The translations under genes were made by a program, and so were the position numbers. Below the pieces are notes generated by a model. That model was not told the DNA's origin, did not search any database, and saw only the letters and a program-made list of their open reading frames with translations. A DNA stretch of 64,000 nucleotides from Micromonospora radicis (GTDB taxonomy: Bacteria; Actinomycetota; Actinomycetes; Mycobacteriales; Micromonosporaceae), in contig NZ_QXEC01000007.1 of assembly GCF_003583405.1 (NCBI RefSeq), forward strand, positions 62,001-126,000, written 5' to 3'. Shown here one piece after another: positions 1 to 64,000 of the stretch; position 1 is the stretch's first letter; each line of letters begins with the position of its first letter.

Positions 1-86
1 ACTATCCGACCCTGGCCGAGGCGTACAAGGTGGCCGCGCTGGACGCCTCCAACAAGATCCGCAACATCACCCGAATCGACGGCTGA
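1..86 (+). CDS. sthA: Soluble pyridine nucleotide transhydrogenase, C-terminal end (partial)
   Basis: Only the last 27 codons are present; the gene starts left of the window and stops with TGA at 84-86. The readable tail contains YPTLAEAYKVAALDA, which resembles the conserved C-terminus of the flavoprotein NAD(P)(+) transhydrogenase SthA (dimerisation domain, NYPTxAEAYRVAAL in enterobacteria). The family moves hydride between NADPH and NAD+ in the cytoplasm. Another disulfide-reductase-family flavoprotein is possible, because so little sequence is visible. Confidence 0.65.
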   Translation, partial: YPTLAEAYKVAALDASNKIRNITRIDG

Positions 87-145
87 CCCCCTCCCCTCCC
101 CTCCCCTCCCCCCTCCCCCGCGCCCCGCGCCCCGCGCCCCGCGCC
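87..145. repeat. CCCCT-rich run followed by 7-bp tandem repeat GCGCCCC
   Basis: After the stop codon the + strand shows several CCCCT units (about 87-118), then three full copies and one partial copy of GCGCCCC (120-145). It lies directly beside the long palindrome at 149-203. No gene is visible here. Confidence 0.8.
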
Positions 146-148
146 GTC

Positions 149-203
149 GATCATGAGGTTGGCGGCAGATATCGATCTCCAAACTGCCGCCAACCTCATG
201 ATC
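149..203. repeat. Intergenic palindromic element, copy 1
   Basis: Perfect 20-bp arms (149-168 and 184-203) enclose a 15-base loop. The left arm begins GATCATGAGGTTGGCGGCAG. A second, slightly diverged copy lies at 4730-4795. This copy sits between the converging ends of sthA (+) and aceB (-), so the RNA from either strand would fold into a very stable hairpin. It may act as a bidirectional terminator or be a dispersed REP/MITE-like repeat. Confidence 0.9.
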
Positions 204-225
204 AACAGGAAGGGGGGACGCCGCG

Positions 226-1815
226 TCAGCGGCGTGGGCCGAGGTGGCGGGCGTAGGCGGCGGTGGTGAAGAACGCCGGCAGTTCCTCGGCCAGGGCGGT
301 CTCCTCGACGATGCGGGCGGCGTGGGCGGCCCGCTCCCGGTCGGCACCGGCACGGCCCTCGGTCAGCGCGGCCAACTCCTCGGCCAGCAGCGACCGGACC
401 AGTTCGTCGGTCACGGCGCCGCCACCGGCCAGCGGCGTGCCGTGGTGCAACCACTGCCACACCTGGCAGCGGGCGATCTCGGCGGTGGCGGCGTCCTCCA
501 TCAGGTTCCACAACGCCACCGCGCCGGTGCCGCCCAGCCAGGCGTCGACGTACCGTAGCGCCACCGCGATGTTGGACCGCACGCCGGCCGCGGTGACCTG
601 GCCCGGTGTCTTGTCGACCGAGAGCAGGTCGGCAGCGGCCACCTCGACCTCGTCGCGCCGCCGGTCGAGCTGGTTCGGCCGCTCGCCGAGCACCGCGTCG
701 AAGACCTCCCGGCAGGTCGGCACCAGGCCGGGGTGGGCGACCCAGGAGCCGTCGAAGCCGTCGCCGGCCTCCCGCTGCTTGTCCGCGCGCACCCGGGCCA
801 GGGCGGCCTCGTTGACCTGCGGATCCCGGCTGGGCACGAAGGCCGCCATGCCGCCGATCGCGTGCGCGCCGCGCCGGTGACAGGTCCGCACCAGCAGTTC
901 GGTGTACGCGCGCATGAACGGCACCGTCATCGTCACCTCGGCCCGGTCGGGCAGGACGAAGTCCGGCCACTGCCCGAAGTTCTTGATGATGCTGAAGATG
1001 TAGTCCCACCGGCCGGCGTTCAACCCGGCGGAGTGGTCCCGCAGCTCGTAGAGGATCTCCTCCATCTCGAACGCCGCGGTGACCGTCTCGATCAGGGTGG
1101 TCGCCCGGATGGTGCCCTGCGGCAGCCGCAGGTAGTGCTGGGCGAAGACGAAGATGTCGTTCCACAGCCGCGCCTCGCGGTGACACTCCAACTTCGGCAG
1201 GTAGAAGTACGGCCCGCAGCCGGCGTCGAGCTGCCGGCGGGCACAGTGGAACAGGTAGAGGCCGAAGTCGACCAGGCTGGCCGAGATCGGCCGCCCGTCC
1301 ACCACGATTCCCTTCTCCACCAGGTGCCAACCACGCGGCCGGACCACGATGGTGGCCAGGGCCTCGCCGAGGGCGTACCGCTTGCCGCGCGCGTCGGTGA
1401 AGTCGATCCGCCGGTCGAGGGCGTCGATCAGGTTGAGTTGTCCACCGATGACGTTGTGCCAGGTGGGTGCGGTGGCGTCCTCGAAGTCGGCGAGCCACAC
1501 CTTGGCGCCGGAGTTCAGCGCGTTGACGGTCATCTTGCGGTCCGGCGGGCCGGTGATCTCGACCCGCCGGTCCACCAGCCCGGGCGCCGCCGGGGCCACC
1601 CGCCAGGTCGGGTCGGCCCGGATGCCGACGGTCTCGGGCAGGAAGTCGGGCAGTTGGCCGGTGGCGAAGCGGTCCCGGCGGGCCCGGCGGGTGTCCAGCA
1701 GGGCCACCCTGCGGGCGGCGAACTCGCTGTCCAGGGTGACCAGGAACTCCAGCGCGTCGGCGGTGAGCACCTCGTCGAAGCGTTCGACCATCGGGCCGAT
1801 GATCTCGTACCTCAT
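226..1815 (-). CDS. aceB: Malate synthase A
   Basis: 529 aa, the usual length for malate synthase A. It condenses glyoxylate with acetyl-CoA to malate, the second step of the glyoxylate shunt, in the cytoplasm. The family signature is visible as [17 protein letters not shown] (about residues 260-276), with [13 protein letters not shown] near residue 110 and a C-terminal block around [19 protein letters not shown]. The ATG at 1813-1815 overlaps the aceA stop by four bases (ATGA), which implies translational coupling in an aceA-aceB operon. The downstream end faces the palindromic element at 149-203. Confidence 0.96.
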
Positions 1816-3083
1816 GAGAACTGTTCCTCCTCGGTGGAGCCGCGCAGCGCGGTGGTCTCGGCGGCGGGGTTGAGCACGGTGCTGATCAGGTCGAAGTAGC
1901 CGGTGCCCACCTCCCGCTGGTGCTTGACCGCGGTGTAGCCGGCCGTCTCGGCGGCGAACTCCCGCTCCTGCAACGAGACGTAGGCCGGCATCCCCTCGGT
2001 GGCGTAGCCTCGGGCCAGGTCGAACATCGAGTAGTTCAGGGCGTGGAAGCCGGCCAGGGTGATGAACTGGAACCTGTAGCCCATGTGGCCGAGTTCCCGC
2101 TGGAACTTGGCGATGGTGGCGTCGTCGAGGTGCTTGCGCCAGTTGAACGACGGCGAGCAGTTGTAGGCCAGCAGCTGGTCCGGGTACTCGTCCTTGATCG
2201 CCTCGGCGAAGCGGCGGGCCACCTCCAGGTCGGGGGTGCTGGTCTCCATCCAGAGCAGGTCGGAGTGCGGGGCGTAGGCCAGGCCCCGGGCGATGCACGG
2301 CCCGATTCCGTTGCGCACCCGGTAGAAGCCCTCGGCGGTACGCTCGCCGGTGACGAACGGGCGGTCCCGCTCGTCCACGTCGGTGGTGAGCAGCGTGGCC
2401 GCCTGGGCGTCGGTACGGGCGACGACCACGGTCGGCACGCCGGCCACGTCGGCGGCCAGTCGCGCCGCCTCCAGGGTGCGGATGTGCTGGCCGGTGGGGA
2501 TCAGCACCTTGCCGCCGAGGTGACCGCACTTCTTCTCGCTGGCGAGCTGGTCCTCCCAGTGCACCCCGGCGGCGCCGGCCGCGATCATGGCGCTCATCAG
2601 CTCGTACGCGTTGAGCACGCCGCCGAAGCCGGCCTCCGCGTCGGCGACGATCGGGGCCAGCCAGTCGATCCCGGAGGTCTCCCCCTCGGCGGTGGTGATC
2701 TGCGCGGCGCGCAGCAGTGCGTTGTTGATCCGGCGGACCACCGCGGGCACCGAGTTGGCCGGGTAGAGGCTCTGGTCCGGGTAGGTGTGCCCGGCGAGGT
2801 TGGCGTCGGCGGCGACCTGCCAGCCGGACAGGTAGATCGCCTTCAGGCCGGCGCGGACCATCTGCACGGCCTGGTTGCCGGTGAGCGCACCGAGGGCGTG
2901 GACGTAGTCCTCGGTGTTCAGCAGCCGCCACAGCCGGTTCGCCCCGTGCCGGGCCAGGGTGTGCTCCTCCTGGATCGCGCCCCGCAACCGCACCACGTCC
3001 TCGGCGCCATAGCTGCGCCGCACTCCCCGCCAACGCGGGTTGGTGTCCCATTCCTGCTGCAACTGCTCGACCGGGGTAGGCAT
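1812..3083 (-). CDS. aceA: Isocitrate lyase
   Basis: 423 aa; cleaves isocitrate to succinate and glyoxylate, the first step of the glyoxylate shunt. The catalytic loop signature KKCGHLGGK is present near residue 185, as are the metal-site region [15 protein letters not shown] and the [13 protein letters not shown] block. I chose the ATG at 3081-3083 (MPTPVEQL), preceded by GAAGGGACG; an in-frame upstream start at 3101 lacks a good RBS. It is first in the aceA-aceB operon and divergent from ramB. The shared upstream region carries a RamB-box-like sequence (3230-3240), consistent with control by acetate or fatty-acid carbon status. Confidence 0.97.
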
Positions 3084-3229
3084 CGTTTCTCGTCCCTTCA
3101 CAAATCGCGGGTCACACCGGGGTAGCTGCGCGCCACTGCCGGACCGCCGGTGTGCAACCCACGGTCACACGGCCCACCGGTCGGGTCGAGAGACGGAAGA
3201 AGCCAATTCTTGAAAACCTGAACGGTCCT

Positions 3230-3240
3230 TTTGCCAAGTT
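3230..3240. promoter_or_regulatory. Candidate RamB box in the aceA/ramB intergenic region
   Basis: The minus strand reads AACTTGGCAAA, one mismatch from the AACTTTGCAAA core described for corynebacterial RamB. It lies 59 bp upstream of the ramB start and 147 bp upstream of aceA. Function is inferred from sequence and gene context. Confidence 0.5.
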
Positions 3241-3298
3241 GTTAAAGCCTCCATTCGCAGCGGTGCTAATGTGTGCCGACCAAACGTGGCGAACGGAG

Positions 3299-4693
3299 GT
3301 GGGGGCGATCACCAAGACCTTCGCCGGGGCCCGGCTGCGTCGGCTGCGCGAGGAACGGGCACTCAGCCAGACCGAGCTGGCCCGGCACCTGAGCATCTCC
3401 CCGAGCTATCTCAACCAGATCGAGCACGACACCCGGCCGCTGACGGTGCCCGTACTGCTGCGCATCACCGAGCTGTTCGGCGTCGACCCGTCGGTGTTCG
3501 CCGCGCACGACACCCCACGACTGGTCACCGGTCTGCGGGAGGCGCTGCCCGGCCGGGCCAGCGCGGCGGAGCTGACCGAGTTGGCCACCCGGCTGCCCGA
3601 GGTCGCCGCCGCCGTCATCGAGCTGCACCGCCGCTACCAGCAGGCCGACGAGCAGCTCGCCGAGCTGGTCGGCGACCGGGAACGGGTCGGTCGCAGCCCG
3701 CACGACCAGGTCACCGAGTTCTTCTACCGGCGGCAGAACTACGTACCGGAGCTGGACGAGTCAGCGGAGCGGCTGGCCACGCAGATGGGGCTGCGCCGTG
3801 GGGAGGTCCGCGGGCTGCTGCGCGACCGGCTGGCGCAACGCCACGGGGTGGGCATCCGGCGCGAGGACGCCGTGGCGCTCGGTGGCGAGCTGCACCGGTA
3901 CCGACCGCAGACGCGCACCCTGCACCTGTCCACGTCGTTGCGGGCCGGGCAGGAGGCGATGCGGATGGCCGCCCAGATCGCGTTGCTTGAGCTCGCCGAC
4001 GTGATCGACGAGATCGTGGAGTCGGAGCGGTTCGACGACGTACAGACCCAGATCCTGACCCGGGTGGGCCTGGCCAACTACTTCGCGGCGGCGCTGCTGC
4101 TGCCGTACGAACAGTTCCTGGCCGCCGCGGAGCAACGCCGGTACGACATCGACCTGCTCACCCAGCACTACGCGATCGGCTGGGAGACGGTCTGCCACCG
4201 GCTCAGCACCCTGCAACGCCCCCGGGCGCGCGGCGTGCCGTTCTCGTTCGTCCGGGTCGACCGGGCCGGCAACATGTCGAAACGCCAGTCCGCCACCGGC
4301 TTCCCGTTCTCCCGCACCGGCGGCACATGTCCACTGTGGAACGTCTACGAGGCGTTCAGCTCGCCGGGTCGGGTGGTCACCCAGGTCGCCGCGATGCCCG
4401 ACGGGCAGCGCTACCTGTGGATCGCCCGTACGATCATCCGGCACCACGGCGGCTACGGCCAGCCCGGCAAGGTGTACGCGATCGGGCTGGGCTGCGAGAC
4501 CCGGCACGCCGGCCGACTGGTCTACTCCACCGGCATGGACCTGCACGCCGCCGAGGCCGCCACCCCCATCGGCCCCGGCTGCAAGACCTGCGAACGGATG
4601 ACCTGCCCCCAACGAGCCGCCCCACCCATCAGCCGCCAACTGGACGTGGACGAGAACCGCAGCACCTTCGTCCCCTACCCCCTCCGCCCCTAA
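3299..4693 (+). CDS. ramB: RamB/ScfR-type transcriptional regulator (acetate and glyoxylate metabolism)
   Basis: 464 aa. The N-terminus is an XRE-type helix-turn-helix (LSQTELARHLSISPSYLNQIEHDTRPLT, split around residues 20-50). An IrrE-like central region follows (DEIVESERFDDVQTQ, then GLANYFAAALLLPYEQF), and then the family-typical C-terminal domain with FVRVDRAGNMSKRQSATGF, GGTCPLWNVYEAF and a Cys cluster GPGCKTCERMTCPQRA. Domain order and motifs match mycobacterial and corynebacterial RamB closely. In those relatives RamB represses glyoxylate-cycle genes. The GTG at 3299 matches the N-termini of relatives; an in-frame ATG at 3269 is an alternative. It is divergent from aceA. Confidence 0.9.
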   Translation: MGAITKTFAGARLRRLREERALSQTELARHLSISPSYLNQIEHDTRPLTVPVLLRITELFGVDPSVFAAHDTPRLVTGLREALPGRASAAELTELATRLPEVAAAVIELHRRYQQADEQLAELVGDRERVGRSPHDQVTEFFYRRQNYVPELDESAERLATQMGLRRGEVRGLLRDRLAQRHGVGIRREDAVALGGELHRYRPQTRTLHLSTSLRAGQEAMRMAAQIALLELADVIDEIVESERFDDVQTQILTRVGLANYFAAALLLPYEQFLAAAEQRRYDIDLLTQHYAIGWETVCHRLSTLQRPRARGVPFSFVRVDRAGNMSKRQSATGFPFSRTGGTCPLWNVYEAFSSPGRVVTQVAAMPDGQRYLWIARTIIRHHGGYGQPGKVYAIGLGCETRHAGRLVYSTGMDLHAAEAATPIGPGCKTCERMTCPQRAAPPISRQLDVDENRSTFVPYPLRP

Positions 4694-4729
4694 CCCCCCA
4701 CCCACCCCACCCCACCCACCCCCCTCGGC

Positions 4730-4795
4730 CCCGTTGATCATGAGGTTGGCGGCACTCAGGAGATCGACATCCGCCGTCAACCTCATGATCAACGG
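4730..4795. repeat. Intergenic palindromic element, copy 2
   Basis: Same element as at 149-203: left arm CGTTGATCATGAGGTTGGCGG (from 4732) and right arm 4771-4794, with one mismatch and a central GAGATCGAC-like loop. It separates the end of ramB (+) from the end of the decayed HxlR gene (-), again a convergent setting. Confidence 0.88.
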
Positions 4796-4815
4796 GGGCG
4801 AGGGGGCGTCGGGTT

Positions 4816-4966
4816 TCACCGGCAGAGACCGTTGACCGGGTGGTGGAGTTCCCGACCGGCGAGGGTGAGCCGGTACTCGGTGCGTGGTGGCACGGTGGGA
4901 TGGGGCGTCCGACGGATTACCCGTTGCGCTCCAACTGGCGCAGGGTCGCGGTGAGCAGCCGACGGC
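4816..4966 (-). pseudogene. HxlR-family regulator remnant with frameshift
   Basis: On the minus strand one frame reads RRLLTATLRQLERNG (from about 4966). After a +1 shift near 4920 the reading continues as VIRRTPHPTVPPRTEYRLT, LAGREL and a stop (TGA at 4816-4818). These two pieces are the recognition helix and wing (VPPRxEYxLTxxG) of HxlR-type winged-helix repressors. The N-terminal third is missing and the reading frame is broken, so it is a relic. HxlR genes often sit beside the gene they control, here the VOC gene at 5013. Confidence 0.75.
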
Positions 4967-5012
4967 CACTGCCCTACGGTCTGGTCGGCTATCCCAACGT
5001 AACGGAGTGGAT

Positions 5013-5411
5013 ATGACCATCTTGAAGACGTACGCCCGGCTCTGGGTCGACGACCTCGACGCCTCGCTGCCGTCGCTGCGGACCCTGGTCGGCACGGAGC
5101 CGGAGTTGCGGTTCGCGTTCGACGGAATCGAGTTGGCCGCGATCGGCGACTTCCTGGTCATCGCCGGCCCAGCCGAGGAACGGGCCCGCTACGCGCACGC
5201 CTCCGCCACCGTGATCGTCGACGATCTGGACGCGGTCGTCGCCGGACTGACCGCCGCGGGCGGCGAGATCACCACAACGGAGGCGACCAGCCCCACCGGC
5301 CGCTACCTGTACGCCCGGCATGCCGGTGGGGCCGAGGTCGAGTACGTCGAATGGGTGCCGGAGTTGGTCGACCGGATCATCGGCCCCGTCGACCGCCGCC
5401 TGGGTCGGTGA
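5013..5411 (+). CDS. VOC (glyoxalase/bleomycin-resistance) family protein
   Basis: 132 aa. It shows the paired beta-alpha-beta-beta-beta pattern of the vicinal oxygen chelate fold: LWVDDLDASLPSLRTLVG at the N-terminus, then VIVDDLDAVVAGLTAAGGEI, then GAEVEYVEWVP at the end. Metal ligands typical of true glyoxalase I are not evident, so the substrate is unknown. The ATG at 5013 is preceded by AACGGAG. The gene stands alone behind the HxlR relic that may once have regulated it; a strong inverted repeat lies downstream at 5551-5584. Confidence 0.8.
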   Translation: MTILKTYARLWVDDLDASLPSLRTLVGTEPELRFAFDGIELAAIGDFLVIAGPAEERARYAHASATVIVDDLDAVVAGLTAAGGEITTTEATSPTGRYLYARHAGGAEVEYVEWVPELVDRIIGPVDRRLGR

Positions 5412-5550
5412 GCGGGCACCGAGACACCGACCATGGTGGTGTCCGGCAGCGCCTCGACGGCTCGTCTGCTCCTCAGCTCGAGGGGCCGAGCGCCATGTCG
5501 AGGCCGGGCACGACGAGGATGAAACCAAGGAGACTCGCCGCCACACCCCG

Positions 5551-5584
5551 CGGTCGCCGTCCCCGGTACCGGGGACGGCGACCG
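5551..5584. terminator. Perfect inverted repeat, bidirectional terminator candidate
   Basis: A 34-bp uninterrupted palindrome centred on CCCCGGTACCGGGG lies between the converging VOC gene and M28 peptidase gene. No U-tract follows, which is common in high-GC actinobacteria. Confidence 0.75.
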
Positions 5585-5604
5585 GGCCGGATGTCGGATC
5601 CGTC

Positions 5605-7110
5605 CTATCCCTGGGTGATGACGACGTCGTCGACGGCAGCCTCGACCAGGCTGGCGGTGGCGGCGTCGGCGGCCTCGACGAGGATCCGCACGCTCTGGCC
5701 GGCGTAGCCGGTGAGGCTCCAACTACCCGACGCCCAGGCCGCGTCGCGGTTGGTGGCGCTGCCCAGCTGGGTGAACAGGGCGGTGGTGCCACCGTTGTGC
5801 ACGACGGAGACCCGGAAGAAGTCGGCGCTGGTGGCGTTGCTGCCGTGGGCGAGATACCAGGACAGCTTCAGCGTCAACGGACCGGTGGCGGGCAGCGCGA
5901 TGGCGGGCGAGCGGACGCTTGTCGTACCCCCGTCGATGTCGTAGTCACCGGCGGAGGCACCGGCGAGCCTGCCGGTGACCAGATCGTTCGTGCCGGAGAT
6001 GGTGGCGGCGAGCTGCTTGGGGCCGCTGGAGTTGGTGGCCTGCGGGACACCCCGCTCCCACTGTCCCGTGGTGGCGGTGTCGGTGCCGGCGGGGTTGACG
6101 GTCCAGCCGGTGGCCGTCTCGAAGGTGTCCGACCAGACCACCGTCGCCGGGGTGCCGGTGGCCAGCGTCCACAACGCGTACGCGGCCGCGTCGCCGGCCC
6201 GGTTGAGCACCGTGTCGGAGATGTTGCTCGGGTACGTGTCGCACGCCCGGTGGTAGCAGGGGTCGAACGCACTCTGCGTGCCACCCCACTTGGCCACCTG
6301 CGCGGCGGTCTTCGCCCGGGACGCGCCCGCCGCGACGCCGGAGGTCTGTATGCCGATCGCGTTGAAGGGGGCGTCGTCGGAGCGGCCGGCGCCCTCGGTG
6401 TTCTCCTCGGTCTGCACGCCGATGGAGTCGTAGTAGGCCTTCAGGGTCTGGCCGGGTACGGAGGTGATCCGGTTGATGAAGTAGCCACCGTTGGTGGAGC
6501 CGACCATGTCGAAGTTGAAGTACGCCTTGATCTTCGCCCGCTCCGTGCTCGGCAGCGTGTTGGCGTAGAACCTGGACCCGTTGAGGCCCTGCTCCTCGTC
6601 GGTCCAGAAGGCGAACCGTACCCGGCTGGTCAGGCTCGGGTTGGTCGCCGCGAGGGTCAGCGCGATCTCCAGCAGCGTCGCCGAACCGGAGGCGTTGTCG
6701 TTGATTCCCGGGCCGGCGGAGACTCCGTCCAGGTGTGCGCCGAACAGGTAGACGCTGTTCGGGTCGCCACCGCCCGGCCAGTCGGCGATCACGTTCGGGC
6801 CGGCGCCACTGGTGCAGCCGGAGGTGCAGTTCTGTCGGGTCACGGTGAATCCGGCGGCGGTCAGCCGGTTCGACACGTACGCCACCGAGGCGGTGTAGCC
6901 GGCGCTGGTCGAGCGTCGGTTGCCGCCGTTGGCGGTCGCGATCGACTGGAACTGCTGCAGATGCGCCTTCGTGTTGGTCAGTGAGATGTCCGGAACCGCC
7001 AGGGCGGCGGCCGGAGCGGTAGCGGCGGCGGTTGTGGTCGGGACGACGAGCACGGCGACGGAGGCCAGTGCCAAGGCCGTGAACGCACGCAACACCGGAG
7101 TGACTCGCAA
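5605..7110 (-). CDS. Secreted M28 zinc aminopeptidase
   Basis: 501 aa. A signal peptide (residues 1-30, hydrophobic ALASVAVLVVP ending in an Ala-rich stretch) sends it outside. The two-zinc M28 site is visible: GAHLDG (His126), INDNASGS (Asp138), TDEEQGL (Glu172/173), YFNFDMVG (Asp near 201) and CYHRACD (His near 288). This matches Streptomyces griseus-type leucine aminopeptidases. The last about 170 residues (from VVWSDTFET) form an accessory beta-sandwich-like domain of the kind often found C-terminal to secreted peptidases. I used the TTG at 7108-7110 because GTAGGAG lies six bases upstream; no ATG or GTG fits. Confidence 0.9.
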   Translation of the reverse strand: MRVTPVLRAFTALALASVAVLVVPTTTAAATAPAAALAVPDISLTNTKAHLQQFQSIATANGGNRRSTSAGYTASVAYVSNRLTAAGFTVTRQNCTSGCTSGAGPNVIADWPGGGDPNSVYLFGAHLDGVSAGPGINDNASGSATLLEIALTLAATNPSLTSRVRFAFWTDEEQGLNGSRFYANTLPSTERAKIKAYFNFDMVGSTNGGYFINRITSVPGQTLKAYYDSIGVQTEENTEGAGRSDDAPFNAIGIQTSGVAAGASRAKTAAQVAKWGGTQSAFDPCYHRACDTYPSNISDTVLNRAGDAAAYALWTLATGTPATVVWSDTFETATGWTVNPAGTDTATTGQWERGVPQATNSSGPKQLAATISGTNDLVTGRLAGASAGDYDIDGGTTSVRSPAIALPATGPLTLKLSWYLAHGSNATSADFFRVSVVHNGGTTALFTQLGSATNRDAAWASGSWSLTGYAGQSVRILVEAADAATASLVEAAVDDVVITQG

Positions 7111-7329
7111 CGTCTGCTCCTACGGGTAGGCAACGCCGGGGTCACCGGCAGCCGCAGATTAGGACGACGCGGAGGGCAGCGGGAATACATCGACCCATAC
7201 CTCTTTCCTCATAGCGCGGCGGTACCCGACGGTGCCGCCGGGCGGACCAGGAACCGGTACGCTTGGCACCCCTCCGCGAGTAAGGGCAGGTGCATCGTTC
7301 GCCGCGCGTACCACGGGCCCGTCGTCGGC

Positions 7330-8127
7330 TTGATCCTCGTCGCCGCCCTGCTGGCCGGTTGTACGGTGCTGCGCCCGGCCGAGACCGTCCGGCTTCGGGT
7401 GCTGCAGCTGAACCTGTGCAACAGCGGCATGGCCCTGGGCTGCTACACCGGGCGGGCGGTCGACCAGGCCGCCGAGGTGATCCGGGCCGAGCGACCCGAG
7501 GTCGTCACCCTCAACGAGATCTGCTCCGGTGACGTGGACACGCTGGAACGAGCGATGCGGCAGGTACCCGACGACGTGGTGGTGGCCGCCTTCCAGCCGG
7601 CGCGCAACGGCCGCACCGGGGAGCCGTACCGGTGCGTCGACGGGCAGCGGTACGGCATCGGAGTCCTCGTGCGGCTCGCCGCACCGGACCGTGGCCACGC
7701 CGTGCACCACGGGTTCTACCCGGCGCAGGACCCGGCCGACCCGGAGCAACGCGCCTGGCTCTGTGTCGAGGCCGGCACCGACCTCCTCGCCTGCACGACG
7801 CACCTGGCGTACACCAGCGCCACCCTGGCGCTGGCGCAGTGCACGCACCTGCTCGGCACGGCCGTCCCACAGCTGCACGCCGACTCCGGGCACCGGCCCA
7901 CCGTCGTCAGTGGTGACCTCAACCTCCGGCAGGGCGGTTCACCCGACGTGCGGTCCTGCGTACCGGCCGGCTACGGGCACCGGCACGACGGCGGGGTGCA
8001 GCAGCTCATGGCGACGGCCGAGCTGAAGATCGACGCCACCCGCAGCGTCGACATGGACCGGACCACCGACCACGCCGCGTTCCTGGTCACCCTGACCACC
8101 GTCCGGCAGCCGCCTCCGGCCGCGTGA
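7330..8127 (+). CDS. Endonuclease/exonuclease/phosphatase-family protein, probable lipoprotein
   Basis: 265 aa. The EEP fold motifs are in order: LRVLQLNLCNSG, VVTLNEIC (catalytic Glu), RYGIGVLVR, ACTTHLAY, VVSGDLNLR and a final TTDHAAFLV. The substrate could be nucleic acid, phosphoinositide or sphingolipid head groups; the sequence does not say. The start is uncertain. The TTG used here opens directly on LVAALLAGC, a lipobox. An in-frame basic stretch upstream (VRRAYHGPVVG, from about 7297) would complete a normal lipoprotein signal, but I see no standard start codon for it. Confidence 0.7.
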   Translation: MILVAALLAGCTVLRPAETVRLRVLQLNLCNSGMALGCYTGRAVDQAAEVIRAERPEVVTLNEICSGDVDTLERAMRQVPDDVVVAAFQPARNGRTGEPYRCVDGQRYGIGVLVRLAAPDRGHAVHHGFYPAQDPADPEQRAWLCVEAGTDLLACTTHLAYTSATLALAQCTHLLGTAVPQLHADSGHRPTVVSGDLNLRQGGSPDVRSCVPAGYGHRHDGGVQQLMATAELKIDATRSVDMDRTTDHAAFLVTLTTVRQPPPAA

Positions 8128-8163
8128 GCCGGTCAACCGTCGGGCAGCCGCCTCCGGCGCGCC

Positions 8164-9012
8164 TCAGTCCCACCAGAACGCCCAGGTGGGGGCGTCGACG
8201 AGGCGCTCGGCGTAGGCGGCCAGCGTGCACGGGCGTTGCCCCTGCCAGATGTTGTCCGGGCAGAAGGCGAAGTGTTCGGCGGCGACGGGCAGCGCCGCGG
8301 CGGTGTCGGCCGGCGGCGCGGCGACGCTGAGGTACAGCTCGGCGAAGCCGACCCCGATCACTCGCACCCCGAAGCGCTCCTCCCAACTGCCCAGCACCGC
8401 GCACAACTCGGCCGGACCGGTGTAGTTCATCGCGCCCTGCCAGCCAACGGCGGCCAACGCGTCGCTGCCGCGCTGGGCGGGCACCAGGCCCAGCCGCATG
8501 GCGGGCTGGGCCTGCGACAGCTGCTCGGCCCAGTGCTCGGCGTGCTGCGGCGCCGCGACCCGCGGCGGGGCGGCCGGGGCCAGCCCCGGCCAGGCCCGAC
8601 CGTACGGGGCGGTGATCGCCTCCCGCCGGGCGGCGGCCACGGTGTCGTTCCCGTCGTCGGTGCCGGTGTAGTCGGCCCACCAGCCGGCCAGCAGCCGCTC
8701 GGCGTCGTGCCCGGCGAGCGGGGCCGTGCGCTCCGGCCAGAACTCGCCGACAGCCCAGGGCCGGGACGGGTCACCGTCGAGACCGTCCAACAGCAACGGC
8801 CACAGCCCGGAATCCGGATGCGCCGCGTGCAACCGGGACCACAGCCCGGCCGGTGCCGGATCGTCGCTCAGCCACAGCACCGGTCGATCGTCGGCAGCCT
8901 CGTCGGCGCGGACCGTCCGCCCGGCCGGCAGCGGCACGGACAGCGTTCTCCGCTCCTCGTCCGGAAACAGTTCCAGCAGTTCGGCGGGCATCTCGTTCAA
9001 CTGCGACGTCAC
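8164..9012 (-). CDS. DUF4253 domain-containing protein
   Basis: 282 aa with no signal peptide or membrane segment. The C-terminal half shows the DUF4253 pattern: [22 protein letters not shown], then [32 protein letters not shown] at the end. Family function is unknown. The GTG at 9010-9012 overlaps the stop of the truncated Sir2 reading frame (9009-9011) by four bases, so translation may depend on that relic. Confidence 0.72.
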
Positions 9013-9335
9013 GAGGCGTGAGGATAGCCGCCCCGGCTGACACTTCCCGGGCCCCGCGCCGACCGCCCCGCGCGACACGGGAAGTCGGTTGCCCGGTACG
9101 GCGGGCGTGCGCGAGGGTGGCCACATGACGTACTGCCCCAGACGAGAGCCGGGTCGGCGTCGAACGCCTCCGGGGTGGCCAACTCCTGTGCGTCGTAGCG
9201 TTGCCACAGGCCGGTGGGCGCGTCGCGGAAGGTCGGCACACCACTCTCGGCGGACATGCCCGCGCCGGTGAAGACCACCACCCGCCGGGCCTGGCCGAGT
9301 AGCGCCGCGGCCCGCTCCGTGCCCGGTTCCGTCAT
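9009..9335 (-). pseudogene. Truncated Sir2-type NAD-dependent deacetylase
   Basis: The first 66 residues are a clear sirtuin N-terminus: [20 protein letters not shown] is the NAD-binding GAGxSxxSGIPxFR motif, followed by [17 protein letters not shown]. Similarity ends abruptly after DPALVWG (about 9137); the remaining 42 codons are unrelated low-complexity residues. The catalytic His and zinc Cys residues are absent, so the product cannot be an active deacetylase. Confidence 0.85.
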
Positions 9336-9413
9336 CCGTCGAGACTATCGGCGCTGGGCGCTCCGGTCGCCGGGGTCGCCTACAGTGTCGACCACCCCGC
9401 CGTCGCGCCACCG

Positions 9414-9470
9414 GGCCGCGGCGCCAGCAGGTGGCCGTGGCAGCAGGCCGCGGCGCCAGCAGGTGGCCGT
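9414..9470. repeat. 25-bp direct repeat, 32-bp period
   Basis: GGCCGCGGCGCCAGCAGGTG plus five more bases occurs at 9414-9438 and again at 9446-9470. It lies between the Sir2 relic and the membrane-protein gene, just upstream of the latter's ribosome binding site. Confidence 0.85.
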
Positions 9471-9507
9471 GCGTGCCGCGACGGGGTGACGACGATCGGG
9501 AGGACCG

Positions 9508-11019
9508 TTGCGCCGGATCCGCGAGTTCGGGCTCCACGACTGGTTGATGCTCTCGTTCGTCGCGGTCCTCTTCGGTTGCGCGATCTGGGGGTCCGTCTTC
9601 GCGATCGACTCGTTCCGGGCGGAGCACGGCGGGATTGCCGGCACGATGACCGTCGAGGACTGCGTGTACGCCGACACCGACGACGGCCCACAGTGGACCT
9701 GTTCCGGGCCGTTCGTCTCCACCGACGGGGCCGTCCGCATCGGCGCGGTGACGCTCCAGGACCGCCACCCCGACCCCCTCGACGACGGTACGACCGTGGC
9801 GGGCCGGGTCAGCAGTCCCTCGGCGGGCACCCTCTACACCGACGGCCAGACCTGGATGTGGGGAGCCGGGCTCGCGGTCTTCTTCGTCGGGCTCGGCCTA
9901 TACCACCTACGGTCCGTCCTGCACACCGAGGCGGAGACGACGACGCCTCCGGTCGACCCCGAGCACGCGGCGACCGCCGAAGGAGCCCGCAACTACCTGG
10001 AAGAGTGGCGGCACGCCTTCGTGCCGTCGACCCCGGCGGTCGGGGCGCCGTCGCCGCTGTCGCCCGTCGGCGTACCGCAGCGGGCGAACCTCGCCCTCGG
10101 GAAGGTCCTCACCGGCTGGCTGCTGCTGGGGGTGACCATCGCCGGCACGGTGTGGTACCTGGCGGAGTGGGAGCGGCAGCAGGACGCGCCGCTGACCGCA
10201 AGCGCCTTGGGTACCGTCACCGCGACCCGGCTCGGCGCGGACGACCGGATCGAGGTCGCCTACCGCGACCACACGGGCGACGACTGGCGGGTGCGGTGGA
10301 AGCCGCTGGACACCGCCAGCTATCCGGAGGGCGGCCAGGTACCGGTACGGTACGACCCGTCCCAGCCGGCCGAGGTCATGCCGGCGTACCCCGAGTTCTT
10401 CGAGATCGAACCGCCCGGGCGCACGGTGGTCGTCCAACTGGTGCTGCTGCCCGGTTTCGTGCTGGCCTGGGCGTGGACGTGGCGGCTCGGGCGCTGGGCG
10501 CTCGGTGCCCTGCGGCAAGGCCGACCGGCGACAGCCCGGGTACGGGTGGCACGCCTGCACTGGGGCACCGAGCCGACGTCCTTCTGGCTCGAACTACACA
10601 GTACGCATCAGACCTGGTACCAGCGGATCGTCTGGGATCGACGGCTGGTGCGCTGGCTGGACCGCAATCCGTGGGGCGTCGGCCAGGTGCCGTTGACCGT
10701 CGAACTGCGTCGCTGCCCGGGGCTGCGGCGGATGTACCTGGTCGACGTGGCCGGGGTGGGGCGGCTCTGGCCGGCGAGCACGGCCCGTGCCCGACCGCCC
10801 GGCAACTACGAGCTGAGCCCGGTCGAACTCGACATGTTCGGCTCCACCGAGCCGGCGAGGCGGCACCTGACGATGCTGCTGGCGCTGGCCGTGCTGGCCG
10901 GCGGCGGTTGGCTGCTGGCCGGCCCGGCGGGTGCCGGCTACCTGCTGGCGCTCGTCCTGGGCTACCAGCTGTGGGGTGGCGGCGCGCCGTGGCGCGGCTT
11001 CTACGCCCTGCGCCCCTGA
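9508..11019 (+). CDS. Multi-pass membrane protein, DUF3592-like, function unknown
   Basis: 503 aa. Hydrophobic helices are visible near residues 12-32, 110-130, 205-225, 305-330 and a pair at the C-terminus (LTMLLALAVLAGGGWLLAGPAGAGYLLALVLGY split over 450-490). Between helices are soluble beta-rich segments such as ASALGTVTATRLGADDRIEVAYRDHTG and GGQVPVRYDPSQPAEVM, the latter typical of DUF3592-type membrane proteins. The TTG at 9508 has GGGAGG upstream. No operon partner; function not assignable. Confidence 0.75.
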   Translation: MRRIREFGLHDWLMLSFVAVLFGCAIWGSVFAIDSFRAEHGGIAGTMTVEDCVYADTDDGPQWTCSGPFVSTDGAVRIGAVTLQDRHPDPLDDGTTVAGRVSSPSAGTLYTDGQTWMWGAGLAVFFVGLGLYHLRSVLHTEAETTTPPVDPEHAATAEGARNYLEEWRHAFVPSTPAVGAPSPLSPVGVPQRANLALGKVLTGWLLLGVTIAGTVWYLAEWERQQDAPLTASALGTVTATRLGADDRIEVAYRDHTGDDWRVRWKPLDTASYPEGGQVPVRYDPSQPAEVMPAYPEFFEIEPPGRTVVVQLVLLPGFVLAWAWTWRLGRWALGALRQGRPATARVRVARLHWGTEPTSFWLELHSTHQTWYQRIVWDRRLVRWLDRNPWGVGQVPLTVELRRCPGLRRMYLVDVAGVGRLWPASTARARPPGNYELSPVELDMFGSTEPARRHLTMLLALAVLAGGGWLLAGPAGAGYLLALVLGYQLWGGGAPWRGFYALRP

Positions 11020-11183
11020 CCGGGGCCCGCGTCCCCGGGCGGCTCGTTCACTCGGCCAGGAGCTGCTCGCGGCACGGCGGCCACCTCCCCCACCCACCCG
11101 CTCCGGCGTCCCTGTCGCCGCAGTGTCGGGCCGAGGCGCGGCGGATCGTGCAACGGGTTACCCGGTGGGCGGAGTCGCCGAAG

Positions 11184-11217
11184 GGTCCGTCCACACCGGT
11201 GCCGGCGTGGACGGACC
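11184..11217. terminator. Hairpin terminator between convergent genes
   Basis: GGTCCGTCCAC (11184-11194) pairs with GTGGACGGACC (11207-11217) around a 12-base loop, between the membrane-protein gene (+) and the chitinase gene (-). Confidence 0.8.
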
Positions 11218-11225
11218 GTTCGGGG

Positions 11226-12602
11226 TCAGGCCGGCAGGCGCCAGACCTGGTTGGCGCCGCCGAAGCAGTCCCAGATCTGCAACCGGGTGCCGTCGGCGGA
11301 GCTGTTGCCGGTGGCGTCGAGGCACCGGTTCGACGCCGGGTTGCGCAGCGTGCCGTTGGACTGCGCCTGCCAGACCTGGGCGCCGGTGCCGTTGCAGTCC
11401 CACAGCTGGATCGGGGTGCCGTTGGCGGTACCGGCGCTGGTGACGTCCAGACACTTGCCGAGGGCGCGCAGCGTACCGTCGGTGGCCACCGTCCACCGCT
11501 GCGCGTTGGTGCCGTTGCAGGTGTAGAGCTGGATGGCGGTGCCGTTGGCGGTGCCGGCGGCGGCGACGTCGACGCACTTGCCGGCGATGCCGGTGATCTG
11601 GCCGGTCCGGCCGGTCGGCGGCGGGGTGCCGCCCATCACGGTGTCGTAGATCGCGCTCACCAGCGAGGTCGAGCCGCCGGTGTCCTGGGTGAGTTCCCAG
11701 TTCATCATGCCGCCGGCGTTGGCCATCGCCCACTGGGTCTTGCGCTTGACCGTCGGGACGCCGTTGTAGCACTGCTGGGCGCCGCCGACCGTGGTGCAGT
11801 CCCGGTTGGCGTTCGCCGGGTCCATGCCGACCAACTGGGTGTACGTGTAGTAGCCGGGTCGGCTGTAGAACGGCACCCCGAGGACGGCCTTGCTGGCCGG
11901 CAGGCCACGGGCCTTCCAGCCGTTGACCGCGTTGATCGACCAGTCGTAGTTGGCGTGTGGGCTACCGCCGTCGTACGCCATGATGTTGAGGAAGTCGACG
12001 TAGTTGAAGACTGCGGTGGGCACCCCGTCGCGGTAGTAGCCCTCGGCCACCACGGCCGCGGTGAGCAGCTTGCCCTGCGGGCGCAGCGCGTTGCTCAACT
12101 GAGACATGAGCAGGCTGAAGTTGTTGGCCGAGGCGCCCGGGTCCGGGTACTCCCAGTCCATGTCCACGCCGTCGAGGCCGTACTGGTTGACGAAGTTGAC
12201 CACGCTGTTGACGAAGGTGGTGCGGGTGCCGGCGTTGGCGGCGAGCGCCTCGAAGGCGCTGTCGTCGCCGTCGTTCCAGCCGCCGATGGCGATGGAGACC
12301 TTGACGTTGTTGGCCCGGCCCAACGACACCAGCGAGGAGAGTTTGCTGGGGTTCTCCACCGCGCGCAGGGTGCCGTTGCTGTTGGGCAGCACGAACGCGT
12401 AGTTGATGTGGGTGAGCTTGTGGTACTGGACCGAGTTGACGTTGCCGGTCCAGGACGGCATGTAGCCGACGCTCTTGAAGTTGTTCGGCAGGACCACCGC
12501 CTGCGCGGCGGTCGGGGTGACGGCGAGGGTCGCGCCGACGGTGACCAGCGCGAGCAGGCCGGCGGCCAGGGCCGAGCGGGGGCGGGGACGTGGTGAGGAC
12601 AT
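11226..12602 (-). CDS. Secreted GH18 chitinase with C-terminal ricin-type CBM13
   Basis: 458 aa. Signal peptide (MSSPRPRPRS, hydrophobic core, cleavage after AAQA near residue 34). The GH18 TIM barrel follows: SxGG motif as VSIAIGGWNDG, catalytic DxxDxDxE as DGVDMDWEYPDPG (Glu is the acid/base), then FLNIMAYDGGS and GVPFYSRPGYY. A short Pro/Thr linker leads to three beta-trefoil repeats, each ending in a QxW-like motif (AQRWTV, AQVWQA, ANQVWRL). It hydrolyses chitin outside the cell. GGGAAGG precedes the ATG. A promoter is predicted at 12715-12743. Its CBM13 is very similar to that of the alginate-lyase-like protein at 37087. Confidence 0.94.
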   Translation of the reverse strand: MSSPRPRPRSALAAGLLALVTVGATLAVTPTAAQAVVLPNNFKSVGYMPSWTGNVNSVQYHKLTHINYAFVLPNSNGTLRAVENPSKLSSLVSLGRANNVKVSIAIGGWNDGDDSAFEALAANAGTRTTFVNSVVNFVNQYGLDGVDMDWEYPDPGASANNFSLLMSQLSNALRPQGKLLTAAVVAEGYYRDGVPTAVFNYVDFLNIMAYDGGSPHANYDWSINAVNGWKARGLPASKAVLGVPFYSRPGYYTYTQLVGMDPANANRDCTTVGGAQQCYNGVPTVKRKTQWAMANAGGMMNWELTQDTGGSTSLVSAIYDTVMGGTPPPTGRTGQITGIAGKCVDVAAAGTANGTAIQLYTCNGTNAQRWTVATDGTLRALGKCLDVTSAGTANGTPIQLWDCNGTGAQVWQAQSNGTLRNPASNRCLDATGNSSADGTRLQIWDCFGGANQVWRLPA

Positions 12603-12714
12603 CGAGGGCCTTCCCGTTGGCAGGTAGCGGCGCCGTGCCGTCCCGGCGGGTGCCGATGGTCGGCGCCCGCCGGGGCGTACGGGTGGACTGGGTCGGTTCC
12701 TCGAGGCAGCCAAA

Positions 12715-12743
12715 TCTTAAAGAGTGTTAACGGTAGCGGTCAA
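12715..12743 (-). promoter_or_regulatory. Predicted promoter of the chitinase gene with LacI-like half-palindrome
   Basis: The minus strand shows TTGACC (12738-12743), a 17-base spacer and TTAAGA (12715-12720). The spacer on the + strand contains GTTAACGGTAGC (12726-12737), one mismatch from the GTTANCGNTAAC palindrome also seen at 48881 and 61987. Confidence 0.5.
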
Positions 12744-12762
12744 TGACGCTCCTCGATGCCGG

Positions 12763-13923
12763 TCAGCCGATGGTGACCGAGTAGGAGCCGGTCTGCACCT
12801 GGCCGCCGCCGGTGAAGATCTCCGGTCCGGCCTGGACGCTGGTCAGGTACTTCGAGCTACTCATCCAGCCACGGGAGACCACGTCGTTGGTGAAGTCGCG
12901 GATGTTGAGCGACGCGTTGGTGGTGTTGCTGGTCCGCACGTACGAGTAGACGTTCCAGGTGCCCACGTAGCCACGCCACACCTCCCAGGTGGTGCCGGCG
13001 ATGGTGACGGTGCCCTGGCGGGTGCCGGCGGGGTAGGCGTTGGCGCGGTACAGCCAGATCATCAGCTCGTCGGTGGGCTGGTCACCCGCGCCGGGATTGG
13101 CCATCGGGTGGAACCACATGTCGTACGCGACGTTCATGTTGCCGCTGCCGGTGACGGTGAACTGCCAGGACGTGTTGACGTTGCGGTTCGCGGAGACCTG
13201 CACGGGCAGCCCGGTGTTCGGCCGCCGCCAGCCCCAGTGCCACCCGAGGATCGCCGCCGCGTACGACTTCACGCTGCCGGCGTCACCGCTCCAGGTGTAG
13301 TCGGTCCCCCACCGGATCCGGTCCCCCGACCCACCGTTGGTCCAGATGCACTGGCTGCCCGTCGCGCCGGTGGCGCCCCACTGGTTGTTGGGGATCCAGT
13401 ACTTGCCGATGTCGATCAGGTCGCTGCTGCGGCAGAGCGGGCCGACGGGCGCGTAGTCCCCGACCGGCGGCGGGGTGGTGACGGTCGGGGACGGCGTCGG
13501 GCCGGGGTTGCCGGAACCGGTGCAGGTCACCCCGTTGAGCGTGAACGTCGTCGGTGCCGGATTGCTGCCGCTCCACGAGCCGCTGAAGCCGAAACCGGCG
13601 GCGCCGTTGGTGCCGATCGCGCCGTTGTACGACACGTTGGTCGCGGTCACCTGACTGCCGCTCTGGGTCACCGTGGCGTTCCACGCCTGCGTGACCCGTT
13701 GACCGGCGCCGTAGGACCAGACGAGCCGCCAGGACGACACCGGGTCGCCGAGGTTGGTGATGGTCACGTCGGCGTTGAAGCCGCCCTGCCACTGGGCGGA
13801 GACGGCGTACCGCACGGCGCAGCCGACCGCGGCGGCCTGGGCGACGGCGACCCCGACGGTGGCGGTGACGACGGCGACCGTCACCGTGACGGCCAGCAGC
13901 GTGAGGCGATGGCGCTTCACCAT
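12763..13923 (-). CDS. Secreted GH12 endoglucanase/xyloglucanase with N-terminal CBM2
   Basis: 386 aa. Signal peptide 1-31, then a CBM2 cellulose-binding domain (GCAVRYAVSAQWQGGFNADV to LNGVTCTG, about residues 33-135, paired cysteines at its ends). A Pro/Thr linker (PGPTPSPTVTTPPP) leads to a GH12 domain. The likely GH12 catalytic glutamates are in DELMIWLY (nucleophile) and QAGPEIFTGGG (acid/base). It cleaves beta-1,4-glucans outside the cell. The ATG at 13921-13923 has GAAGGAG seven bases upstream. The chitinase gene lies just downstream on the same strand but has its own predicted promoter. Confidence 0.92.
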   Translation of the reverse strand: MVKRHRLTLLAVTVTVAVVTATVGVAVAQAAAVGCAVRYAVSAQWQGGFNADVTITNLGDPVSSWRLVWSYGAGQRVTQAWNATVTQSGSQVTATNVSYNGAIGTNGAAGFGFSGSWSGSNPAPTTFTLNGVTCTGSGNPGPTPSPTVTTPPPVGDYAPVGPLCRSSDLIDIGKYWIPNNQWGATGATGSQCIWTNGGSGDRIRWGTDYTWSGDAGSVKSYAAAILGWHWGWRRPNTGLPVQVSANRNVNTSWQFTVTGSGNMNVAYDMWFHPMANPGAGDQPTDELMIWLYRANAYPAGTRQGTVTIAGTTWEVWRGYVGTWNVYSYVRTSNTTNASLNIRDFTNDVVSRGWMSSSKYLTSVQAGPEIFTGGGQVQTGSYSVTIG

Positions 13924-14584
13924 GGATCTCTCCTTCGGTAGCGGACCGCCGGCCGAAGCACTCGACATGTTCGCGCTCACGTCGACGCGATCGCGCCCGA
14001 TCGGGACGATCGTGGGGTCGACACGGCGGCCGGCGGCGGCGTGCGCGACGCTCGGACCAGCGCCGAGGCGCAGGTCGTGACGTCGCGGCCCATCTCGCCC
14101 GGCGACCGTGCCCGGGGTCGCCCGGCGGACAAGGCGCCGGCTCAGCCACCATGCCCTGAATCGATGGATGTCAGTGTGAAGGTACGACAGCCGGAAACCG
14201 CCGTCAACGAAGTCGTTCGCCGTGCGCCTGCCCCGATCGTCCGTTGCGACCGGGGCGTCACGGCGGCGGGCACCCGAGCGTAGGTCCGCCGGGCCCGCGG
14301 CGAGCCGGTCAACGCCTCGGTCGTGTCTCGAAGTCGGACGCGGCGGGCCGGTGATCGATAGACAGCGGCGGATGATCGGCGGCGGCGCCGTGGCTGGTAG
14401 CCCGGGAGTGGGTTACCTCCAGAGCGCTGATTTCATGGTGAAATAAAAATTTCAGGGTGAAATCACGCCTACCCGCGGGTCTGTCTCCGGCCAGCCGAAC
14501 TGCGTCGTCGGTTAGAGCCTGGGTCGAACCGGAATCTCATCGCCGCCACCGCCAACTTCGACACACGGCCTAGCATCGACACGT
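13924..14584. other. 661-bp divergent intergenic region between GH12 and GH43 genes
   Basis: No convincing gene is seen: short open frames here have no family features or good ribosome binding sites. The region contains a pair of 15-bp palindromes at 14430-14463 (separate entry). The GH43 start has no obvious Shine-Dalgarno; a TAGCAT (14570-14575) about ten bases upstream could be the -10 of a near-leaderless transcript. Confidence 0.6.
14430..14463. promoter_or_regulatory. Two copies of a 15-bp palindromic operator, ATTTCANGGTGAAAT
   Basis: Copies at 14430-14444 and 14449-14463 have centres 19 bp apart, about two helix turns, so two dimers could bind the same face. They form an AT-rich island in otherwise GC-rich DNA, 121 bp upstream of the GH43 gene. 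Likely the binding site of an unlinked sugar-responsive regulator; I do not recognise the motif. Confidence 0.7.
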
Positions 14585-16138
14585 ATGACCGATGCCGCCA
14601 CCTTCCGTAATCCCGTCGTCCCCGGCTTCCATCCCGATCCGAGCGTGTGCCGCGTCGGCGAGGACTACTACCTGGTCTGTTCCAGCTTCGAGTACTTCCC
14701 CGGCGTGCCGATCCTCCACAGCCGTGACCTGGTGAACTGGCGGCAGATCGGCAACGTGCTGGACCGGCCGAGCCAGCTCGAACTGCCGCCGGACACGCAC
14801 GCTTCGGGCGGCGTCTTCGCGCCGACCATCCGCCACCACGACGGCCGGTTCTGGATGGTCACCACCAACGTCAGCATCGGCCGACACCTGCTGGTCACCG
14901 CCACCGACCCGGCCGGGCCGTGGTCCGAGCCGGTCCACTTCGACCTGCCGCACGTCGACCCGTCGCTGGCCTGGGACGACAACGGGGACTGCTGGTTGAC
15001 CGTCTCCGGGGTGGAGTCGTACCGGATCGACCCGACGGCCGGCACCGTGCTGGAGGGTCCGGTGCCGATGTGGTCCGGCACCGGTGGCCAGTACCCGGAG
15101 GCGCCACACCTGTACCGGATCGGCGACTGGTGGTACCTGCTGGTCTCCGAGGGCGGTACGCACACCGGGCACGCCGTCTCCGTCGCCCGCTCCCGGAACA
15201 TCCGCGGCCCGTTCGAGCCGGGACCGGTCAACCCGTTCCTGACCCACCGGAGCACGAACCGGCCGGTGCAGGCCACCGGCCACGCCGACCTGGTGCAGGC
15301 GACCGACGGCAGCTGGTGGCTGGTGCTGCTCGGCATCCGGGCCAGGGGGCAGTGGCCGCCGTACCACGTGCTCGGCCGGGAGACCTTCCTGGCGCCGGTG
15401 CGGTGGGTGGACGGCTGGCCGGTGGTGGACCCGGTCGAGGAGGTGACGGTCGCACCGCCCGGCAGCCCGCCCGCCCTGGCCGCCCCGTCCGCGCCGGGTG
15501 GGTACCGGGATGACTTCGACACGGCCGCGCTCGCACCGCAGTGGATGTCGCTGCGGGACCGGCCGTCGTCCAGCTGGTCGCTGACCGACCGCCCCGGCTG
15601 GCTCACCCTGCACGCCGCCGGAAGCACCCTCGACCGGGCCGGCGCGACGATGGTGGTCCGGCGCCAGGAGCACCACGACTGCCGGGCCGGGGTCCGCGTC
15701 GACCCCGGTGCCGGCCGGGCCGGGCTGACGCTGCGCGTCGACGAGGCCCACCACTACGACATCGAGGTCTGCGACGGCCGGGTGCGGGTCGGCGGCCGGG
15801 TGGGTCCGTTCCGCCAGGTCTTCGGCGAGCTGTCGGTGCCGCCGGGCCCGGTCACCCTGACCATCGCCACCCGTACCGCCGATGTGCTCCCACCGACGGT
15901 GACCGCCGCCGACCAGGTCGCGGCCCCCGACGCCCCCTTCGGGGTACGCCCCGCCGCCTGCGACACGGTCAGCCTCGCGGTGCTGACCGACGACGGCCCG
16001 GTCGTGCTCGCCGAACTCGACGGCCGCTACCTGTCCACCGAGGTCGCCGCCGGCTTCACCGGCCGGGTGTTCGGCCTCTACGTCACCGGGGGCAGTGCCT
16101 CCTTCGACTGGTTCGACTACCGCCCGGCGCCGCGCTGA
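14585..16138 (+). CDS. GH43 beta-xylosidase / arabinofuranosidase, cytoplasmic
   Basis: 517 aa, no signal peptide. The five-blade propeller comes first (about residues 5-305) with the GH43 triad: base Asp in FHPDPSV, pKa-tuning Asp in HVDPSLAWDDNG, acid Glu in GGQYPEAPHLY. A second beta-sandwich domain (about 312-515, YRDDFDTAALAPQW to GGSASFDWFDYRP) matches the C-terminal domain of XynB-type GH43 xylosidases. Such enzymes split imported xylo-oligosaccharides or arabinosyl side chains. The neighbouring GH10 xylanase would supply substrates. The paired palindromes upstream suggest substrate-responsive repression. Confidence 0.92.
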   Translation: MTDAATFRNPVVPGFHPDPSVCRVGEDYYLVCSSFEYFPGVPILHSRDLVNWRQIGNVLDRPSQLELPPDTHASGGVFAPTIRHHDGRFWMVTTNVSIGRHLLVTATDPAGPWSEPVHFDLPHVDPSLAWDDNGDCWLTVSGVESYRIDPTAGTVLEGPVPMWSGTGGQYPEAPHLYRIGDWWYLLVSEGGTHTGHAVSVARSRNIRGPFEPGPVNPFLTHRSTNRPVQATGHADLVQATDGSWWLVLLGIRARGQWPPYHVLGRETFLAPVRWVDGWPVVDPVEEVTVAPPGSPPALAAPSAPGGYRDDFDTAALAPQWMSLRDRPSSSWSLTDRPGWLTLHAAGSTLDRAGATMVVRRQEHHDCRAGVRVDPGAGRAGLTLRVDEAHHYDIEVCDGRVRVGGRVGPFRQVFGELSVPPGPVTLTIATRTADVLPPTVTAADQVAAPDAPFGVRPAACDTVSLAVLTDDGPVVLAELDGRYLSTEVAAGFTGRVFGLYVTGGSASFDWFDYRPAPR

Positions 16139-16211
16139 CCGCCCAGGCACGAGCGCCCGATCCGGTGTGATCCCGCACGTCGTCGCGGCGGCCCAGTGGT
16201 CATGACGCGCT

Positions 16212-16242
16212 GTCGGCCGTGCGGGCAATCCGCACGGCCGAC
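16212..16242. terminator. Hairpin terminator between convergent GH43 and GH10 genes
   Basis: GTCGGCCGTGCGG (16212-16224) and CCGCACGGCCGAC (16230-16242) form a perfect 13-bp stem with a five-base loop. Confidence 0.88.
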
Positions 16243-16255
16243 GAAGCGGGTGAGG

Positions 16256-17716
<1,461 letters not shown>

Positions 17717-17730
17717 TTACTGGACCCGAA

Positions 17731-17773
17731 GTATTACAGCGTTGTTTCATAACCGTCAATGACTTCCGGAAGT
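17731..17773 (-). promoter_or_regulatory. Predicted promoter of the GH10 xylanase gene with upstream palindrome
   Basis: The minus strand shows TTGACG (17754-17759), a 17-base spacer and TAATAC (17731-17736), close to the sigma-70-type consensus. Two bases upstream of the -35 lies a perfect 12-bp palindrome ACTTCCGGAAGT (17762-17773), followed by a further GGAAGT half-site, a candidate operator. Confidence 0.7.
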
Positions 17774-17935
17774 TCATCGGAAGTTCCGGCCGACGCGGTC
17801 GCCGCACCGGACGGGCGCGGCGGCAGCACAGATGGCACTGTCGGCCGACCGCGCAGGGATCGGCCGTTGACGGTGCCAGTGCCACGGAGGCCGGAATGCG
17901 TCGGCACGCCAGGGGCCGACCGAACCGGCGGGAGA

Positions 17936-18613
17936 TCAGTCGGAGTGCCCCTCGGCCGCGCCGTCCGGCCCGAACGCACCGCCCGGCTCGCCGGTGTCGA
18001 GGTGCACGTGCTGGTGGCCGTGGCCGGCGTCGATGTTGATCTGGTCGAGCTGGGTCGCCGCCACCGACCAGGTGGTCACGGCGAGGGTCGCCTGCCGCGC
18101 CGCCAGCGCCAACAGCTCGTCGGCCGCGGTGGCGCCATCGACGGTCGCCAGGGCCAGCGTGTCGACGGCCACCGCCGCCTGCTCCACCGCACCGCGCAGG
18201 CCGCCGCGGGCGACGTTGGTGGCGGTCATTCCCGACGGCGGATCGGCGTACTGCTCGGCCAGCTGCCGCATGGTCTGCTGCCACTGACGGAGTTGTGCGG
18301 CCTCGGGCGGACGCTCCGCCTCCGCAGCCTGCCGGACGGCCACCAGGATCGGCGCCAGCTGCTCTCCGGTCCGATGTGCCATCTCGGTGAGTTCGACGAT
18401 CTGCTGCGCGTCGCGGCGGGCGTCGGCTTCCTGCAACTGCGCGATGCTCGACTCGGTCGCGCCCGGTCGACCCACCGCGTAGCCGATCAGCCCGCCGACC
18501 AGCCCGGCGGCCAGCGCCGCCGCCACTGCGGCGGGCAGCAGCCGGGTCGAAGAACGCCGCCCGCGGGCCGGCGGGGTCAGCAGGTAGGAGGGCCTACCGG
18601 TCTTCCGGGACAT
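17936..18613 (-). CDS. Membrane-anchored protein of unknown function with His-rich tail
   Basis: 225 aa. A basic cytoplasmic N-terminus (RGRRSSTR) is followed by one membrane helix (about residues 28-48, AAVAAALAAGLVGGLIGYAVG), then a helical, Ala/Gln-rich extracytoplasmic domain. The C-terminus has a histidine cluster, AGHGHQHVHLDTGEPGG, that could bind a metal. I recognise no family. The ATG at 18613 has GAGGGGG four bases upstream; an in-frame GTG at 18625 is possible. It is downstream of the TetR gene on the same strand but separated by about 95 bp. Confidence 0.65.
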   Translation of the reverse strand: MSRKTGRPSYLLTPPARGRRSSTRLLPAAVAAALAAGLVGGLIGYAVGRPGATESSIAQLQEADARRDAQQIVELTEMAHRTGEQLAPILVAVRQAAEAERPPEAAQLRQWQQTMRQLAEQYADPPSGMTATNVARGGLRGAVEQAAVAVDTLALATVDGATAADELLALAARQATLAVTTWSVAATQLDQINIDAGHGHQHVHLDTGEPGGAFGPDGAAEGHSD

Positions 18614-18706
18614 CGGCCCCCTCACATCGACGGCTGTTCGGCTCGGAGACTAACGCCCCCCACCCGGCCACGTCGATACTTACGTCTCCCCTGAGCAAAC
18701 TTTCAT

Positions 18707-19336
18707 TCAGGATGACCGAAAGCGTTCGGGGTGCCCCACCGGATCGGGCGGCGGCTGCGGCAGCGGCCCCGAGCCGGGCGACCGCAGCCCGTCGAAGATG
18801 ATCGCCAGGTAGCGGCGCCACAGTCCGGGCGGGGCGCCGGGCACGAAGCCGGCCACGTGGTTCGGCGCGCACATCAGCAGGATGACGTCCAGGCCGGTGA
18901 CGTCGCTGCGGATCGCGCCCGCCGCCTGCGCGCGGTCGACGAGCAGTACGACCTGCTCGAACAGCCGCGCCCGGGACGCGCCGAGGCGGTCGTTGACCTC
19001 ACCGGCCTCGCGCAGGAACGACAGGTCCAGTTGCTGTTGCCGGCTGGCTGCGGCGTCGAGGAACTCCAGCAGCGCGGCGCCGGGGTCGTCGGCCGTCGAC
19101 AGTCGACTCGCCAGCGCGGTGAGCCCGTCGACCCGATCCAGCACCACCGCCGCGAGCAGGTCGTCCTTGGTGGGAAAGTGCCGGAACACGGTGCCCTTGC
19201 CGATGCCGGCCCGCCGGGCGATCTCCGCGACCGACGCCTCCAGCCCCCGCTCGGCGAACTCCGCCTCCGCCGCGGCCAACAGCGCCGCCCGGTTACGGGC
19301 GGCGTCGGCGCGCAGCGGGCGATCGGCGGTGGCCAT
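18707..19336 (-). CDS. TetR-family repressor
   Basis: 209 aa. The N-terminal TetR helix-turn-helix is clear: RAALLAAAEAEFAERGLEASVAEIARRAGIGKGTVFRHF, split at about residues 15-53. The C-terminal ligand domain (residues 70-190) is of the SBD type found next to oxidoreductases. It is divergent from an MDR oxidoreductase gene 80 bp away. Two GACC-N4-GGTC sites in the gap (19356-19367 and 19384-19395) are probably its operators, implying control of itself and the oxidoreductase. Confidence 0.92.
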   Translation of the reverse strand: MATADRPLRADAARNRAALLAAAEAEFAERGLEASVAEIARRAGIGKGTVFRHFPTKDDLLAAVVLDRVDGLTALASRLSTADDPGAALLEFLDAAASRQQQLDLSFLREAGEVNDRLGASRARLFEQVVLLVDRAQAAGAIRSDVTGLDVILLMCAPNHVAGFVPGAPPGLWRRYLAIIFDGLRSPGSGPLPQPPPDPVGHPERFRSS

Positions 19337-19353
19337 GGCGCCACCCTAACAAC

Positions 19354-19396
19354 TTGACCGGGCGGTCCGTTTAGCCATAACCTGACCACCCGGTCC
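19354..19396. promoter_or_regulatory. Paired TetR operator sites in the TetR/oxidoreductase divergent promoter
   Basis: GACCGGGCGGTC (19356-19367) and GACCACCCGGTC (19384-19395) are imperfect palindromes 28 bp apart, each followed by CCG(T/A)TTA. TTGACC (19354) with ATAACC (19377) 17 bases later could be the rightward promoter, so both sites would block RNA polymerase. Confidence 0.6.
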
Positions 19397-19415
19397 GATT
19401 AACGGTGAGGGAGAC

Positions 19416-20357
19416 ATGAAGGCTGTCATTGCCACCGACTACGGTCCCCCTGAGCAGTTCACCGTCGCCGACCTGCCGGTCCCCCACCCCGGCCCGGGAC
19501 AGATCCAGGTACGGATCGCCGCCGCGTCGATCAACTCGATCGACCTGCGGGTGCCGGGCGGCGAACTCCGGGGCGTCGCCGACCTCACCTTCCCGCACGT
19601 CCCCGGCAACGACTTCGCGGGAACGGTCAGTGACGTCGGCCCCGACGTCACCGCGTACCGGGTCGGCGACGAGGTGTTCGGCCACGCCGTACCCCGGGCA
19701 CTGCGGGCGATGATGGGCGCCGGTCGACCCAGCCTGACCACCGGCACCCTCGCCGAGTACGCCGTCTTCGAGGCGGACACGCCGTTCATCGCCCACCGGC
19801 CACCCGGGCTGACGGTCGCCGACGCGGCCGCGCTGCCGACCGCCGGCCTCACCGCCCGCGCGCTGATCGCCACCGCCGCCCCCTCGGCCGGGGACACCCT
19901 CCTGGTCGTCGGCGCCACCGGCGGCGTCGGCACCACGCTGCTGCCGTTGCTGCGCCCCGCCCGGGTGATCGCCACCGGCAAACCGGCCGACGCGGAGGCG
20001 CTACTTGCCCTGGGTGCCAGCGAGGTGATCGGCTACGACGACCCGTACCCCGGCCCGGTCGACGTGGCGTTCAACCTGGTGCTGCCCAGCGACCGGCTGC
20101 GCCGGGTCGGTCAGGCCCTGCGGCCGGGAGGGCGGCTCTACACCATCACCTTCCCGCCGCCCCGGCCCGACTACCTCGACCGGGACGACGTCCACTTCGA
20201 ACTGGTGCTCGACACGCAGGGGCGGCTCGGCGGGATGTCCGACGTGGCCGGTCTGCGCGTGACGGTCGGTCGCCGGTACCGCCTCGACGACGGCGTACGG
20301 GCGCTGACCGACTTCGCCCGTACGCACACCTTCGGCAAGCTCGTGGTCACCGTCTGA
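19416..20357 (+). CDS. NADP-dependent quinone-oxidoreductase-like MDR protein
   Basis: 313 aa. Zinc-free medium-chain dehydrogenase/reductase: N-terminal GroES-like domain (MKAVIATDYGPPEQFTV, VPGNDFAGTVSDVG, YRVGDEVFG), then a Rossmann domain with LLVVGATGGVGTTLLPL (about residues 165-181) and LALGASEVIGYDD. The catalytic zinc ligands of alcohol dehydrogenases are absent, as in QorA-type quinone reductases. It probably reduces quinones or enones with NADPH in response to an electrophile sensed by the divergent TetR. The start is supported by GGTGAGGGAG upstream of the ATG. Confidence 0.88.
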   Translation: MKAVIATDYGPPEQFTVADLPVPHPGPGQIQVRIAAASINSIDLRVPGGELRGVADLTFPHVPGNDFAGTVSDVGPDVTAYRVGDEVFGHAVPRALRAMMGAGRPSLTTGTLAEYAVFEADTPFIAHRPPGLTVADAAALPTAGLTARALIATAAPSAGDTLLVVGATGGVGTTLLPLLRPARVIATGKPADAEALLALGASEVIGYDDPYPGPVDVAFNLVLPSDRLRRVGQALRPGGRLYTITFPPPRPDYLDRDDVHFELVLDTQGRLGGMSDVAGLRVTVGRRYRLDDGVRALTDFARTHTFGKLVVTV

Positions 20358-20480
20358 CCGCAACGGCAACGTGCCGCACTTGTGGCGGTACAGACCGTCC
20401 GCACTGTCCGATCATGGGTTTCGGCACAGCATCGCGCCGCCGCAGAGTGACCGTGACGTCATCGGGTGGAGGGGGCGGGC

Positions 20481-23276
20481 GTGACGCAGGGCCGCTGGGC
20501 GAGTCGGCTGCGGCTGAACGGCGCGGGTGTCGCGGGGGTGGGTCTACTGCTCACCGCTGCGGTCACCGCGGCGCTGGCCAACTTCGTCAGCTGGTACGTG
20601 GCCGCCGGGTTGGGGGTGATCTCCGGCGGCGCCGGCCTGTACGGCGGGCTGCTGTGGCAGCGCCGGACCGACCAGCGGCTGCGGGCGCAGGCCTGGGCGG
20701 CGGTCACCACCGCCGCACCGGAAAGTCCACGATGGTCGAGTGCGGACGACGACAGCCTGCTGACGGTGCTGCTTCCGGGACGCCGCGCCGTACCGTTCAG
20801 CGTGCTGCACGACCGGTTCGCCCGACAACTGGTGCAGTGGGCGATGGCCGACTCCCCGTCCCCGGCCTCGGTGTTCTACCTCAACGGCGCTCCCGGTGTG
20901 GGCAAGAGCCGGCTGCTGGTCGAGGTGGCGCAGCGGCTCACGCTGCCGTGCGGCTGGGTGATACCCGGTCAGGGCCGGGCGGCGGTGGCCGCCGCGGCGG
21001 CGCTGCGACGGCGGGTGGTGCTGGTCGTCGACGACGCCGACACCCGTGACGACCTGGACGCCATCCTCACCACCTGGGCGGAGACGGCCGGCGACGAGGT
21101 CCGGCTGGTCGTGATCAGCCGGGTGAACGACGCCTGGTGGACGGCGGTACGCGGCGGGCAGCCCGCCCGGGTCCTGCCGCGGCTGCCGTACCGGGCGCAG
21201 GTGACGCTGCCGACGATCGTCGGGGACGCCAAGAGCCAACAGCAGTTCTTCGCCCGCGCCCTGCGGAGCTTCGTGGCCGAGGAGGCGCCGGTGCCGCCGG
21301 TGGTCCTGGCGCCGGCCGACCCGCCACCGTCGGTCGTGCTGCTGCACGCCGCCGCCGCGCTCGCCGCGCGCACCGACGTGGGCGCCAGGGTCGACACCGC
21401 CACGGCGGCGGCCGGGCTCTTCGCCGCCGAACGGGAACGCTGGCAGAGCTCCGCCCGCCAGGCCGACCTGCAGCACCTGCCCGGCATCGTGCTCGAGCAG
21501 GCACTCCTGCTCGCCGCGCTGGTCGGTGCCGCCGACGCCGAGGCCGCGCGGCGGCTGCTCGCCCACGTGCACTCCCCCGCGGGCGCCATCGGACCGGAGC
21601 GGGCGGGTCGGCTGGCCGACTGGCTCCGGGGGCTGTACCCGCAACAGGTGCCGGACTGGCTGTCGCCCCGGCTGCCGGCGGTGTTGTGGGAACGCTACGC
21701 CGTCGGTGCCGTCGCCCACGATCCGCCGCTCGCCGCGGCGCTGGCGGCGGCCACCAGTGACGACACCGTCCGCACCGAACGGGTCCTGGCCACCCTGGCC
21801 AGGGCCGCGGCACACAGCCCGGATGCCGGCGCCGCACTCACCGCCGTACTCGATCGTGACCCGCCCCGGATGACCGCCGCGGCGATCAGGGTCGCCGCCT
21901 TCGCGGAGCTACCGGTCGACGAGGCGATCGCGTCCGGCCTGGAGCGGCACGCCGACCGGTTCGGCCACACCGAACTGCGCCGGCTGTACGACGCCATCCC
22001 GTCCGACGCCCGGACCGGGCGCCTGGCCCGTACCGGCGTCACCCTGCTCCGGCGGTACGTCACCCACCCCGACGTGAACCAGGACGACCTCGACACCCAG
22101 GCAGTTCGGGAGGCGCTCGGGGCAGCCCTGCGCGAGCAGGGGCGGTACGCGGCCGCGGCGACGCAGTTGCGCGAGGCGCTCGACGCGCGGAGCCGGTTGC
22201 AGGGCGCCGACCATCCGGACACCCTGGCCACCCGCAACCGGCTGGCGGTCGTGCTGGACCTGCAGGCGGGACGCGGCGCGGCGGAGGCGGAGTTCCGCGA
22301 GGTGCTCACCGCCCGCACCCGGCTGCTCGGCGCCGAGCACCGCGACACCCTGACCACCCGGCAGAGCCTCGCCGTGGTGCTCGACGGCCAGGGCCGGTAC
22401 GCCGAGGCGGAGGCGGAGTTCCGGGCGGTACTCGCGGTGCAGCTGCGGCTGCTCGGCACCGCGCATCCCGACACCCTGACCAGCCGCAACAACGTGGCCG
22501 TCCTGCTGCGGGAACAGGGCCGACTCGACGAGGCGGAGGTCGAGTTCCGAGCCCTGGCGGCGATCCGGACCCGACTGTACGGTGCCGAGGACCCCGACAC
22601 CCTGACTGTCCGCGGCAACCTCGCGGTGGTGTGGGAGAAGCAGGGCCGGTACGACGCCGCGGCGGCGGAGTTCCAGGAGTTGGTCCGGCTCTCCACCCGG
22701 GTCCTCGGTGCCGACCACCCGCAGACCGAGAGCATGCGCAACAGCCTCGCCAGTTCGCTGGGCCTGTCGGGACGGCACGACGAGGCGGAGACCCAGCTGC
22801 GCGCGGTACTCACCACGCTGACCGGGTCACTCGGCGCGGCACACCCGCACACCCTGAACGTCCGCGGCAACCTGGCGGTGATGGTGGACGCCCAGGGCCG
22901 GCACGAGGAGGCCGAGGCGGAGTTCCGCGCGGTGCTGGCGATCCGGTCCCGGACCCTGGGCGACGAACATCGGGACACCCTGAGCACCCGCAACAGCCTG
23001 GGCGTCGTCCTGGTCGCACAGGGCCGCCTCGATGAGGCGGAGGCGGAGTTGCGCGACCTGCTGGCCGTCCGGACCCGGCTGCTCGGCCCGGAACACCCCG
23101 ATGTGCTCAACGCCCGCACCAACCTCGCCACCGTGCTGTCGCAGCAGGGGCGGCACGCCGAGGCCGAGGCGGAGTTCCGGGACCTGCTCGCCGGTTGGAC
23201 CCGGCTGCTCGGCCCGGAACACCCCAAGACCCTGGCCGTGCTCAGCTACCTGCGGGCGCGTCCCGACCGGTCGTAG
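20481..23276 (+). CDS. Membrane-anchored P-loop NTPase with C-terminal kinesin-light-chain-type TPR array
   Basis: 931 aa. Two N-terminal hydrophobic segments (about residues 12-35 and 38-56) suggest membrane anchoring. A P-loop NTPase follows: Walker A GAPGVGKS (136-143) and Walker B VVLVVDDAD (about 180). Then a helical region, and from about residue 525 nine consecutive 42-residue TPRs plus a partial tenth with consensus HPDTLxxRxNLAVVLxxQGRxxEAExEFRxVL. The order NTPase, helical linker, repeat sensor is that of STAND-class signalling ATPases. The target is unknown. The GTG at 20481 follows GGAGGGGG. Its end overlaps the convergent carrier-protein gene by 35 bp. Confidence 0.8.
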   Translation: MTQGRWASRLRLNGAGVAGVGLLLTAAVTAALANFVSWYVAAGLGVISGGAGLYGGLLWQRRTDQRLRAQAWAAVTTAAPESPRWSSADDDSLLTVLLPGRRAVPFSVLHDRFARQLVQWAMADSPSPASVFYLNGAPGVGKSRLLVEVAQRLTLPCGWVIPGQGRAAVAAAAALRRRVVLVVDDADTRDDLDAILTTWAETAGDEVRLVVISRVNDAWWTAVRGGQPARVLPRLPYRAQVTLPTIVGDAKSQQQFFARALRSFVAEEAPVPPVVLAPADPPPSVVLLHAAAALAARTDVGARVDTATAAAGLFAAERERWQSSARQADLQHLPGIVLEQALLLAALVGAADAEAARRLLAHVHSPAGAIGPERAGRLADWLRGLYPQQVPDWLSPRLPAVLWERYAVGAVAHDPPLAAALAAATSDDTVRTERVLATLARAAAHSPDAGAALTAVLDRDPPRMTAAAIRVAAFAELPVDEAIASGLERHADRFGHTELRRLYDAIPSDARTGRLARTGVTLLRRYVTHPDVNQDDLDTQAVREALGAALREQGRYAAAATQLREALDARSRLQGADHPDTLATRNRLAVVLDLQAGRGAAEAEFREVLTARTRLLGAEHRDTLTTRQSLAVVLDGQGRYAEAEAEFRAVLAVQLRLLGTAHPDTLTSRNNVAVLLREQGRLDEAEVEFRALAAIRTRLYGAEDPDTLTVRGNLAVVWEKQGRYDAAAAEFQELVRLSTRVLGADHPQTESMRNSLASSLGLSGRHDEAETQLRAVLTTLTGSLGAAHPHTLNVRGNLAVMVDAQGRHEEAEAEFRAVLAIRSRTLGDEHRDTLSTRNSLGVVLVAQGRLDEAEAELRDLLAVRTRLLGPEHPDVLNARTNLATVLSQQGRHAEAEAEFRDLLAGWTRLLGPEHPKTLAVLSYLRARPDRS

Positions 23277-23520
23277 CCCCGGCCGCGGCCAGCAGGGCCA
23301 CCAGGTCGTCGAGGGTCTCCACCGACCTGCCGGGGCCGCCCAGTTCGACCTCGACGTCGTACTCCAGCTCGATCGCGTCGACCAGGCGCAGCAGGCCCAG
23401 GGAGTCCACGCCGAGGGCGACCAGGGAGTCGCCGGAGAGCACGTCGGCGGCGGACACCTCCCCCGCCGTGGCCTCGCTCACCAGTCGCGCGATGCGCGTA
23501 CGCAGTTCGGTGTCGACCAC
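23242..23520 (-). CDS. Stand-alone acyl carrier protein
   Basis: 92 aa, acidic, four-helix carrier fold. The phosphopantetheine attachment serine is in ALGVDSLGLLRLVDAIE (near residue 42). As a discrete carrier it probably holds the acyl starter activated by the adenylating enzyme at 26695, for transfer to the first condensation domain. The GTG at 23518-23520 follows GAAGGGAG, two bases after the stop of the C-A-T gene. It is the last gene of the peptide synthetase operon. Confidence 0.88.
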   Translation of the reverse strand: MVDTELRTRIARLVSEATAGEVSAADVLSGDSLVALGVDSLGLLRLVDAIELEYDVEVELGGPGRSVETLDDLVALLAAAGATTGRDAPAGS

Positions 23521-23522
23521 GG

Positions 23523-26500
23523 TCAGGCTCCCTTCGACTGTTGGCGGACGATCTCGGCGATCTCGGCGACGGTCGGGGTGTCGAAGAAGGCGTCCAGCGG
23601 CACCTCGACCCCGAACCGCTGCTGGATCCGGCTGCTGATCCGGGTGATGTGCAGCGAGTGCCCACCCAGGTCGAACAGGTCCTCGTGCGCGCCGACCTCG
23701 GCGATGCGCAGCACCTCCTGCCAGATCAGGCGCAGCTGCGCGACCACCGGATCGTCGACCGCCGCGCCCGGCTCGACCGCCCCGGTCGGGTCGGCGGGCG
23801 CAGCCGGATCGGCCGTTGCCGGCTCGGCTGCGGCGGCCGGTGCGGGCGGGACGATCCGATCGTCGCGGGTCGGCGGCACGGGCAGCGCGGCCCGGTCGAC
23901 CTTGCCGTTCGCGTTCAGCGGGAACCGGTCCAGCGTCACGTAGTCGGCGGGCAGGGCAGCCGGTGGCAGGCTCACCGCCAGGTGCCGGCGCAACTCGGCC
24001 GGCTCCGGCGGCCCACCCGGCCCGGGGACCAGGTACGCGACCAGGCGCGGCTCGTCGGCCGCCGACCGCAGCACGGCGACCGCCTCGGCCACCGCCGGAT
24101 GGTCGAGAAGTCTGGCCTCGACCTCGCCCAACTCGATCCGGTGCCCACGGATCTTGACCTGGTGGTCGGTCCGGCCGAGGAACTCGATCCGGCCGTCGGG
24201 CAGCCACCGGCAGCGGTCACCGGTGCGGTACCGACGCATGCCGACGGGACCGTACGGGTCCGGCTCGAACCGCTGCGCGGTCAGGTCGTCGCGGCCGAGA
24301 TACCCGTCGGCCAGCCCGGCACCGGCCAGGTACAGCTCGCCGGGCACCCCGATCGGCACCGGTCGGCCCGCCGGGTCCAGGAGGTACGCCCGGACGTTGG
24401 GCAGGGGCCGGCCGATGGTGACCTCGTCGGGGTCGACGGGGATCTCGGCCATCGTGGCGTAGACGGTGGCCTCGGTCGGGCCGTACCCGTTGACCAGCCG
24501 GGCGGCGCGGGCCCGCAGCTGCCGGGCCAGCGCGACCGGCAGCGCCTCACCACCGGCGAGGGCGACCAGCGGCGGCGCGGCGTCGAGACCGGCCTCCAGC
24601 AGCACCCGCCAGCCCGACGGGGTGGCCTGGACGTGGGTGACGCCGGTGGCGCGGACCAGTGCCAGCACACCCGCGCCGTCCAGCGCGCTGAGCGCCGAGG
24701 CGATCACCACCGCGCCGCCGGTGACCAGCGGCAGGAACACCTCCACCGTGGAGATGTCGAAGGCCGGCGAGGTCAGTTGCAGCCAGCGGTGCTGCGGCCC
24801 GCTGTCCAGCAGGTCCCGCACGCCGAGCAGGGTGTTGGCCAGTGCCGCGTGCCGCACCGCCACCCCCTTGGGCGCGCCGGTGGAGCCGGAGGTGTAGAGC
24901 ACGTATGCCAGGTCGGCGCCGGTCGGCGGGTCGGCGGGGGCCGCCGGAACCGGTCCGTCGAGCAGGTCGACGGTGTCGAGGGCCAGGCTGGACCGCTGCG
25001 GCAAGGTGCCGGTGTCCGTGTCCGTATCGGTGTCCGTGTCGGTGAGCACCAGCGCCGGGTCGGCGTCGGCGAGCACGGCCTGCCGGCGGGCCGGTGGGTG
25101 GTTCGGGTCGATCGGCAGGTACGCCGCCCGGCAGCGCAGCACCGCCAGCATGCTCACCACGGCCTGCCAGGACCGGTCGAGGCTCAGCGCCACCAGCGTG
25201 CCCGGGCCGACGTCGTGCCCGCGCAGCAGCCCGGCGAGCCGGGTGGCCGCGGCGTCGAGCTGGGCGTACGTCAACGTCCGGTGGCCGTCGACCACGGCTG
25301 GCGCGTCGGGTTCCACGGCGACCCGCGCGGCGAACAGCGCCGGTATCGTCGCCTCGACGGGATAGCCGCGGGTGGTGTCGTTGAACCCGCGGGTGACCCG
25401 GTCGAGCTCCTCGTCGGGCAGCAGCGGCAGCTGCGCCACCGGCCGGTCGGGGTCGGCGACCGCCGCGGCGAGCAGGGTGAGCAGGTGGGCGCCGATCCGC
25501 CGGACCGCGTCGGTGTCGATGGCCGCCGGACTGTGCTGGAGGCTGACCGTGACGCCGGTGGGCGCGTCGACGATCTGGACGTGCAGGGCGTTGCGGGCGG
25601 CGCCGCCGAACAGGGTCCACTCGACCCGGCTGGACACACCGGGGAAGACCGGCTCGGCGCCCCGGCGCCGGTATCCGACGCTGACCGGGGTCAGCGCCGG
25701 TGCGGGCCGCAGCCCGGAGACGGCCTGCGCCAGCGGTACGGCCCGGTGCCGGTAGACCTCGCGCAGCCGGGCACGGACGGCGTGGGCGTGGGCGCGGAAG
25801 GTGCCCTCGGCGGGGTCGACGGCGACGGGCAGTTCGTTGACGAACAGGCCCACCCGGTCGGCCTGCTGCGGGGTACGGGTGGACAGCGCCACCCCGAGCG
25901 GGACGCCCCGGTTGCCGTAGCGGGTGAGCAGCTCGTGCAGCACCGCGAAGAGCAGCTCGAACCGGGTCACCCCGAGCGACCGGGCCGCCCGCGCGACACC
26001 GTCGACCAGTTCGGCCGGCAGGTCGAGGTCGACGGCGGCACCGGGTTCGGCACCGGTGGGTAGCCGGCGCAGGCCGGGCAGGACCACGTCGCCCGGCCCG
26101 GACCAGTGTCGGGACCAGTAGTCGCGGGCGGCGGGCAGCTCGACGGCGACCCGCTGCTGTTCGGCCGCGGCGAGGCCGGCGTACCCGTCGGGGGCGCCTC
26201 GGCCCGGTACGCCGTCGCGGGCGGCGGCGTACGCGGCGGCCAGATCCCGGGCGAGCACGTCCTTGGAGGTGCCGTCGAAGGCCAGGTGGTGGGCGGTGAC
26301 GAGCAGCAGGTGGGTGCCGTCGGCGCCGGTCAGCAGGGTGAACCGGGCCAGCGGCCCGGTGGCCAGCTGGTACGGGCGGGCGATCTCCTCGGCGACACGG
26401 GCATCGGTCAGCTCCCCGAATCCGACCGCCGGTCGGGTGTCGGCGGGCGCCAGGCGTGGGGTGCCGTCGGCGTCGCCGTCCACCCGGGCGGCGAGGATCG

Positions 26501-26663
26501 GATGCTGCTCGGTGAGCGCGGCGCAGGCCGCGACGAGGGCCCGCCGGTCCAGTTCGGCGCCGAACCGTATCCCTAACGCCATGTGGTAGGCAGTGCCGGC
26601 GACCCCGGCCTGCTCGGTGAACCAGACGGCGTGCTGTGCGGAGGTAGCCTCGGCGGTGCCCAC
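23523..26663 (-). CDS. Nonribosomal peptide synthetase module, C-A-T
   Basis: 1046 aa. Condensation domain (about 5-430) with an intact HHLAFDG catalytic motif (125-131). Adenylation domain (about 455-950) with YTSGSTGAPKG, GELYLAG, YRTGD, RTDHQVKIRGHRIELGE and NGKVDR. Carrier domain with LGGHSLHI (Ser near 1003). Reading the ten specificity positions by eye gives approximately D-I-V-Q-L-G-G-V-Y-K, nearest in my memory to glycine-type codes, low confidence. No thioesterase is present, so the chain must pass to the partner synthetase at 28197. A short Thr-Asp repeat interrupts the adenylation domain. The GTG at 26663 follows GGGAG. Confidence 0.93.
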   Translation of the reverse strand: MGTAEATSAQHAVWFTEQAGVAGTAYHMALGIRFGAELDRRALVAACAALTEQHPILAARVDGDADGTPRLAPADTRPAVGFGELTDARVAEEIARPYQLATGPLARFTLLTGADGTHLLLVTAHHLAFDGTSKDVLARDLAAAYAAARDGVPGRGAPDGYAGLAAAEQQRVAVELPAARDYWSRHWSGPGDVVLPGLRRLPTGAEPGAAVDLDLPAELVDGVARAARSLGVTRFELLFAVLHELLTRYGNRGVPLGVALSTRTPQQADRVGLFVNELPVAVDPAEGTFRAHAHAVRARLREVYRHRAVPLAQAVSGLRPAPALTPVSVGYRRRGAEPVFPGVSSRVEWTLFGGAARNALHVQIVDAPTGVTVSLQHSPAAIDTDAVRRIGAHLLTLLAAAVADPDRPVAQLPLLPDEELDRVTRGFNDTTRGYPVEATIPALFAARVAVEPDAPAVVDGHRTLTYAQLDAAATRLAGLLRGHDVGPGTLVALSLDRSWQAVVSMLAVLRCRAAYLPIDPNHPPARRQAVLADADPALVLTDTDTDTDTDTGTLPQRSSLALDTVDLLDGPVPAAPADPPTGADLAYVLYTSGSTGAPKGVAVRHAALANTLLGVRDLLDSGPQHRWLQLTSPAFDISTVEVFLPLVTGGAVVIASALSALDGAGVLALVRATGVTHVQATPSGWRVLLEAGLDAAPPLVALAGGEALPVALARQLRARAARLVNGYGPTEATVYATMAEIPVDPDEVTIGRPLPNVRAYLLDPAGRPVPIGVPGELYLAGAGLADGYLGRDDLTAQRFEPDPYGPVGMRRYRTGDRCRWLPDGRIEFLGRTDHQVKIRGHRIELGEVEARLLDHPAVAEAVAVLRSAADEPRLVAYLVPGPGGPPEPAELRRHLAVSLPPAALPADYVTLDRFPLNANGKVDRAALPVPPTRDDRIVPPAPAAAAEPATADPAAPADPTGAVEPGAAVDDPVVAQLRLIWQEVLRIAEVGAHEDLFDLGGHSLHITRISSRIQQRFGVEVPLDAFFDTPTVAEIAEIVRQQSKGA
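25011..25043. repeat. Six-base microsatellite inside the adenylation domain
   Basis: A (GTGTCC/GTATCG/GTGTCG) run on the + strand encodes TDTDTDTDTDT on the minus strand. It lies in a surface loop before the A3 motif, so length changes in steps of six bases would keep frame. Confidence 0.75.
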
Positions 26664-26694
26664 ATGTGCTCCCAGGGTTGTGCGGTGGTGGTGA

Positions 26695-28196
26695 TCAGGC
26701 GTCGAACAGGTCGATGAGCTGCCGTTTGAGCACCTTGCCGCCCTCGTTGCGGGGCAGCCGGTCGAGCAGCAGCAGGCGGGCGGGCAGCTGGTAGTCGGCC
26801 AGTCGGTCGGCCAGGAAGCCACGCAGGACGGGCAGGGTCAGCCGGTCGGGTCCGGACGGTGACCGGGGCACGACGGCGGCGGCCACCGCCGAGCCGAGCA
26901 CCGGGTGCGGTACGCCGACCACGGCGGCCTCGGCGACCAGCGCGTGTTCGTACAGGGCCGCCTCGACCTCCAGGGTGGAGACCTTGAACGCACCGGTCTT
27001 GATCACGTCCTGGTGCCGGTCGGTGAGGTACAGGTAGCCGTCGGCGTCCACCCGGCCGACGTCGCCCATGCGCACCCACCCCTGGCGGAAGGTGACCCGG
27101 TTGGCGGCCTCGTCGCGGTAGTAGGCGCGGGGAAAGGGCGCGCGCAGCCACACGTCGCCGGTCGTCCCGGCGGGCAGCGGATTGCCGTCGGCGTCGGCGA
27201 CCATCAGCTGACCGCCGACCGGTCGGCCTACCGCGTCCCGCCGGGACGGGTCGTAGATCATGGTGGTCTGGGCCGGTGCCGCCTCGGTGGAGGTGTAGTA
27301 GTTCACGATGGTGGCCTGCGGAAACGCCTCGGCCAGCCGGGCCGCGACGGCCGGCGCCAGCGGGGCGGCGGTGGAGCCGATCAGCTGTACGCCGCTGGTG
27401 TCCCGCCCGGCCAGCGCGCCGGAGTCGAGCAGTTCGACGGCGACCGACGGGACGACGAACACGGTGCCCGTGCCGTCGGCCTCGACCAGTCGGGCGAACC
27501 GGACCGGAGTGAACCGGGGCAGGGTCAGCGCGCCGGCCTTGGCGGTGAGCGCGTTGACCAGCATGGTCTGCCCGGCGTTGGTGCCGATGGCGAAGGCGTG
27601 CAGGAACCGTCGGGAGTGGGCCAGGGCCAGCCGGCGGGGATGGGTGGGCGCACCGGCGGTCAGGTTGGCGTGGCTGGCCGCCACCCCCTTCGGGCGGCCG
27701 GTGGTGCCGGAGGTGTAGAGGATCTGCGCGAGGTCGCCGGGGCGGGGTGCCGCCGACGGGTCGTCGGGGCGGGGTGCCCCGGTGGCGGCGGTGGCGAGCA
27801 GGTCGGCACAGTTCCACACCGGCAGGTCGGCGGGGACCGGCGGTTCGGGACGGTCGGTGCCGGCCACCACGGCGGTGGCCGCGCAGTGCGTCAGCGCGTA
27901 CGCCAGTTGCCCGGCGGCGAGCCGGTCGGACAGCGGTACGGCGACCCCACCGGCGCGCAGCACGCCGCAGTAGGCGACCGCGAACCGGGTCCAGTCCCGG
28001 GCGCCGAAGAGCAGCCCGACCCGGTCGCCACGGCGTACGCCACGGTGGCGCAACGCGGCGGCGACGGTGTACGCGCCGGTGGCCCAGTCGGCGAAGGTCA
28101 GCCGGTCCACGCCGGCCACCTCGATCGCCACCTGCTGCGGGTGCAGGGTGGCGCGCCAGTCCAGCAGGTCGGGCACGGTCCGGGGTTCGACAGTGC

Positions 28197-28200
<4 letters not shown>
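26695..28200 (-). CDS. Acyl-AMP ligase / acyl-CoA synthetase-like adenylating enzyme
   Basis: 501 aa of the ANL superfamily without condensation or carrier domains. Motifs: YTSGTTGRPKG (ATP loop), NYYTSTEAAP (A5), MGDVGRVDADGYLYLTDRHQDVIKTGAFKV (A7-A8, split), and GGKVLKRQ with the catalytic Lys near the C-terminus. It is closer to acyl-CoA ligases than to amino-acid adenylation domains, so it most likely activates a carboxylic acid starter for the stand-alone carrier protein. The GTG at 28200 overlaps the stop of the upstream synthetase gene (GTGA), so it is translationally coupled. Confidence 0.88.
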
Positions 28201-33719
<5,519 letters not shown>

Positions 33720-33768
33720 GCAACGCCTCACTCCGATGACGGATGGGAGCCAGTAGTCTGCACGGCGC

Positions 33769-33808
33769 ATCCAACAGGTTGGATCGGCTGATCGGTCCAC
33801 TGTGTAAC
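33769..33808 (+). promoter_or_regulatory. Divergent promoter with palindromic operator
   Basis: ATCCAACAGGTTGGAT (33769-33784) is a 16-bp palindrome. Its right arm overlaps a possible -35 TTGGAT (33779-33784); TGTAAC (33803-33808) lies 18 bases on. It sits between the NRPS-MFS gene (-) and the tandem condensation gene (+), so one regulator could control both directions. Confidence 0.5.
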
Positions 33809-33856
33809 ACTCAATCGATCGATCCGGCGGCGGAACGGCTCGTCGTACCGTCGGGG

Positions 33857-36757
33857 ATGCGATCCGTCGATGTGGTTGTCCCCGCCGAGTGGGCCTGCGC
33901 CCCGCTGCGGCACGTCGAGTTCTCCGGTGCCGGGTCCGGCACCGCCCCACCCACCTGGGCCCAGCAGGTGTTGTGGCGCTCGATCAGCAGGTTCGGCTCG
34001 AACCACCGCTTCCTCAACCTGCGCCGTACGGTGCCGGTCTCGGCGCGGGCCGCGATCGACGTGGCGCGGGCGACCCACGCGGTCGGTACGCTGGTCAGCC
34101 GGCATGCCTCGCTGCGCACCCGGCTGCCCCTGGTGGACGGCGGACCCGCCCAGCAGACCGAGCCGGCGGGGGTGCTGCCGGTGCTGGTGCGCACCGGCGC
34201 GGGCGACGGCGCCGAGGCCGCCCGGGAGGTCGCGAGCCTGCTCGGTGACGTGGCGTTCGACCATGCCGCCGAATGGCCGCTGCGGGTGGCCCTGGTGACG
34301 GTCGACGAGCGGGTACGACAGGTCGTGGTGGTGTTCAGTCACACCACCGTGGACGCGCACGCCGCCGAAGTGGTGCTGCGCGACCTGCGGCTGTTGCTGC
34401 TGCGCGGCGACCTGCCCACCCCGGCGGGCCCGCAGTCGCCGGAGGTGGCCCGGCAGCAGCACGGTGCCGACCGACGGCGCTCGCAACGGGCGGTGGCGTA
34501 CTGGCTCCGGGAGTACCAGCGGCTCCCCCTCCGGCCGCTGACCCCGACCGGACCGGGACTCGACCCGCCGCTGCGTCGCGGCGTACTGGTCTCCTCCGCC
34601 GTCGACACGGCCGCCCGGCTGATCGCCGACCGGTACCGGGTCAGCGTCTCCGCGGTCATGGCGGCCGGCTACCACGCGGTGGCGACCCGCATGTCGGGCC
34701 GGACGGTGTCCGGTCTCTTCCCGATGGCGCACAACCGGTTCCGCACCGAGTACGCCGACGCGGTGGCGAACCTGGGCCAGATCGGCTTCTGCGTGGTGGA
34801 CCTGAGCGGCCGACCGGACTTCGGCGAGCTGCTGTCGCGGGTCTGGACGGCCACCCTCAACGGACTGCGGCACGCCTACTACGAGCCGCCCGCGCTGCGG
34901 GCGGCCTTCGAGGAGCAGGGCATCGACTACGAGACGGCGTTCCTGCCCCATCACTACTTCAACGACGTCCGGCTCGCGGTCGGTGGTGGCGCCCCGGCGC
35001 CCGAGACCACGCCGGCCGAGCTGCGCGCCGCGATGGCCCACAGCACCTTCTCCTGGACCGCCGGGCTGCAGCAGGCGTCCTGGCACCTGCTGGCCCACGT
35101 CGTCGACGAGCCGGGCGGGGTGGGTGTCACGTTGACCGCCGACACCCGGCACCTGCCGATGGACTCGGTCGAGCCGTTCCTCCGCCAGTTCGAGGAGCTG
35201 CTGGTCGAGGCGGCCTTCGCCGACCTGCCATGGCCCTGGTCGACGACCACCGCCGCCGCCCCAGGCACCGCCCCCGGCAGCACCGCCGACCCAGGCACCA
35301 CCGCCGGCTCGGGCAGCACCGTCGGCTCGGGCACCACCCCTGGCTCGGCCGTCGGGTGGGTCGCCGACGGCGAGGAGATCGTGTCGGTGCCGTTCGACGG
35401 CGTACGCGCCGCGAGCGCGCCGCTGACCTGGGGGCAGCGGGCGATGTGGCGCAGCATGGACGAGTTCGACTCCCCCGCCGGGTACCGGGTGTTGAGCCTG
35501 CCCCGCACGCTGCCGGTGCCCGCGCGGGCCGAGGTGACCGCCGCGCGGGCGCTCGACGCGGTCGGCGCGCTGGTCACCCGACACGAGTCGCTGCGCACCC
35601 GGTTCCGCCGCCGGGACGACGAGCTGCACCAGGAGGCGGCGGCAGCGGGACGGCTGCCGGTGCTCGTGCACGCGGTGTCCCGGCCCCGGGACGATCCCGA
35701 CGGCCGGCACGCCGCGGCGGCGCTGACCGAGCGGCTGCGCGCGCCCCGGTTCGACCACGTCACCGAGTGGCCGCTGCGGGCCGCCCTGGTCACGGTCGAC
35801 GACCGGGTGCGGCAGGTCGTGGTGGTCTTCAGCCACGCCACGGTCGACTTCCACGCCAGCGACCTCGTGCTGCGTGACCTGCGGGCACTGCTGCTGCGCG
35901 GCGCGGTGGACACCCCGGCGGGCCCGCAGTCGCTGGACCTCGCCGGCCAGGAACGCGACGGGGAGCAGCGGCGCTCGCAGCGGGCGGTGGCGTACTGGGT
36001 CCGGGAGTTCGCGGGGTTGACGCCGAGCCTCGCCGAGCCGGTCGGGGCGGCCCCGGCACCCCGCTACCGGCGCGGCTCGCTGGTCTCGGCGGCGGTGCAC
36101 CACGCGGTACGGCTGGTCGCGGCCCGCAACCGGACCAGCACCTCCAACGCGATCCTGGCGGCCACCGCCGCCGGGCTGAGCGCCGACGGTGGACAGCAGA
36201 ACTGCGGCATCGTCGTGATGGCCAACAACCGGTTCCAGCCAGGACACGAACGGGCGGTCGGCACCCTCAACCAGATCGGGCTGTGCCGGCTCGACCTGAC
36301 CGGTCGTCCCGGCTTCACCGAGCTGCTGGCCCGGGCGGGGCGGGCGGCGCTGGACGCCTACCGGCACGCCTACTACGACCCGGCCGAGTGGGAGCGCACC
36401 TTCACCGACCTGGGTCACGACCACCGCACGTTCCTGGCCCCCTACTGCTACCTCAACGACGCGCGGCTACTGCGCGAGGTGGACGCGGGGCAGCCGGGAC
36501 CGGACGAGACGAAGCTGCGGGCGATCCGGTCCGACACCGCGTTCCGCTGGCTGCCGGAGCTCGCCCAGTTCCCGTGGCGCTGCCGGCTACAGGTGCTCGA
36601 CGCGGCCGGCGCGGTCGAGCTGGTCGTCACCGCCGACACCCGGTACTTCCCGACGGAACGGGTCGAGCCGTTCCTGCGCGGCGTGGAGGCGCTGCTGGTG
36701 GAGGCCGCCTTCCGGGACGTGCCCTGGCCCTGGGCACCGACCCCCGGCATCCGGTGA
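33857..36757 (+). CDS. Tandem condensation-domain-like protein (two degenerate C domains)
   Basis: 966 aa built from two homologous halves (about 20-465 and 515-960) joined by a Gly/Ser/Thr/Pro linker. Each half shows the condensation fold pattern: RHASLRTRL / RHESLRTRF (C2 motif) and, in place of HHxxxDG, SHTTVDA (161-167) and SHATVDF (659-665). The second His and the Asp survive; the first His and the Gly do not. Both halves repeat DERVRQVVVVFSH, PAGPQS and RRSQRAVAYW. No adenylation or carrier domain is fused. It may ligate, esterify or release the peptide made by the divergent operon. The ATG at 33857 has only a weak RBS, so the start is tentative. Confidence 0.82.
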   Translation: MRSVDVVVPAEWACAPLRHVEFSGAGSGTAPPTWAQQVLWRSISRFGSNHRFLNLRRTVPVSARAAIDVARATHAVGTLVSRHASLRTRLPLVDGGPAQQTEPAGVLPVLVRTGAGDGAEAAREVASLLGDVAFDHAAEWPLRVALVTVDERVRQVVVVFSHTTVDAHAAEVVLRDLRLLLLRGDLPTPAGPQSPEVARQQHGADRRRSQRAVAYWLREYQRLPLRPLTPTGPGLDPPLRRGVLVSSAVDTAARLIADRYRVSVSAVMAAGYHAVATRMSGRTVSGLFPMAHNRFRTEYADAVANLGQIGFCVVDLSGRPDFGELLSRVWTATLNGLRHAYYEPPALRAAFEEQGIDYETAFLPHHYFNDVRLAVGGGAPAPETTPAELRAAMAHSTFSWTAGLQQASWHLLAHVVDEPGGVGVTLTADTRHLPMDSVEPFLRQFEELLVEAAFADLPWPWSTTTAAAPGTAPGSTADPGTTAGSGSTVGSGTTPGSAVGWVADGEEIVSVPFDGVRAASAPLTWGQRAMWRSMDEFDSPAGYRVLSLPRTLPVPARAEVTAARALDAVGALVTRHESLRTRFRRRDDELHQEAAAAGRLPVLVHAVSRPRDDPDGRHAAAALTERLRAPRFDHVTEWPLRAALVTVDDRVRQVVVVFSHATVDFHASDLVLRDLRALLLRGAVDTPAGPQSLDLAGQERDGEQRRSQRAVAYWVREFAGLTPSLAEPVGAAPAPRYRRGSLVSAAVHHAVRLVAARNRTSTSNAILAATAAGLSADGGQQNCGIVVMANNRFQPGHERAVGTLNQIGLCRLDLTGRPGFTELLARAGRAALDAYRHAYYDPAEWERTFTDLGHDHRTFLAPYCYLNDARLLREVDAGQPGPDETKLRAIRSDTAFRWLPELAQFPWRCRLQVLDAAGAVELVVTADTRYFPTERVEPFLRGVEALLVEAAFRDVPWPWAPTPGIR

Positions 36758-37002
36758 CGCCCGCACCGATAACCGCTCGGCGTGCGGCGACCATCGAGTG
36801 GCTCCGGCAGCTGCGGGCGGAGTGGCTCGACGTGTTGGGCGGGCTGAGCGACGCCGACCTCGACGAGGTCGCGCCGTTCCCCTGGCCGCACGACCCGGCG
36901 CACACCGTGGCGCACCTGCTCGCCTGGGTCAACGCCGAGTTGATGAAGAACGTCGCCGAGATCGGTCAACTCCGGCTGCTGCACGCCGCGGATCCCGCCT
37001 GA
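36754..37002 (+). CDS. DinB-superfamily protein, C-terminal half only
   Basis: 82 aa, half the usual length. EWLRQLRAEWLDVLGGLSDADLDEVAPFPWPHDP and HTVAHLLAWVNAELMKNVAEIGQLRLL (shown in pieces) resemble the later helices of actinobacterial DinB-like four-helix-bundle proteins. The N-terminal half and its metal-binding His are missing. The GTG at 36754 overlaps the stop of the tandem condensation gene (GTGA), so it may be expressed as a small coupled peptide or be a decaying remnant. Confidence 0.6.
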   Translation: MTPAPITARRAATIEWLRQLRAEWLDVLGGLSDADLDEVAPFPWPHDPAHTVAHLLAWVNAELMKNVAEIGQLRLLHAADPA

Positions 37003-37021
37003 CCTCGCGGCCCGCATCGCA

Positions 37022-37049
37022 TTGAGAACGGTCGACCCACCTGTAATGA
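37022..37049 (+). promoter_or_regulatory. Predicted promoter of the alginate-lyase-like gene
   Basis: TTGAGA (37022-37027), 16-base spacer, TAATGA (37044-37049). TTAACACACTTAA immediately downstream, at the expected transcription start, could be an operator. Confidence 0.5.
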
Positions 37050-37086
37050 TTAACACACTTAACAGTCGGTGGGCGAAGGAGCGGAC

Positions 37087-38691
37087 GTGGCGCGATTGCC
37101 GAGCAGACGAGGTGCCCCCCGGGCCGTCACCCGATTCACCGCCGCGGTCGTCGTCGGCCTGCTCGGCGCCGCGGCCGGCCTGGTCGCCGGTGGCCGACCC
37201 GCCTCGGCGGCGACGGTGGGCGCCATCACCGGACTCGGCGGCAAGTGCGTGGACATCGCCGCCGCCAACCCGGCCAACGGCACCCAGGTGCAGCTGTACG
37301 CCTGCAACGGCAGCAACGCCCAGCAGTGGACGGTCGCCGACGACGGCACCATCCGCGGGCTCGGCAAGTGCCTCGACGTGGCCGCCGCGAACACCGCCAA
37401 CGGCGCCCGGGTGCAGATCCACGACTGCAACGGCACCGCCGCCCAACGCTGGTCGGCCAGTGGCACGCAACTGGTCAACCCGAACTCCGGCAAGTGCCTC
37501 GACGCGACCGGGCAGAGTTCCGCCGACGGCACCCCGTTGCAGCTCTGGACCTGCACCGGAAACGCGAACCAGAGTTGGCTGCTACCGACCGGTTCCCCTC
37601 CCCCGGCCGGCGGTTTCGTGCACCCCGGCGTGCACGTCAGCCGCGGCCAGCTCGACTTCGTCCGGGGCCGGGTACAGGCCGGCGCGCAGCCCTGGACGTC
37701 GGCGTTCAACCAGATGATGAGCAGCCGGTACGCCTCGCTGACCCGGACCCCGGCGCCGCGCGCCGTCGTCGAGTGCGGCTCCTACTCCAACCCCAACAAC
37801 GGTTGCACCGACGAGCGTGAGGACGCCATCGCCGCGTACACCCACGCGCTGGCCTGGCACCTCACCGGGGATTCCCGGTACGCCCAGAAGTCGATCCAGC
37901 TGATGGACGCCTGGTCGGCCACGATCACGTCGCACACCGGGAGCAACGCGCCGTTGCAGACCGGGTGGGCGGGCTCGGTCTGGCCCCGCGCCGCGGAGAT
38001 CATCCGGTACACCTACGGCAGCTGGCCCAACGCCGGCCGTTTCGCGACCATGCTGCGCAACGTCTACCTACCGGTGGTACGCAACGGCTCCAGCAGCAAC
38101 GGCAACTGGGAACTGTCCATGATGGAGGCGACCGTCGGGATCGCCGTCTTCCTGGAGGACCGAGCCGCCTACGACGCGGCGGTCACCCGCTTCCTCAACC
38201 GGGCCCGCGCCTTCGTCTACCTGCCCAGCGACGGCGACCTGCCGTACACGGTGCCGGGCAGCGGCCTGACCACCCGTACCCAGATCGTCAACTACTGGCA
38301 CGGACAGTCCACCTTCGTGGCCGGCCTGGCCCAGGAGACCTGCCGGGACTTCACCCACACCGGGTACGGCATCGCCGCCATCTCGCACGTCGCGGAGACC
38401 TCCCGGATCCAGGGCCGCGACCTCTACCCGCAGGTCGGTGAGCGGCTGCGACACGCGCTGGGTTTCCACTCGCAGTACCAGCTCGGTGCCACCGTGCCCG
38501 GCTGGTTGTGCGGTGGCAGCCTGACCCGGGGGCTCGGCCCGATCACCGAGGTCGGATACAACGCCATGGCCAACCGGCTGGGCAACTCGATGACCAACAC
38601 CCGGAGCCTCACGCTGCAGCAACGTCCGGCCGGCACCAACAACCTCTTCGTCGCCTGGGAGACCCTGACCCACGGGGACAACCTGTCCTGA
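37087..38691 (+). CDS. Secreted alginate-lyase-family enzyme with N-terminal ricin-type CBM13
   Basis: 534 aa. Signal peptide (RFTAAVVVGLLGAAAGLVAG, cleavage after ASA near residue 42). Three beta-trefoil repeats follow with QxW motifs (AQQWTV, AQRWSA, NQSWLL). From about residue 185 (HPGVHVSRGQLDFVRGRVQAG) a catalytic alpha/alpha-toroid region matches the alginate lyase family PF05426: NGNWELSMMEATVGIAVFLED, NYWHGQ, CRDFTHTGYGIAAISHVAE. It probably cleaves a uronate-containing or related acidic polysaccharide by elimination; the exact substrate is not decided. The GTG at 37087 follows GAAGGAG five bases upstream, preferred over the GTG at 37069. Confidence 0.85.
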   Translation: MARLPSRRGAPRAVTRFTAAVVVGLLGAAAGLVAGGRPASAATVGAITGLGGKCVDIAAANPANGTQVQLYACNGSNAQQWTVADDGTIRGLGKCLDVAAANTANGARVQIHDCNGTAAQRWSASGTQLVNPNSGKCLDATGQSSADGTPLQLWTCTGNANQSWLLPTGSPPPAGGFVHPGVHVSRGQLDFVRGRVQAGAQPWTSAFNQMMSSRYASLTRTPAPRAVVECGSYSNPNNGCTDEREDAIAAYTHALAWHLTGDSRYAQKSIQLMDAWSATITSHTGSNAPLQTGWAGSVWPRAAEIIRYTYGSWPNAGRFATMLRNVYLPVVRNGSSSNGNWELSMMEATVGIAVFLEDRAAYDAAVTRFLNRARAFVYLPSDGDLPYTVPGSGLTTRTQIVNYWHGQSTFVAGLAQETCRDFTHTGYGIAAISHVAETSRIQGRDLYPQVGERLRHALGFHSQYQLGATVPGWLCGGSLTRGLGPITEVGYNAMANRLGNSMTNTRSLTLQQRPAGTNNLFVAWETLTHGDNLS

Positions 38692-38758
38692 TCGTCGGTG
38701 CCGGGGGTGACGGTGACGCGGGGCGGTGCCGGGCAGCCCGTACCCGCGCCGTGGCCGG

Positions 38759-39235
38759 TCAGCCTCGCGCCGCCATCCGGCGGGTCAGCTCGGCGGCCCG
38801 GTACGCCGCGACCTGCCGAGCCTGACCGGCGACGAACCGCCGCAGCAGCGTCGGTGCGGTGGCGGTGACCTGCTCCCGCACCCGGGTGCCGTCCGTCTCG
38901 GCGGTCAGGTCGACCACCGCGCGCAGCCGCACCCACCCTGGGCTGACCACGTCGCTGACCAGCTGAGCGCCCGGTCGGGTGGCGACCATGCGGACCCGGA
39001 TCGGGTTGTCCCATCGCAGGAGTCGAAGGAACCGGAACCGCTCGACGGCCACGTAGTCGGTCACCGCACGTCCCTCGGGGTCCCGGCCGGTACACACGTC
39101 GTTCACCGCCACCACCAGCGGCGACAGTCCGATGTAGCTGTGCGGGTCGCTCAGGTGGCGGTACACCTCGTCCGGCGCCGCCGCGACGCGGCAGGTGGTG
39201 GTGAAGGCGATCGGTGGTTTCGGCTCCTCGGGCAC
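38759..39235 (-). CDS. SRPBCC (START/polyketide cyclase-like) family protein
   Basis: 158 aa. FTTTCRVAAAPDEVYRHLSDP at the N-terminus is the first strand and helix of the SRPBCC hydrophobic-pocket fold. A long C-terminal helix follows (TLLRRFVAGQARQVAAYRAAE). No catalytic residues can be assigned, so ligand and function are unknown. The GTG start follows AGGATGAG. It is convergent with the alginate-lyase-like gene. Confidence 0.8.
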   Translation of the reverse strand: MPEEPKPPIAFTTTCRVAAAPDEVYRHLSDPHSYIGLSPLVVAVNDVCTGRDPEGRAVTDYVAVERFRFLRLLRWDNPIRVRMVATRPGAQLVSDVVSPGWVRLRAVVDLTAETDGTRVREQVTATAPTLLRRFVAGQARQVAAYRAAELTRRMAARG

Positions 39236-39441
39236 GTCTCATCCTGGCACGGGCGCGGCGACCCGACACCTGTCGAAGTCAACCATAGAAATGTTTGGTC
39301 ACCCGTCGGATGACCCGTCGTGAGCTGCACCGTAGCGTCAACGCGATTCACCTCGCAGGGGACTGCTCACTCACCGTGATCACACCTGGTGGGGTGGGTC
39401 GGAGCCCCGTGCTGTCCTTTCAACCCCCAAAAGGAGCAGAG

Positions 39442-42264
39442 GTGCCCCTACAACCCCGTCGATCACGCCGCAGCCGCGGTGCGGTGGTGCTGTTGTCCAC
39501 CACACTCGTCGCCTCCATGACCACCATCGCCGCCAACCCCGCCTCAGCCGCACCCGAAGAAACCACCACCAAGACCAACCCGATCTTCCTCACCGGACCC
39601 AACCACGGCAGCCCCGAAGACATCGCCATCCGCTACCTCCGCGGCAACCCCACCGCACACGGCGTCACCACCACCGACCTCAGCGACCTCAGCATCCTGT
39701 CCAGCTACACCAGCCGACACAACGGCGTCACCCACGTCAACCTCGCCCAACGCCACCAGAACCTCGAAGTCTTCGGCGCCACCGCCACCGTCAACATCGC
39801 CAAAGACGGCAGCGTCATCCTCGTCGGCGACACCCTCGTCCCCGACCTCACCAAGCGCACCTCCGGCAACGCCGACCTGGGTGCCGTGGAAGCCGTGGCG
39901 GCGGCTGCCGAGGGCCTGGACCTCGCCACGCCGAAGAGCCCCAAGGTGCTCAGCCGTGCCGGTGGCGCGGCGCAGAAGACGGTGGTGTCGGACAGCGGGA
40001 TCTCCGAGGAGCCGATCCCGGCGAAGTTGGGCTGGCAGCCCACCGAGGACGGGCTGCGCCTGGCCTGGCAGCTGGTCATCGACGACGCCGACGACGACCA
40101 CCTGTGGAACGCCACCGTGGACGCCGAGACCGGCGACCTGCTCGACGCCGACGACTGGACCGTGCACCACGACACCGACGAGATGGCGCACACCCTGGGC
40201 CATGTCTCCGGTCGTACGCTGGCCGCCGGCAACCCCGCCCTCGGTACGCCCGACCCGGTCCAGGACGGCTCCAGTTACCACGTCTACGGGTATCCGAGCG
40301 AGAGCCCGAACGACGGTCCGCGCAGCGTGGTCACCAACCCGGCGGACGCGCTCGCGTCGCCGTACGGCTGGCACGACACCGACGGGGTGCCGGGTCCGGA
40401 GTTCACCACCACGCAGGGCAACAACGTCCACGCGTACATGGACCAGGACAACAACAACCAGCCGGACTTCGGCAGCAGCCCCGACGGCGGGGCCGGGCTG
40501 AGCTTCGACTTCCCGATGGACGTCAACGAGCACGCGCAGAGCTACCGGGACGCGGCCACGGCGAACCTGTTCTACTGGAACAACGTCATCCACGACGTCA
40601 CCTACCTGTACGGGTTCGACGAGGCGTCGGGCAACTTCCAGATGAACAACTACGGTCGCGGCGGCGTGGGCGGCGACTACGTCCGGGCCGAAGCCGCCGA
40701 CGGCGGCGGCTCGAACAACGCCAACTTCTCCACCCCCGCCGCCGACGGCGGCACCCCCCGAATGCAGATGTACCTCTGGCCGGGCAACCAGTTCGGCGCC
40801 CAGAACCAACTCGTCGTCGACGGCGTCGGCTCCTTCGACGCCACCTGGTCCCGGTTCAGCCCGGCCCCCTCGGTCGCCGGCCTGCCGGGGCACGGCCTGG
40901 TCTACGGCGGTACCGGCTGCAACACGGCCACGTACCCGCAGACGCTGCCGGACGGCAACTGGATCGCGGTGGTCGACGGTGGTACGGCCGCCTGCACGTA
41001 TCTGCTCCGGGCCCAGGTGGCCCAGTCCCTCGGTGCCAGGGCCGTGGTGGTCGCGCACAACGCGGCCGGCGCGGCGCCGGTACTGACCGGCGCGATGACC
41101 ACCACTCCGGTCGCCATCCCGGCGGTCGCGGTGACCCAGGCAGACGGCAACACGATCAAGGCCGCCATCACCGACGGGCAGGTCACCGGCTCGGTACGCA
41201 AGCACCCGAGCCACCCGGGCATCCGCGACGGCGACTTCGACGCGGGAATCGTCATCCACGAGTACGGTCACGGCATCTCCAACCGGCTCACCGGTGGCCC
41301 GGGCGTCAACTGCCTGAGCGGCAACGAGCAGATGGGTGAGGGCTGGAGCGACTACTTCGCGCTCACCATGCTGCTCGACCCGGCGTTCGACACGGCCGAC
41401 GGGGTGCGCGGCATGGGCCCGTACGCCCTCTTCCAGGACGACCGCAGCGGCGCGGGCATCCGGCCGCGGCCGTACTCGCGCAACATGGAGATCCAGCCGT
41501 TCACCTACGACAGCATCAAGACCGGCGGCTGGCTCAACGGCACCTCACTGGCCGCACCACACGGCATCGGCCACGGCTGGGCCGCGGTGCTGTGGGACAT
41601 GACCTGGGACCTGATCGACAAGCACGGTCTGAACCCCAACGTGTACGAGGCGTGGGACACCGGCGGCAACAACCTCGCCATGCAACTGGTCATGGACGGG
41701 CTCAAGATGCAGGGCTGCGGCCCCGGCTTCGTGGTCGGCCGCAACGCCATCATCGCCGCCGACGCCGCACTGACCGGCGGCGACAACTCCTGCACCCTGT
41801 GGGCCTCCTTCGCCCGCCGCGGCCTCGGCTACAGCGCCGTACAGGGCACCACCAACCGCGACGACAACACCGAAGCCTTCGACACCCACCCCTCCTGCCG
41901 CAGCGACTTCACCGACCGCAACGCACAACCCGAACTGAACACCCTGCCCGCCGGTGACGCCGCACCCATGAAGTTCAACCTCGGCACCAACCGCGGCCTC
42001 GACATCCTCGCCAGCAACTCCCCCTACTCCCGACTCGTCGACTGCGACACCCTACGCACCGTCAACCCGGACGGCCCGATCACCCCGCGCCCGACACCCG
42101 TCGCCGCAGTCAACCCGGGCAACTCGACGATGTCCGTCAGCGGCAACGGTCAGTACAACTACGTCTGGAAGACCGACCCCGCCTGGGCCGGCGCCTGCCG
42201 CGAGTTCGTCCTGACCCTCGACAACGGATTCCAGTACCGCTCCTACTTCAAGTTCATCGCCTGA
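39442..42264 (+). CDS. Secreted M36 (fungalysin-type) metalloprotease with PA insert and PxKF tail
   Basis: 940 aa. Signal peptide (to ASA near residue 34), then an FTP-type propeptide (HNGVTHVNLAQRHQNLEVFGATATV). The catalytic region has VIHEYGHGISNRLTGG (HExxH near 606) and the third ligand in GEGWSDYFAL. A protease-associated (PA) domain is inserted before it (about 450-595: NWIAVVDGGTAACTYLLRAQVAQ, AIPAVAVTQADG). The C-terminus carries a PxKF-type domain (PMKFNLGTNRGLDIL to SYFKF). It should be an exported zinc endopeptidase activated by propeptide removal. The GTG follows AAAAGGAG. A strong terminator is at 42277. Confidence 0.93.
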   Translation: MPLQPRRSRRSRGAVVLLSTTLVASMTTIAANPASAAPEETTTKTNPIFLTGPNHGSPEDIAIRYLRGNPTAHGVTTTDLSDLSILSSYTSRHNGVTHVNLAQRHQNLEVFGATATVNIAKDGSVILVGDTLVPDLTKRTSGNADLGAVEAVAAAAEGLDLATPKSPKVLSRAGGAAQKTVVSDSGISEEPIPAKLGWQPTEDGLRLAWQLVIDDADDDHLWNATVDAETGDLLDADDWTVHHDTDEMAHTLGHVSGRTLAAGNPALGTPDPVQDGSSYHVYGYPSESPNDGPRSVVTNPADALASPYGWHDTDGVPGPEFTTTQGNNVHAYMDQDNNNQPDFGSSPDGGAGLSFDFPMDVNEHAQSYRDAATANLFYWNNVIHDVTYLYGFDEASGNFQMNNYGRGGVGGDYVRAEAADGGGSNNANFSTPAADGGTPRMQMYLWPGNQFGAQNQLVVDGVGSFDATWSRFSPAPSVAGLPGHGLVYGGTGCNTATYPQTLPDGNWIAVVDGGTAACTYLLRAQVAQSLGARAVVVAHNAAGAAPVLTGAMTTTPVAIPAVAVTQADGNTIKAAITDGQVTGSVRKHPSHPGIRDGDFDAGIVIHEYGHGISNRLTGGPGVNCLSGNEQMGEGWSDYFALTMLLDPAFDTADGVRGMGPYALFQDDRSGAGIRPRPYSRNMEIQPFTYDSIKTGGWLNGTSLAAPHGIGHGWAAVLWDMTWDLIDKHGLNPNVYEAWDTGGNNLAMQLVMDGLKMQGCGPGFVVGRNAIIAADAALTGGDNSCTLWASFARRGLGYSAVQGTTNRDDNTEAFDTHPSCRSDFTDRNAQPELNTLPAGDAAPMKFNLGTNRGLDILASNSPYSRLVDCDTLRTVNPDGPITPRPTPVAAVNPGNSTMSVSGNGQYNYVWKTDPAWAGACREFVLTLDNGFQYRSYFKFIA

Positions 42265-42276
42265 CTCTCACCGGTG

Positions 42277-42318
42277 GTTCCGTGGGGCGGTCCGGCGGTC
42301 CGGACGGCCCCACGGAAC
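42277..42318 (+). terminator. Terminator of the M36 protease gene
   Basis: GTTCCGTGGGGC (42277-42288) pairs perfectly with GCCCCACGGAAC (42307-42318). The 18-base loop contains a smaller inverted repeat. Confidence 0.85.
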
Positions 42319-42342
42319 GCCCCACGATCCCCACGAAGAGAC

Positions 42343-42353
42343 ACGTCAGATGT
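42343..42353. promoter_or_regulatory. ACATCNGATGT-type site, one mismatch
   Basis: ACGTCAGATGT, one base off the island operator consensus, between the M36 terminator and the duplicated promoter at 42402. Confidence 0.55.
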
Positions 42354-42401
42354 ATTGATGCCGGGTATCCCCCCAAGGCGGACATCGATGCCGATCTGCC
42401 A

Positions 42402-42450
42402 TTGCCTACCCCGACCCGCCGGAGTAACCTTCCCGCAACACATCAGATGT
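42402..42450 (+). promoter_or_regulatory. Promoter-operator unit, copy 1 of an 80-bp direct repeat
   Basis: TTGCCT (42402-42407), 17-base spacer, TAACCT (42425-42430), then the exact palindrome ACATCAGATGT (42440-42450) at the expected transcription start. The block 42400-42480 repeats at 43575-43655 with few changes; -35, spacing, -10 and operator offset are identical. Confidence 0.75.
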
Positions 42451-42481
42451 CTCATCCGATTCGAGGTGCTGCCATGCGGTT

Positions 42482-43399
42482 ATGTCACCGGACCCCACCC
42501 GCCCGGGTCGCCGCATCTCCGGCCCGCCGCCGGTTTCCGGTCGCTGGACACTGACGGCCAGCACCGTGTCGACCGCCGGCACCTCCCCGCATCCTCTCAC
42601 CCCGGACCAGGCCCGCGGACTGCTCGTCGCCCAACTGGGACCGCGCGCCGACCTCGATCACGCCACCACCGAGCGGCTCGTGGCGTTCTGCGCCGGCCTA
42701 CCGCTGGCGATCAACCTCGCCGCCGCCCACCTGCGTCGTCGTCCCGACCAGTCGGTCGCCGCGCTCACCGCGGACCTCGACCGGGCGGTTCACCGGTTTC
42801 CCGGGCTGGCCGGGCAGGAACTGGCGGCGGCCGCCACCTTCGACCTGTCCTATCGCGACCTGCCCGCCAGCCGGCAGCGGCTGCTGCGGTATCTCGGTCT
42901 GCATCCCGGCCCGGACTTCGATGCCGCCGCGGCCGCCGCGCTGGGGAATCTCACCCTGGTCCGCGCCCGTGAGGGCCTGAACGCCCTCCGGAGCGCCCAA
43001 CTGCTCATCGAGCGTGGCGACCGCTACCGCTTCCCCGAGTCGGTCGTCCCGTACGCCCGCGGGCTGGCCGCGGCCGAGCCTGCGGCCAACCGCGAAGCCG
43101 CCCTGCACCGGCTCGCGCACCAGCGGGGGGCCGCCCCGACCACGGATCCGGCCGACACCCGACGCGAGCCGTCCACCGCCGGCCCGGCCACGGCGCGCCA
43201 CGAGCCGCCCACCGGCACCGGCCGGAGCAGTCGCCGCGACGCGGCTCCCACCGACCCGGCCGGCGGCCGGCGCGGCTCGGCCGCCACTGGCGGACCGGAG
43301 GCTCGGCGCACGGGCAGTTCCCCGCGCAACGTCGTCGACCTGCACGAGGCCGGCCCGGACACCGTCCGGCAGCCCCGGGCTCGTCGCCGCCGACACTGA
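42482..43399 (+). CDS. NB-ARC (AfsR/SARP-type) regulator fragment
   Basis: Up to 305 aa; the start is uncertain. The middle matches the C-terminal part of an NB-ARC module: LVAFCAGLPLAINLAAAHLRRR contains the GLPL motif, followed by AALTADLDR and FDLSYRDLPASRQRLLRYLGLHPGPDF (winged-helix part). Walker A, Walker B and any DNA-binding domain are missing, and TPRs expected downstream are replaced by a low-complexity Arg/Pro/Thr tail from about residue 205. It is most likely a relic trapped between two copies of the GH95 promoter-operator; it could still be expressed from copy 1. Confidence 0.6.
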   Translation: MSPDPTRPGRRISGPPPVSGRWTLTASTVSTAGTSPHPLTPDQARGLLVAQLGPRADLDHATTERLVAFCAGLPLAINLAAAHLRRRPDQSVAALTADLDRAVHRFPGLAGQELAAAATFDLSYRDLPASRQRLLRYLGLHPGPDFDAAAAAALGNLTLVRAREGLNALRSAQLLIERGDRYRFPESVVPYARGLAAAEPAANREAALHRLAHQRGAAPTTDPADTRREPSTAGPATARHEPPTGTGRSSRRDAAPTDPAGGRRGSAATGGPEARRTGSSPRNVVDLHEAGPDTVRQPRARRRRH

Positions 43400-43403
43400 T
43401 CGT

Positions 43404-43420
43404 GATACATCCGATGTATC
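43404..43420. promoter_or_regulatory. 17-bp perfect palindrome, extended island operator
   Basis: GATACATCCGATGTATC contains the exact ACATCNGATGT core (43407-43417). It lies just after the NB-ARC fragment and about 170 bp upstream of the GH95 promoter, so could loop with the site at 43615. The rest of the 43400-43831 gap shows no gene besides the promoter at 43577. Confidence 0.75.
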
Positions 43421-43576
43421 TGCGGGCCTGACCTGGGCGCCGCTCCGCCGCGACCGCCGGTTGGCCGGCACCACCCGTCGTCGCCGACGGCGCCCTCGCA
43501 CTGAGCGCCGGTCAGCCCGCGACGCCCACCTCCGGCATCAACCTCAGGCGAGCCCGACGAGGGCTTGAATCAACCA

Positions 43577-43625
43577 TTGCCTATTCCGTCACGCCGGAGT
43601 AACCTTCGCGCAACACATCAGATGT
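43577..43625 (+). promoter_or_regulatory. GH95 promoter-operator unit, copy 2 of the direct repeat
   Basis: TTGCCT (43577-43582), 17-base spacer, TAACCT (43600-43605), exact ACATCAGATGT at 43615-43625. About 205 nt of untranslated leader precede the GH95 start. Confidence 0.78.
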
Positions 43626-43831
43626 CTGAGCGTTCGAGGGGCTGCCACGCGGCCTTCCTGGACCCCAGCGCGCCACCGTCGCCACCCGCTTCACCACCCC
43701 ATGTTCCGAGACGGGGTCGACGGGCGCCCCACCCCCGCGCGGCAACCGGTGCAGCCACGACGCTCCCCACCCCGACATCTGCCCCGCACAGTTCTTCGGG
43801 TGGCCGGGAACGGCCACCGTTTGGAGGATCG

Positions 43832-46828
43832 ATGTCAGACGTGACGCGACGGCAGGCGCTCAAGATGGGAGCAGCCGGCGCCGGCGGTGCGCTGTTGCCG
43901 GTTCCCTGGACCGCCATGGCCCGAGCCGACTCGGTGGCGCCACCACAGGTGCTGGCCGCCAACGACCTGGCACTCTGGTACGACCGGTCCGCCGGTACCG
44001 ACTGGCTGCGGGCGTTGCCGATCGGCAACGGACGCCTCGGCGCCATGGTGTTCGGCAACGTCGATGCCGAACGCCTGCAGCTCAACGAGGACACGGTCTG
44101 GGCCGGCGGACCGCACGACCCGAGCAACACCAGAGGTCTGGCGGCGCTGCCGGAGATCCGGCGGCTGGTCTTCGCCAACCAGTGGACCCAGGCACAAAAC
44201 CTGATCAACCAGAACATGCTCGGCAACCCGGTCGGGCAGCTGGCGTACCAGACCGTCGGCAACCTGCGGCTCACCTTCCCCTCGGGCACCGCGTCGCAGT
44301 ACAACCGCCAGTTGGACCTCACCACCGCCATCACCAGCGTCAGCTACGTGCTGAACGGCGTGCGTTACCAGCGGGAGGTCTTCGCCAGCGCACCCGACCA
44401 GGTCATCGCGATGCGGCTCACCGCGGACCGGACGGGTTCGATCAGCTTCACCGCCACCTTCGACAGTCCGCAGCGGACCACCGTCTCCAGCCCCGACGGC
44501 AGCACGATCGGCCTCGACGGGGTCTCCGGCAACCAGGAGGGCGTCACCGGCGCGGTCCGCTTCCTGGCGCTGGCCAGCGCGGTCGTCAGCGGTGGCAGCG
44601 TCACCAGTTCCGCGGGCACCCTGCGGGTCACCAACGCCAACAGCGTCACCCTGCTGATCTCGATCGGCTCCAGCTACGTGAACTACCGCAACGTCGGCGG
44701 CGACTACCAGGGCATCGCCCGCCGCCACCTGACGGCCGCCCGGGGCGTCGCCTACGACCAGCTGCGCGCCCGGCACGTCTCGGACTACCAGGCGCTGTTC
44801 GGTCGGGTGAACCTCGACCTCGGCCGCACGGCCGCCGCCGACCAGCCCACCGACGTACGCATCTCGCAGCACAACAACGTCAACGACCCGCAGTTCTCCG
44901 CGCTGCTGTTCCAGTTCGGCCGGTACCTGCTGATCTCCTCGTCCCGACCCGGCACCCAACCGGCCAACCTCCAGGGCATCTGGAACGACTCGCTGACCCC
45001 GGCCTGGGACTCGAAGTACACCATCAACGCCAACCTGCCGATGAACTACTGGCCGGCCAACACCACCAACCTGTCCGAGTGCCACGCCCCGGTCTTCGAC
45101 ATGATCAGGGATCTCGCGGTCAGCGGGGCGCGTACCGCCCAGGTGCAGTACGGCGCCGGCGGCTGGGTCACCCACCACAACACCGACGCCTGGCGGGCCA
45201 CCTCGGTGGTCGACGGGGCCTTCTGGGGCATGTGGCAGACCGGTGGCGCCTGGCTGGCCACGCTGATCTGGGATCACTACCTGTTCACCGGCGACGTCGA
45301 GTTCCTGCGCGCCAACTACCCGGCGATGAAGGGTGCCGCCCAGTTCTTCCTCGACACGTTGGTCACCGAACCGACGCTCGGCTACCTGGTGACCAACCCG
45401 TCGAACTCGCCGGAGATCGGCCACCACGCCGACGCCAGTGTCTGCGCCGGGCCGACCATGGACAACCAGATCCTGCGGGACCTGTTCGACGGGTGCGCCC
45501 GGGCCAGCGAGATCCTCAATGTGGACAGCACCTTCCGGGCCCAGGTCCGCGCCACCCGGGACCGCCTGGCGCCGAACCGTATCGGTTCGCGGGGCAACAT
45601 CATGGAGTGGCTCTACGACTGGACCGAGACCGAGCGCACCCACCGGCACATCTCGCACCTGTACGGCCTGGCGCCCAGCAACCAGATCACCAGGCGCGGT
45701 ACGCCACAACTGTTCGAGGCGGCCCGCCGGACCCTGGAGATCCGCGGCGACGACGGCACCGGCTGGTCCCTCGCCTGGAAGATCAACTTCTGGGCGCGGA
45801 TGGAGGAGGGCAACCGGGCGCACGACCTGATCCGCTTCCTGGCCACCCCCGCCCGCCTCGCCCCCAACATGTTCGACCTGCACCCCCCGTTCCAGATCGA
45901 CGGCAACTTCGGCGCCACCGCCGGCGTCGCCGAGATGCTGCTGCAGAGCCACGCCGGGGAGCTGCACCTGCTGCCCGCCCTGCCGGCGGCCTGGCCGACC
46001 GGCCAGGTGAGCGGGTTGCGGGCGCGGGGCGGGTACACCGTCGGGGTGGCCTGGAGCAGCGGTCAGGCCACCGAGATCCTGGTCCGGCCGGACCGGGCCG
46101 GCACCGTCCGGCTGCGTAGCCGGCTGTTCACCGGTAACCACAGCGTGGTCGACGTCGCCGACGGCTCGGTGCCGCGCACCACCCGGCTGGCGACCGACCT
46201 CGTCGAGGTCACCGTGCAGGCCGGTCGCACCTACCGGGTCACGCCCTCCGGCGGCGGCACCACGCCGACGTTGGAGCAGAGCTTCACCAACGTCAGCACC
46301 ACCAACGACACCAACACCGGTGCCGGCAACTTCGACGGCAACGGGGCCACCCTCTCCGCGCAGGCGCTGGCGCAGGCCGGGGTCACTCCGGGAGCCACCG
46401 TCAGCCGCAACGGGGTGAACTTCCGCTGGCCCAACGTGGCACCGGGCGGTGCCGACAACGCCATCGCCTCGGGACAGTCGATCAGCGTGACCGGCACCGG
46501 CCGTACGCTCGGTTTCCTGGCCACCGGCACGTACGGCGCCGTGTCGGGCACCGGCACGGTGGTGTACGCCGACGGGACGCGGCAGTCGTTCACGCTCAGC
46601 ACCCCCGACTGGTACGGCGGGCCGCACTCCGGCGGCACGGCGGCGGTGGTGATGCAGTACCAGAACCGGCCCGGCAACCAGCGGGTGACGACGCCGGCCT
46701 GCGTCTACTACGTCGGCGTGGCGCTGCAGAACAAGGCGGTGGCCCGGGTCGAGCTGCCCAACATCAGCGCCCGGCCGGCGGCGGGCGTGCCGACGATGCA
46801 CGTCTTCGCCATCGCGATCGGCGCCTGA
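43832..46828 (+). CDS. Exported GH95 alpha-L-fucosidase
   Basis: 998 aa. Twin-arginine signal (TRRQALKMGAAGAGGALL). The GH95 architecture follows: N-terminal beta domain (LWYDRSAGTDWLRALPIGNGRLGAMVFG), then the helical barrel with the proposed catalytic residues: Asn pair in INANLPMNYWPAN, acid Glu in GNIMEWLYDW, Asp in FQIDGNFGATAGVAEMLLQSH. A C-terminal beta domain (about 815-998, LEQSFTNVSTTND to HVFAIAIG) is of the accessory type seen in secreted actinobacterial hydrolases. It releases terminal L-fucose from glycans (classically alpha-1,2), or L-galactose. The ATG follows GGAGG. Operators at 43407 and 43615 place it in the fucose regulon. Confidence 0.94.
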   Translation: MSDVTRRQALKMGAAGAGGALLPVPWTAMARADSVAPPQVLAANDLALWYDRSAGTDWLRALPIGNGRLGAMVFGNVDAERLQLNEDTVWAGGPHDPSNTRGLAALPEIRRLVFANQWTQAQNLINQNMLGNPVGQLAYQTVGNLRLTFPSGTASQYNRQLDLTTAITSVSYVLNGVRYQREVFASAPDQVIAMRLTADRTGSISFTATFDSPQRTTVSSPDGSTIGLDGVSGNQEGVTGAVRFLALASAVVSGGSVTSSAGTLRVTNANSVTLLISIGSSYVNYRNVGGDYQGIARRHLTAARGVAYDQLRARHVSDYQALFGRVNLDLGRTAAADQPTDVRISQHNNVNDPQFSALLFQFGRYLLISSSRPGTQPANLQGIWNDSLTPAWDSKYTINANLPMNYWPANTTNLSECHAPVFDMIRDLAVSGARTAQVQYGAGGWVTHHNTDAWRATSVVDGAFWGMWQTGGAWLATLIWDHYLFTGDVEFLRANYPAMKGAAQFFLDTLVTEPTLGYLVTNPSNSPEIGHHADASVCAGPTMDNQILRDLFDGCARASEILNVDSTFRAQVRATRDRLAPNRIGSRGNIMEWLYDWTETERTHRHISHLYGLAPSNQITRRGTPQLFEAARRTLEIRGDDGTGWSLAWKINFWARMEEGNRAHDLIRFLATPARLAPNMFDLHPPFQIDGNFGATAGVAEMLLQSHAGELHLLPALPAAWPTGQVSGLRARGGYTVGVAWSSGQATEILVRPDRAGTVRLRSRLFTGNHSVVDVADGSVPRTTRLATDLVEVTVQAGRTYRVTPSGGGTTPTLEQSFTNVSTTNDTNTGAGNFDGNGATLSAQALAQAGVTPGATVSRNGVNFRWPNVAPGGADNAIASGQSISVTGTGRTLGFLATGTYGAVSGTGTVVYADGTRQSFTLSTPDWYGGPHSGGTAAVVMQYQNRPGNQRVTTPACVYYVGVALQNKAVARVELPNISARPAAGVPTMHVFAIAIGA

Positions 46829-46857
46829 GCGCGGCGCACGCACACCGAGGATGAGCC

Positions 46858-46889
46858 GGGGGCGGATCCCACGTTCGGGATCCGCCCCC
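46858..46889. terminator. Bidirectional hairpin terminator between GH95 and esterase genes
   Basis: GGGGGCGGATCCC (46858-46870) and GGGATCCGCCCCC (46877-46889) form a perfect 13-bp stem with a six-base loop. Confidence 0.9.
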
Positions 46890-46965
46890 GTTCTCCGTGC
46901 CCGGGTGCGGAGGACCGGAGTGGCCGCGGCGGCGCGGGCGATGCCCGCGCCGCCGGTCGCCTCGA

Positions 46966-48360
46966 TCAGATCGCGGCGATGCTCCACTGCAGGTTGGCGC
47001 TGCCGTCGGGCGCCCACAACTTGACGCGGGAGCCGACGGTGCTGTCACCACCGCTGTCCAACGCGGTGCCGGTGCCCCGGTTGATGATCTGGTAGCGGTC
47101 GTTGCCCAGGCTGTTCAGCCGCCACTGCTGGTTGACGTGACCGTTCCACGGCGCCTGTACGGCGGTGGCGCCGTTGCTGGCGTCACCCCAGCTGTCGGCC
47201 ACCATGCCGTTGGTCCGGTTGACCAGCCGGTAGAAGCCACCGCCGGAGTCCACCAGTTGCCAGTGCAGGTTGGTGTTCCCGTTGTAGGTCCACTGCTTGA
47301 GCATCGACTGGGTGGGTACGGTTCCGCCGCTGTCCAGCCCGAGGCCGGTGGCGACGTTGGTGATGCGGGCCCAGCCGGTGGGGATACCGCCGTTGCCGGG
47401 CGGCGGGGTGCTGCCGCCGAACTGGGTGAAGAAGTTCCAGGTCTCGCCGGGCAGCCAGGTACGCGAGCCGCTGTCACCGGGAGCGCCGTCCTGCGGGGCG
47501 GCGATGTGCCCGCCGTCGAAGGCGGCCCAGGTCACCGGGTAGCCGGACCGGCAGCCGGAGTAGGTGGTGGTGCGGTGCGTGAGGCTGCCCTGGGCCGGCT
47601 CCGGCGGGTTCTGGGCGGTGCAGCCGTTGTTGCGGACGAACCGGTCGCGCAGGGCCCGACCGGTGGCGATGTTGTCGCTGATGCCGTGCGCACCGAAGTA
47701 GGCGATCGGCTGGGTGCCGCCGCTGCATCCGCTCAGCTCGCGGGGTGCGCCGTAGACGGCGACCGCGCGGAACACGGTGGGCCGGGCACAGGCGAGTGCG
47801 TAGCTCATCGCGCCGCCGTAGCTGAAGCCGACGGCGAAGCGCTGCGTCGTCTCGACGCAGAGGGCCTGTTCGATCTGACGGATCATGTCGTCGACGAAGG
47901 TGACGTCCTCGCCGCCGGCGTTGGCCCAGCCGTTGCTGATGCCCTGCGGCGCCACGAAGATGGCGCTGTTGTTCGCCAGCCGCTGCAGCCCGTAGTAGGA
48001 CCAGACGTCGCGTTGCACGGTCTGTCCGGTGGCCACGTCGGTGGCGGTGCCACCCCACCAGTGGAATCCGAAGATCAACCGGTAGGGGTTGTTCTGCTGG
48101 TAGTTGTCGGGCACCCGCAGGATGTAGCTGCGGCTCTTGCCGCCGCTCTGGATGGTGTGCGTACCACTGCCCAGCCCTGGTGCCCGACCGCAGCCGGCGG
48201 TCGCGGCGAGGGTGCCGACGTCGGCGACGGCGACGGTGCCGGCCTGGGCGGCCGTGCCGGCGGTGCCGGGGTTACCGGCCAGGGTCGTGGCGACCATGGT
48301 CAGGGCCAGTGCGGTGGCTCCGAGGGCGAGCGGTGCGAGGAAGCCTCTGCGTCGCGGCAT
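46966..48360 (-). CDS. Secreted PHB-depolymerase/feruloyl-esterase-like enzyme with C-terminal ricin domain
   Basis: 464 aa. Signal peptide (basic MPRRR, hydrophobic core). An alpha/beta-hydrolase follows, of the LpqC / poly(3-hydroxybutyrate) depolymerase family also containing CE1 feruloyl and acetylxylan esterases: SYILRVPDNYQQNNPYRLIFGFHWWGG, nucleophile GFSYGGAMS, ISDNIATG, and a His in FDGGHIAAP. The last about 135 residues are a beta-trefoil carbohydrate-binding domain almost the same in pattern as that of the GH29 enzyme. It probably removes acyl groups from plant or microbial glycans. Translation appears coupled to a 16-residue leader ORF. Confidence 0.88.
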   Translation of the reverse strand: MPRRRGFLAPLALGATALALTMVATTLAGNPGTAGTAAQAGTVAVADVGTLAATAGCGRAPGLGSGTHTIQSGGKSRSYILRVPDNYQQNNPYRLIFGFHWWGGTATDVATGQTVQRDVWSYYGLQRLANNSAIFVAPQGISNGWANAGGEDVTFVDDMIRQIEQALCVETTQRFAVGFSYGGAMSYALACARPTVFRAVAVYGAPRELSGCSGGTQPIAYFGAHGISDNIATGRALRDRFVRNNGCTAQNPPEPAQGSLTHRTTTYSGCRSGYPVTWAAFDGGHIAAPQDGAPGDSGSRTWLPGETWNFFTQFGGSTPPPGNGGIPTGWARITNVATGLGLDSGGTVPTQSMLKQWTYNGNTNLHWQLVDSGGGFYRLVNRTNGMVADSWGDASNGATAVQAPWNGHVNQQWRLNSLGNDRYQIINRGTGTALDSGGDSTVGSRVKLWAPDGSANLQWSIAAI

Positions 48361-48410
48361 CACGCGGCTCCTCTCGACTCGGTCGGGTGCGGGAACGATC
48401 GCAGGCGCAT
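48360..48410 (-). CDS. 16-residue leader peptide coupled to the esterase gene
   Basis: The minus strand shows GGAAGGAGATCCAC then ATG (48408-48410), encoding MRLRSFPHPTESRGAA and stopping at TGA 48360-48362, which shares its A with the esterase ATG. The ribosome binding site is as good as any in the region. There is no run of a single amino acid that would suggest classical attenuation; translational coupling is the simplest role. Confidence 0.5.
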   Translation of the reverse strand: MRLRSFPHPTESRGAA

Positions 48411-48870
48411 GTGGATCTCCTTCCGCGTCGGGATCGACGCGTGGACGGTGCGGTGCACCGTCGGTGGTGGTGGCGGCGGGGTGTGGCCCGCCGTTTGCGG
48501 AGCGGTCCGAGCGGATGGCTCGCGTCGGTCGGCGGCCGGGGCCGGCGAGGGGACGGTGGGACGCGGCGTGCACGTGGTCGGACAGCTCAGCGAGAGGTGG
48601 GTCTTCCTCCCTTCCTCCGCGGGCGCGCGGTCGTACCGGCCGGTGGGCACGGCGCGGTACGGCGTGGGCCGGCGAGATGACGCGGTGACGGCAGGGTCGA
48701 CCGCAGCCCGGTGTCCCGGAGGTGCGCGACCGATGTTGCTGCCACTCGGCACCGGCCGTGGCCCGCGGTGGCGGTTGCCCCGCGGACCGACGGCGTCCGG
48801 CGTCGAGGAATACGGAAGTGTCCTCAGCGGATCCGCTGGATGCCGGAGGCGCCCATCACTCCCATCCCGA
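48411..48870 (-). other. Long untranslated leader region of the esterase gene
   Basis: About 460 bp between the predicted promoter (48871-48899) and the leader peptide. No family-like protein is seen in either strand; an open minus-strand frame here is Pro/Thr/Arg low complexity. It may be a structured 5' leader, or a closer promoter may have been missed. Confidence 0.4.
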
Positions 48871-48899
48871 AAGATATCGGGTTAGCGATAACATTACAA
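48871..48899 (-). promoter_or_regulatory. Predicted promoter with LacI-like operator upstream of the esterase gene
   Basis: The minus strand has TTGTAA (48894-48899), a 17-base spacer and TATCTT (48871-48876). The spacer contains GTTAGCGATAAC (48881-48892), matching the GTTANCGNTAAC palindrome also found in the GH27 promoter. Confidence 0.6.
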
Positions 48900-49008
48900 G
48901 AGATAGATTAGAGTCATTGGGAATAAGTGTCACCTTCTCAGCGGCATCCTCTCGAAGCCGGTTAGGCATTGTTCACGTTCACTCGCCGGGTCCGCCCGGA
49001 CCGTCGGC

Positions 49009-49770
49009 TCAGCGCGCCAGCCAACCGCCGTCGACCGGGATGACGGTGCCGTGCACGTAGGCGGCGGCGTCGGAGGCGAGGAACACGGTGGCACCGGCGA
49101 TGTCCTCGGGGCGGCCCCACCGACCGGCCGGGATCCGCTCCAGGATCGACCGGTTGCGTTCCGGCTGCTCCCGAAGGGCCTGGGTGTTGTCGGTGCTGAT
49201 GTAGCCGGGGGCGATCGCGTTGACGTTGACCCCGTGCGGCGCCCACTCGTTGGCCAACGCCCGGGTCAGACCGGCGATGCCGGACTTCGCCGCGGCGTAC
49301 CCGGGCACCGTCACGCCACCCTGGAAGCTCAACATCGACGCGGTGAAGATGATCTTGCCGCTGCCCCGCCGGATCATGTCCCGGCCCAGCTCGCGCGCGA
49401 GCACGAACGGCGCGGACAGGTCGACCTCCAGCACGTGGTCCCAGTCCTCGTCGCCGTGCTCGGCAGCCGGCGCCCGACGGATCGTGCCGGCGTTGTTGAC
49501 CAGGATGTCGACCGGCCGGTCCCGCTCACCGAGCCAGCCGGCGAGCTCGCGGACGACCTGCCGGTCGGACAGGTCGGCCTGGTACGGCACGAACGTACGC
49601 CCGTGCGCCGCCACCCGTTCGGCGACGGCACTCCCGCTGGCCTCCAGCGACGCGCTCACGCCGATCACGTCGGCGCCGGCCGCCGCCAGCGCCTCCGCCA
49701 TGGCCAGGCCGATGCCACGCCGGCAGCCGGTCACCACGGCCAGCCGGCCGGACAGGTCGAACGGGTTCAC
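49009..49770 (-). CDS. SDR-family sugar (acid) dehydrogenase
   Basis: 253 aa classical short-chain dehydrogenase, close in pattern to KduD-type 2-deoxygluconate/2-keto-3-deoxy-sugar-acid dehydrogenases. Motifs: TGCRRGIGLAMAEAL (cofactor glycine motif), DILVNNAGTIRRAP, FTASMLSFQGG (Ser), YAAAKSG (Tyr/Lys), PGYISTDNTQALRE. In a fucose setting the best fit is oxidation of 2-keto-3-deoxy-L-fuconate to the 2,4-diketo acid; L-fucose dehydrogenase is the alternative. The GTG overlaps the stop of the alcohol dehydrogenase gene (GTGA). It is last of the four-gene operon AKR-mutarotase-ADH-SDR. Confidence 0.87.
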   Translation of the reverse strand: MNPFDLSGRLAVVTGCRRGIGLAMAEALAAAGADVIGVSASLEASGSAVAERVAAHGRTFVPYQADLSDRQVVRELAGWLGERDRPVDILVNNAGTIRRAPAAEHGDEDWDHVLEVDLSAPFVLARELGRDMIRRGSGKIIFTASMLSFQGGVTVPGYAAAKSGIAGLTRALANEWAPHGVNVNAIAPGYISTDNTQALREQPERNRSILERIPAGRWGRPEDIAGATVFLASDAAAYVHGTVIPVDGGWLAR

Positions 49771-50792
49771 GCGTCTCCTCCACAGTCGATGAGCACCTTC
49801 ACGTCACCGCCGGCCGCGAGGGCCTCGAAGGCCTGCGCCACCTCCGCCAACGGCACGATGCGGGAGATCAGCCGGTCGGCGGGAACCTGCCCCTCGTGGA
49901 CCAGACGGACCGCCTCGGCGTAGTCGTCGTGCTGGTAGACCCGCACGCCGATCATCTCCAGCTCGCGCCAGAAGACCCGGTGCAGGTCCACCTCCCGGGG
50001 CTTGGGGTGGATCGCCACGATGACCAGCCGACCGCGTACCGCGAGCAGGTCGGTCGCGGTCCGCACCCCGCCCGCCGAGCCGGACACCTCGAACACCACG
50101 TCGGCGCCGGCGCCACCGGTGTGGTCCTGCACGTAGCCGGCGACGTCCACGTCGGCCGGGTCCACCGTGGACAGGCCCAGGTCGGCGGCGAGCGCACGGC
50201 GCCCGGGGTCGAGTTCGAGCACCGTCACCGTGGCGCCGGTGGCCTGGGCGACCACACCGATGAGCAGGCCGACCGGCCCGGCGCCGATGACGACGGCGTG
50301 CTCACCGGCGGTCAACCGGGAACGCCGCACGTCGTGCACGGCCACCGCGGTCGGCTCGACCAACGCGCCGTGCGCCAGCGACATCTGCTCCGGCAGGGGC
50401 ACCAGGATCCGGGCCGGCACCGTCCACGAGCGCTGCATCGCCCCCGGTGAGTCGATGCCGATGAAGTTGAGCCGGTGACAGATGTGGGTGTGTCCGGCGC
50501 GGCAGGCCGGGCACTCGCCGCACCAGTCCAGCGGCATGACCGTCACCGGGTCGCCCACCCGGTGACCGGTCACCCCGGCACCGATCTCGGCGATGCGACC
50601 CGACATCTCGTGCCCGATCACCGCCGGGACGCGGACGCGGTGGTCCATCGCGCCGTGCGCGATGTGCAGGTCGGTGCCGCAGATGCCGGTGTACGCGACG
50701 TCGAGGCGTACCTCGCCGGGGCCGGGCGGCACCGGCTCGGTGGCTTCGACGACGAAGGTGCCGTCGCCGACGTACTGTGCGCTGCGGTTCAC
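49767..50792 (-). CDS. Zinc-dependent medium-chain alcohol/polyol dehydrogenase
   Basis: 341 aa. Catalytic zinc ligands in GICGTDLHI and IGHEMSG; the structural zinc lobe is CGECPACRAGHTHIC; Rossmann motif VIGAGPVGLLIGVV; ELDPGRR suggests NAD preference. It resembles threonine/idonate/sorbitol dehydrogenase relatives. In this operon it could oxidise a hydroxyl of fucose, a fuconate-derived acid, or lactaldehyde/propanediol; the sequence does not decide. The GTG at 50792 overlaps the mutarotase stop by four bases. Confidence 0.9.
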   Translation of the reverse strand: MNRSAQYVGDGTFVVEATEPVPPGPGEVRLDVAYTGICGTDLHIAHGAMDHRVRVPAVIGHEMSGRIAEIGAGVTGHRVGDPVTVMPLDWCGECPACRAGHTHICHRLNFIGIDSPGAMQRSWTVPARILVPLPEQMSLAHGALVEPTAVAVHDVRRSRLTAGEHAVVIGAGPVGLLIGVVAQATGATVTVLELDPGRRALAADLGLSTVDPADVDVAGYVQDHTGGAGADVVFEVSGSAGGVRTATDLLAVRGRLVIVAIHPKPREVDLHRVFWRELEMIGVRVYQHDDYAEAVRLVHEGQVPADRLISRIVPLAEVAQAFEALAAGGDVKVLIDCGGDA

Positions 50793-51124
50793 GCCGTCTC
50801 CTCGGTCAGGTGCCAGATCTCTTGCATCGGGGCCCACCAGTGTCCCGAGCCGGGCTCGGCGAGGGACTCCTGGCAGGGGTCGGTCAGCTTCCACCACGCC
50901 TGGGTCTGCGGGTCGGCGGCCATCTTGCGCTGATCGGCCTCGTGGTCGTCGCCGACGTACTCGTAGTAGCCGAACAGCAGGTCGCCGTGGAGGAAGATGG
51001 TGTAGTTACGGATGTTCGAGTCGCGGATGGTCTGCTCCACGCCGGGCCAGACCTCCGCGTGCAGCCGCAGGTAGGTGTCCCGATGCTCCGGGCGGAGGCG
51101 GATCACGCAGCCGTACCGTCGCAC
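50789..51124 (-). CDS. L-rhamnose/L-fucose mutarotase (RhaM family)
   Basis: 111 aa dimeric ferredoxin-like fold of the RhaM/COG3254 type: RYGCVIRLRPEHRDTYLRLHAEVWPGV, IRNYTIFLHGDLLFGYYEYVG and a terminal WWAPMQEIWHL. It interconverts sugar anomers so that the dehydrogenase receives the right one. In Xanthomonas a member of this family is part of the oxidative fucose gene set. The stop overlaps the ADH start and its GTG is one base after the AKR stop. Confidence 0.9.
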   Translation of the reverse strand: MRRYGCVIRLRPEHRDTYLRLHAEVWPGVEQTIRDSNIRNYTIFLHGDLLFGYYEYVGDDHEADQRKMAADPQTQAWWKLTDPCQESLAEPGSGHWWAPMQEIWHLTEETA

Positions 51125-51125
51125 G

Positions 51126-52073
51126 TCAGTTCCTTCCCGCGGGGATGTTGTTCTCCGGGCGTCCGCTGGGCCAGGCCCGGTCGCGCACCGGCGCCAGCAG
51201 CTTCTCCAGGTCCGCGAGCAGTTCGGCGTCGGCCGGGGTGAGCGCCCAGCGCACGTTGCGGGCCATGTTCTCCGGGCTCGCCGAACCCACGAAGGTGGTG
51301 GCGAACTGCGCCGGTTCGACCGCGAACCGCAGCGCGACCTGGGCGATGTCGATGCCCCGCTCGGCACAGAGCGCGGCCGCGGCGGACGCGGCGGCCCGGA
51401 CCTCCGGCGGGGCCGGATGCCAGGCCGGCGCACCGCGGTGCGACAGCAACCCCATGGCCAGCGGCGACGCGTTCATCACCCCGACGCCCCGCTCGGCGAA
51501 CTCGGGTGCGGCGGCGGCCAGCGCCCGGTCCAGCAGGGTGTAGCGGCAGTAGGACAGGACGGTGTCCACCGGTGTCGCCGCCGCGACCCGGGTGAGGGCT
51601 TCGAGTGGGTAGCCGGTGATGCCGAGGTGACGGACCTTGCCCGCGTCGCGCAGCCCGGCCAGGGCGGGCAGCGTCTCGTCAATGACCTGGTCCAGGTCAC
51701 CGAACTCGATGTCGTGGCACTGGATGAGATCGAGGTGGTCGGTGCCGAGCCGGGCCAGGCTCTCCTCGACGCTCGCGGTGACCCGGGCCGCGGAGAAGTC
51801 GAACGACGCCTCGCCGTACCGGCCGACCTTGGTGGCCAGCAGGTAGCTGTCCCGGTCGACCCCGCGCAGGGCCCGGCCGAGCACCGTCTCGGCGACGGTG
51901 TCGCCGTAGTACGGAGACACGTCGATGATGTTCACGCCCAGGTCGAGTGCGGTACGCACGGCGCGTACACCGGCCTGTTCGTCGACCGGGCCGAAGACTC
52001 CGCCCAGCGGCGAGGCGCCGTAGCCGAGCATCGACACGGTACGGCCGGTGCGGCCCAGTGGACGGTACTGCAT
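51126..52073 (-). CDS. Aldo-keto reductase, probable L-fucose (L-galactose-type) dehydrogenase
   Basis: 315 aa (beta/alpha)8 barrel. AKR tetrad visible: Asp and Tyr in INIIDVSPYYGD (NIIDVSPYYG), Lys in LLATKVGRYG, His in LIQCHDIEF; the C-terminal cofactor region has TFVGSASPENMARNV. It is of the L-galactose/D-threo-aldose 1-dehydrogenase subgroup, which oxidises C1 of L-fucose, L-galactose or D-arabinose to the lactone. First gene of the minus-strand operon, divergent from fadR-type regulator with an exact operator (52193) between. I chose ATG 52073; GTG 52082 is possible. Confidence 0.88.
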   Translation of the reverse strand: MQYRPLGRTGRTVSMLGYGASPLGGVFGPVDEQAGVRAVRTALDLGVNIIDVSPYYGDTVAETVLGRALRGVDRDSYLLATKVGRYGEASFDFSAARVTASVEESLARLGTDHLDLIQCHDIEFGDLDQVIDETLPALAGLRDAGKVRHLGITGYPLEALTRVAAATPVDTVLSYCRYTLLDRALAAAAPEFAERGVGVMNASPLAMGLLSHRGAPAWHPAPPEVRAAASAAAALCAERGIDIAQVALRFAVEPAQFATTFVGSASPENMARNVRWALTPADAELLADLEKLLAPVRDRAWPSGRPENNIPAGRN

Positions 52074-52192
52074 TGGGATCACACGCCTTTCCGCGCAGGT
52101 GTGCCGCCGGGGTGTGCCATTCGCCGGGATCGGGCCGGCGGGCATGGCCATACGCCGGGACCGAATCGCCGGTCCGACCGCGACGGCGACAA

Positions 52193-52210
52193 ACATCGGA
52201 TGTCTATATA
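52193..52210. promoter_or_regulatory. Exact ACATCGGATGT operator in the divergent AKR/FadR promoter
   Basis: Palindrome 52193-52203, followed at once by TATATA (52205-52210), a likely -10 readable on either strand. Binding here would repress both the catabolic operon and the regulator's own gene. Confidence 0.72.
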
Positions 52211-52297
52211 GTGGGTGGCGTTGCCGATGGCGAGCCACGTCGTCGGGGTCGACTCCATGCCGACGGCGCATGGGTGTCCAGCGCGAAGGGGGCCCGC

Positions 52298-52996
52298 GTG
52301 GCACTGACCGACGACGCGATCGCGAAGATCCGGAGCATGATCCAGACCGGCGAGTTGCCGCCCGGCACGAGGCTGCCGCCGGAACCGCAACTGGCCGCCC
52401 AGATGGGGCTGTCGCGCAGCGGGGTCCGGGAGGCGGTGAAGGTGCTGGAGTCGGCCCGGGTGCTCGACGTGCGCCGCGGCGACGGGACGTACGTCACCAG
52501 CCTCGCGCCCCGGCTGCTGCTGGAGGGGCTCGGCGTCGCGGTGGAGCTGCTGCGCGACGACACCCTGCTGGAGGTGATGGAGGTCCGGCGGATGTTGGAG
52601 CCGGTGGCGACCGGCCTGGCGGCGTTGCGGATGACCCAGGCCGAACTCGACGAGCTGGCCCAGATCCTCGAGGACATGCGGGCAGCCGCCGACGACGCCG
52701 AGAAGCTGATTCAGTTCGACGCCGCCTTCCACCACCGGGTCATCGCGACGACCGGCAACGAGACCCTCACCTCGTTGCTGGACGGGCTGTCCAGCCAGAC
52801 CCTGCGGGCCCGGGTGTGGCGCGGCCTGATCGAGGGCAACGCGGCGCACAAGACGATCGACGAGCACCACGCGATCTACCTCGCGCTGCGCTCGCGCGAC
52901 CAACTGCTCGCTCAGGCCAGCGCGCTGATGCACGTCAACACCTCGGAGGCGTGGCTGCGTACCGTGCTGGCCGCCAAGGCGGCGGAGGACGCCTAG
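52298..52996 (+). CDS. FadR-subfamily GntR regulator, proposed fucose-regulon repressor
   Basis: 232 aa. Winged helix at the N-terminus (ALTDDAIAKIRSMIQTGELPPGTRLPPEPQLAAQMGLSRSGVREAVKVLE in pieces, wing GDGTYVTSLAP), then an FCD ligand domain (about 90-225) with DAAFHHRVIATTGN and DEHHAIYLALRSRD supplying the usual Asp/His metal site. Such proteins bind sugar acids and release DNA. It is embedded between the fucose operons, and ACATCNGATGT sites flank it and its neighbours, so I infer that it binds that motif with fuconate or a derivative as inducer. The GTG follows GAAGGGGG. Confidence 0.9.
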   Translation: MALTDDAIAKIRSMIQTGELPPGTRLPPEPQLAAQMGLSRSGVREAVKVLESARVLDVRRGDGTYVTSLAPRLLLEGLGVAVELLRDDTLLEVMEVRRMLEPVATGLAALRMTQAELDELAQILEDMRAAADDAEKLIQFDAAFHHRVIATTGNETLTSLLDGLSSQTLRARVWRGLIEGNAAHKTIDEHHAIYLALRSRDQLLAQASALMHVNTSEAWLRTVLAAKAAEDA

Positions 52997-53004
52997 GCGC
53001 ACGG

Positions 53005-53889
53005 TCATGCCGGCGGCACGGCCGGGACGAGGTGCGCCACCCGCCCGGCCAGTTCGTAGGTACGCACCGCGGTGCCGGCGAAGATGTCCTGCCGCTGCGC
53101 CCCGGACAGCGGCGGCAGCACCGCCTCCAGCGCCCGCCGCACGCCCGGATAGTCGGACCTGAGCAGACATACCGGCCAGTCCGAACCAAACATCAGACGT
53201 TCCGGACCGAACTCCTCGATCGCCACCTCGACGAACGGACGCAGGTCCCCCGGCGACCAGTCCGGCCGCGCCTCGGTGACCATGCCGGAGAGCTTGGCGA
53301 CCACGTTGGGGCTGGCCGCCAGCTCGGCCAACGGAGCGCGCCAGCGGCGCAACCCCGCCGCGCCCTCGTCGATCCGGGGCTTGCCCAGGTGGTCGAGGAC
53401 GAGGCGGAGTTGTGGCAGCGCCCGGGCCACCCGGGCCGCCGCCGGCAGTTGGTCGACCCGGATCACCAGGTCGAACACCAACCCGGCGGCGGCGATCTCG
53501 GCGAGTCCGCGACGCACCTCGGGCCGGTCGAGGTAGTCGGGGTCGGCCTCCCCCTGCACCTGCGAACGCAGCCCCACCAGGTACTCGCCGCCGCGCAGCC
53601 GGCGGTATCCGGCGATGCTCTCGCAGACGTCGCCCGCGGCCACGTCGATCCAGGCCACCACCCCGACGATCGACTCGGTGTCGGCGGCGTAGCCGAGGAA
53701 CTCGGCCGCCTCGTCGGGGTGGCAGCGTCCACCCTCCACCAGCACTGTGGCGTCCACTCCGGTCGCGGTCAGCTCGGCGGTGAGGTCCGCCGGGGTGAAC
53801 GGTCGCCGGATGACGTCCAGCCCCGGCTCGTCGAGCCAGGTGTAGCCGCGCTCCGGCCGCCACAGGTGGTGATGAGCGTCGATGATCAT
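53005..53889 (-). CDS. L-fuconolactonase (amidohydrolase family)
   Basis: 294 aa. Amidohydrolase_2 TIM barrel of the fucono-1,5-lactonase/2-pyrone-4,6-dicarboxylate lactonase group (COG3618): [19 protein letters not shown] (metal HxH), [28 protein letters not shown], and [11 protein letters not shown] near the C-terminus. It opens the lactone made by the dehydrogenase to L-fuconate. The ATG overlaps the fuconate dehydratase stop (ATGA), so the two are coupled. It converges on the FadR gene with only eight bases between. Confidence 0.9.
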
Positions 53890-55205
53890 GCCGTGGCTGC
53901 TCCCGTCGTGCCCGCCGCCCACTCCGGGCCGTCGGGGTAGCGGTAGTCGGACAACGCGGCGGGCACGATCTCCGCGCTCATGCCCGGCGCCTGCGGTGCC
54001 AGATAGCGTCCGCCGCTGATCCGTACCGGGTCGGTGAAGTGCTCGTGCAGGTGGTCGACGTACTCGATGGCCCGGTCGTCGGTGCTGCCGCTGAGGGCGA
54101 CGAAGTCGAACATCGCCAGGTGCTGCACCAGTTCGCAGAGCCCCACCCCACCGGCGTGCGGGCAGACCGGCACCCCGAACTTGGCGGCGAGCAGCAGGAT
54201 CGCCAGGTTCTCGTTGACCCCGGCCACCCGGCAGGCGTCGATCTGCACCACGTCGACGGCGTCGGCCTGCAACAGCTGCTTGAACATCACCGCGTTGTGC
54301 ACGTGCTCGCCGGTGGCCACCTTGACGGGGGCCAGCGCCTTGCGCACCGCGGCGTGCCCGAGCACGTCGTCCGGTGAGGTCGGCTCCTCGATCCAGTACG
54401 GGTCGAACCGGGCCAGCTCGCGCATCCAGGCGATCGCCTCCGGTACGCCCCAGATCTGGTTGGCGTCGACGGCGATCCTGATGTCCGGACCGACGGCCTC
54501 GCGGGCGATGCCCATCCGCCGTACGTCGTCGGCCAGGTTCCCCCCGACCTTGAGCTTGATCAGCTGGTATCCCGCCTCGACCGCCTCCTTGCAGAGCCGG
54601 GCCAGCTTCTCGTCGTCGTAGCCCAGCCAGCCCGGCGTGGTGGTGTACGCGGGATAGCCCTCGGTGACCAGGATCCGTTCACGGTCGGCCCGCCCGTCGG
54701 CCGCGGTCCGCAGCAGCGCCAACGCCTCCTGCTCGGTGAGGGCGTCGCGCAGGTAGCGGAAGTCGACCTGGGCCACCAGCTGCTCCGGGGTGAGGTCGGC
54801 CAGCAGCTTCCACAACGGCTTGCCGGCCCGCCGGGCGGCCAGGTCCCACACCGCGTTGACCAGGCCGCCGGCGGCCATGTGCACGACCCCCTTCTCGGGC
54901 CCGAGCCAGCGGATCTGGCTGTCGCCGACGAGCCGGCGGGCCAGGGCCCCGGGGTCGGCGACCAGTTCGTCGACCGGTTGGCCGACCACCATGGCGGCCA
55001 ACGACTGCACCGCCGCGACCTGGATCTCGGTACCCCGGCCCACCGTGAAGACCAGGCCGTGGCCCTCGGCTCCCGCGCTGGTGCGCAGCAGGATGTAGGC
55101 GGCGGAGTAGTCCGGGAAGGGGTTCATCGCGTCTGACCCGTCGCGGTGACGGGACGTGGGGAACCGGACGTCGATGGTTTCTACGGACGTGATGCGCTCA
55201 GTCAC
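53886..55205 (-). CDS. fucD: L-fuconate dehydratase (enolase superfamily)
   Basis: 439 aa. Mandelate-racemase-type enolase with the fuconate dehydratase hallmarks: long capping domain ([24 protein letters not shown]), KxK base in LIKLKVGG, metal ligands in [22 protein letters not shown] and VATGEHVHN, then [15 protein letters not shown] and FDFVALSGS. It dehydrates L-fuconate to 2-keto-3-deoxy-L-fuconate, and may also take L-galactonate or D-arabinonate. The GTG at 55205 follows AGGAG. A one-mismatch operator (55227-55237) lies 22 bp upstream, suggesting an internal promoter or control point after the ABC genes. Confidence 0.95.
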
Positions 55206-55226
55206 CGCAACTCCTGTGGGGGTCGA

Positions 55227-55237
55227 ACATCTGACGT
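55227..55237. promoter_or_regulatory. ACATCNGATGT-type operator upstream of fuconate dehydratase
   Basis: ACATCTGACGT, one mismatch from consensus, between the permease stop and the dehydratase ribosome binding site. No convincing -35/-10 is seen, so it may be a roadblock site. Confidence 0.6.
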
Positions 55238-55296
55238 GTCTGTGCCCGTGCTCATGGGTCCACCTCGCCGCCGGTCGGCCGCCGGACCGGTCCACC

Positions 55297-56340
55297 TCAT
55301 GTCTGCGCCTTGCCCCCGGTGATGCGGGAGACCACCAGGGCCACCAGGATGACCGTGCCGTTGAGGAAGTTGGTCCACTGCGCGGGCACCCCGGCGAGCG
55401 TCAGCACATTGATAATCATGAAGAGCAGAAGGACGCCGGTGAAGGCACCGAACACCGTTCCCTTGCCACCGTTGAGGCTGACGCCGCCGATGACGGCCGC
55501 GGCGAAGACCTGGAAGATGGCGCCGCTGCCCTGCGCGGCGGGCACCGCGGCGAGCCGGCCGCTCATCAGCAACCCGGCCAGCGCCGCCAACACGCTGGCG
55601 ACGATGAGGGCGATCCACAGCACCCGGTCGGTGCGGATACCGGCGGCGCGGGCCGCGTCGACGTTGCCGCCGATGGCGTAGAGCGCCCGACCGGCCCGGG
55701 TGAAACCGAGCACCACGATGCCGCCGCCGAACAGCAACAGCGACAACCAGATCGACGCGGGTACGCCGAACCAACTGGTCGAGCCGAGGTAGGTCATCGA
55801 CTCCGGCAGGGCGAAGAACGTCTGGCCTCCGGAGATGCCGGTCAGCAGGCCGCGCAGCACGATGAGCATGCCCAGCGTGACGATGAACCCGTTGAGCCCA
55901 AACCGGACGATGAGCAGCCCGTTGAAGGCACCGACCAGGGCACCCACGAGGAGGACCACCGGCACCGCCCAGGCCGACGGCAGGAAGTCGAGCCCGAGGC
56001 CGCGGGTCAGGGCCGGGTCGATGATCAACCAGGCGGCGATGCCGGGCGCGAGCCCGAAGGTGGACTCCAACGACAGGTCCATCTTCCCGGTGATCAGCAC
56101 GATGGTCTGTGCGAGGACCACGATGGCGATCTCCGACATGCTCTGCAGCACGTTGATGATGTTGTCGGAGCTGAGGAACACCGGGTTCACGATGAAGCCG
56201 ACGATGGCCACGGCGATGATCGCCGGTACCAGGGCCAGGTCCCGCAGGCGGGCGATGGCCAGTGTCCGCTGCGGCGGCGGCGCCGGTGACGGCGGCGGGG
56301 ACGCGGGCGGCGACGCGGTGGTGGACAGCGTCTCAGACAT
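55297..56340 (-). CDS. Sugar ABC transporter permease (ribose/RbsC type)
   Basis: 347 aa with about ten hydrophobic helices. The family motif of RbsC-like permeases is present: [21 protein letters not shown] (usually GGIDLSVGS), [20 protein letters not shown], and [12 protein letters not shown] for ATPase contact. Presumed homodimeric pore for L-fucose or a fucoside. Its ATG overlaps the ATPase gene by eight bases. Confidence 0.92.
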
Positions 56341-57874
56341 GGTGGAGATCCACCCCTTCCATGGCGGCTACCAGATCGTTGTCGCTCCAGCCGTGGGCCA
56401 TCTCGCGGACGACCCGACCCTGGAACATCACCAACACGCGGTCACAGATCCGCAGGTCGTCCAGCTCGTCGGAGACGACGAGCACGGCCGTGCCGTCACG
56501 ACGTACGTCGTCGACGACACCGAGCAGGGTCTGCTTGGAGCGCACGTCGACACCGGCGGTCGGCGTGATGAGGACCAGCAGCTTGGGGTCGCTGGCCAGG
56601 GCCCGGCCCATGACCACCTTCTGCTGGTTGCCTCCGGACAGGTCGGAGACCGGCACGTGTGGGCCGGACGCCTTGATCGCCAGGTCGGCGATCGACTGCC
56701 GGGCCACGGCGTCGCGGCGGGCCGGGGAGATCAGCCCGCGTCGTCCGATGCGGTGCGGCACCGTCATCGTGACGTTCTCGGCGATGGACAGCAGCGGTAC
56801 CAGCCCCTCCCGGTGCCGGTCCTGCGGCACCAGGCCGACTCCGGCGTCGAGGGCGTCGGGCACGCTGCCCGGACGCAGTACCCGACCGTCGAGGGTGACG
56901 GTTCCGCTGGCCGGTCGGGCCAGGCCGACGATCGCCTCGGCCACCTCGACCTTGCCGCTTCCGCCGCCGCCGGCGATGCCGACGACCTCGCCGGCCTTCG
57001 CCTCCAGGGACAGCTCGGCGCCGGAGGCGGTGACGAGATCCTGCACCGACAGCAGCACCGGCACGTCGGCGGACAGCCGGCGGTGCACCGCCTCGGGCAT
57101 GCTGACGTCCTCCCCCGTCATCGCCGCGACCAGTGCCGGACGGCTCAGCTCGGCCACCGGGGCGGTCAAGATGTGTCGGGCGTCGCGGAACACCGTCACC
57201 TGGTCGCAGATCTCGTAGATCTCCTGCAGGTGATGGCTGATGAACAGGAACGTCACGCCCTGGGCGCGCAGGTCCTGGATGCGGCCGAACAGCCGGTTGA
57301 TGCCGGCGCCGTCGAGCTGCGCGGTCGGTTCGTCGAGGATGATGAACCGGGCGCCGAAGGACAGTGCCCGGGCGATCTCGACGAACTGCCGTTGTTCGAC
57401 CGAGAGCGTCGAGGCGGGCTGGCGGACGTCGACGTCGACCGACCACTCGGCGAGCAGTTCCCGGGCGTCGTTACGCAGGGCGTTCCAACGGATCAGCCGG
57501 CCGGGTCCGCGGGCGTGCCGGTTGAGGAACAGGTTCTCCGCCACGGTCAGGGTCGGGATGATCGTCGACTTCTGGTAGACGCAGGCGACCTGACGCCGCC
57601 ACGCGTCGCGGTCGCCGAGCGGGGGCGCCGGCTCGCCGTCGAACGTGACCGTGCCGGTGTCCGCGGCCTGCAGCCCGGTGAGGATGCTGACCAGGGTCGA
57701 CTTGCCGGCGCCGTTGCGGCCGACGAGGGCGTGGGTCTCGCCCCGCCGGACCACGATGCCGGCCTCGGACAGGGCCAGTGTCGACCCGAAGCGCTTGGTG
57801 ATGTTCGTGGCCTCGACGACGGGCCGGTCGTCAACGACCGGCCCGTCGGTCGGGCCCGTGGGGGTGGCACTCAT
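56333..57874 (-). CDS. Sugar ABC transporter ATP-binding protein, two fused ABC domains
   Basis: 513 aa. Domain 1: Walker A GRNGAGKST (near 55), signature LSVEQRQFVEIARAL, Walker B FIILDEPTAQLD. Domain 2 has a weak Walker A (GIAGGGGSGKVEVAEAI), signature LSGGNQQKVVMGRAL, but its Walker B reads LLVLITPTAGVDVRSK, lacking the usual Asp-Glu. Thus only one composite site may hydrolyse ATP well, as in other RbsA-type importers with an unusual second site. The start overlaps the binding-protein stop (ATGA). Confidence 0.92.
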   Translation of the reverse strand: MSATPTGPTDGPVVDDRPVVEATNITKRFGSTLALSEAGIVVRRGETHALVGRNGAGKSTLVSILTGLQAADTGTVTFDGEPAPPLGDRDAWRRQVACVYQKSTIIPTLTVAENLFLNRHARGPGRLIRWNALRNDARELLAEWSVDVDVRQPASTLSVEQRQFVEIARALSFGARFIILDEPTAQLDGAGINRLFGRIQDLRAQGVTFLFISHHLQEIYEICDQVTVFRDARHILTAPVAELSRPALVAAMTGEDVSMPEAVHRRLSADVPVLLSVQDLVTASGAELSLEAKAGEVVGIAGGGGSGKVEVAEAIVGLARPASGTVTLDGRVLRPGSVPDALDAGVGLVPQDRHREGLVPLLSIAENVTMTVPHRIGRRGLISPARRDAVARQSIADLAIKASGPHVPVSDLSGGNQQKVVMGRALASDPKLLVLITPTAGVDVRSKQTLLGVVDDVRRDGTAVLVVSDELDDLRICDRVLVMFQGRVVREMAHGWSDNDLVAAMEGVDLHHV

Positions 57875-58938
57875 GCGTTGTTGCCCCAGAGGGACGCGTC
57901 GTCGAACTTCACCGTGGGCTCACCGGCGATCGGTGCGCCGTCGAGGGTCACCAGCGGTGCCGGCAGCTGGTCCTCCAGCAGGCCGTCGCGGACCTGGATG
58001 ATGTTGCTGCCGTGCTCGGTCGGGCCGGGCTGGAACGTCTTGCCCTCGATGGCGGCCTTGACGTACTCCAGGCCGTACTTGGCGTACAGGTCGGCCGGCT
58101 GGCTGACGGTGGCGTCGATCAGGCCCTCGCCGATGTGCTTCAGCTCCTCCGGGATGCCGTCGTTGGAGACGACGAAGACGTGCTTCGGGTCGGTCGGCGG
58201 CACCTGCAGGCCCCGCTGCTTGAGGATCTGCAGGGTGCCGGAGAGCGCGAACGACGACTGCATGTAGATGCCCTTGATGTCCGGGTCGGACGCGAACCGG
58301 GTCTGCAGCTTCGACGCCGCCACGTCCGCCTTCCAGTCGGTGGCCTCGCCGAAGACGGTGATCTCCGGGAACTCCTTCTGCATGCACTCGTTGAACGCCT
58401 CGGTGCGGTCCCGGCCGTTGATCGAGTCGAGGCCGCCCTGCAGCATCACGACCTTGCCCTTGCCGCCGAGCTTGGTGCCGAGGAACTGGCACGCCTTGGT
58501 GCCGTAGGCGCGGTTGTCGGCGCGAACCACCATGAACACCTTGCCGGTGTCCGGCCGGGTGTCGATGGTGACCACCGGGATGTCCCGGCTCTCCAGCTGC
58601 GACAGCGTCGGCGCGATGGCGGCGGTGTCCTGCGGGGCCATCACCACACCCTTGACGCCCTGGCTCATGAACGTCTGGGTGTTCGAGATGAGGTTCGCGA
58701 TGTCGTTCTGCGAGTTGGTGGTCTTCAGCTCGACGCCCAGTTCCTGCGCGTACTGCGGCACGTACTTGATGTACGAGTTCCAGAAGTCCGTGTCCGAACG
58801 GGGGTAGTCCACGCCGACCAGTTGGTTCGAGCCGGTGCCCGTCCCGTCGCCGGAGTCTCTGTTGCAGCCGGCGGCGAAGGTGGCCGCCGCACCGAGCATC
58901 AGGGACAGGCCCACGCTCGTCAGTGCCCTGCGATTCAT
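57871..58938 (-). CDS. Sugar-binding lipoprotein of the ABC transporter (Peripla_BP_4)
   Basis: 355 aa. Lipoprotein signal with lipobox TFAAGC (Cys near residue 25). The type I periplasmic binding fold follows: VGVDYPRSDTDFWNSYIKYV, VKGVVMAPQDTAAIAPTL, DIPVVTIDTRPD, VVMLQGGLDSINGRDRTEAF, VVSNDGIPEELKHIGEG. The location between GH29 and fuconate dehydratase suggests L-fucose, released outside, as ligand. The ATG follows GGAGGAAAG. A hairpin just upstream (58971-59006) separates it from the GH29 gene. Confidence 0.93.
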   Translation of the reverse strand: MNRRALTSVGLSLMLGAAATFAAGCNRDSGDGTGTGSNQLVGVDYPRSDTDFWNSYIKYVPQYAQELGVELKTTNSQNDIANLISNTQTFMSQGVKGVVMAPQDTAAIAPTLSQLESRDIPVVTIDTRPDTGKVFMVVRADNRAYGTKACQFLGTKLGGKGKVVMLQGGLDSINGRDRTEAFNECMQKEFPEITVFGEATDWKADVAASKLQTRFASDPDIKGIYMQSSFALSGTLQILKQRGLQVPPTDPKHVFVVSNDGIPEELKHIGEGLIDATVSQPADLYAKYGLEYVKAAIEGKTFQPGPTEHGSNIIQVRDGLLEDQLPAPLVTLDGAPIAGEPTVKFDDASLWGNNA

Positions 58939-58970
58939 TGACTTTCCTCCATATCTTGGTGTCATCCGAG

Positions 58971-59006
58971 CTGTGTCGCCGCAACCGGGGGGTCACGGCG
59001 ACACAG
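58971..59006 (-). terminator. Hairpin between GH29 and the ABC operon
   Basis: CTGTGTCGCCG and CGGCGACACAG form an 11-bp perfect stem with a 14-base loop. With no clear promoter between it and the binding-protein start, it may be a partial terminator lowering, not stopping, transcription into the ABC genes, or an mRNA-stabilising hairpin. Confidence 0.65.
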
Positions 59007-59027
59007 GTCGAAGCAGCGTTGCGCGGT

Positions 59028-61295
59028 TCAGACTGCGGTGATGGTCCACAGCAGGTTGGTGCTGCCGTCCCAGCTCCACTGTTTGACCAGGGAGCCGGAG
59101 GCGACCTGACCACCGCCGTCGAGCACCAGCCCGGTCGCCCGGTTGGCGATCCGGTACCGCCGGTTGCCCTGGTCGGTGATCTGCCACTGTTGGCTGTTGT
59201 TGCCGTTCCACGGCGCCTGTTGTGCGGCAGCGCCGTTGCTGGTGAGGCCGAAGCCGTCGACCACCATCCCGTTGGTGCGGTTGACGATCCGGTAGTAGCC
59301 GGTGCCCAGGTCGACGAGCTGCCACTGGAGGTTGGTGCTGCTGTCCCAGCTCCACTGCTTCAGCTGCGAACCGGAGGCGACGCTGCCGCCGCTGTCCAGG
59401 GCGAGGCCGTTGGTCACGTTGGTGATCCGCTGGTACGTCGTCGGGTTGAAGGTGACCCGCAGCGAGGCGATGGCGTCGTTGTTGCCGGTGTTGCGCAGGT
59501 CGGCGTTGTCGCTGTTGAAGGTCCAGCTGGTGCCGGAGAAGTTGTCGTTGGCGTAGCCGATGAGCTGGTGGCCGGCGGTGACCCGGACCGAGGAGATGGT
59601 CCGCAGGCCGATGCCGGCGGTCTGCAACTGGGCCGCGGTGTAGCTGCCGACCGAGAGGCTGACGCCGCCCTCGTAGCCGGTGTGCTGGTAGACGCTGACC
59701 GGGGGCGAGACGGTGGCACCGCCGCCGAGCGTCGGGATCGGCCCGTTGAAGGTCAGCTTCACCACGTACGCGGGCGCGCTGAACGGCGCGGTGGCCGACG
59801 GCAGGGTGATCCGCAGTCCGGTGTTGTCCTGGGTGCGGGTCGGCAGGTTGACGTAGCTGCCGGCGGTGGAGCCGAGCAGCTGCACGCCGGCCAGCGAGCT
59901 GAGGTTGATCCGGTTCGACGCGAGCGTGGTGATGTTGACCGTGCTGCCCGGCCAGCCGAGGATCGTCGCGTACAGCACGCGGTTGTCCTTGCTGCGGGTG
60001 AACCGGATGTCCTGCGCGTTGCCGGCGACCGGTGCGACGAAGTAGCCGCCGCCCATCCGGGTCGGGCCTTCCCCGAAGGTGGTCCAGGCCCGGGTGGAGT
60101 AGATGGACTCGCCGAAGCGGCGCAGGTAGTCGCCGATGCTGCGCAGCAACGTCTGCTGCCCGGTCGGGATGGTGCCGTCGGCCATCGGCGCGATGTTGAG
60201 CACCATGTTGCCGTTCTTGCTGACCCGGTCGATCAGCGAGTGCAACATCTGGTTGAGCGTGTAGTAGCCGAGCCCGACGGTGTAGCTCCAGCTGGAGCTG
60301 CTGATGCTGTCGTCGGTGAGCCAGTACGGTTCACGCAGCTCGGCGGGGCCGCCGCGTTCGTAGTCGTAGACCGCGCCGCCCTGCTCCAGGCCGTCCTTGT
60401 AGGTCGCGACGACCTCCTTGTCCCATGCCACGGCCCGGTTGTAGTAGTACGCCAGGAAGCGCAGTCGCTGTGCCGCGCTGATCCGGTGCAGGTCGAAGTC
60501 CTGCCAGATGATGTCCGGCTGGGCCTGGTCGATGATCTCGCGGAGTTTGTCGAACCAGAGCTGCTCCTCGGCGGCGGTGCCCAGCTGCCCGTAGAGCTTG
60601 CGCAGGCTCGGGTCGGACTGCTGGGGCGCCCACTGGTAGAAGCCGGTGAAGTTGAAGGCGTGGTGCATGGCGACCATCACCTTGAGGCCGCGGGCGCGGA
60701 TCGCGTCGGTGTGCAGCCGTAGCAGGTCCAGTCGGGGTCCCCGGGCCACCGAGTTCCACTCGTTGACCTGGCTGTTCCACATGGAGAAGCCGTCGTGGTG
60801 CTCGGCCACCGGCCCGGCGAACCTGGCGCCGGCGTCGACGAACAACTGTGCCCACTCGTTGGGGTCGAAGTTGCCGCCGGCCGAGCGCAGCCGGGGGGCG
60901 AACTGCACGAAGCGACCGGACCGGTCGTTCGCCCCGTTGATGAAGTTGTGGTACGGCCACACCGACGGGTCGCCGTACGTGTTGCGGTGGTGGTTGTTCT
61001 CGTTCGAGCCGGGGTTGTACATGTTGCGCGGGTACCACTCGTTGGCGTACGCCGGGACGCTGAAGGCTCCCCAGTGGAAGTAGATGCCGAACTTGGCGTC
61101 CTGGAACCACTCGGCCGCGGCGGGGTGCTGGCCCACCGAGGCCCAGGTCTCGGAGTAGCTGGACGGGCCGGGGATGGCGGCGTGGACGGGCAGCGGACGG
61201 TAGACACCGCCGGCGCCGACGCCGAGGGCAGCCGCTGTGCCGCCCGCGCCGAGCGCGGACAGCAGGGAGCGGCGAGTGAGCGGGGTGCGGGACAT
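59028..61295 (-). CDS. Exported GH29 alpha-L-fucosidase with crystallin-like and ricin domains
   Basis: 755 aa. Twin-arginine signal (TRRSLLSALGAGGTAAALG). GH29 barrel (about 40-470): FGIYFHWGAFSVPAYANEWYP, FAGPVAEHHDGFSMWNS, nucleophile Asp in PDIIWQDFDL, KNGNMVLNIAP. Then a beta domain, a beta/gamma-crystallin-like segment (VYQHTGYEGGVSLSVGSYT to GYANDNFSGTSWTF) and a C-terminal beta-trefoil (about 620-755) with NLQWQLVD and SQQWQITD repeats. It releases L-fucose from glycans by retention. GGAGGG precedes the ATG. A predicted promoter with overlapping operator lies at 61347-61383. It probably leads the transcript GH29-ABC-dehydratase-lactonase. Confidence 0.93.
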   Translation of the reverse strand: MSRTPLTRRSLLSALGAGGTAAALGVGAGGVYRPLPVHAAIPGPSSYSETWASVGQHPAAAEWFQDAKFGIYFHWGAFSVPAYANEWYPRNMYNPGSNENNHHRNTYGDPSVWPYHNFINGANDRSGRFVQFAPRLRSAGGNFDPNEWAQLFVDAGARFAGPVAEHHDGFSMWNSQVNEWNSVARGPRLDLLRLHTDAIRARGLKVMVAMHHAFNFTGFYQWAPQQSDPSLRKLYGQLGTAAEEQLWFDKLREIIDQAQPDIIWQDFDLHRISAAQRLRFLAYYYNRAVAWDKEVVATYKDGLEQGGAVYDYERGGPAELREPYWLTDDSISSSSWSYTVGLGYYTLNQMLHSLIDRVSKNGNMVLNIAPMADGTIPTGQQTLLRSIGDYLRRFGESIYSTRAWTTFGEGPTRMGGGYFVAPVAGNAQDIRFTRSKDNRVLYATILGWPGSTVNITTLASNRINLSSLAGVQLLGSTAGSYVNLPTRTQDNTGLRITLPSATAPFSAPAYVVKLTFNGPIPTLGGGATVSPPVSVYQHTGYEGGVSLSVGSYTAAQLQTAGIGLRTISSVRVTAGHQLIGYANDNFSGTSWTFNSDNADLRNTGNNDAIASLRVTFNPTTYQRITNVTNGLALDSGGSVASGSQLKQWSWDSSTNLQWQLVDLGTGYYRIVNRTNGMVVDGFGLTSNGAAAQQAPWNGNNSQQWQITDQGNRRYRIANRATGLVLDGGGQVASGSLVKQWSWDGSTNLLWTITAV

Positions 61296-61346
61296 GGCGA
61301 TCCCTCCAGAACACGGTGGCGGGGGTGTGGAGCTCACGTGCCTCAG

Positions 61347-61383
61347 ACATCAGACGTTAAGCGTTTCAGGGATGTAACGTCAA
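61347..61383 (-). promoter_or_regulatory. GH29 promoter with overlapping ACATCNGATGT-type operator
   Basis: The minus strand reads TTGACG (61378-61383), 18-base spacer, TAACGT (61354-61359). The operator ACATCAGACGT (61347-61357, one mismatch) shares four bases with the -10, so binding would exclude RNA polymerase. Confidence 0.72.
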
Positions 61384-61454
61384 CGACCAGATGCCGGGAG
61401 ATCGCCAGGACGGGCGTAGCAATCGGTTTCGGAGCCGAGACTCGGGCGACCTAG

Positions 61455-61465
61455 ACATCGGATGA
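61455..61465. promoter_or_regulatory. ACATCNGATGT-type site, one mismatch, upstream of GH29
   Basis: ACATCGGATGA, about 108 bp upstream of the GH29 operator. The rest of the 61296-62041 gap carries no supported gene; short frames are Arg/Pro low complexity. Confidence 0.45.
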
Positions 61466-61570
61466 TTGCCGCCAGGCGCTCGCCGGGCGGCGCGGCCCGC
61501 CGTCCGGTGGCGTCGCCTCGACGGCCGTCGGCGCCCCGCGCTCCGGTCGACCGCGATCCCGTCACGGCGA

Positions 61571-61603
61571 CGGGCCGGGCCGGGCCGGGCCGGGCCGGGC
61601 CGG
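61571..61603. repeat. CGGGC pentanucleotide tandem repeat
   Basis: Six CGGGC units plus CGG in the divergent GH29/GH27 intergenic region. Non-coding; length is likely variable between strains. Confidence 0.9.
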
Positions 61604-61952
61604 CGAGCGCTCGCGCGAGCCAATGTTGGCGATCACACCGGCGCGACCCGTCCGCGACACTTTCCGAGGAAGAAAGCTCTGCGCACGTTAACATCCATGG
61701 CGCTGGTGTTGCTAGACTGTTTCGCCGCCGGGCGGCACCGTCAACACTACGGCCCGCCAGCGCCCGGCGGTACGGGCCGATCCCGGCCCGACGGCCACGA
61801 TCGCGCATCGACCGGGCCACCCCCGGGGATCTCGGCGCGACGGCGCGCCCACGGCACGGCTTCCTCATCGCAGGACTCGCGCCCGGGGCCGCCGAGGCGT
61901 CGGCGGGCCGGGCCCCCGAGCGGTCGGACAACCAGCCGGACGCGTGTCGCAG

Positions 61953-62000
61953 ACGTTATCGAAACGTTGCGCTTGACATCAGATGTGTTAACGCTAACAT
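61953..62000 (+). promoter_or_regulatory. GH27 promoter with two different operators
   Basis: TTGACA (61973-61978), 16-base spacer, TAACAT (61995-62000). The exact ACATCAGATGT (61976-61986) overlaps the -35; TGTTAACGCTAACA (61986-61999), a LacI-type palindrome, overlaps spacer and -10. A third palindrome ACGTT-N5-AACGT is at 61953-61967. Confidence 0.78.
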
Positions 62001-62041
62001 TGATCCAATGCGATAGATGCGTGCTCCCGCTGGAGGCCCCG

Positions 62042-63868
62042 ATGAGGTCCGTCCCGACACCCTCGTGGTTCCGTAGCACCGCCGCAATGCTGGTCACGGC
62101 CCTCGCCCTCACGGTGGGCGCCGTCGTGGTCGGGCCCGACCGGGCCGACGCCTGGGACAACGGGGTAGCCGACACGCCACCGCTGGGGTGGAACAGCTAC
62201 GACGCGTTCAACTGGAGCGTCACCGAGGCGGACGTCCGGGCCAACGCCGACTACATGGCCGCGAACCTGCGACAGCACGGCTGGCAGTACATCGTGGTCG
62301 ACTGGGCCTGGTACTACCCCGGCCGGCACAACAACAGTCCGAACCAGGACGCGAACCTGCAACCCCGGCTGCGGATGGACGCCAACGGCCGACTGTTGCC
62401 CGACACCACCCGGTTCCCGTCCGCCGCCGGAACCAACGGGTTCAAGCCGCTGGCCGACTACGTCCACGCACAGGGCTTGAAGTTCGGGGTCCACCTGATG
62501 CGCGGCATACCCCGTCAGGCCGTCGCCGACAACGTACCGATCCTGGGCACCGCCTGCCGGGCGAACCAGGTCGACAACACCACCACCGCGGCCTGGCTGA
62601 ACCTGATGTGGGGCCTGGACATGACCCACCCCTGCGCACAGGCGTACCTGGATTCGACCTTCCAGCTGCTGGCCTCCTGGGGTGTGGACTACGTGAAGGT
62701 CGACGACATCGCGGCACCCACCTACCGGCAGGCGGAGGTCGAGGGGTACCGACTGGCCATCCAGCGCAGCGGCCGCCCGATGGTGCTGAGCCTGTCACCC
62801 GGCCCGACACCGCTGGCCAGTGGCGCGCACGTCCAGGCCAACGCGCACATGTGGCGGATCGTCAACGACCTGTGGGACAACTGGCCCGCCCTGGACGCCC
62901 TGTTCGACCAGCTGCGCAACTGGACTCCGTACCGCCGCACCGGCGCCTGGCCCGACCCGGACATGATCCCCATCGGGCGGCTGTCCAAGTACGGTCCGGT
63001 CGGCTCGCCGCGGTACTCCAGCCTGACCGCCGACGAGCAACGCACCCTCATGACGCTCTGGGCCATCAACCGGGCACCGCTGATGTGGGGCGGGAACCTG
63101 GTCGAGAACCGAGCGACGGAGTTGGCGCTGATGACCAACGCCGCGGTCCTGGCGGTCAACCAGAACAGCGTGAACAACCGCCAACTCCGCGGCGGCACCC
63201 GGCAGGTGTGGACCGCCGACGTACCCGGCGGCGACCACCGGTACGTCGCCGTCTTCAACCGCGAGAACAGCGCTGCCGACGTGTCGGTCAACCTGGCCGA
63301 CCTCGGGATCGGGTCGGCGACCGTGACCGACCTGTGGTCCGGCGCCGCACTCGGCACCGTGACCGGCACGCTCACCCGGCCGATCCCGGCGCACGGCTCC
63401 GGGCTGTACCGGCTCGCCCCACAGACCACCGTGCCCACGCCGGGCAGCTACACCTTCACCGCGAGGCACAGCGGCAAACTGCTCGACGTCTACGACAACG
63501 CGACGATCGACGGCGCGGACGTCGTGCAGTGGGCCGCGAACGGCCAGGACAACCAGCGCTGGCGACTCCAGGATGCCGGGGCCGGCTTCTACTCGGTGGT
63601 CAGCGTCAGCAGCGGCAAGTGCCTGGACGTGTACGGCGGCACCGGCGCGACCGCCGACGGGGTCCGGGTGGCCCAGTGGACCTGCCACGGCGGCACCAAC
63701 CAGCAGTGGCGCCTACAGGATCTCGGCACGGGCTACGTGCAGCTGGTCGCCCGGCACAGCGGCAAGTGTCTCGACGTGTTCAACGCCGGCACCGCCGACG
63801 GTGCCCGCGTGGTGCAGTGGAGCTGCGGCACCGGCGCGAACCAGCAGTGGCGGCGCACCCAGGCGTAG
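62042..63868 (+). CDS. Secreted GH27 alpha-galactosidase/alpha-N-acetylgalactosaminidase with CBM13
   Basis: 608 aa. Signal peptide (to RADA near residue 36). GH27 barrel: TPPLGWNSYDAFNWSVTE, YIVVDWAWYYPGRH, nucleophile Asp in VDYVKVDDIAAPTY, acid/base region WPDPDMIPIGRL. A beta domain (about 380-465) follows, then a complete ricin-type trefoil with NQRWRLQ, NQQWRLQ and NQQWRRT. It removes terminal alpha-galactose or GalNAc. Its double operator suggests induction by fucose plus a second sugar, fitting glycans that carry both residues. GGAGG lies six bases before the ATG. Confidence 0.93.
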   Translation: MRSVPTPSWFRSTAAMLVTALALTVGAVVVGPDRADAWDNGVADTPPLGWNSYDAFNWSVTEADVRANADYMAANLRQHGWQYIVVDWAWYYPGRHNNSPNQDANLQPRLRMDANGRLLPDTTRFPSAAGTNGFKPLADYVHAQGLKFGVHLMRGIPRQAVADNVPILGTACRANQVDNTTTAAWLNLMWGLDMTHPCAQAYLDSTFQLLASWGVDYVKVDDIAAPTYRQAEVEGYRLAIQRSGRPMVLSLSPGPTPLASGAHVQANAHMWRIVNDLWDNWPALDALFDQLRNWTPYRRTGAWPDPDMIPIGRLSKYGPVGSPRYSSLTADEQRTLMTLWAINRAPLMWGGNLVENRATELALMTNAAVLAVNQNSVNNRQLRGGTRQVWTADVPGGDHRYVAVFNRENSAADVSVNLADLGIGSATVTDLWSGAALGTVTGTLTRPIPAHGSGLYRLAPQTTVPTPGSYTFTARHSGKLLDVYDNATIDGADVVQWAANGQDNQRWRLQDAGAGFYSVVSVSSGKCLDVYGGTGATADGVRVAQWTCHGGTNQQWRLQDLGTGYVQLVARHSGKCLDVFNAGTADGARVVQWSCGTGANQQWRRTQA

Positions 63869-63883
63869 GGCCCGGCCCGACGC

Positions 63884-64000
63884 TCAGGCGTAGAAGCCGG
63901 CGCGCAGGTTGACGCCGTGTTCCAGCCATGCCTTCAGGCAGCAGAGCATGCTGGTCCAGCCTTCGCAGTTGCCGTACGACGCCTGCTGGCCCTCGGGGGT
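63884..64000 (-). CDS. SRPBCC/AHSA1-type protein, C-terminal end (partial)
   Basis: The last 38 codons are visible: YGNCEGWTSMLCCLKAWLEHG then VNLRAGFYA and stop. Such a long C-terminal helix with GW..ML.. CLKAWLE is typical of AHSA1-like SRPBCC proteins. The rest lies beyond the window. It converges on the GH27 gene. Confidence 0.6.
   Translation of the reverse strand, partial: TPEGQQASYGNCEGWTSMLCCLKAWLEHGVNLRAGFYA

Follow-up and report, generated by a model that had tools for sequence, protein, structure and literature searches.

The window, a stretch of 64,000 nucleotides from Micromonospora radicis, carries GH95 and GH29 glycosidase genes, a gene for an enolase-type sugar-acid dehydratase and a ribose-type ABC transporter, together with the features listed in Table 1. 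For the amidohydrolase of this island the only NCBIfam match was L-fuconolactonase (210 bits, below the cut-off of 400), and the SDR protein came close to KduD (330.8 bits, against a cut-off of 338.85). Sites resembling ACATCNGATGT with at most one mismatch were found 10 times in the window, compared with 0.63 expected, and the exact motif was found at only seven places in the 5.96-Mb genome, five of them inside the window. We read the window as holding a fucose island under a single GntR repressor, with a putative pathway and a presumed link between the regulator and the motif. Sugar catabolic islands regulated by GntR/FadR-type proteins are a known category; like them, the window has a GntR+FCD regulator gene preceded by the motif, a palindromic operator directly 3' of a -10 hexamer at which repressor binding is predicted, and sugar-catabolic neighbours.

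Table 1. Features of the small gene, the GH95 gene and their surroundings (positions in the window).
Feature	Coordinates	Strand	Remark
Imperfect operator ACGTCAGATGT, one mismatch, 5' of copy 1	42343..42353	+	flank unlike that of copy 2
Promoter copy 1 with the first ~50-60 nt of a GH95-type leader	42394..42498	+	read as the derived duplicate
Copy 1 -35 TTGCCT (42402-42407), 17-bp spacer, -10 TAACCT (42425-42430)	42402..42430	+	
Copy 1 operator ACATCAGATGT, immediately 3' of the -10	42440..42450	+	
Stand-alone HD1 + winged-helix gene (C-terminal half of an AfsR-type NOD)	42482..43399	+	coding support at 42593-43129
Upstream GH95 operator ACATCCGATGT, right after the small-gene stop	43407..43417	+	
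Promoter copy 2, read as the ancestral GH95 promoter	43569..43672	+	-35 43577-43582, -10 43600-43605, operator 43615-43625
GH95 gene downstream of copy 2	43832..46828	+	Pfam GH95 domains; orthologues in relatives
Esterase-like gene with ricin-type lectin	46966..48573	-	
LacI-like palindrome beside the SDR gene, three mismatches to TGTTATCGATAACA	48880..48893	-	
SDR gene of the sugar island	49009..49770	-	
GntR/FCD (FadR-type) regulator gene, presumed reader of ACATCNGATGT	52298..52996	+	motif in front, 52193-52203

The sequence-only reading had described an 80-bp promoter block that occurs twice with its elements at identical offsets. We confirmed the duplication, with a spacing of 1175 between the copies, and the offsets: TTGCCT, the 17-bp spacer, TAACCT and ACATCAGATGT are arranged identically, beginning at 42402, 42425 and 42440 in copy 1 and at 43577, 43600 and 43615 in copy 2. 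The length of 80 bp, however, was too short. An ungapped core of 59 nt (42394-42452 and 43569-43627) is identical at 52 of 59 positions (88%); 3' of it a weaker likeness continues (11 of 500 shuffles equally good) and fades at about 42498, so that each block comprises about 105 bp. We found no similarity 5' of the core, before 42394 (394 of 500 shuffles equally good), or past ~42498 (390 of 500). A gapped alignment of the copies scored 128; among 1980 size-matched pairs of segments drawn at random from the window, the highest score was 112 and the median 44. None of the seven differences in the core falls within the 23 nt of the -35, the -10 and the operator (hypergeometric P = 0.024). A scan with a strict sigma-70 consensus found a promoter at neither copy; hence, the assignment of the -35 and -10 hexamers rests on comparison between genomes. 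The -35 of copy 2 lies 255 bp from the GH95 start (43577-43832), compared with 78-227 bp in 35 other genomes.

We searched 160 Micromonospora genomes for the promoter pattern TTGCCTAN{14,18}GTARCNTTNNNGNAACACRTC, in which the spacer was free within those limits. The pattern was found in 36 genomes, once in 35 of them and twice only in the genome of the window, and the reversed control gave no match. All 37 matches spanned 43 nt, although other spacings were permitted. Thirty-six lie 78-255 bp 5' of a GH95 gene (78-227 bp for the single copies in the other 35 genomes), the exception being copy 1, which precedes GH95 by 1430 bp. When copy 1 was used as a query against the window's genome, only two places were found, copies 1 and 2 themselves. 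The pattern misses a variant in M. zingiberis, where one copy lies 5' of that genome's GH95 gene. Because the promoter is elsewhere single and always in front of GH95, we consider copy 1 to be the derived copy, a lineage-specific duplicate. An ancestral state with two promoters was considered and is ruled out by the single copy in 35 of the 36 matching genomes. Promoter duplication has two marks, homology that extends beyond the elements required by the regulator and a single copy in relatives, and both were observed. Moreover, no ACATC-type promoter was found 5' of the small gene in any of the eight relatives that carry this gene (seven by the pattern and M. zingiberis by its locus), where the sequence 5' of the gene differs from that in the window. 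The earlier proposal of promoter capture is thus supported both by the one copy in front of GH95 in 35 other genomes and by the different upstream DNA in the eight relatives.

The small gene between the two promoter copies belongs to a narrowly distributed family. In a search of 101 Micromonospora genomes with the window protein, the six best matches outside the window were short stand-alone genes, followed by full-length homologues; two matches in this search (G036 and G080) overran a stop codon at the gene end, and none did so in the search of 160 genomes. Homologues in the broad sense are common, with at least one match at E <= 0.001 in 100 of the 101 genomes, mostly long frames among the matches listed, and six in the window's own genome. 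With a profile of seven sequences, the stand-alone gene was detected in nine of 160 Micromonospora genomes, including that of the window and those of M. zingiberis, M. endophytica, M. gifhornensis, M. qiuiae and M. sonchi, at 147-182 bits; the sole other match at E <= 1e-20 was a full-length frame of 1058 aa with 77 bits. Among 354 genomes of the family, short genes were found at E <= 1e-22 in the same nine only, and the 14 other genomes with matches have frames of 669-1147 codons. The nine stand-alone proteins form one clade with support of 100/99, on a long branch. The gene between the promoter copies is evidently, on this comparison, a member of a conserved family and no debris or scar.

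Coding-type codon-position composition was observed only for residues 38-216 (42593-43129); residues 1-37 and 217-305, the latter being the last ~90 codons, are without it, and both the start codon and the tail are uncertain. An origin of the first 37 residues from GH95 leader DNA was rejected, the likeness of the copies being gone past ~42498 (390 of 500 shuffles as good). This stretch showed only weak likeness to the N-terminal DNA of the M. qiuiae and M. sonchi genes (35 and 65 of 500 shuffles as good). An ATG at 42474, with a well-spaced GAGGTG in the copy-1 leader, lies in a different frame from the small gene. The frame that it opens has 26 codons (42474-42554), and its third codon is TTA. 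TTA codons are rare in actinomycetes and often bldA-dependent.

Pfam gave no match for the window's open reading frame at E < 0.1, nor at E < 1. A profile of 54 sequences matched residues 451-643 of AfsR with an E-value of 5e-56, followed by plant NLRs and Apaf-1. In the part of PMC10936776 available to us, the AfsR NOD is given as residues 271-618; the small protein therefore corresponds to the C-terminal half of the NOD. HD1 and the winged helix are both present according to the profile, an AlphaFold2 model and Foldseek. The model has a pLDDT of 95.3, with 48 of the 54 rows of its input alignment being full-length homologues. The model fits HD1 and the winged helix of Apaf-1 (1z6t; TMq 0.82, rmsd 3.0-3.1 Å); Foldseek also gave weak matches to MarR-type folds (E 0.04-0.1). 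The view that half of an NB-ARC domain is encoded, with no P-loop, thus stands, given the match to AfsR 451-643, but the term "fragment" does not fit a conserved family. The absence of a DNA-binding domain also holds for that of the SARP type: Pfam found neither the N-terminal SARP DNA-binding domain nor the BTA domain in the frame, and a full-length relative shows Trans_reg_C and BTAD. For C-terminal TPRs there was no Pfam match; the frame ends ~90 aa past the winged helix, and those of the relatives end earlier.

The residues on which nucleotide switching depends were compared between stand-alone and full-length proteins. No P-loop of the form GxxxxGK[ST] was found in the frames of the five named relatives and G139, or, by reading, in the window's frame and the remaining two stand-alone proteins. 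Among 84,980 genomes we found 75 homologous loci by means of two short peptide patterns, which biases the full-length set towards proteins that share them; five of these loci are stand-alone, all without a P-loop. In a set of 77 loci that includes G139 and G017, a P-loop is present in 65 of 71 non-stand-alone loci, mostly ~207 residues before the winged helix, and five of the six loci without one have at most 208 codons before the match. Residues and charge were compared in a set composed of the window protein, 53 of 73 segments (five stand-alone and 48 full-length) and three more stand-alone proteins, the remaining segments having been omitted to limit its size. In the column of the winged-helix His that we take to be that of the MHD motif, all nine stand-alone proteins have Pro, whereas 47 of the 48 full-length proteins have His. 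With both the P-loop and the MHD-type His gone, the small protein should not switch by binding ATP or another nucleotide. The mean net charge of the winged helix is +2.9 in the stand-alone and -3.5 in the full-length proteins (+2 in the window protein), with a P-value of 2e-5 that is overstated, the nine stand-alone sequences being kin; the charge of HD1 is not shifted (P 0.19). The positive winged helix hints at binding of nucleic acid or of an acidic surface. Eight winged-helix positions are typical of the stand-alone clade, and the window protein has lost three of them.

The order of the genes was compared using lists for the relatives' loci that were made with a crude composition-based gene caller. 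In all eight relatives the order is SDR-(esterase)-small gene-GH95 on one strand. The small gene comes next after the SDR gene on the same strand in seven of the eight; in M. zingiberis an esterase homologue lies between the two, so that the small gene follows the esterase gene. An exact LacI-like palindrome was found 5' of the small gene in four relatives (M. qiuiae, M. sonchi, M. gifhornensis and G055); the palindrome lies 5' of the esterase gene in M. zingiberis and is degenerate in G139, and in G036 and M. endophytica the small gene directly follows the SDR gene without it. In the window, the block of small gene and GH95 has the opposite orientation with respect to SDR, next to which a palindrome of this kind remains (48880). 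The operator between the small gene and the GH95 promoter, ACATCCGATGT, has an exact counterpart in five of the eight relatives.

It had also been considered that the locus might be the scar of a larger deletion. Against this, a P-loop-less gene occupies the same place in eight other genomes that have no duplication, the gene is under purifying selection (below), and the nine proteins form one clade. That a deletion left its scar next to an intact SARP gene was rejected, there being no full-length homologue at this place in the gene lists of the eight relatives. Among full-length proteins the closest reach 77-111 bits, compared with 147-182 for the stand-alone ones, and the best of them, in G296, is a 669-codon frame at a contig end with a P-loop and no neighbour that matches a window protein. 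A joint origin of the duplication and the supposed fragment falls away, since the eight relatives have the gene without the duplication. Relatives of this kind agree with capture, because capture by an existing gene predicts exactly that. A tandem duplication of the whole 1175-bp unit may still have been the route; the DNA upstream of the two copies is dissimilar, and such a duplication would therefore need a later loss.

In a set of 30 GH95 loci taken with flanks of 1.5 kb, the small gene is present in that of the window and in seven others and absent from 22. No uninterrupted M36-GH95 junction was found in these 30 loci, with flanks too short to reach even the window's own M36, and no M36 was found in nine larger loci of relatives. 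Of the 22 loci without the gene, only that of G077 has an SDR orthologue adjacent, with an SDR-GH95 junction of 359 bp. This junction (locus L163, 9290-9675, reverse strand) contains the LacI-like TGTTAACGGTAACA, and no ACATC promoter was found in it before GH95. A short stretch, MRLVGR..., resembles the MRLTGR... start of the relatives' proteins and is perhaps a relic of the start codon.

We measured constraint on the small gene in the core shared by the nine proteins. By a simple Nei-Gojobori count over 114 shared codons, uncorrected for codon bias, dN/dS was 0.23-0.65 in all 36 pairs. In a branch test that scored only base positions with a 6-of-8 majority, 31 of 54 changes on the window branch were nonsynonymous, compared with a null mean of 39.9 and a value as low in one of 2000 replicates. 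A nonsynonymous deficit was observed on four of the nine branches at no more than 4 of 2000, and two more gave 26 and 78; the other three showed no significant codon constraint (200, 460 and 602 of 2000). These counts show, for the core only, purifying selection on the small gene overall and on the window branch. The loss of reading-frame constraint that marks a pseudogene is thus not seen in the core, and the ends of the frame look unconstrained. The small gene has changed much more quickly than the genes around it, with mean identities of 59-70% compared with 88-92%. Of the nine proteins, that of the window diverges most, with a mean of 59.3% to the others (60.4-69.5% for the rest); the window's GH95 is ordinary (89.3%), and its SDR is the lowest (88.5%). 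Given this divergence and the three lost clade-typical residues, some relaxation of constraint on the window protein is possible.

From these comparisons we propose the following history. Ancestrally, the small gene would have stood between SDR and GH95, transcribed with the SDR operon or just after it. In the lineage of the window, the block from the small gene to GH95 was probably inverted relative to SDR and the esterase gene, and once inverted, the small gene would have lost its former upstream context. About 105 bp of GH95 promoter, operator and leader would have been copied 5' of the small gene, so that both genes would share a promoter whose operator covers about +3 to +13 if transcripts begin ~7 nt past the -10. 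A GntR/FadR-type protein, the presumed repressor, would hold back transcription until its sugar ligand is present. The small protein would be half of a STAND switch, with HD1 and the winged helix kept and the P-loop and MHD-type His lost. Inversion and promoter copying, in whichever order, are the simplest account. Overall, we think it probable that a promoter replacement, with copy 1 presumably transcribed, brings a small, regulator-like and ATP-independent protein under the control of the fucose repressor, or maintains it there. The most likely function, which we put forward tentatively and at somewhat less than even confidence, is constitutive action on the fucose island as a winged-helix regulator or adaptor. 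The parts are ordinary and the arrangement is unusual, and the small family may be a new kind of regulator. It is doubtful, yet worth stating, that the family constitutes a class of nucleotide-independent regulators, made from the HD1-winged-helix half of an AfsR-type NOD, which would bind DNA or protein and regulate fucose use in some Micromonospora, the fucosidase promoter having been copied in after the inversion.

Other readings of the locus were weighed against promoter replacement. That the two promoters are alike merely through the demands of their regulator, as two members of one regulon and with no copying, is very improbable. The operator motif does recur at other genes of the island, but the likeness also includes the spacer and leader over ~105 bp, the pattern of the whole promoter occurs elsewhere in the 160 genomes only 5' of GH95, and within the window's genome a query with copy 1 recovers just the two places. 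The small gene might instead be dying after the rearrangement, with copy 1 a neutral by-product that drives nothing useful; one route would be tandem duplication of a unit of small gene and promoter, with the first small gene later lost. We regard such decay as unlikely. The window protein is indeed the most divergent of the nine and has lost three clade-typical residues, its first 37 and last ~90 codons lack coding composition, the best-spaced ATG is out of frame, and the SDR-GH95 junction of G077, which is without the core gene, indicates that the gene is dispensable. However, the core frame is open throughout and shows the codon-position signal both in HD1 and in the winged helix, nonsynonymous changes on the window branch are fewer than expected by chance (1 of 2000 as low), and the promoter elements have been spared among the differences between the copies (P = 0.024). 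Duplication of a unit also predicts a likeness upstream of the copies, which is absent unless it was lost.

A further reading concerns the protein rather than its promoter. The small protein may antagonise a large AfsR-type SARP or act as its decoy, offering it an HD1-winged-helix surface without the ATP switch and thereby tying the fucose island to the SARP. AfsR is the closest solved relative (E 5e-56), and matches to the window protein (E <= 0.001), mostly long frames among those listed, occur in 100 of 101 genomes, with six in the window's own. The available part of PMC10936776 describes restraint of the SARP domain by the NOD and TPR domains, which gives this reading a footing. The stand-alone proteins differ, however, at the eight clade-typical winged-helix positions and in charge, which fits a new surface better than mimicry. 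We consider an antagonist rather doubtful, and retain promoter replacement, with a regulator or adaptor as its product, as our preferred reading.

Several known systems share parts with the small protein. AfsR is a large SARP and a STAND/NOD regulator (PDB 8k60, 8jke) with which it shares the HD1 and winged helix of the NOD, and the NCBIfam AfsR and HaaT models match all seven stand-alone proteins tested, far below their cut-offs. Unlike AfsR, it lacks the SARP DNA-binding domain, the P-loop half of the NOD and the TPRs, and has Pro in place of the MHD-type His. It also shares the fold (TMq 0.82) of the ARC1-ARC2 part of the NB-ARC in Apaf-1 and plant NLRs; unlike them, it stands alone without a nucleotide-binding domain. 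A plant NLR has reportedly been found to bind DNA. Birth of a gene through a deletion-born fusion, by which part of a larger gene turns into an independent one, is described in the available part of PMC12803068. As in the case given there, the small gene is a piece of a larger gene that has become separate; unlike that case, the truncated form is common to nine genomes, no fusion partner was identified, and the promoter change is confined to one lineage. Our searches found no literature on the stand-alone winged-helix family, and among the matches listed there was none on a comparable actinomycete case, none on the small regulator, the operator motif or the island, and no actinomycete title for the operator strings. 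The locus shows the direction of the change: in a single lineage, a gene that was already present evidently received a copy of a regulatory cassette, and eight relatives display the unduplicated state. It also offers a natural test of what a STAND winged helix can do alone. If the small protein is a nucleotide-independent regulator, its gene would have been valuable enough for the fucosidase promoter to replace one cut off by inversion.

Further operators were observed at and beyond the island. Many relatives have a second operator ~145-220 bp 5' of the promoter-proximal one of GH95, and such recurrent pairs could allow looping. A one-mismatch operator at 55227-55237, close to where the sugar-acid dehydratase gene probably starts, is a candidate for an internal operon promoter. 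The only two exact operators outside the window are at C1:504397 (L001) and C5:12030 (L002), the former sitting right before an ATG with a signal-peptide-like start. At 61976-61999, 5' of a gene for Melibiase_2 with a lectin, the operator ACATCAGATGT overlaps the LacI-like TGTTAACGCTAACA, which suggests double control.
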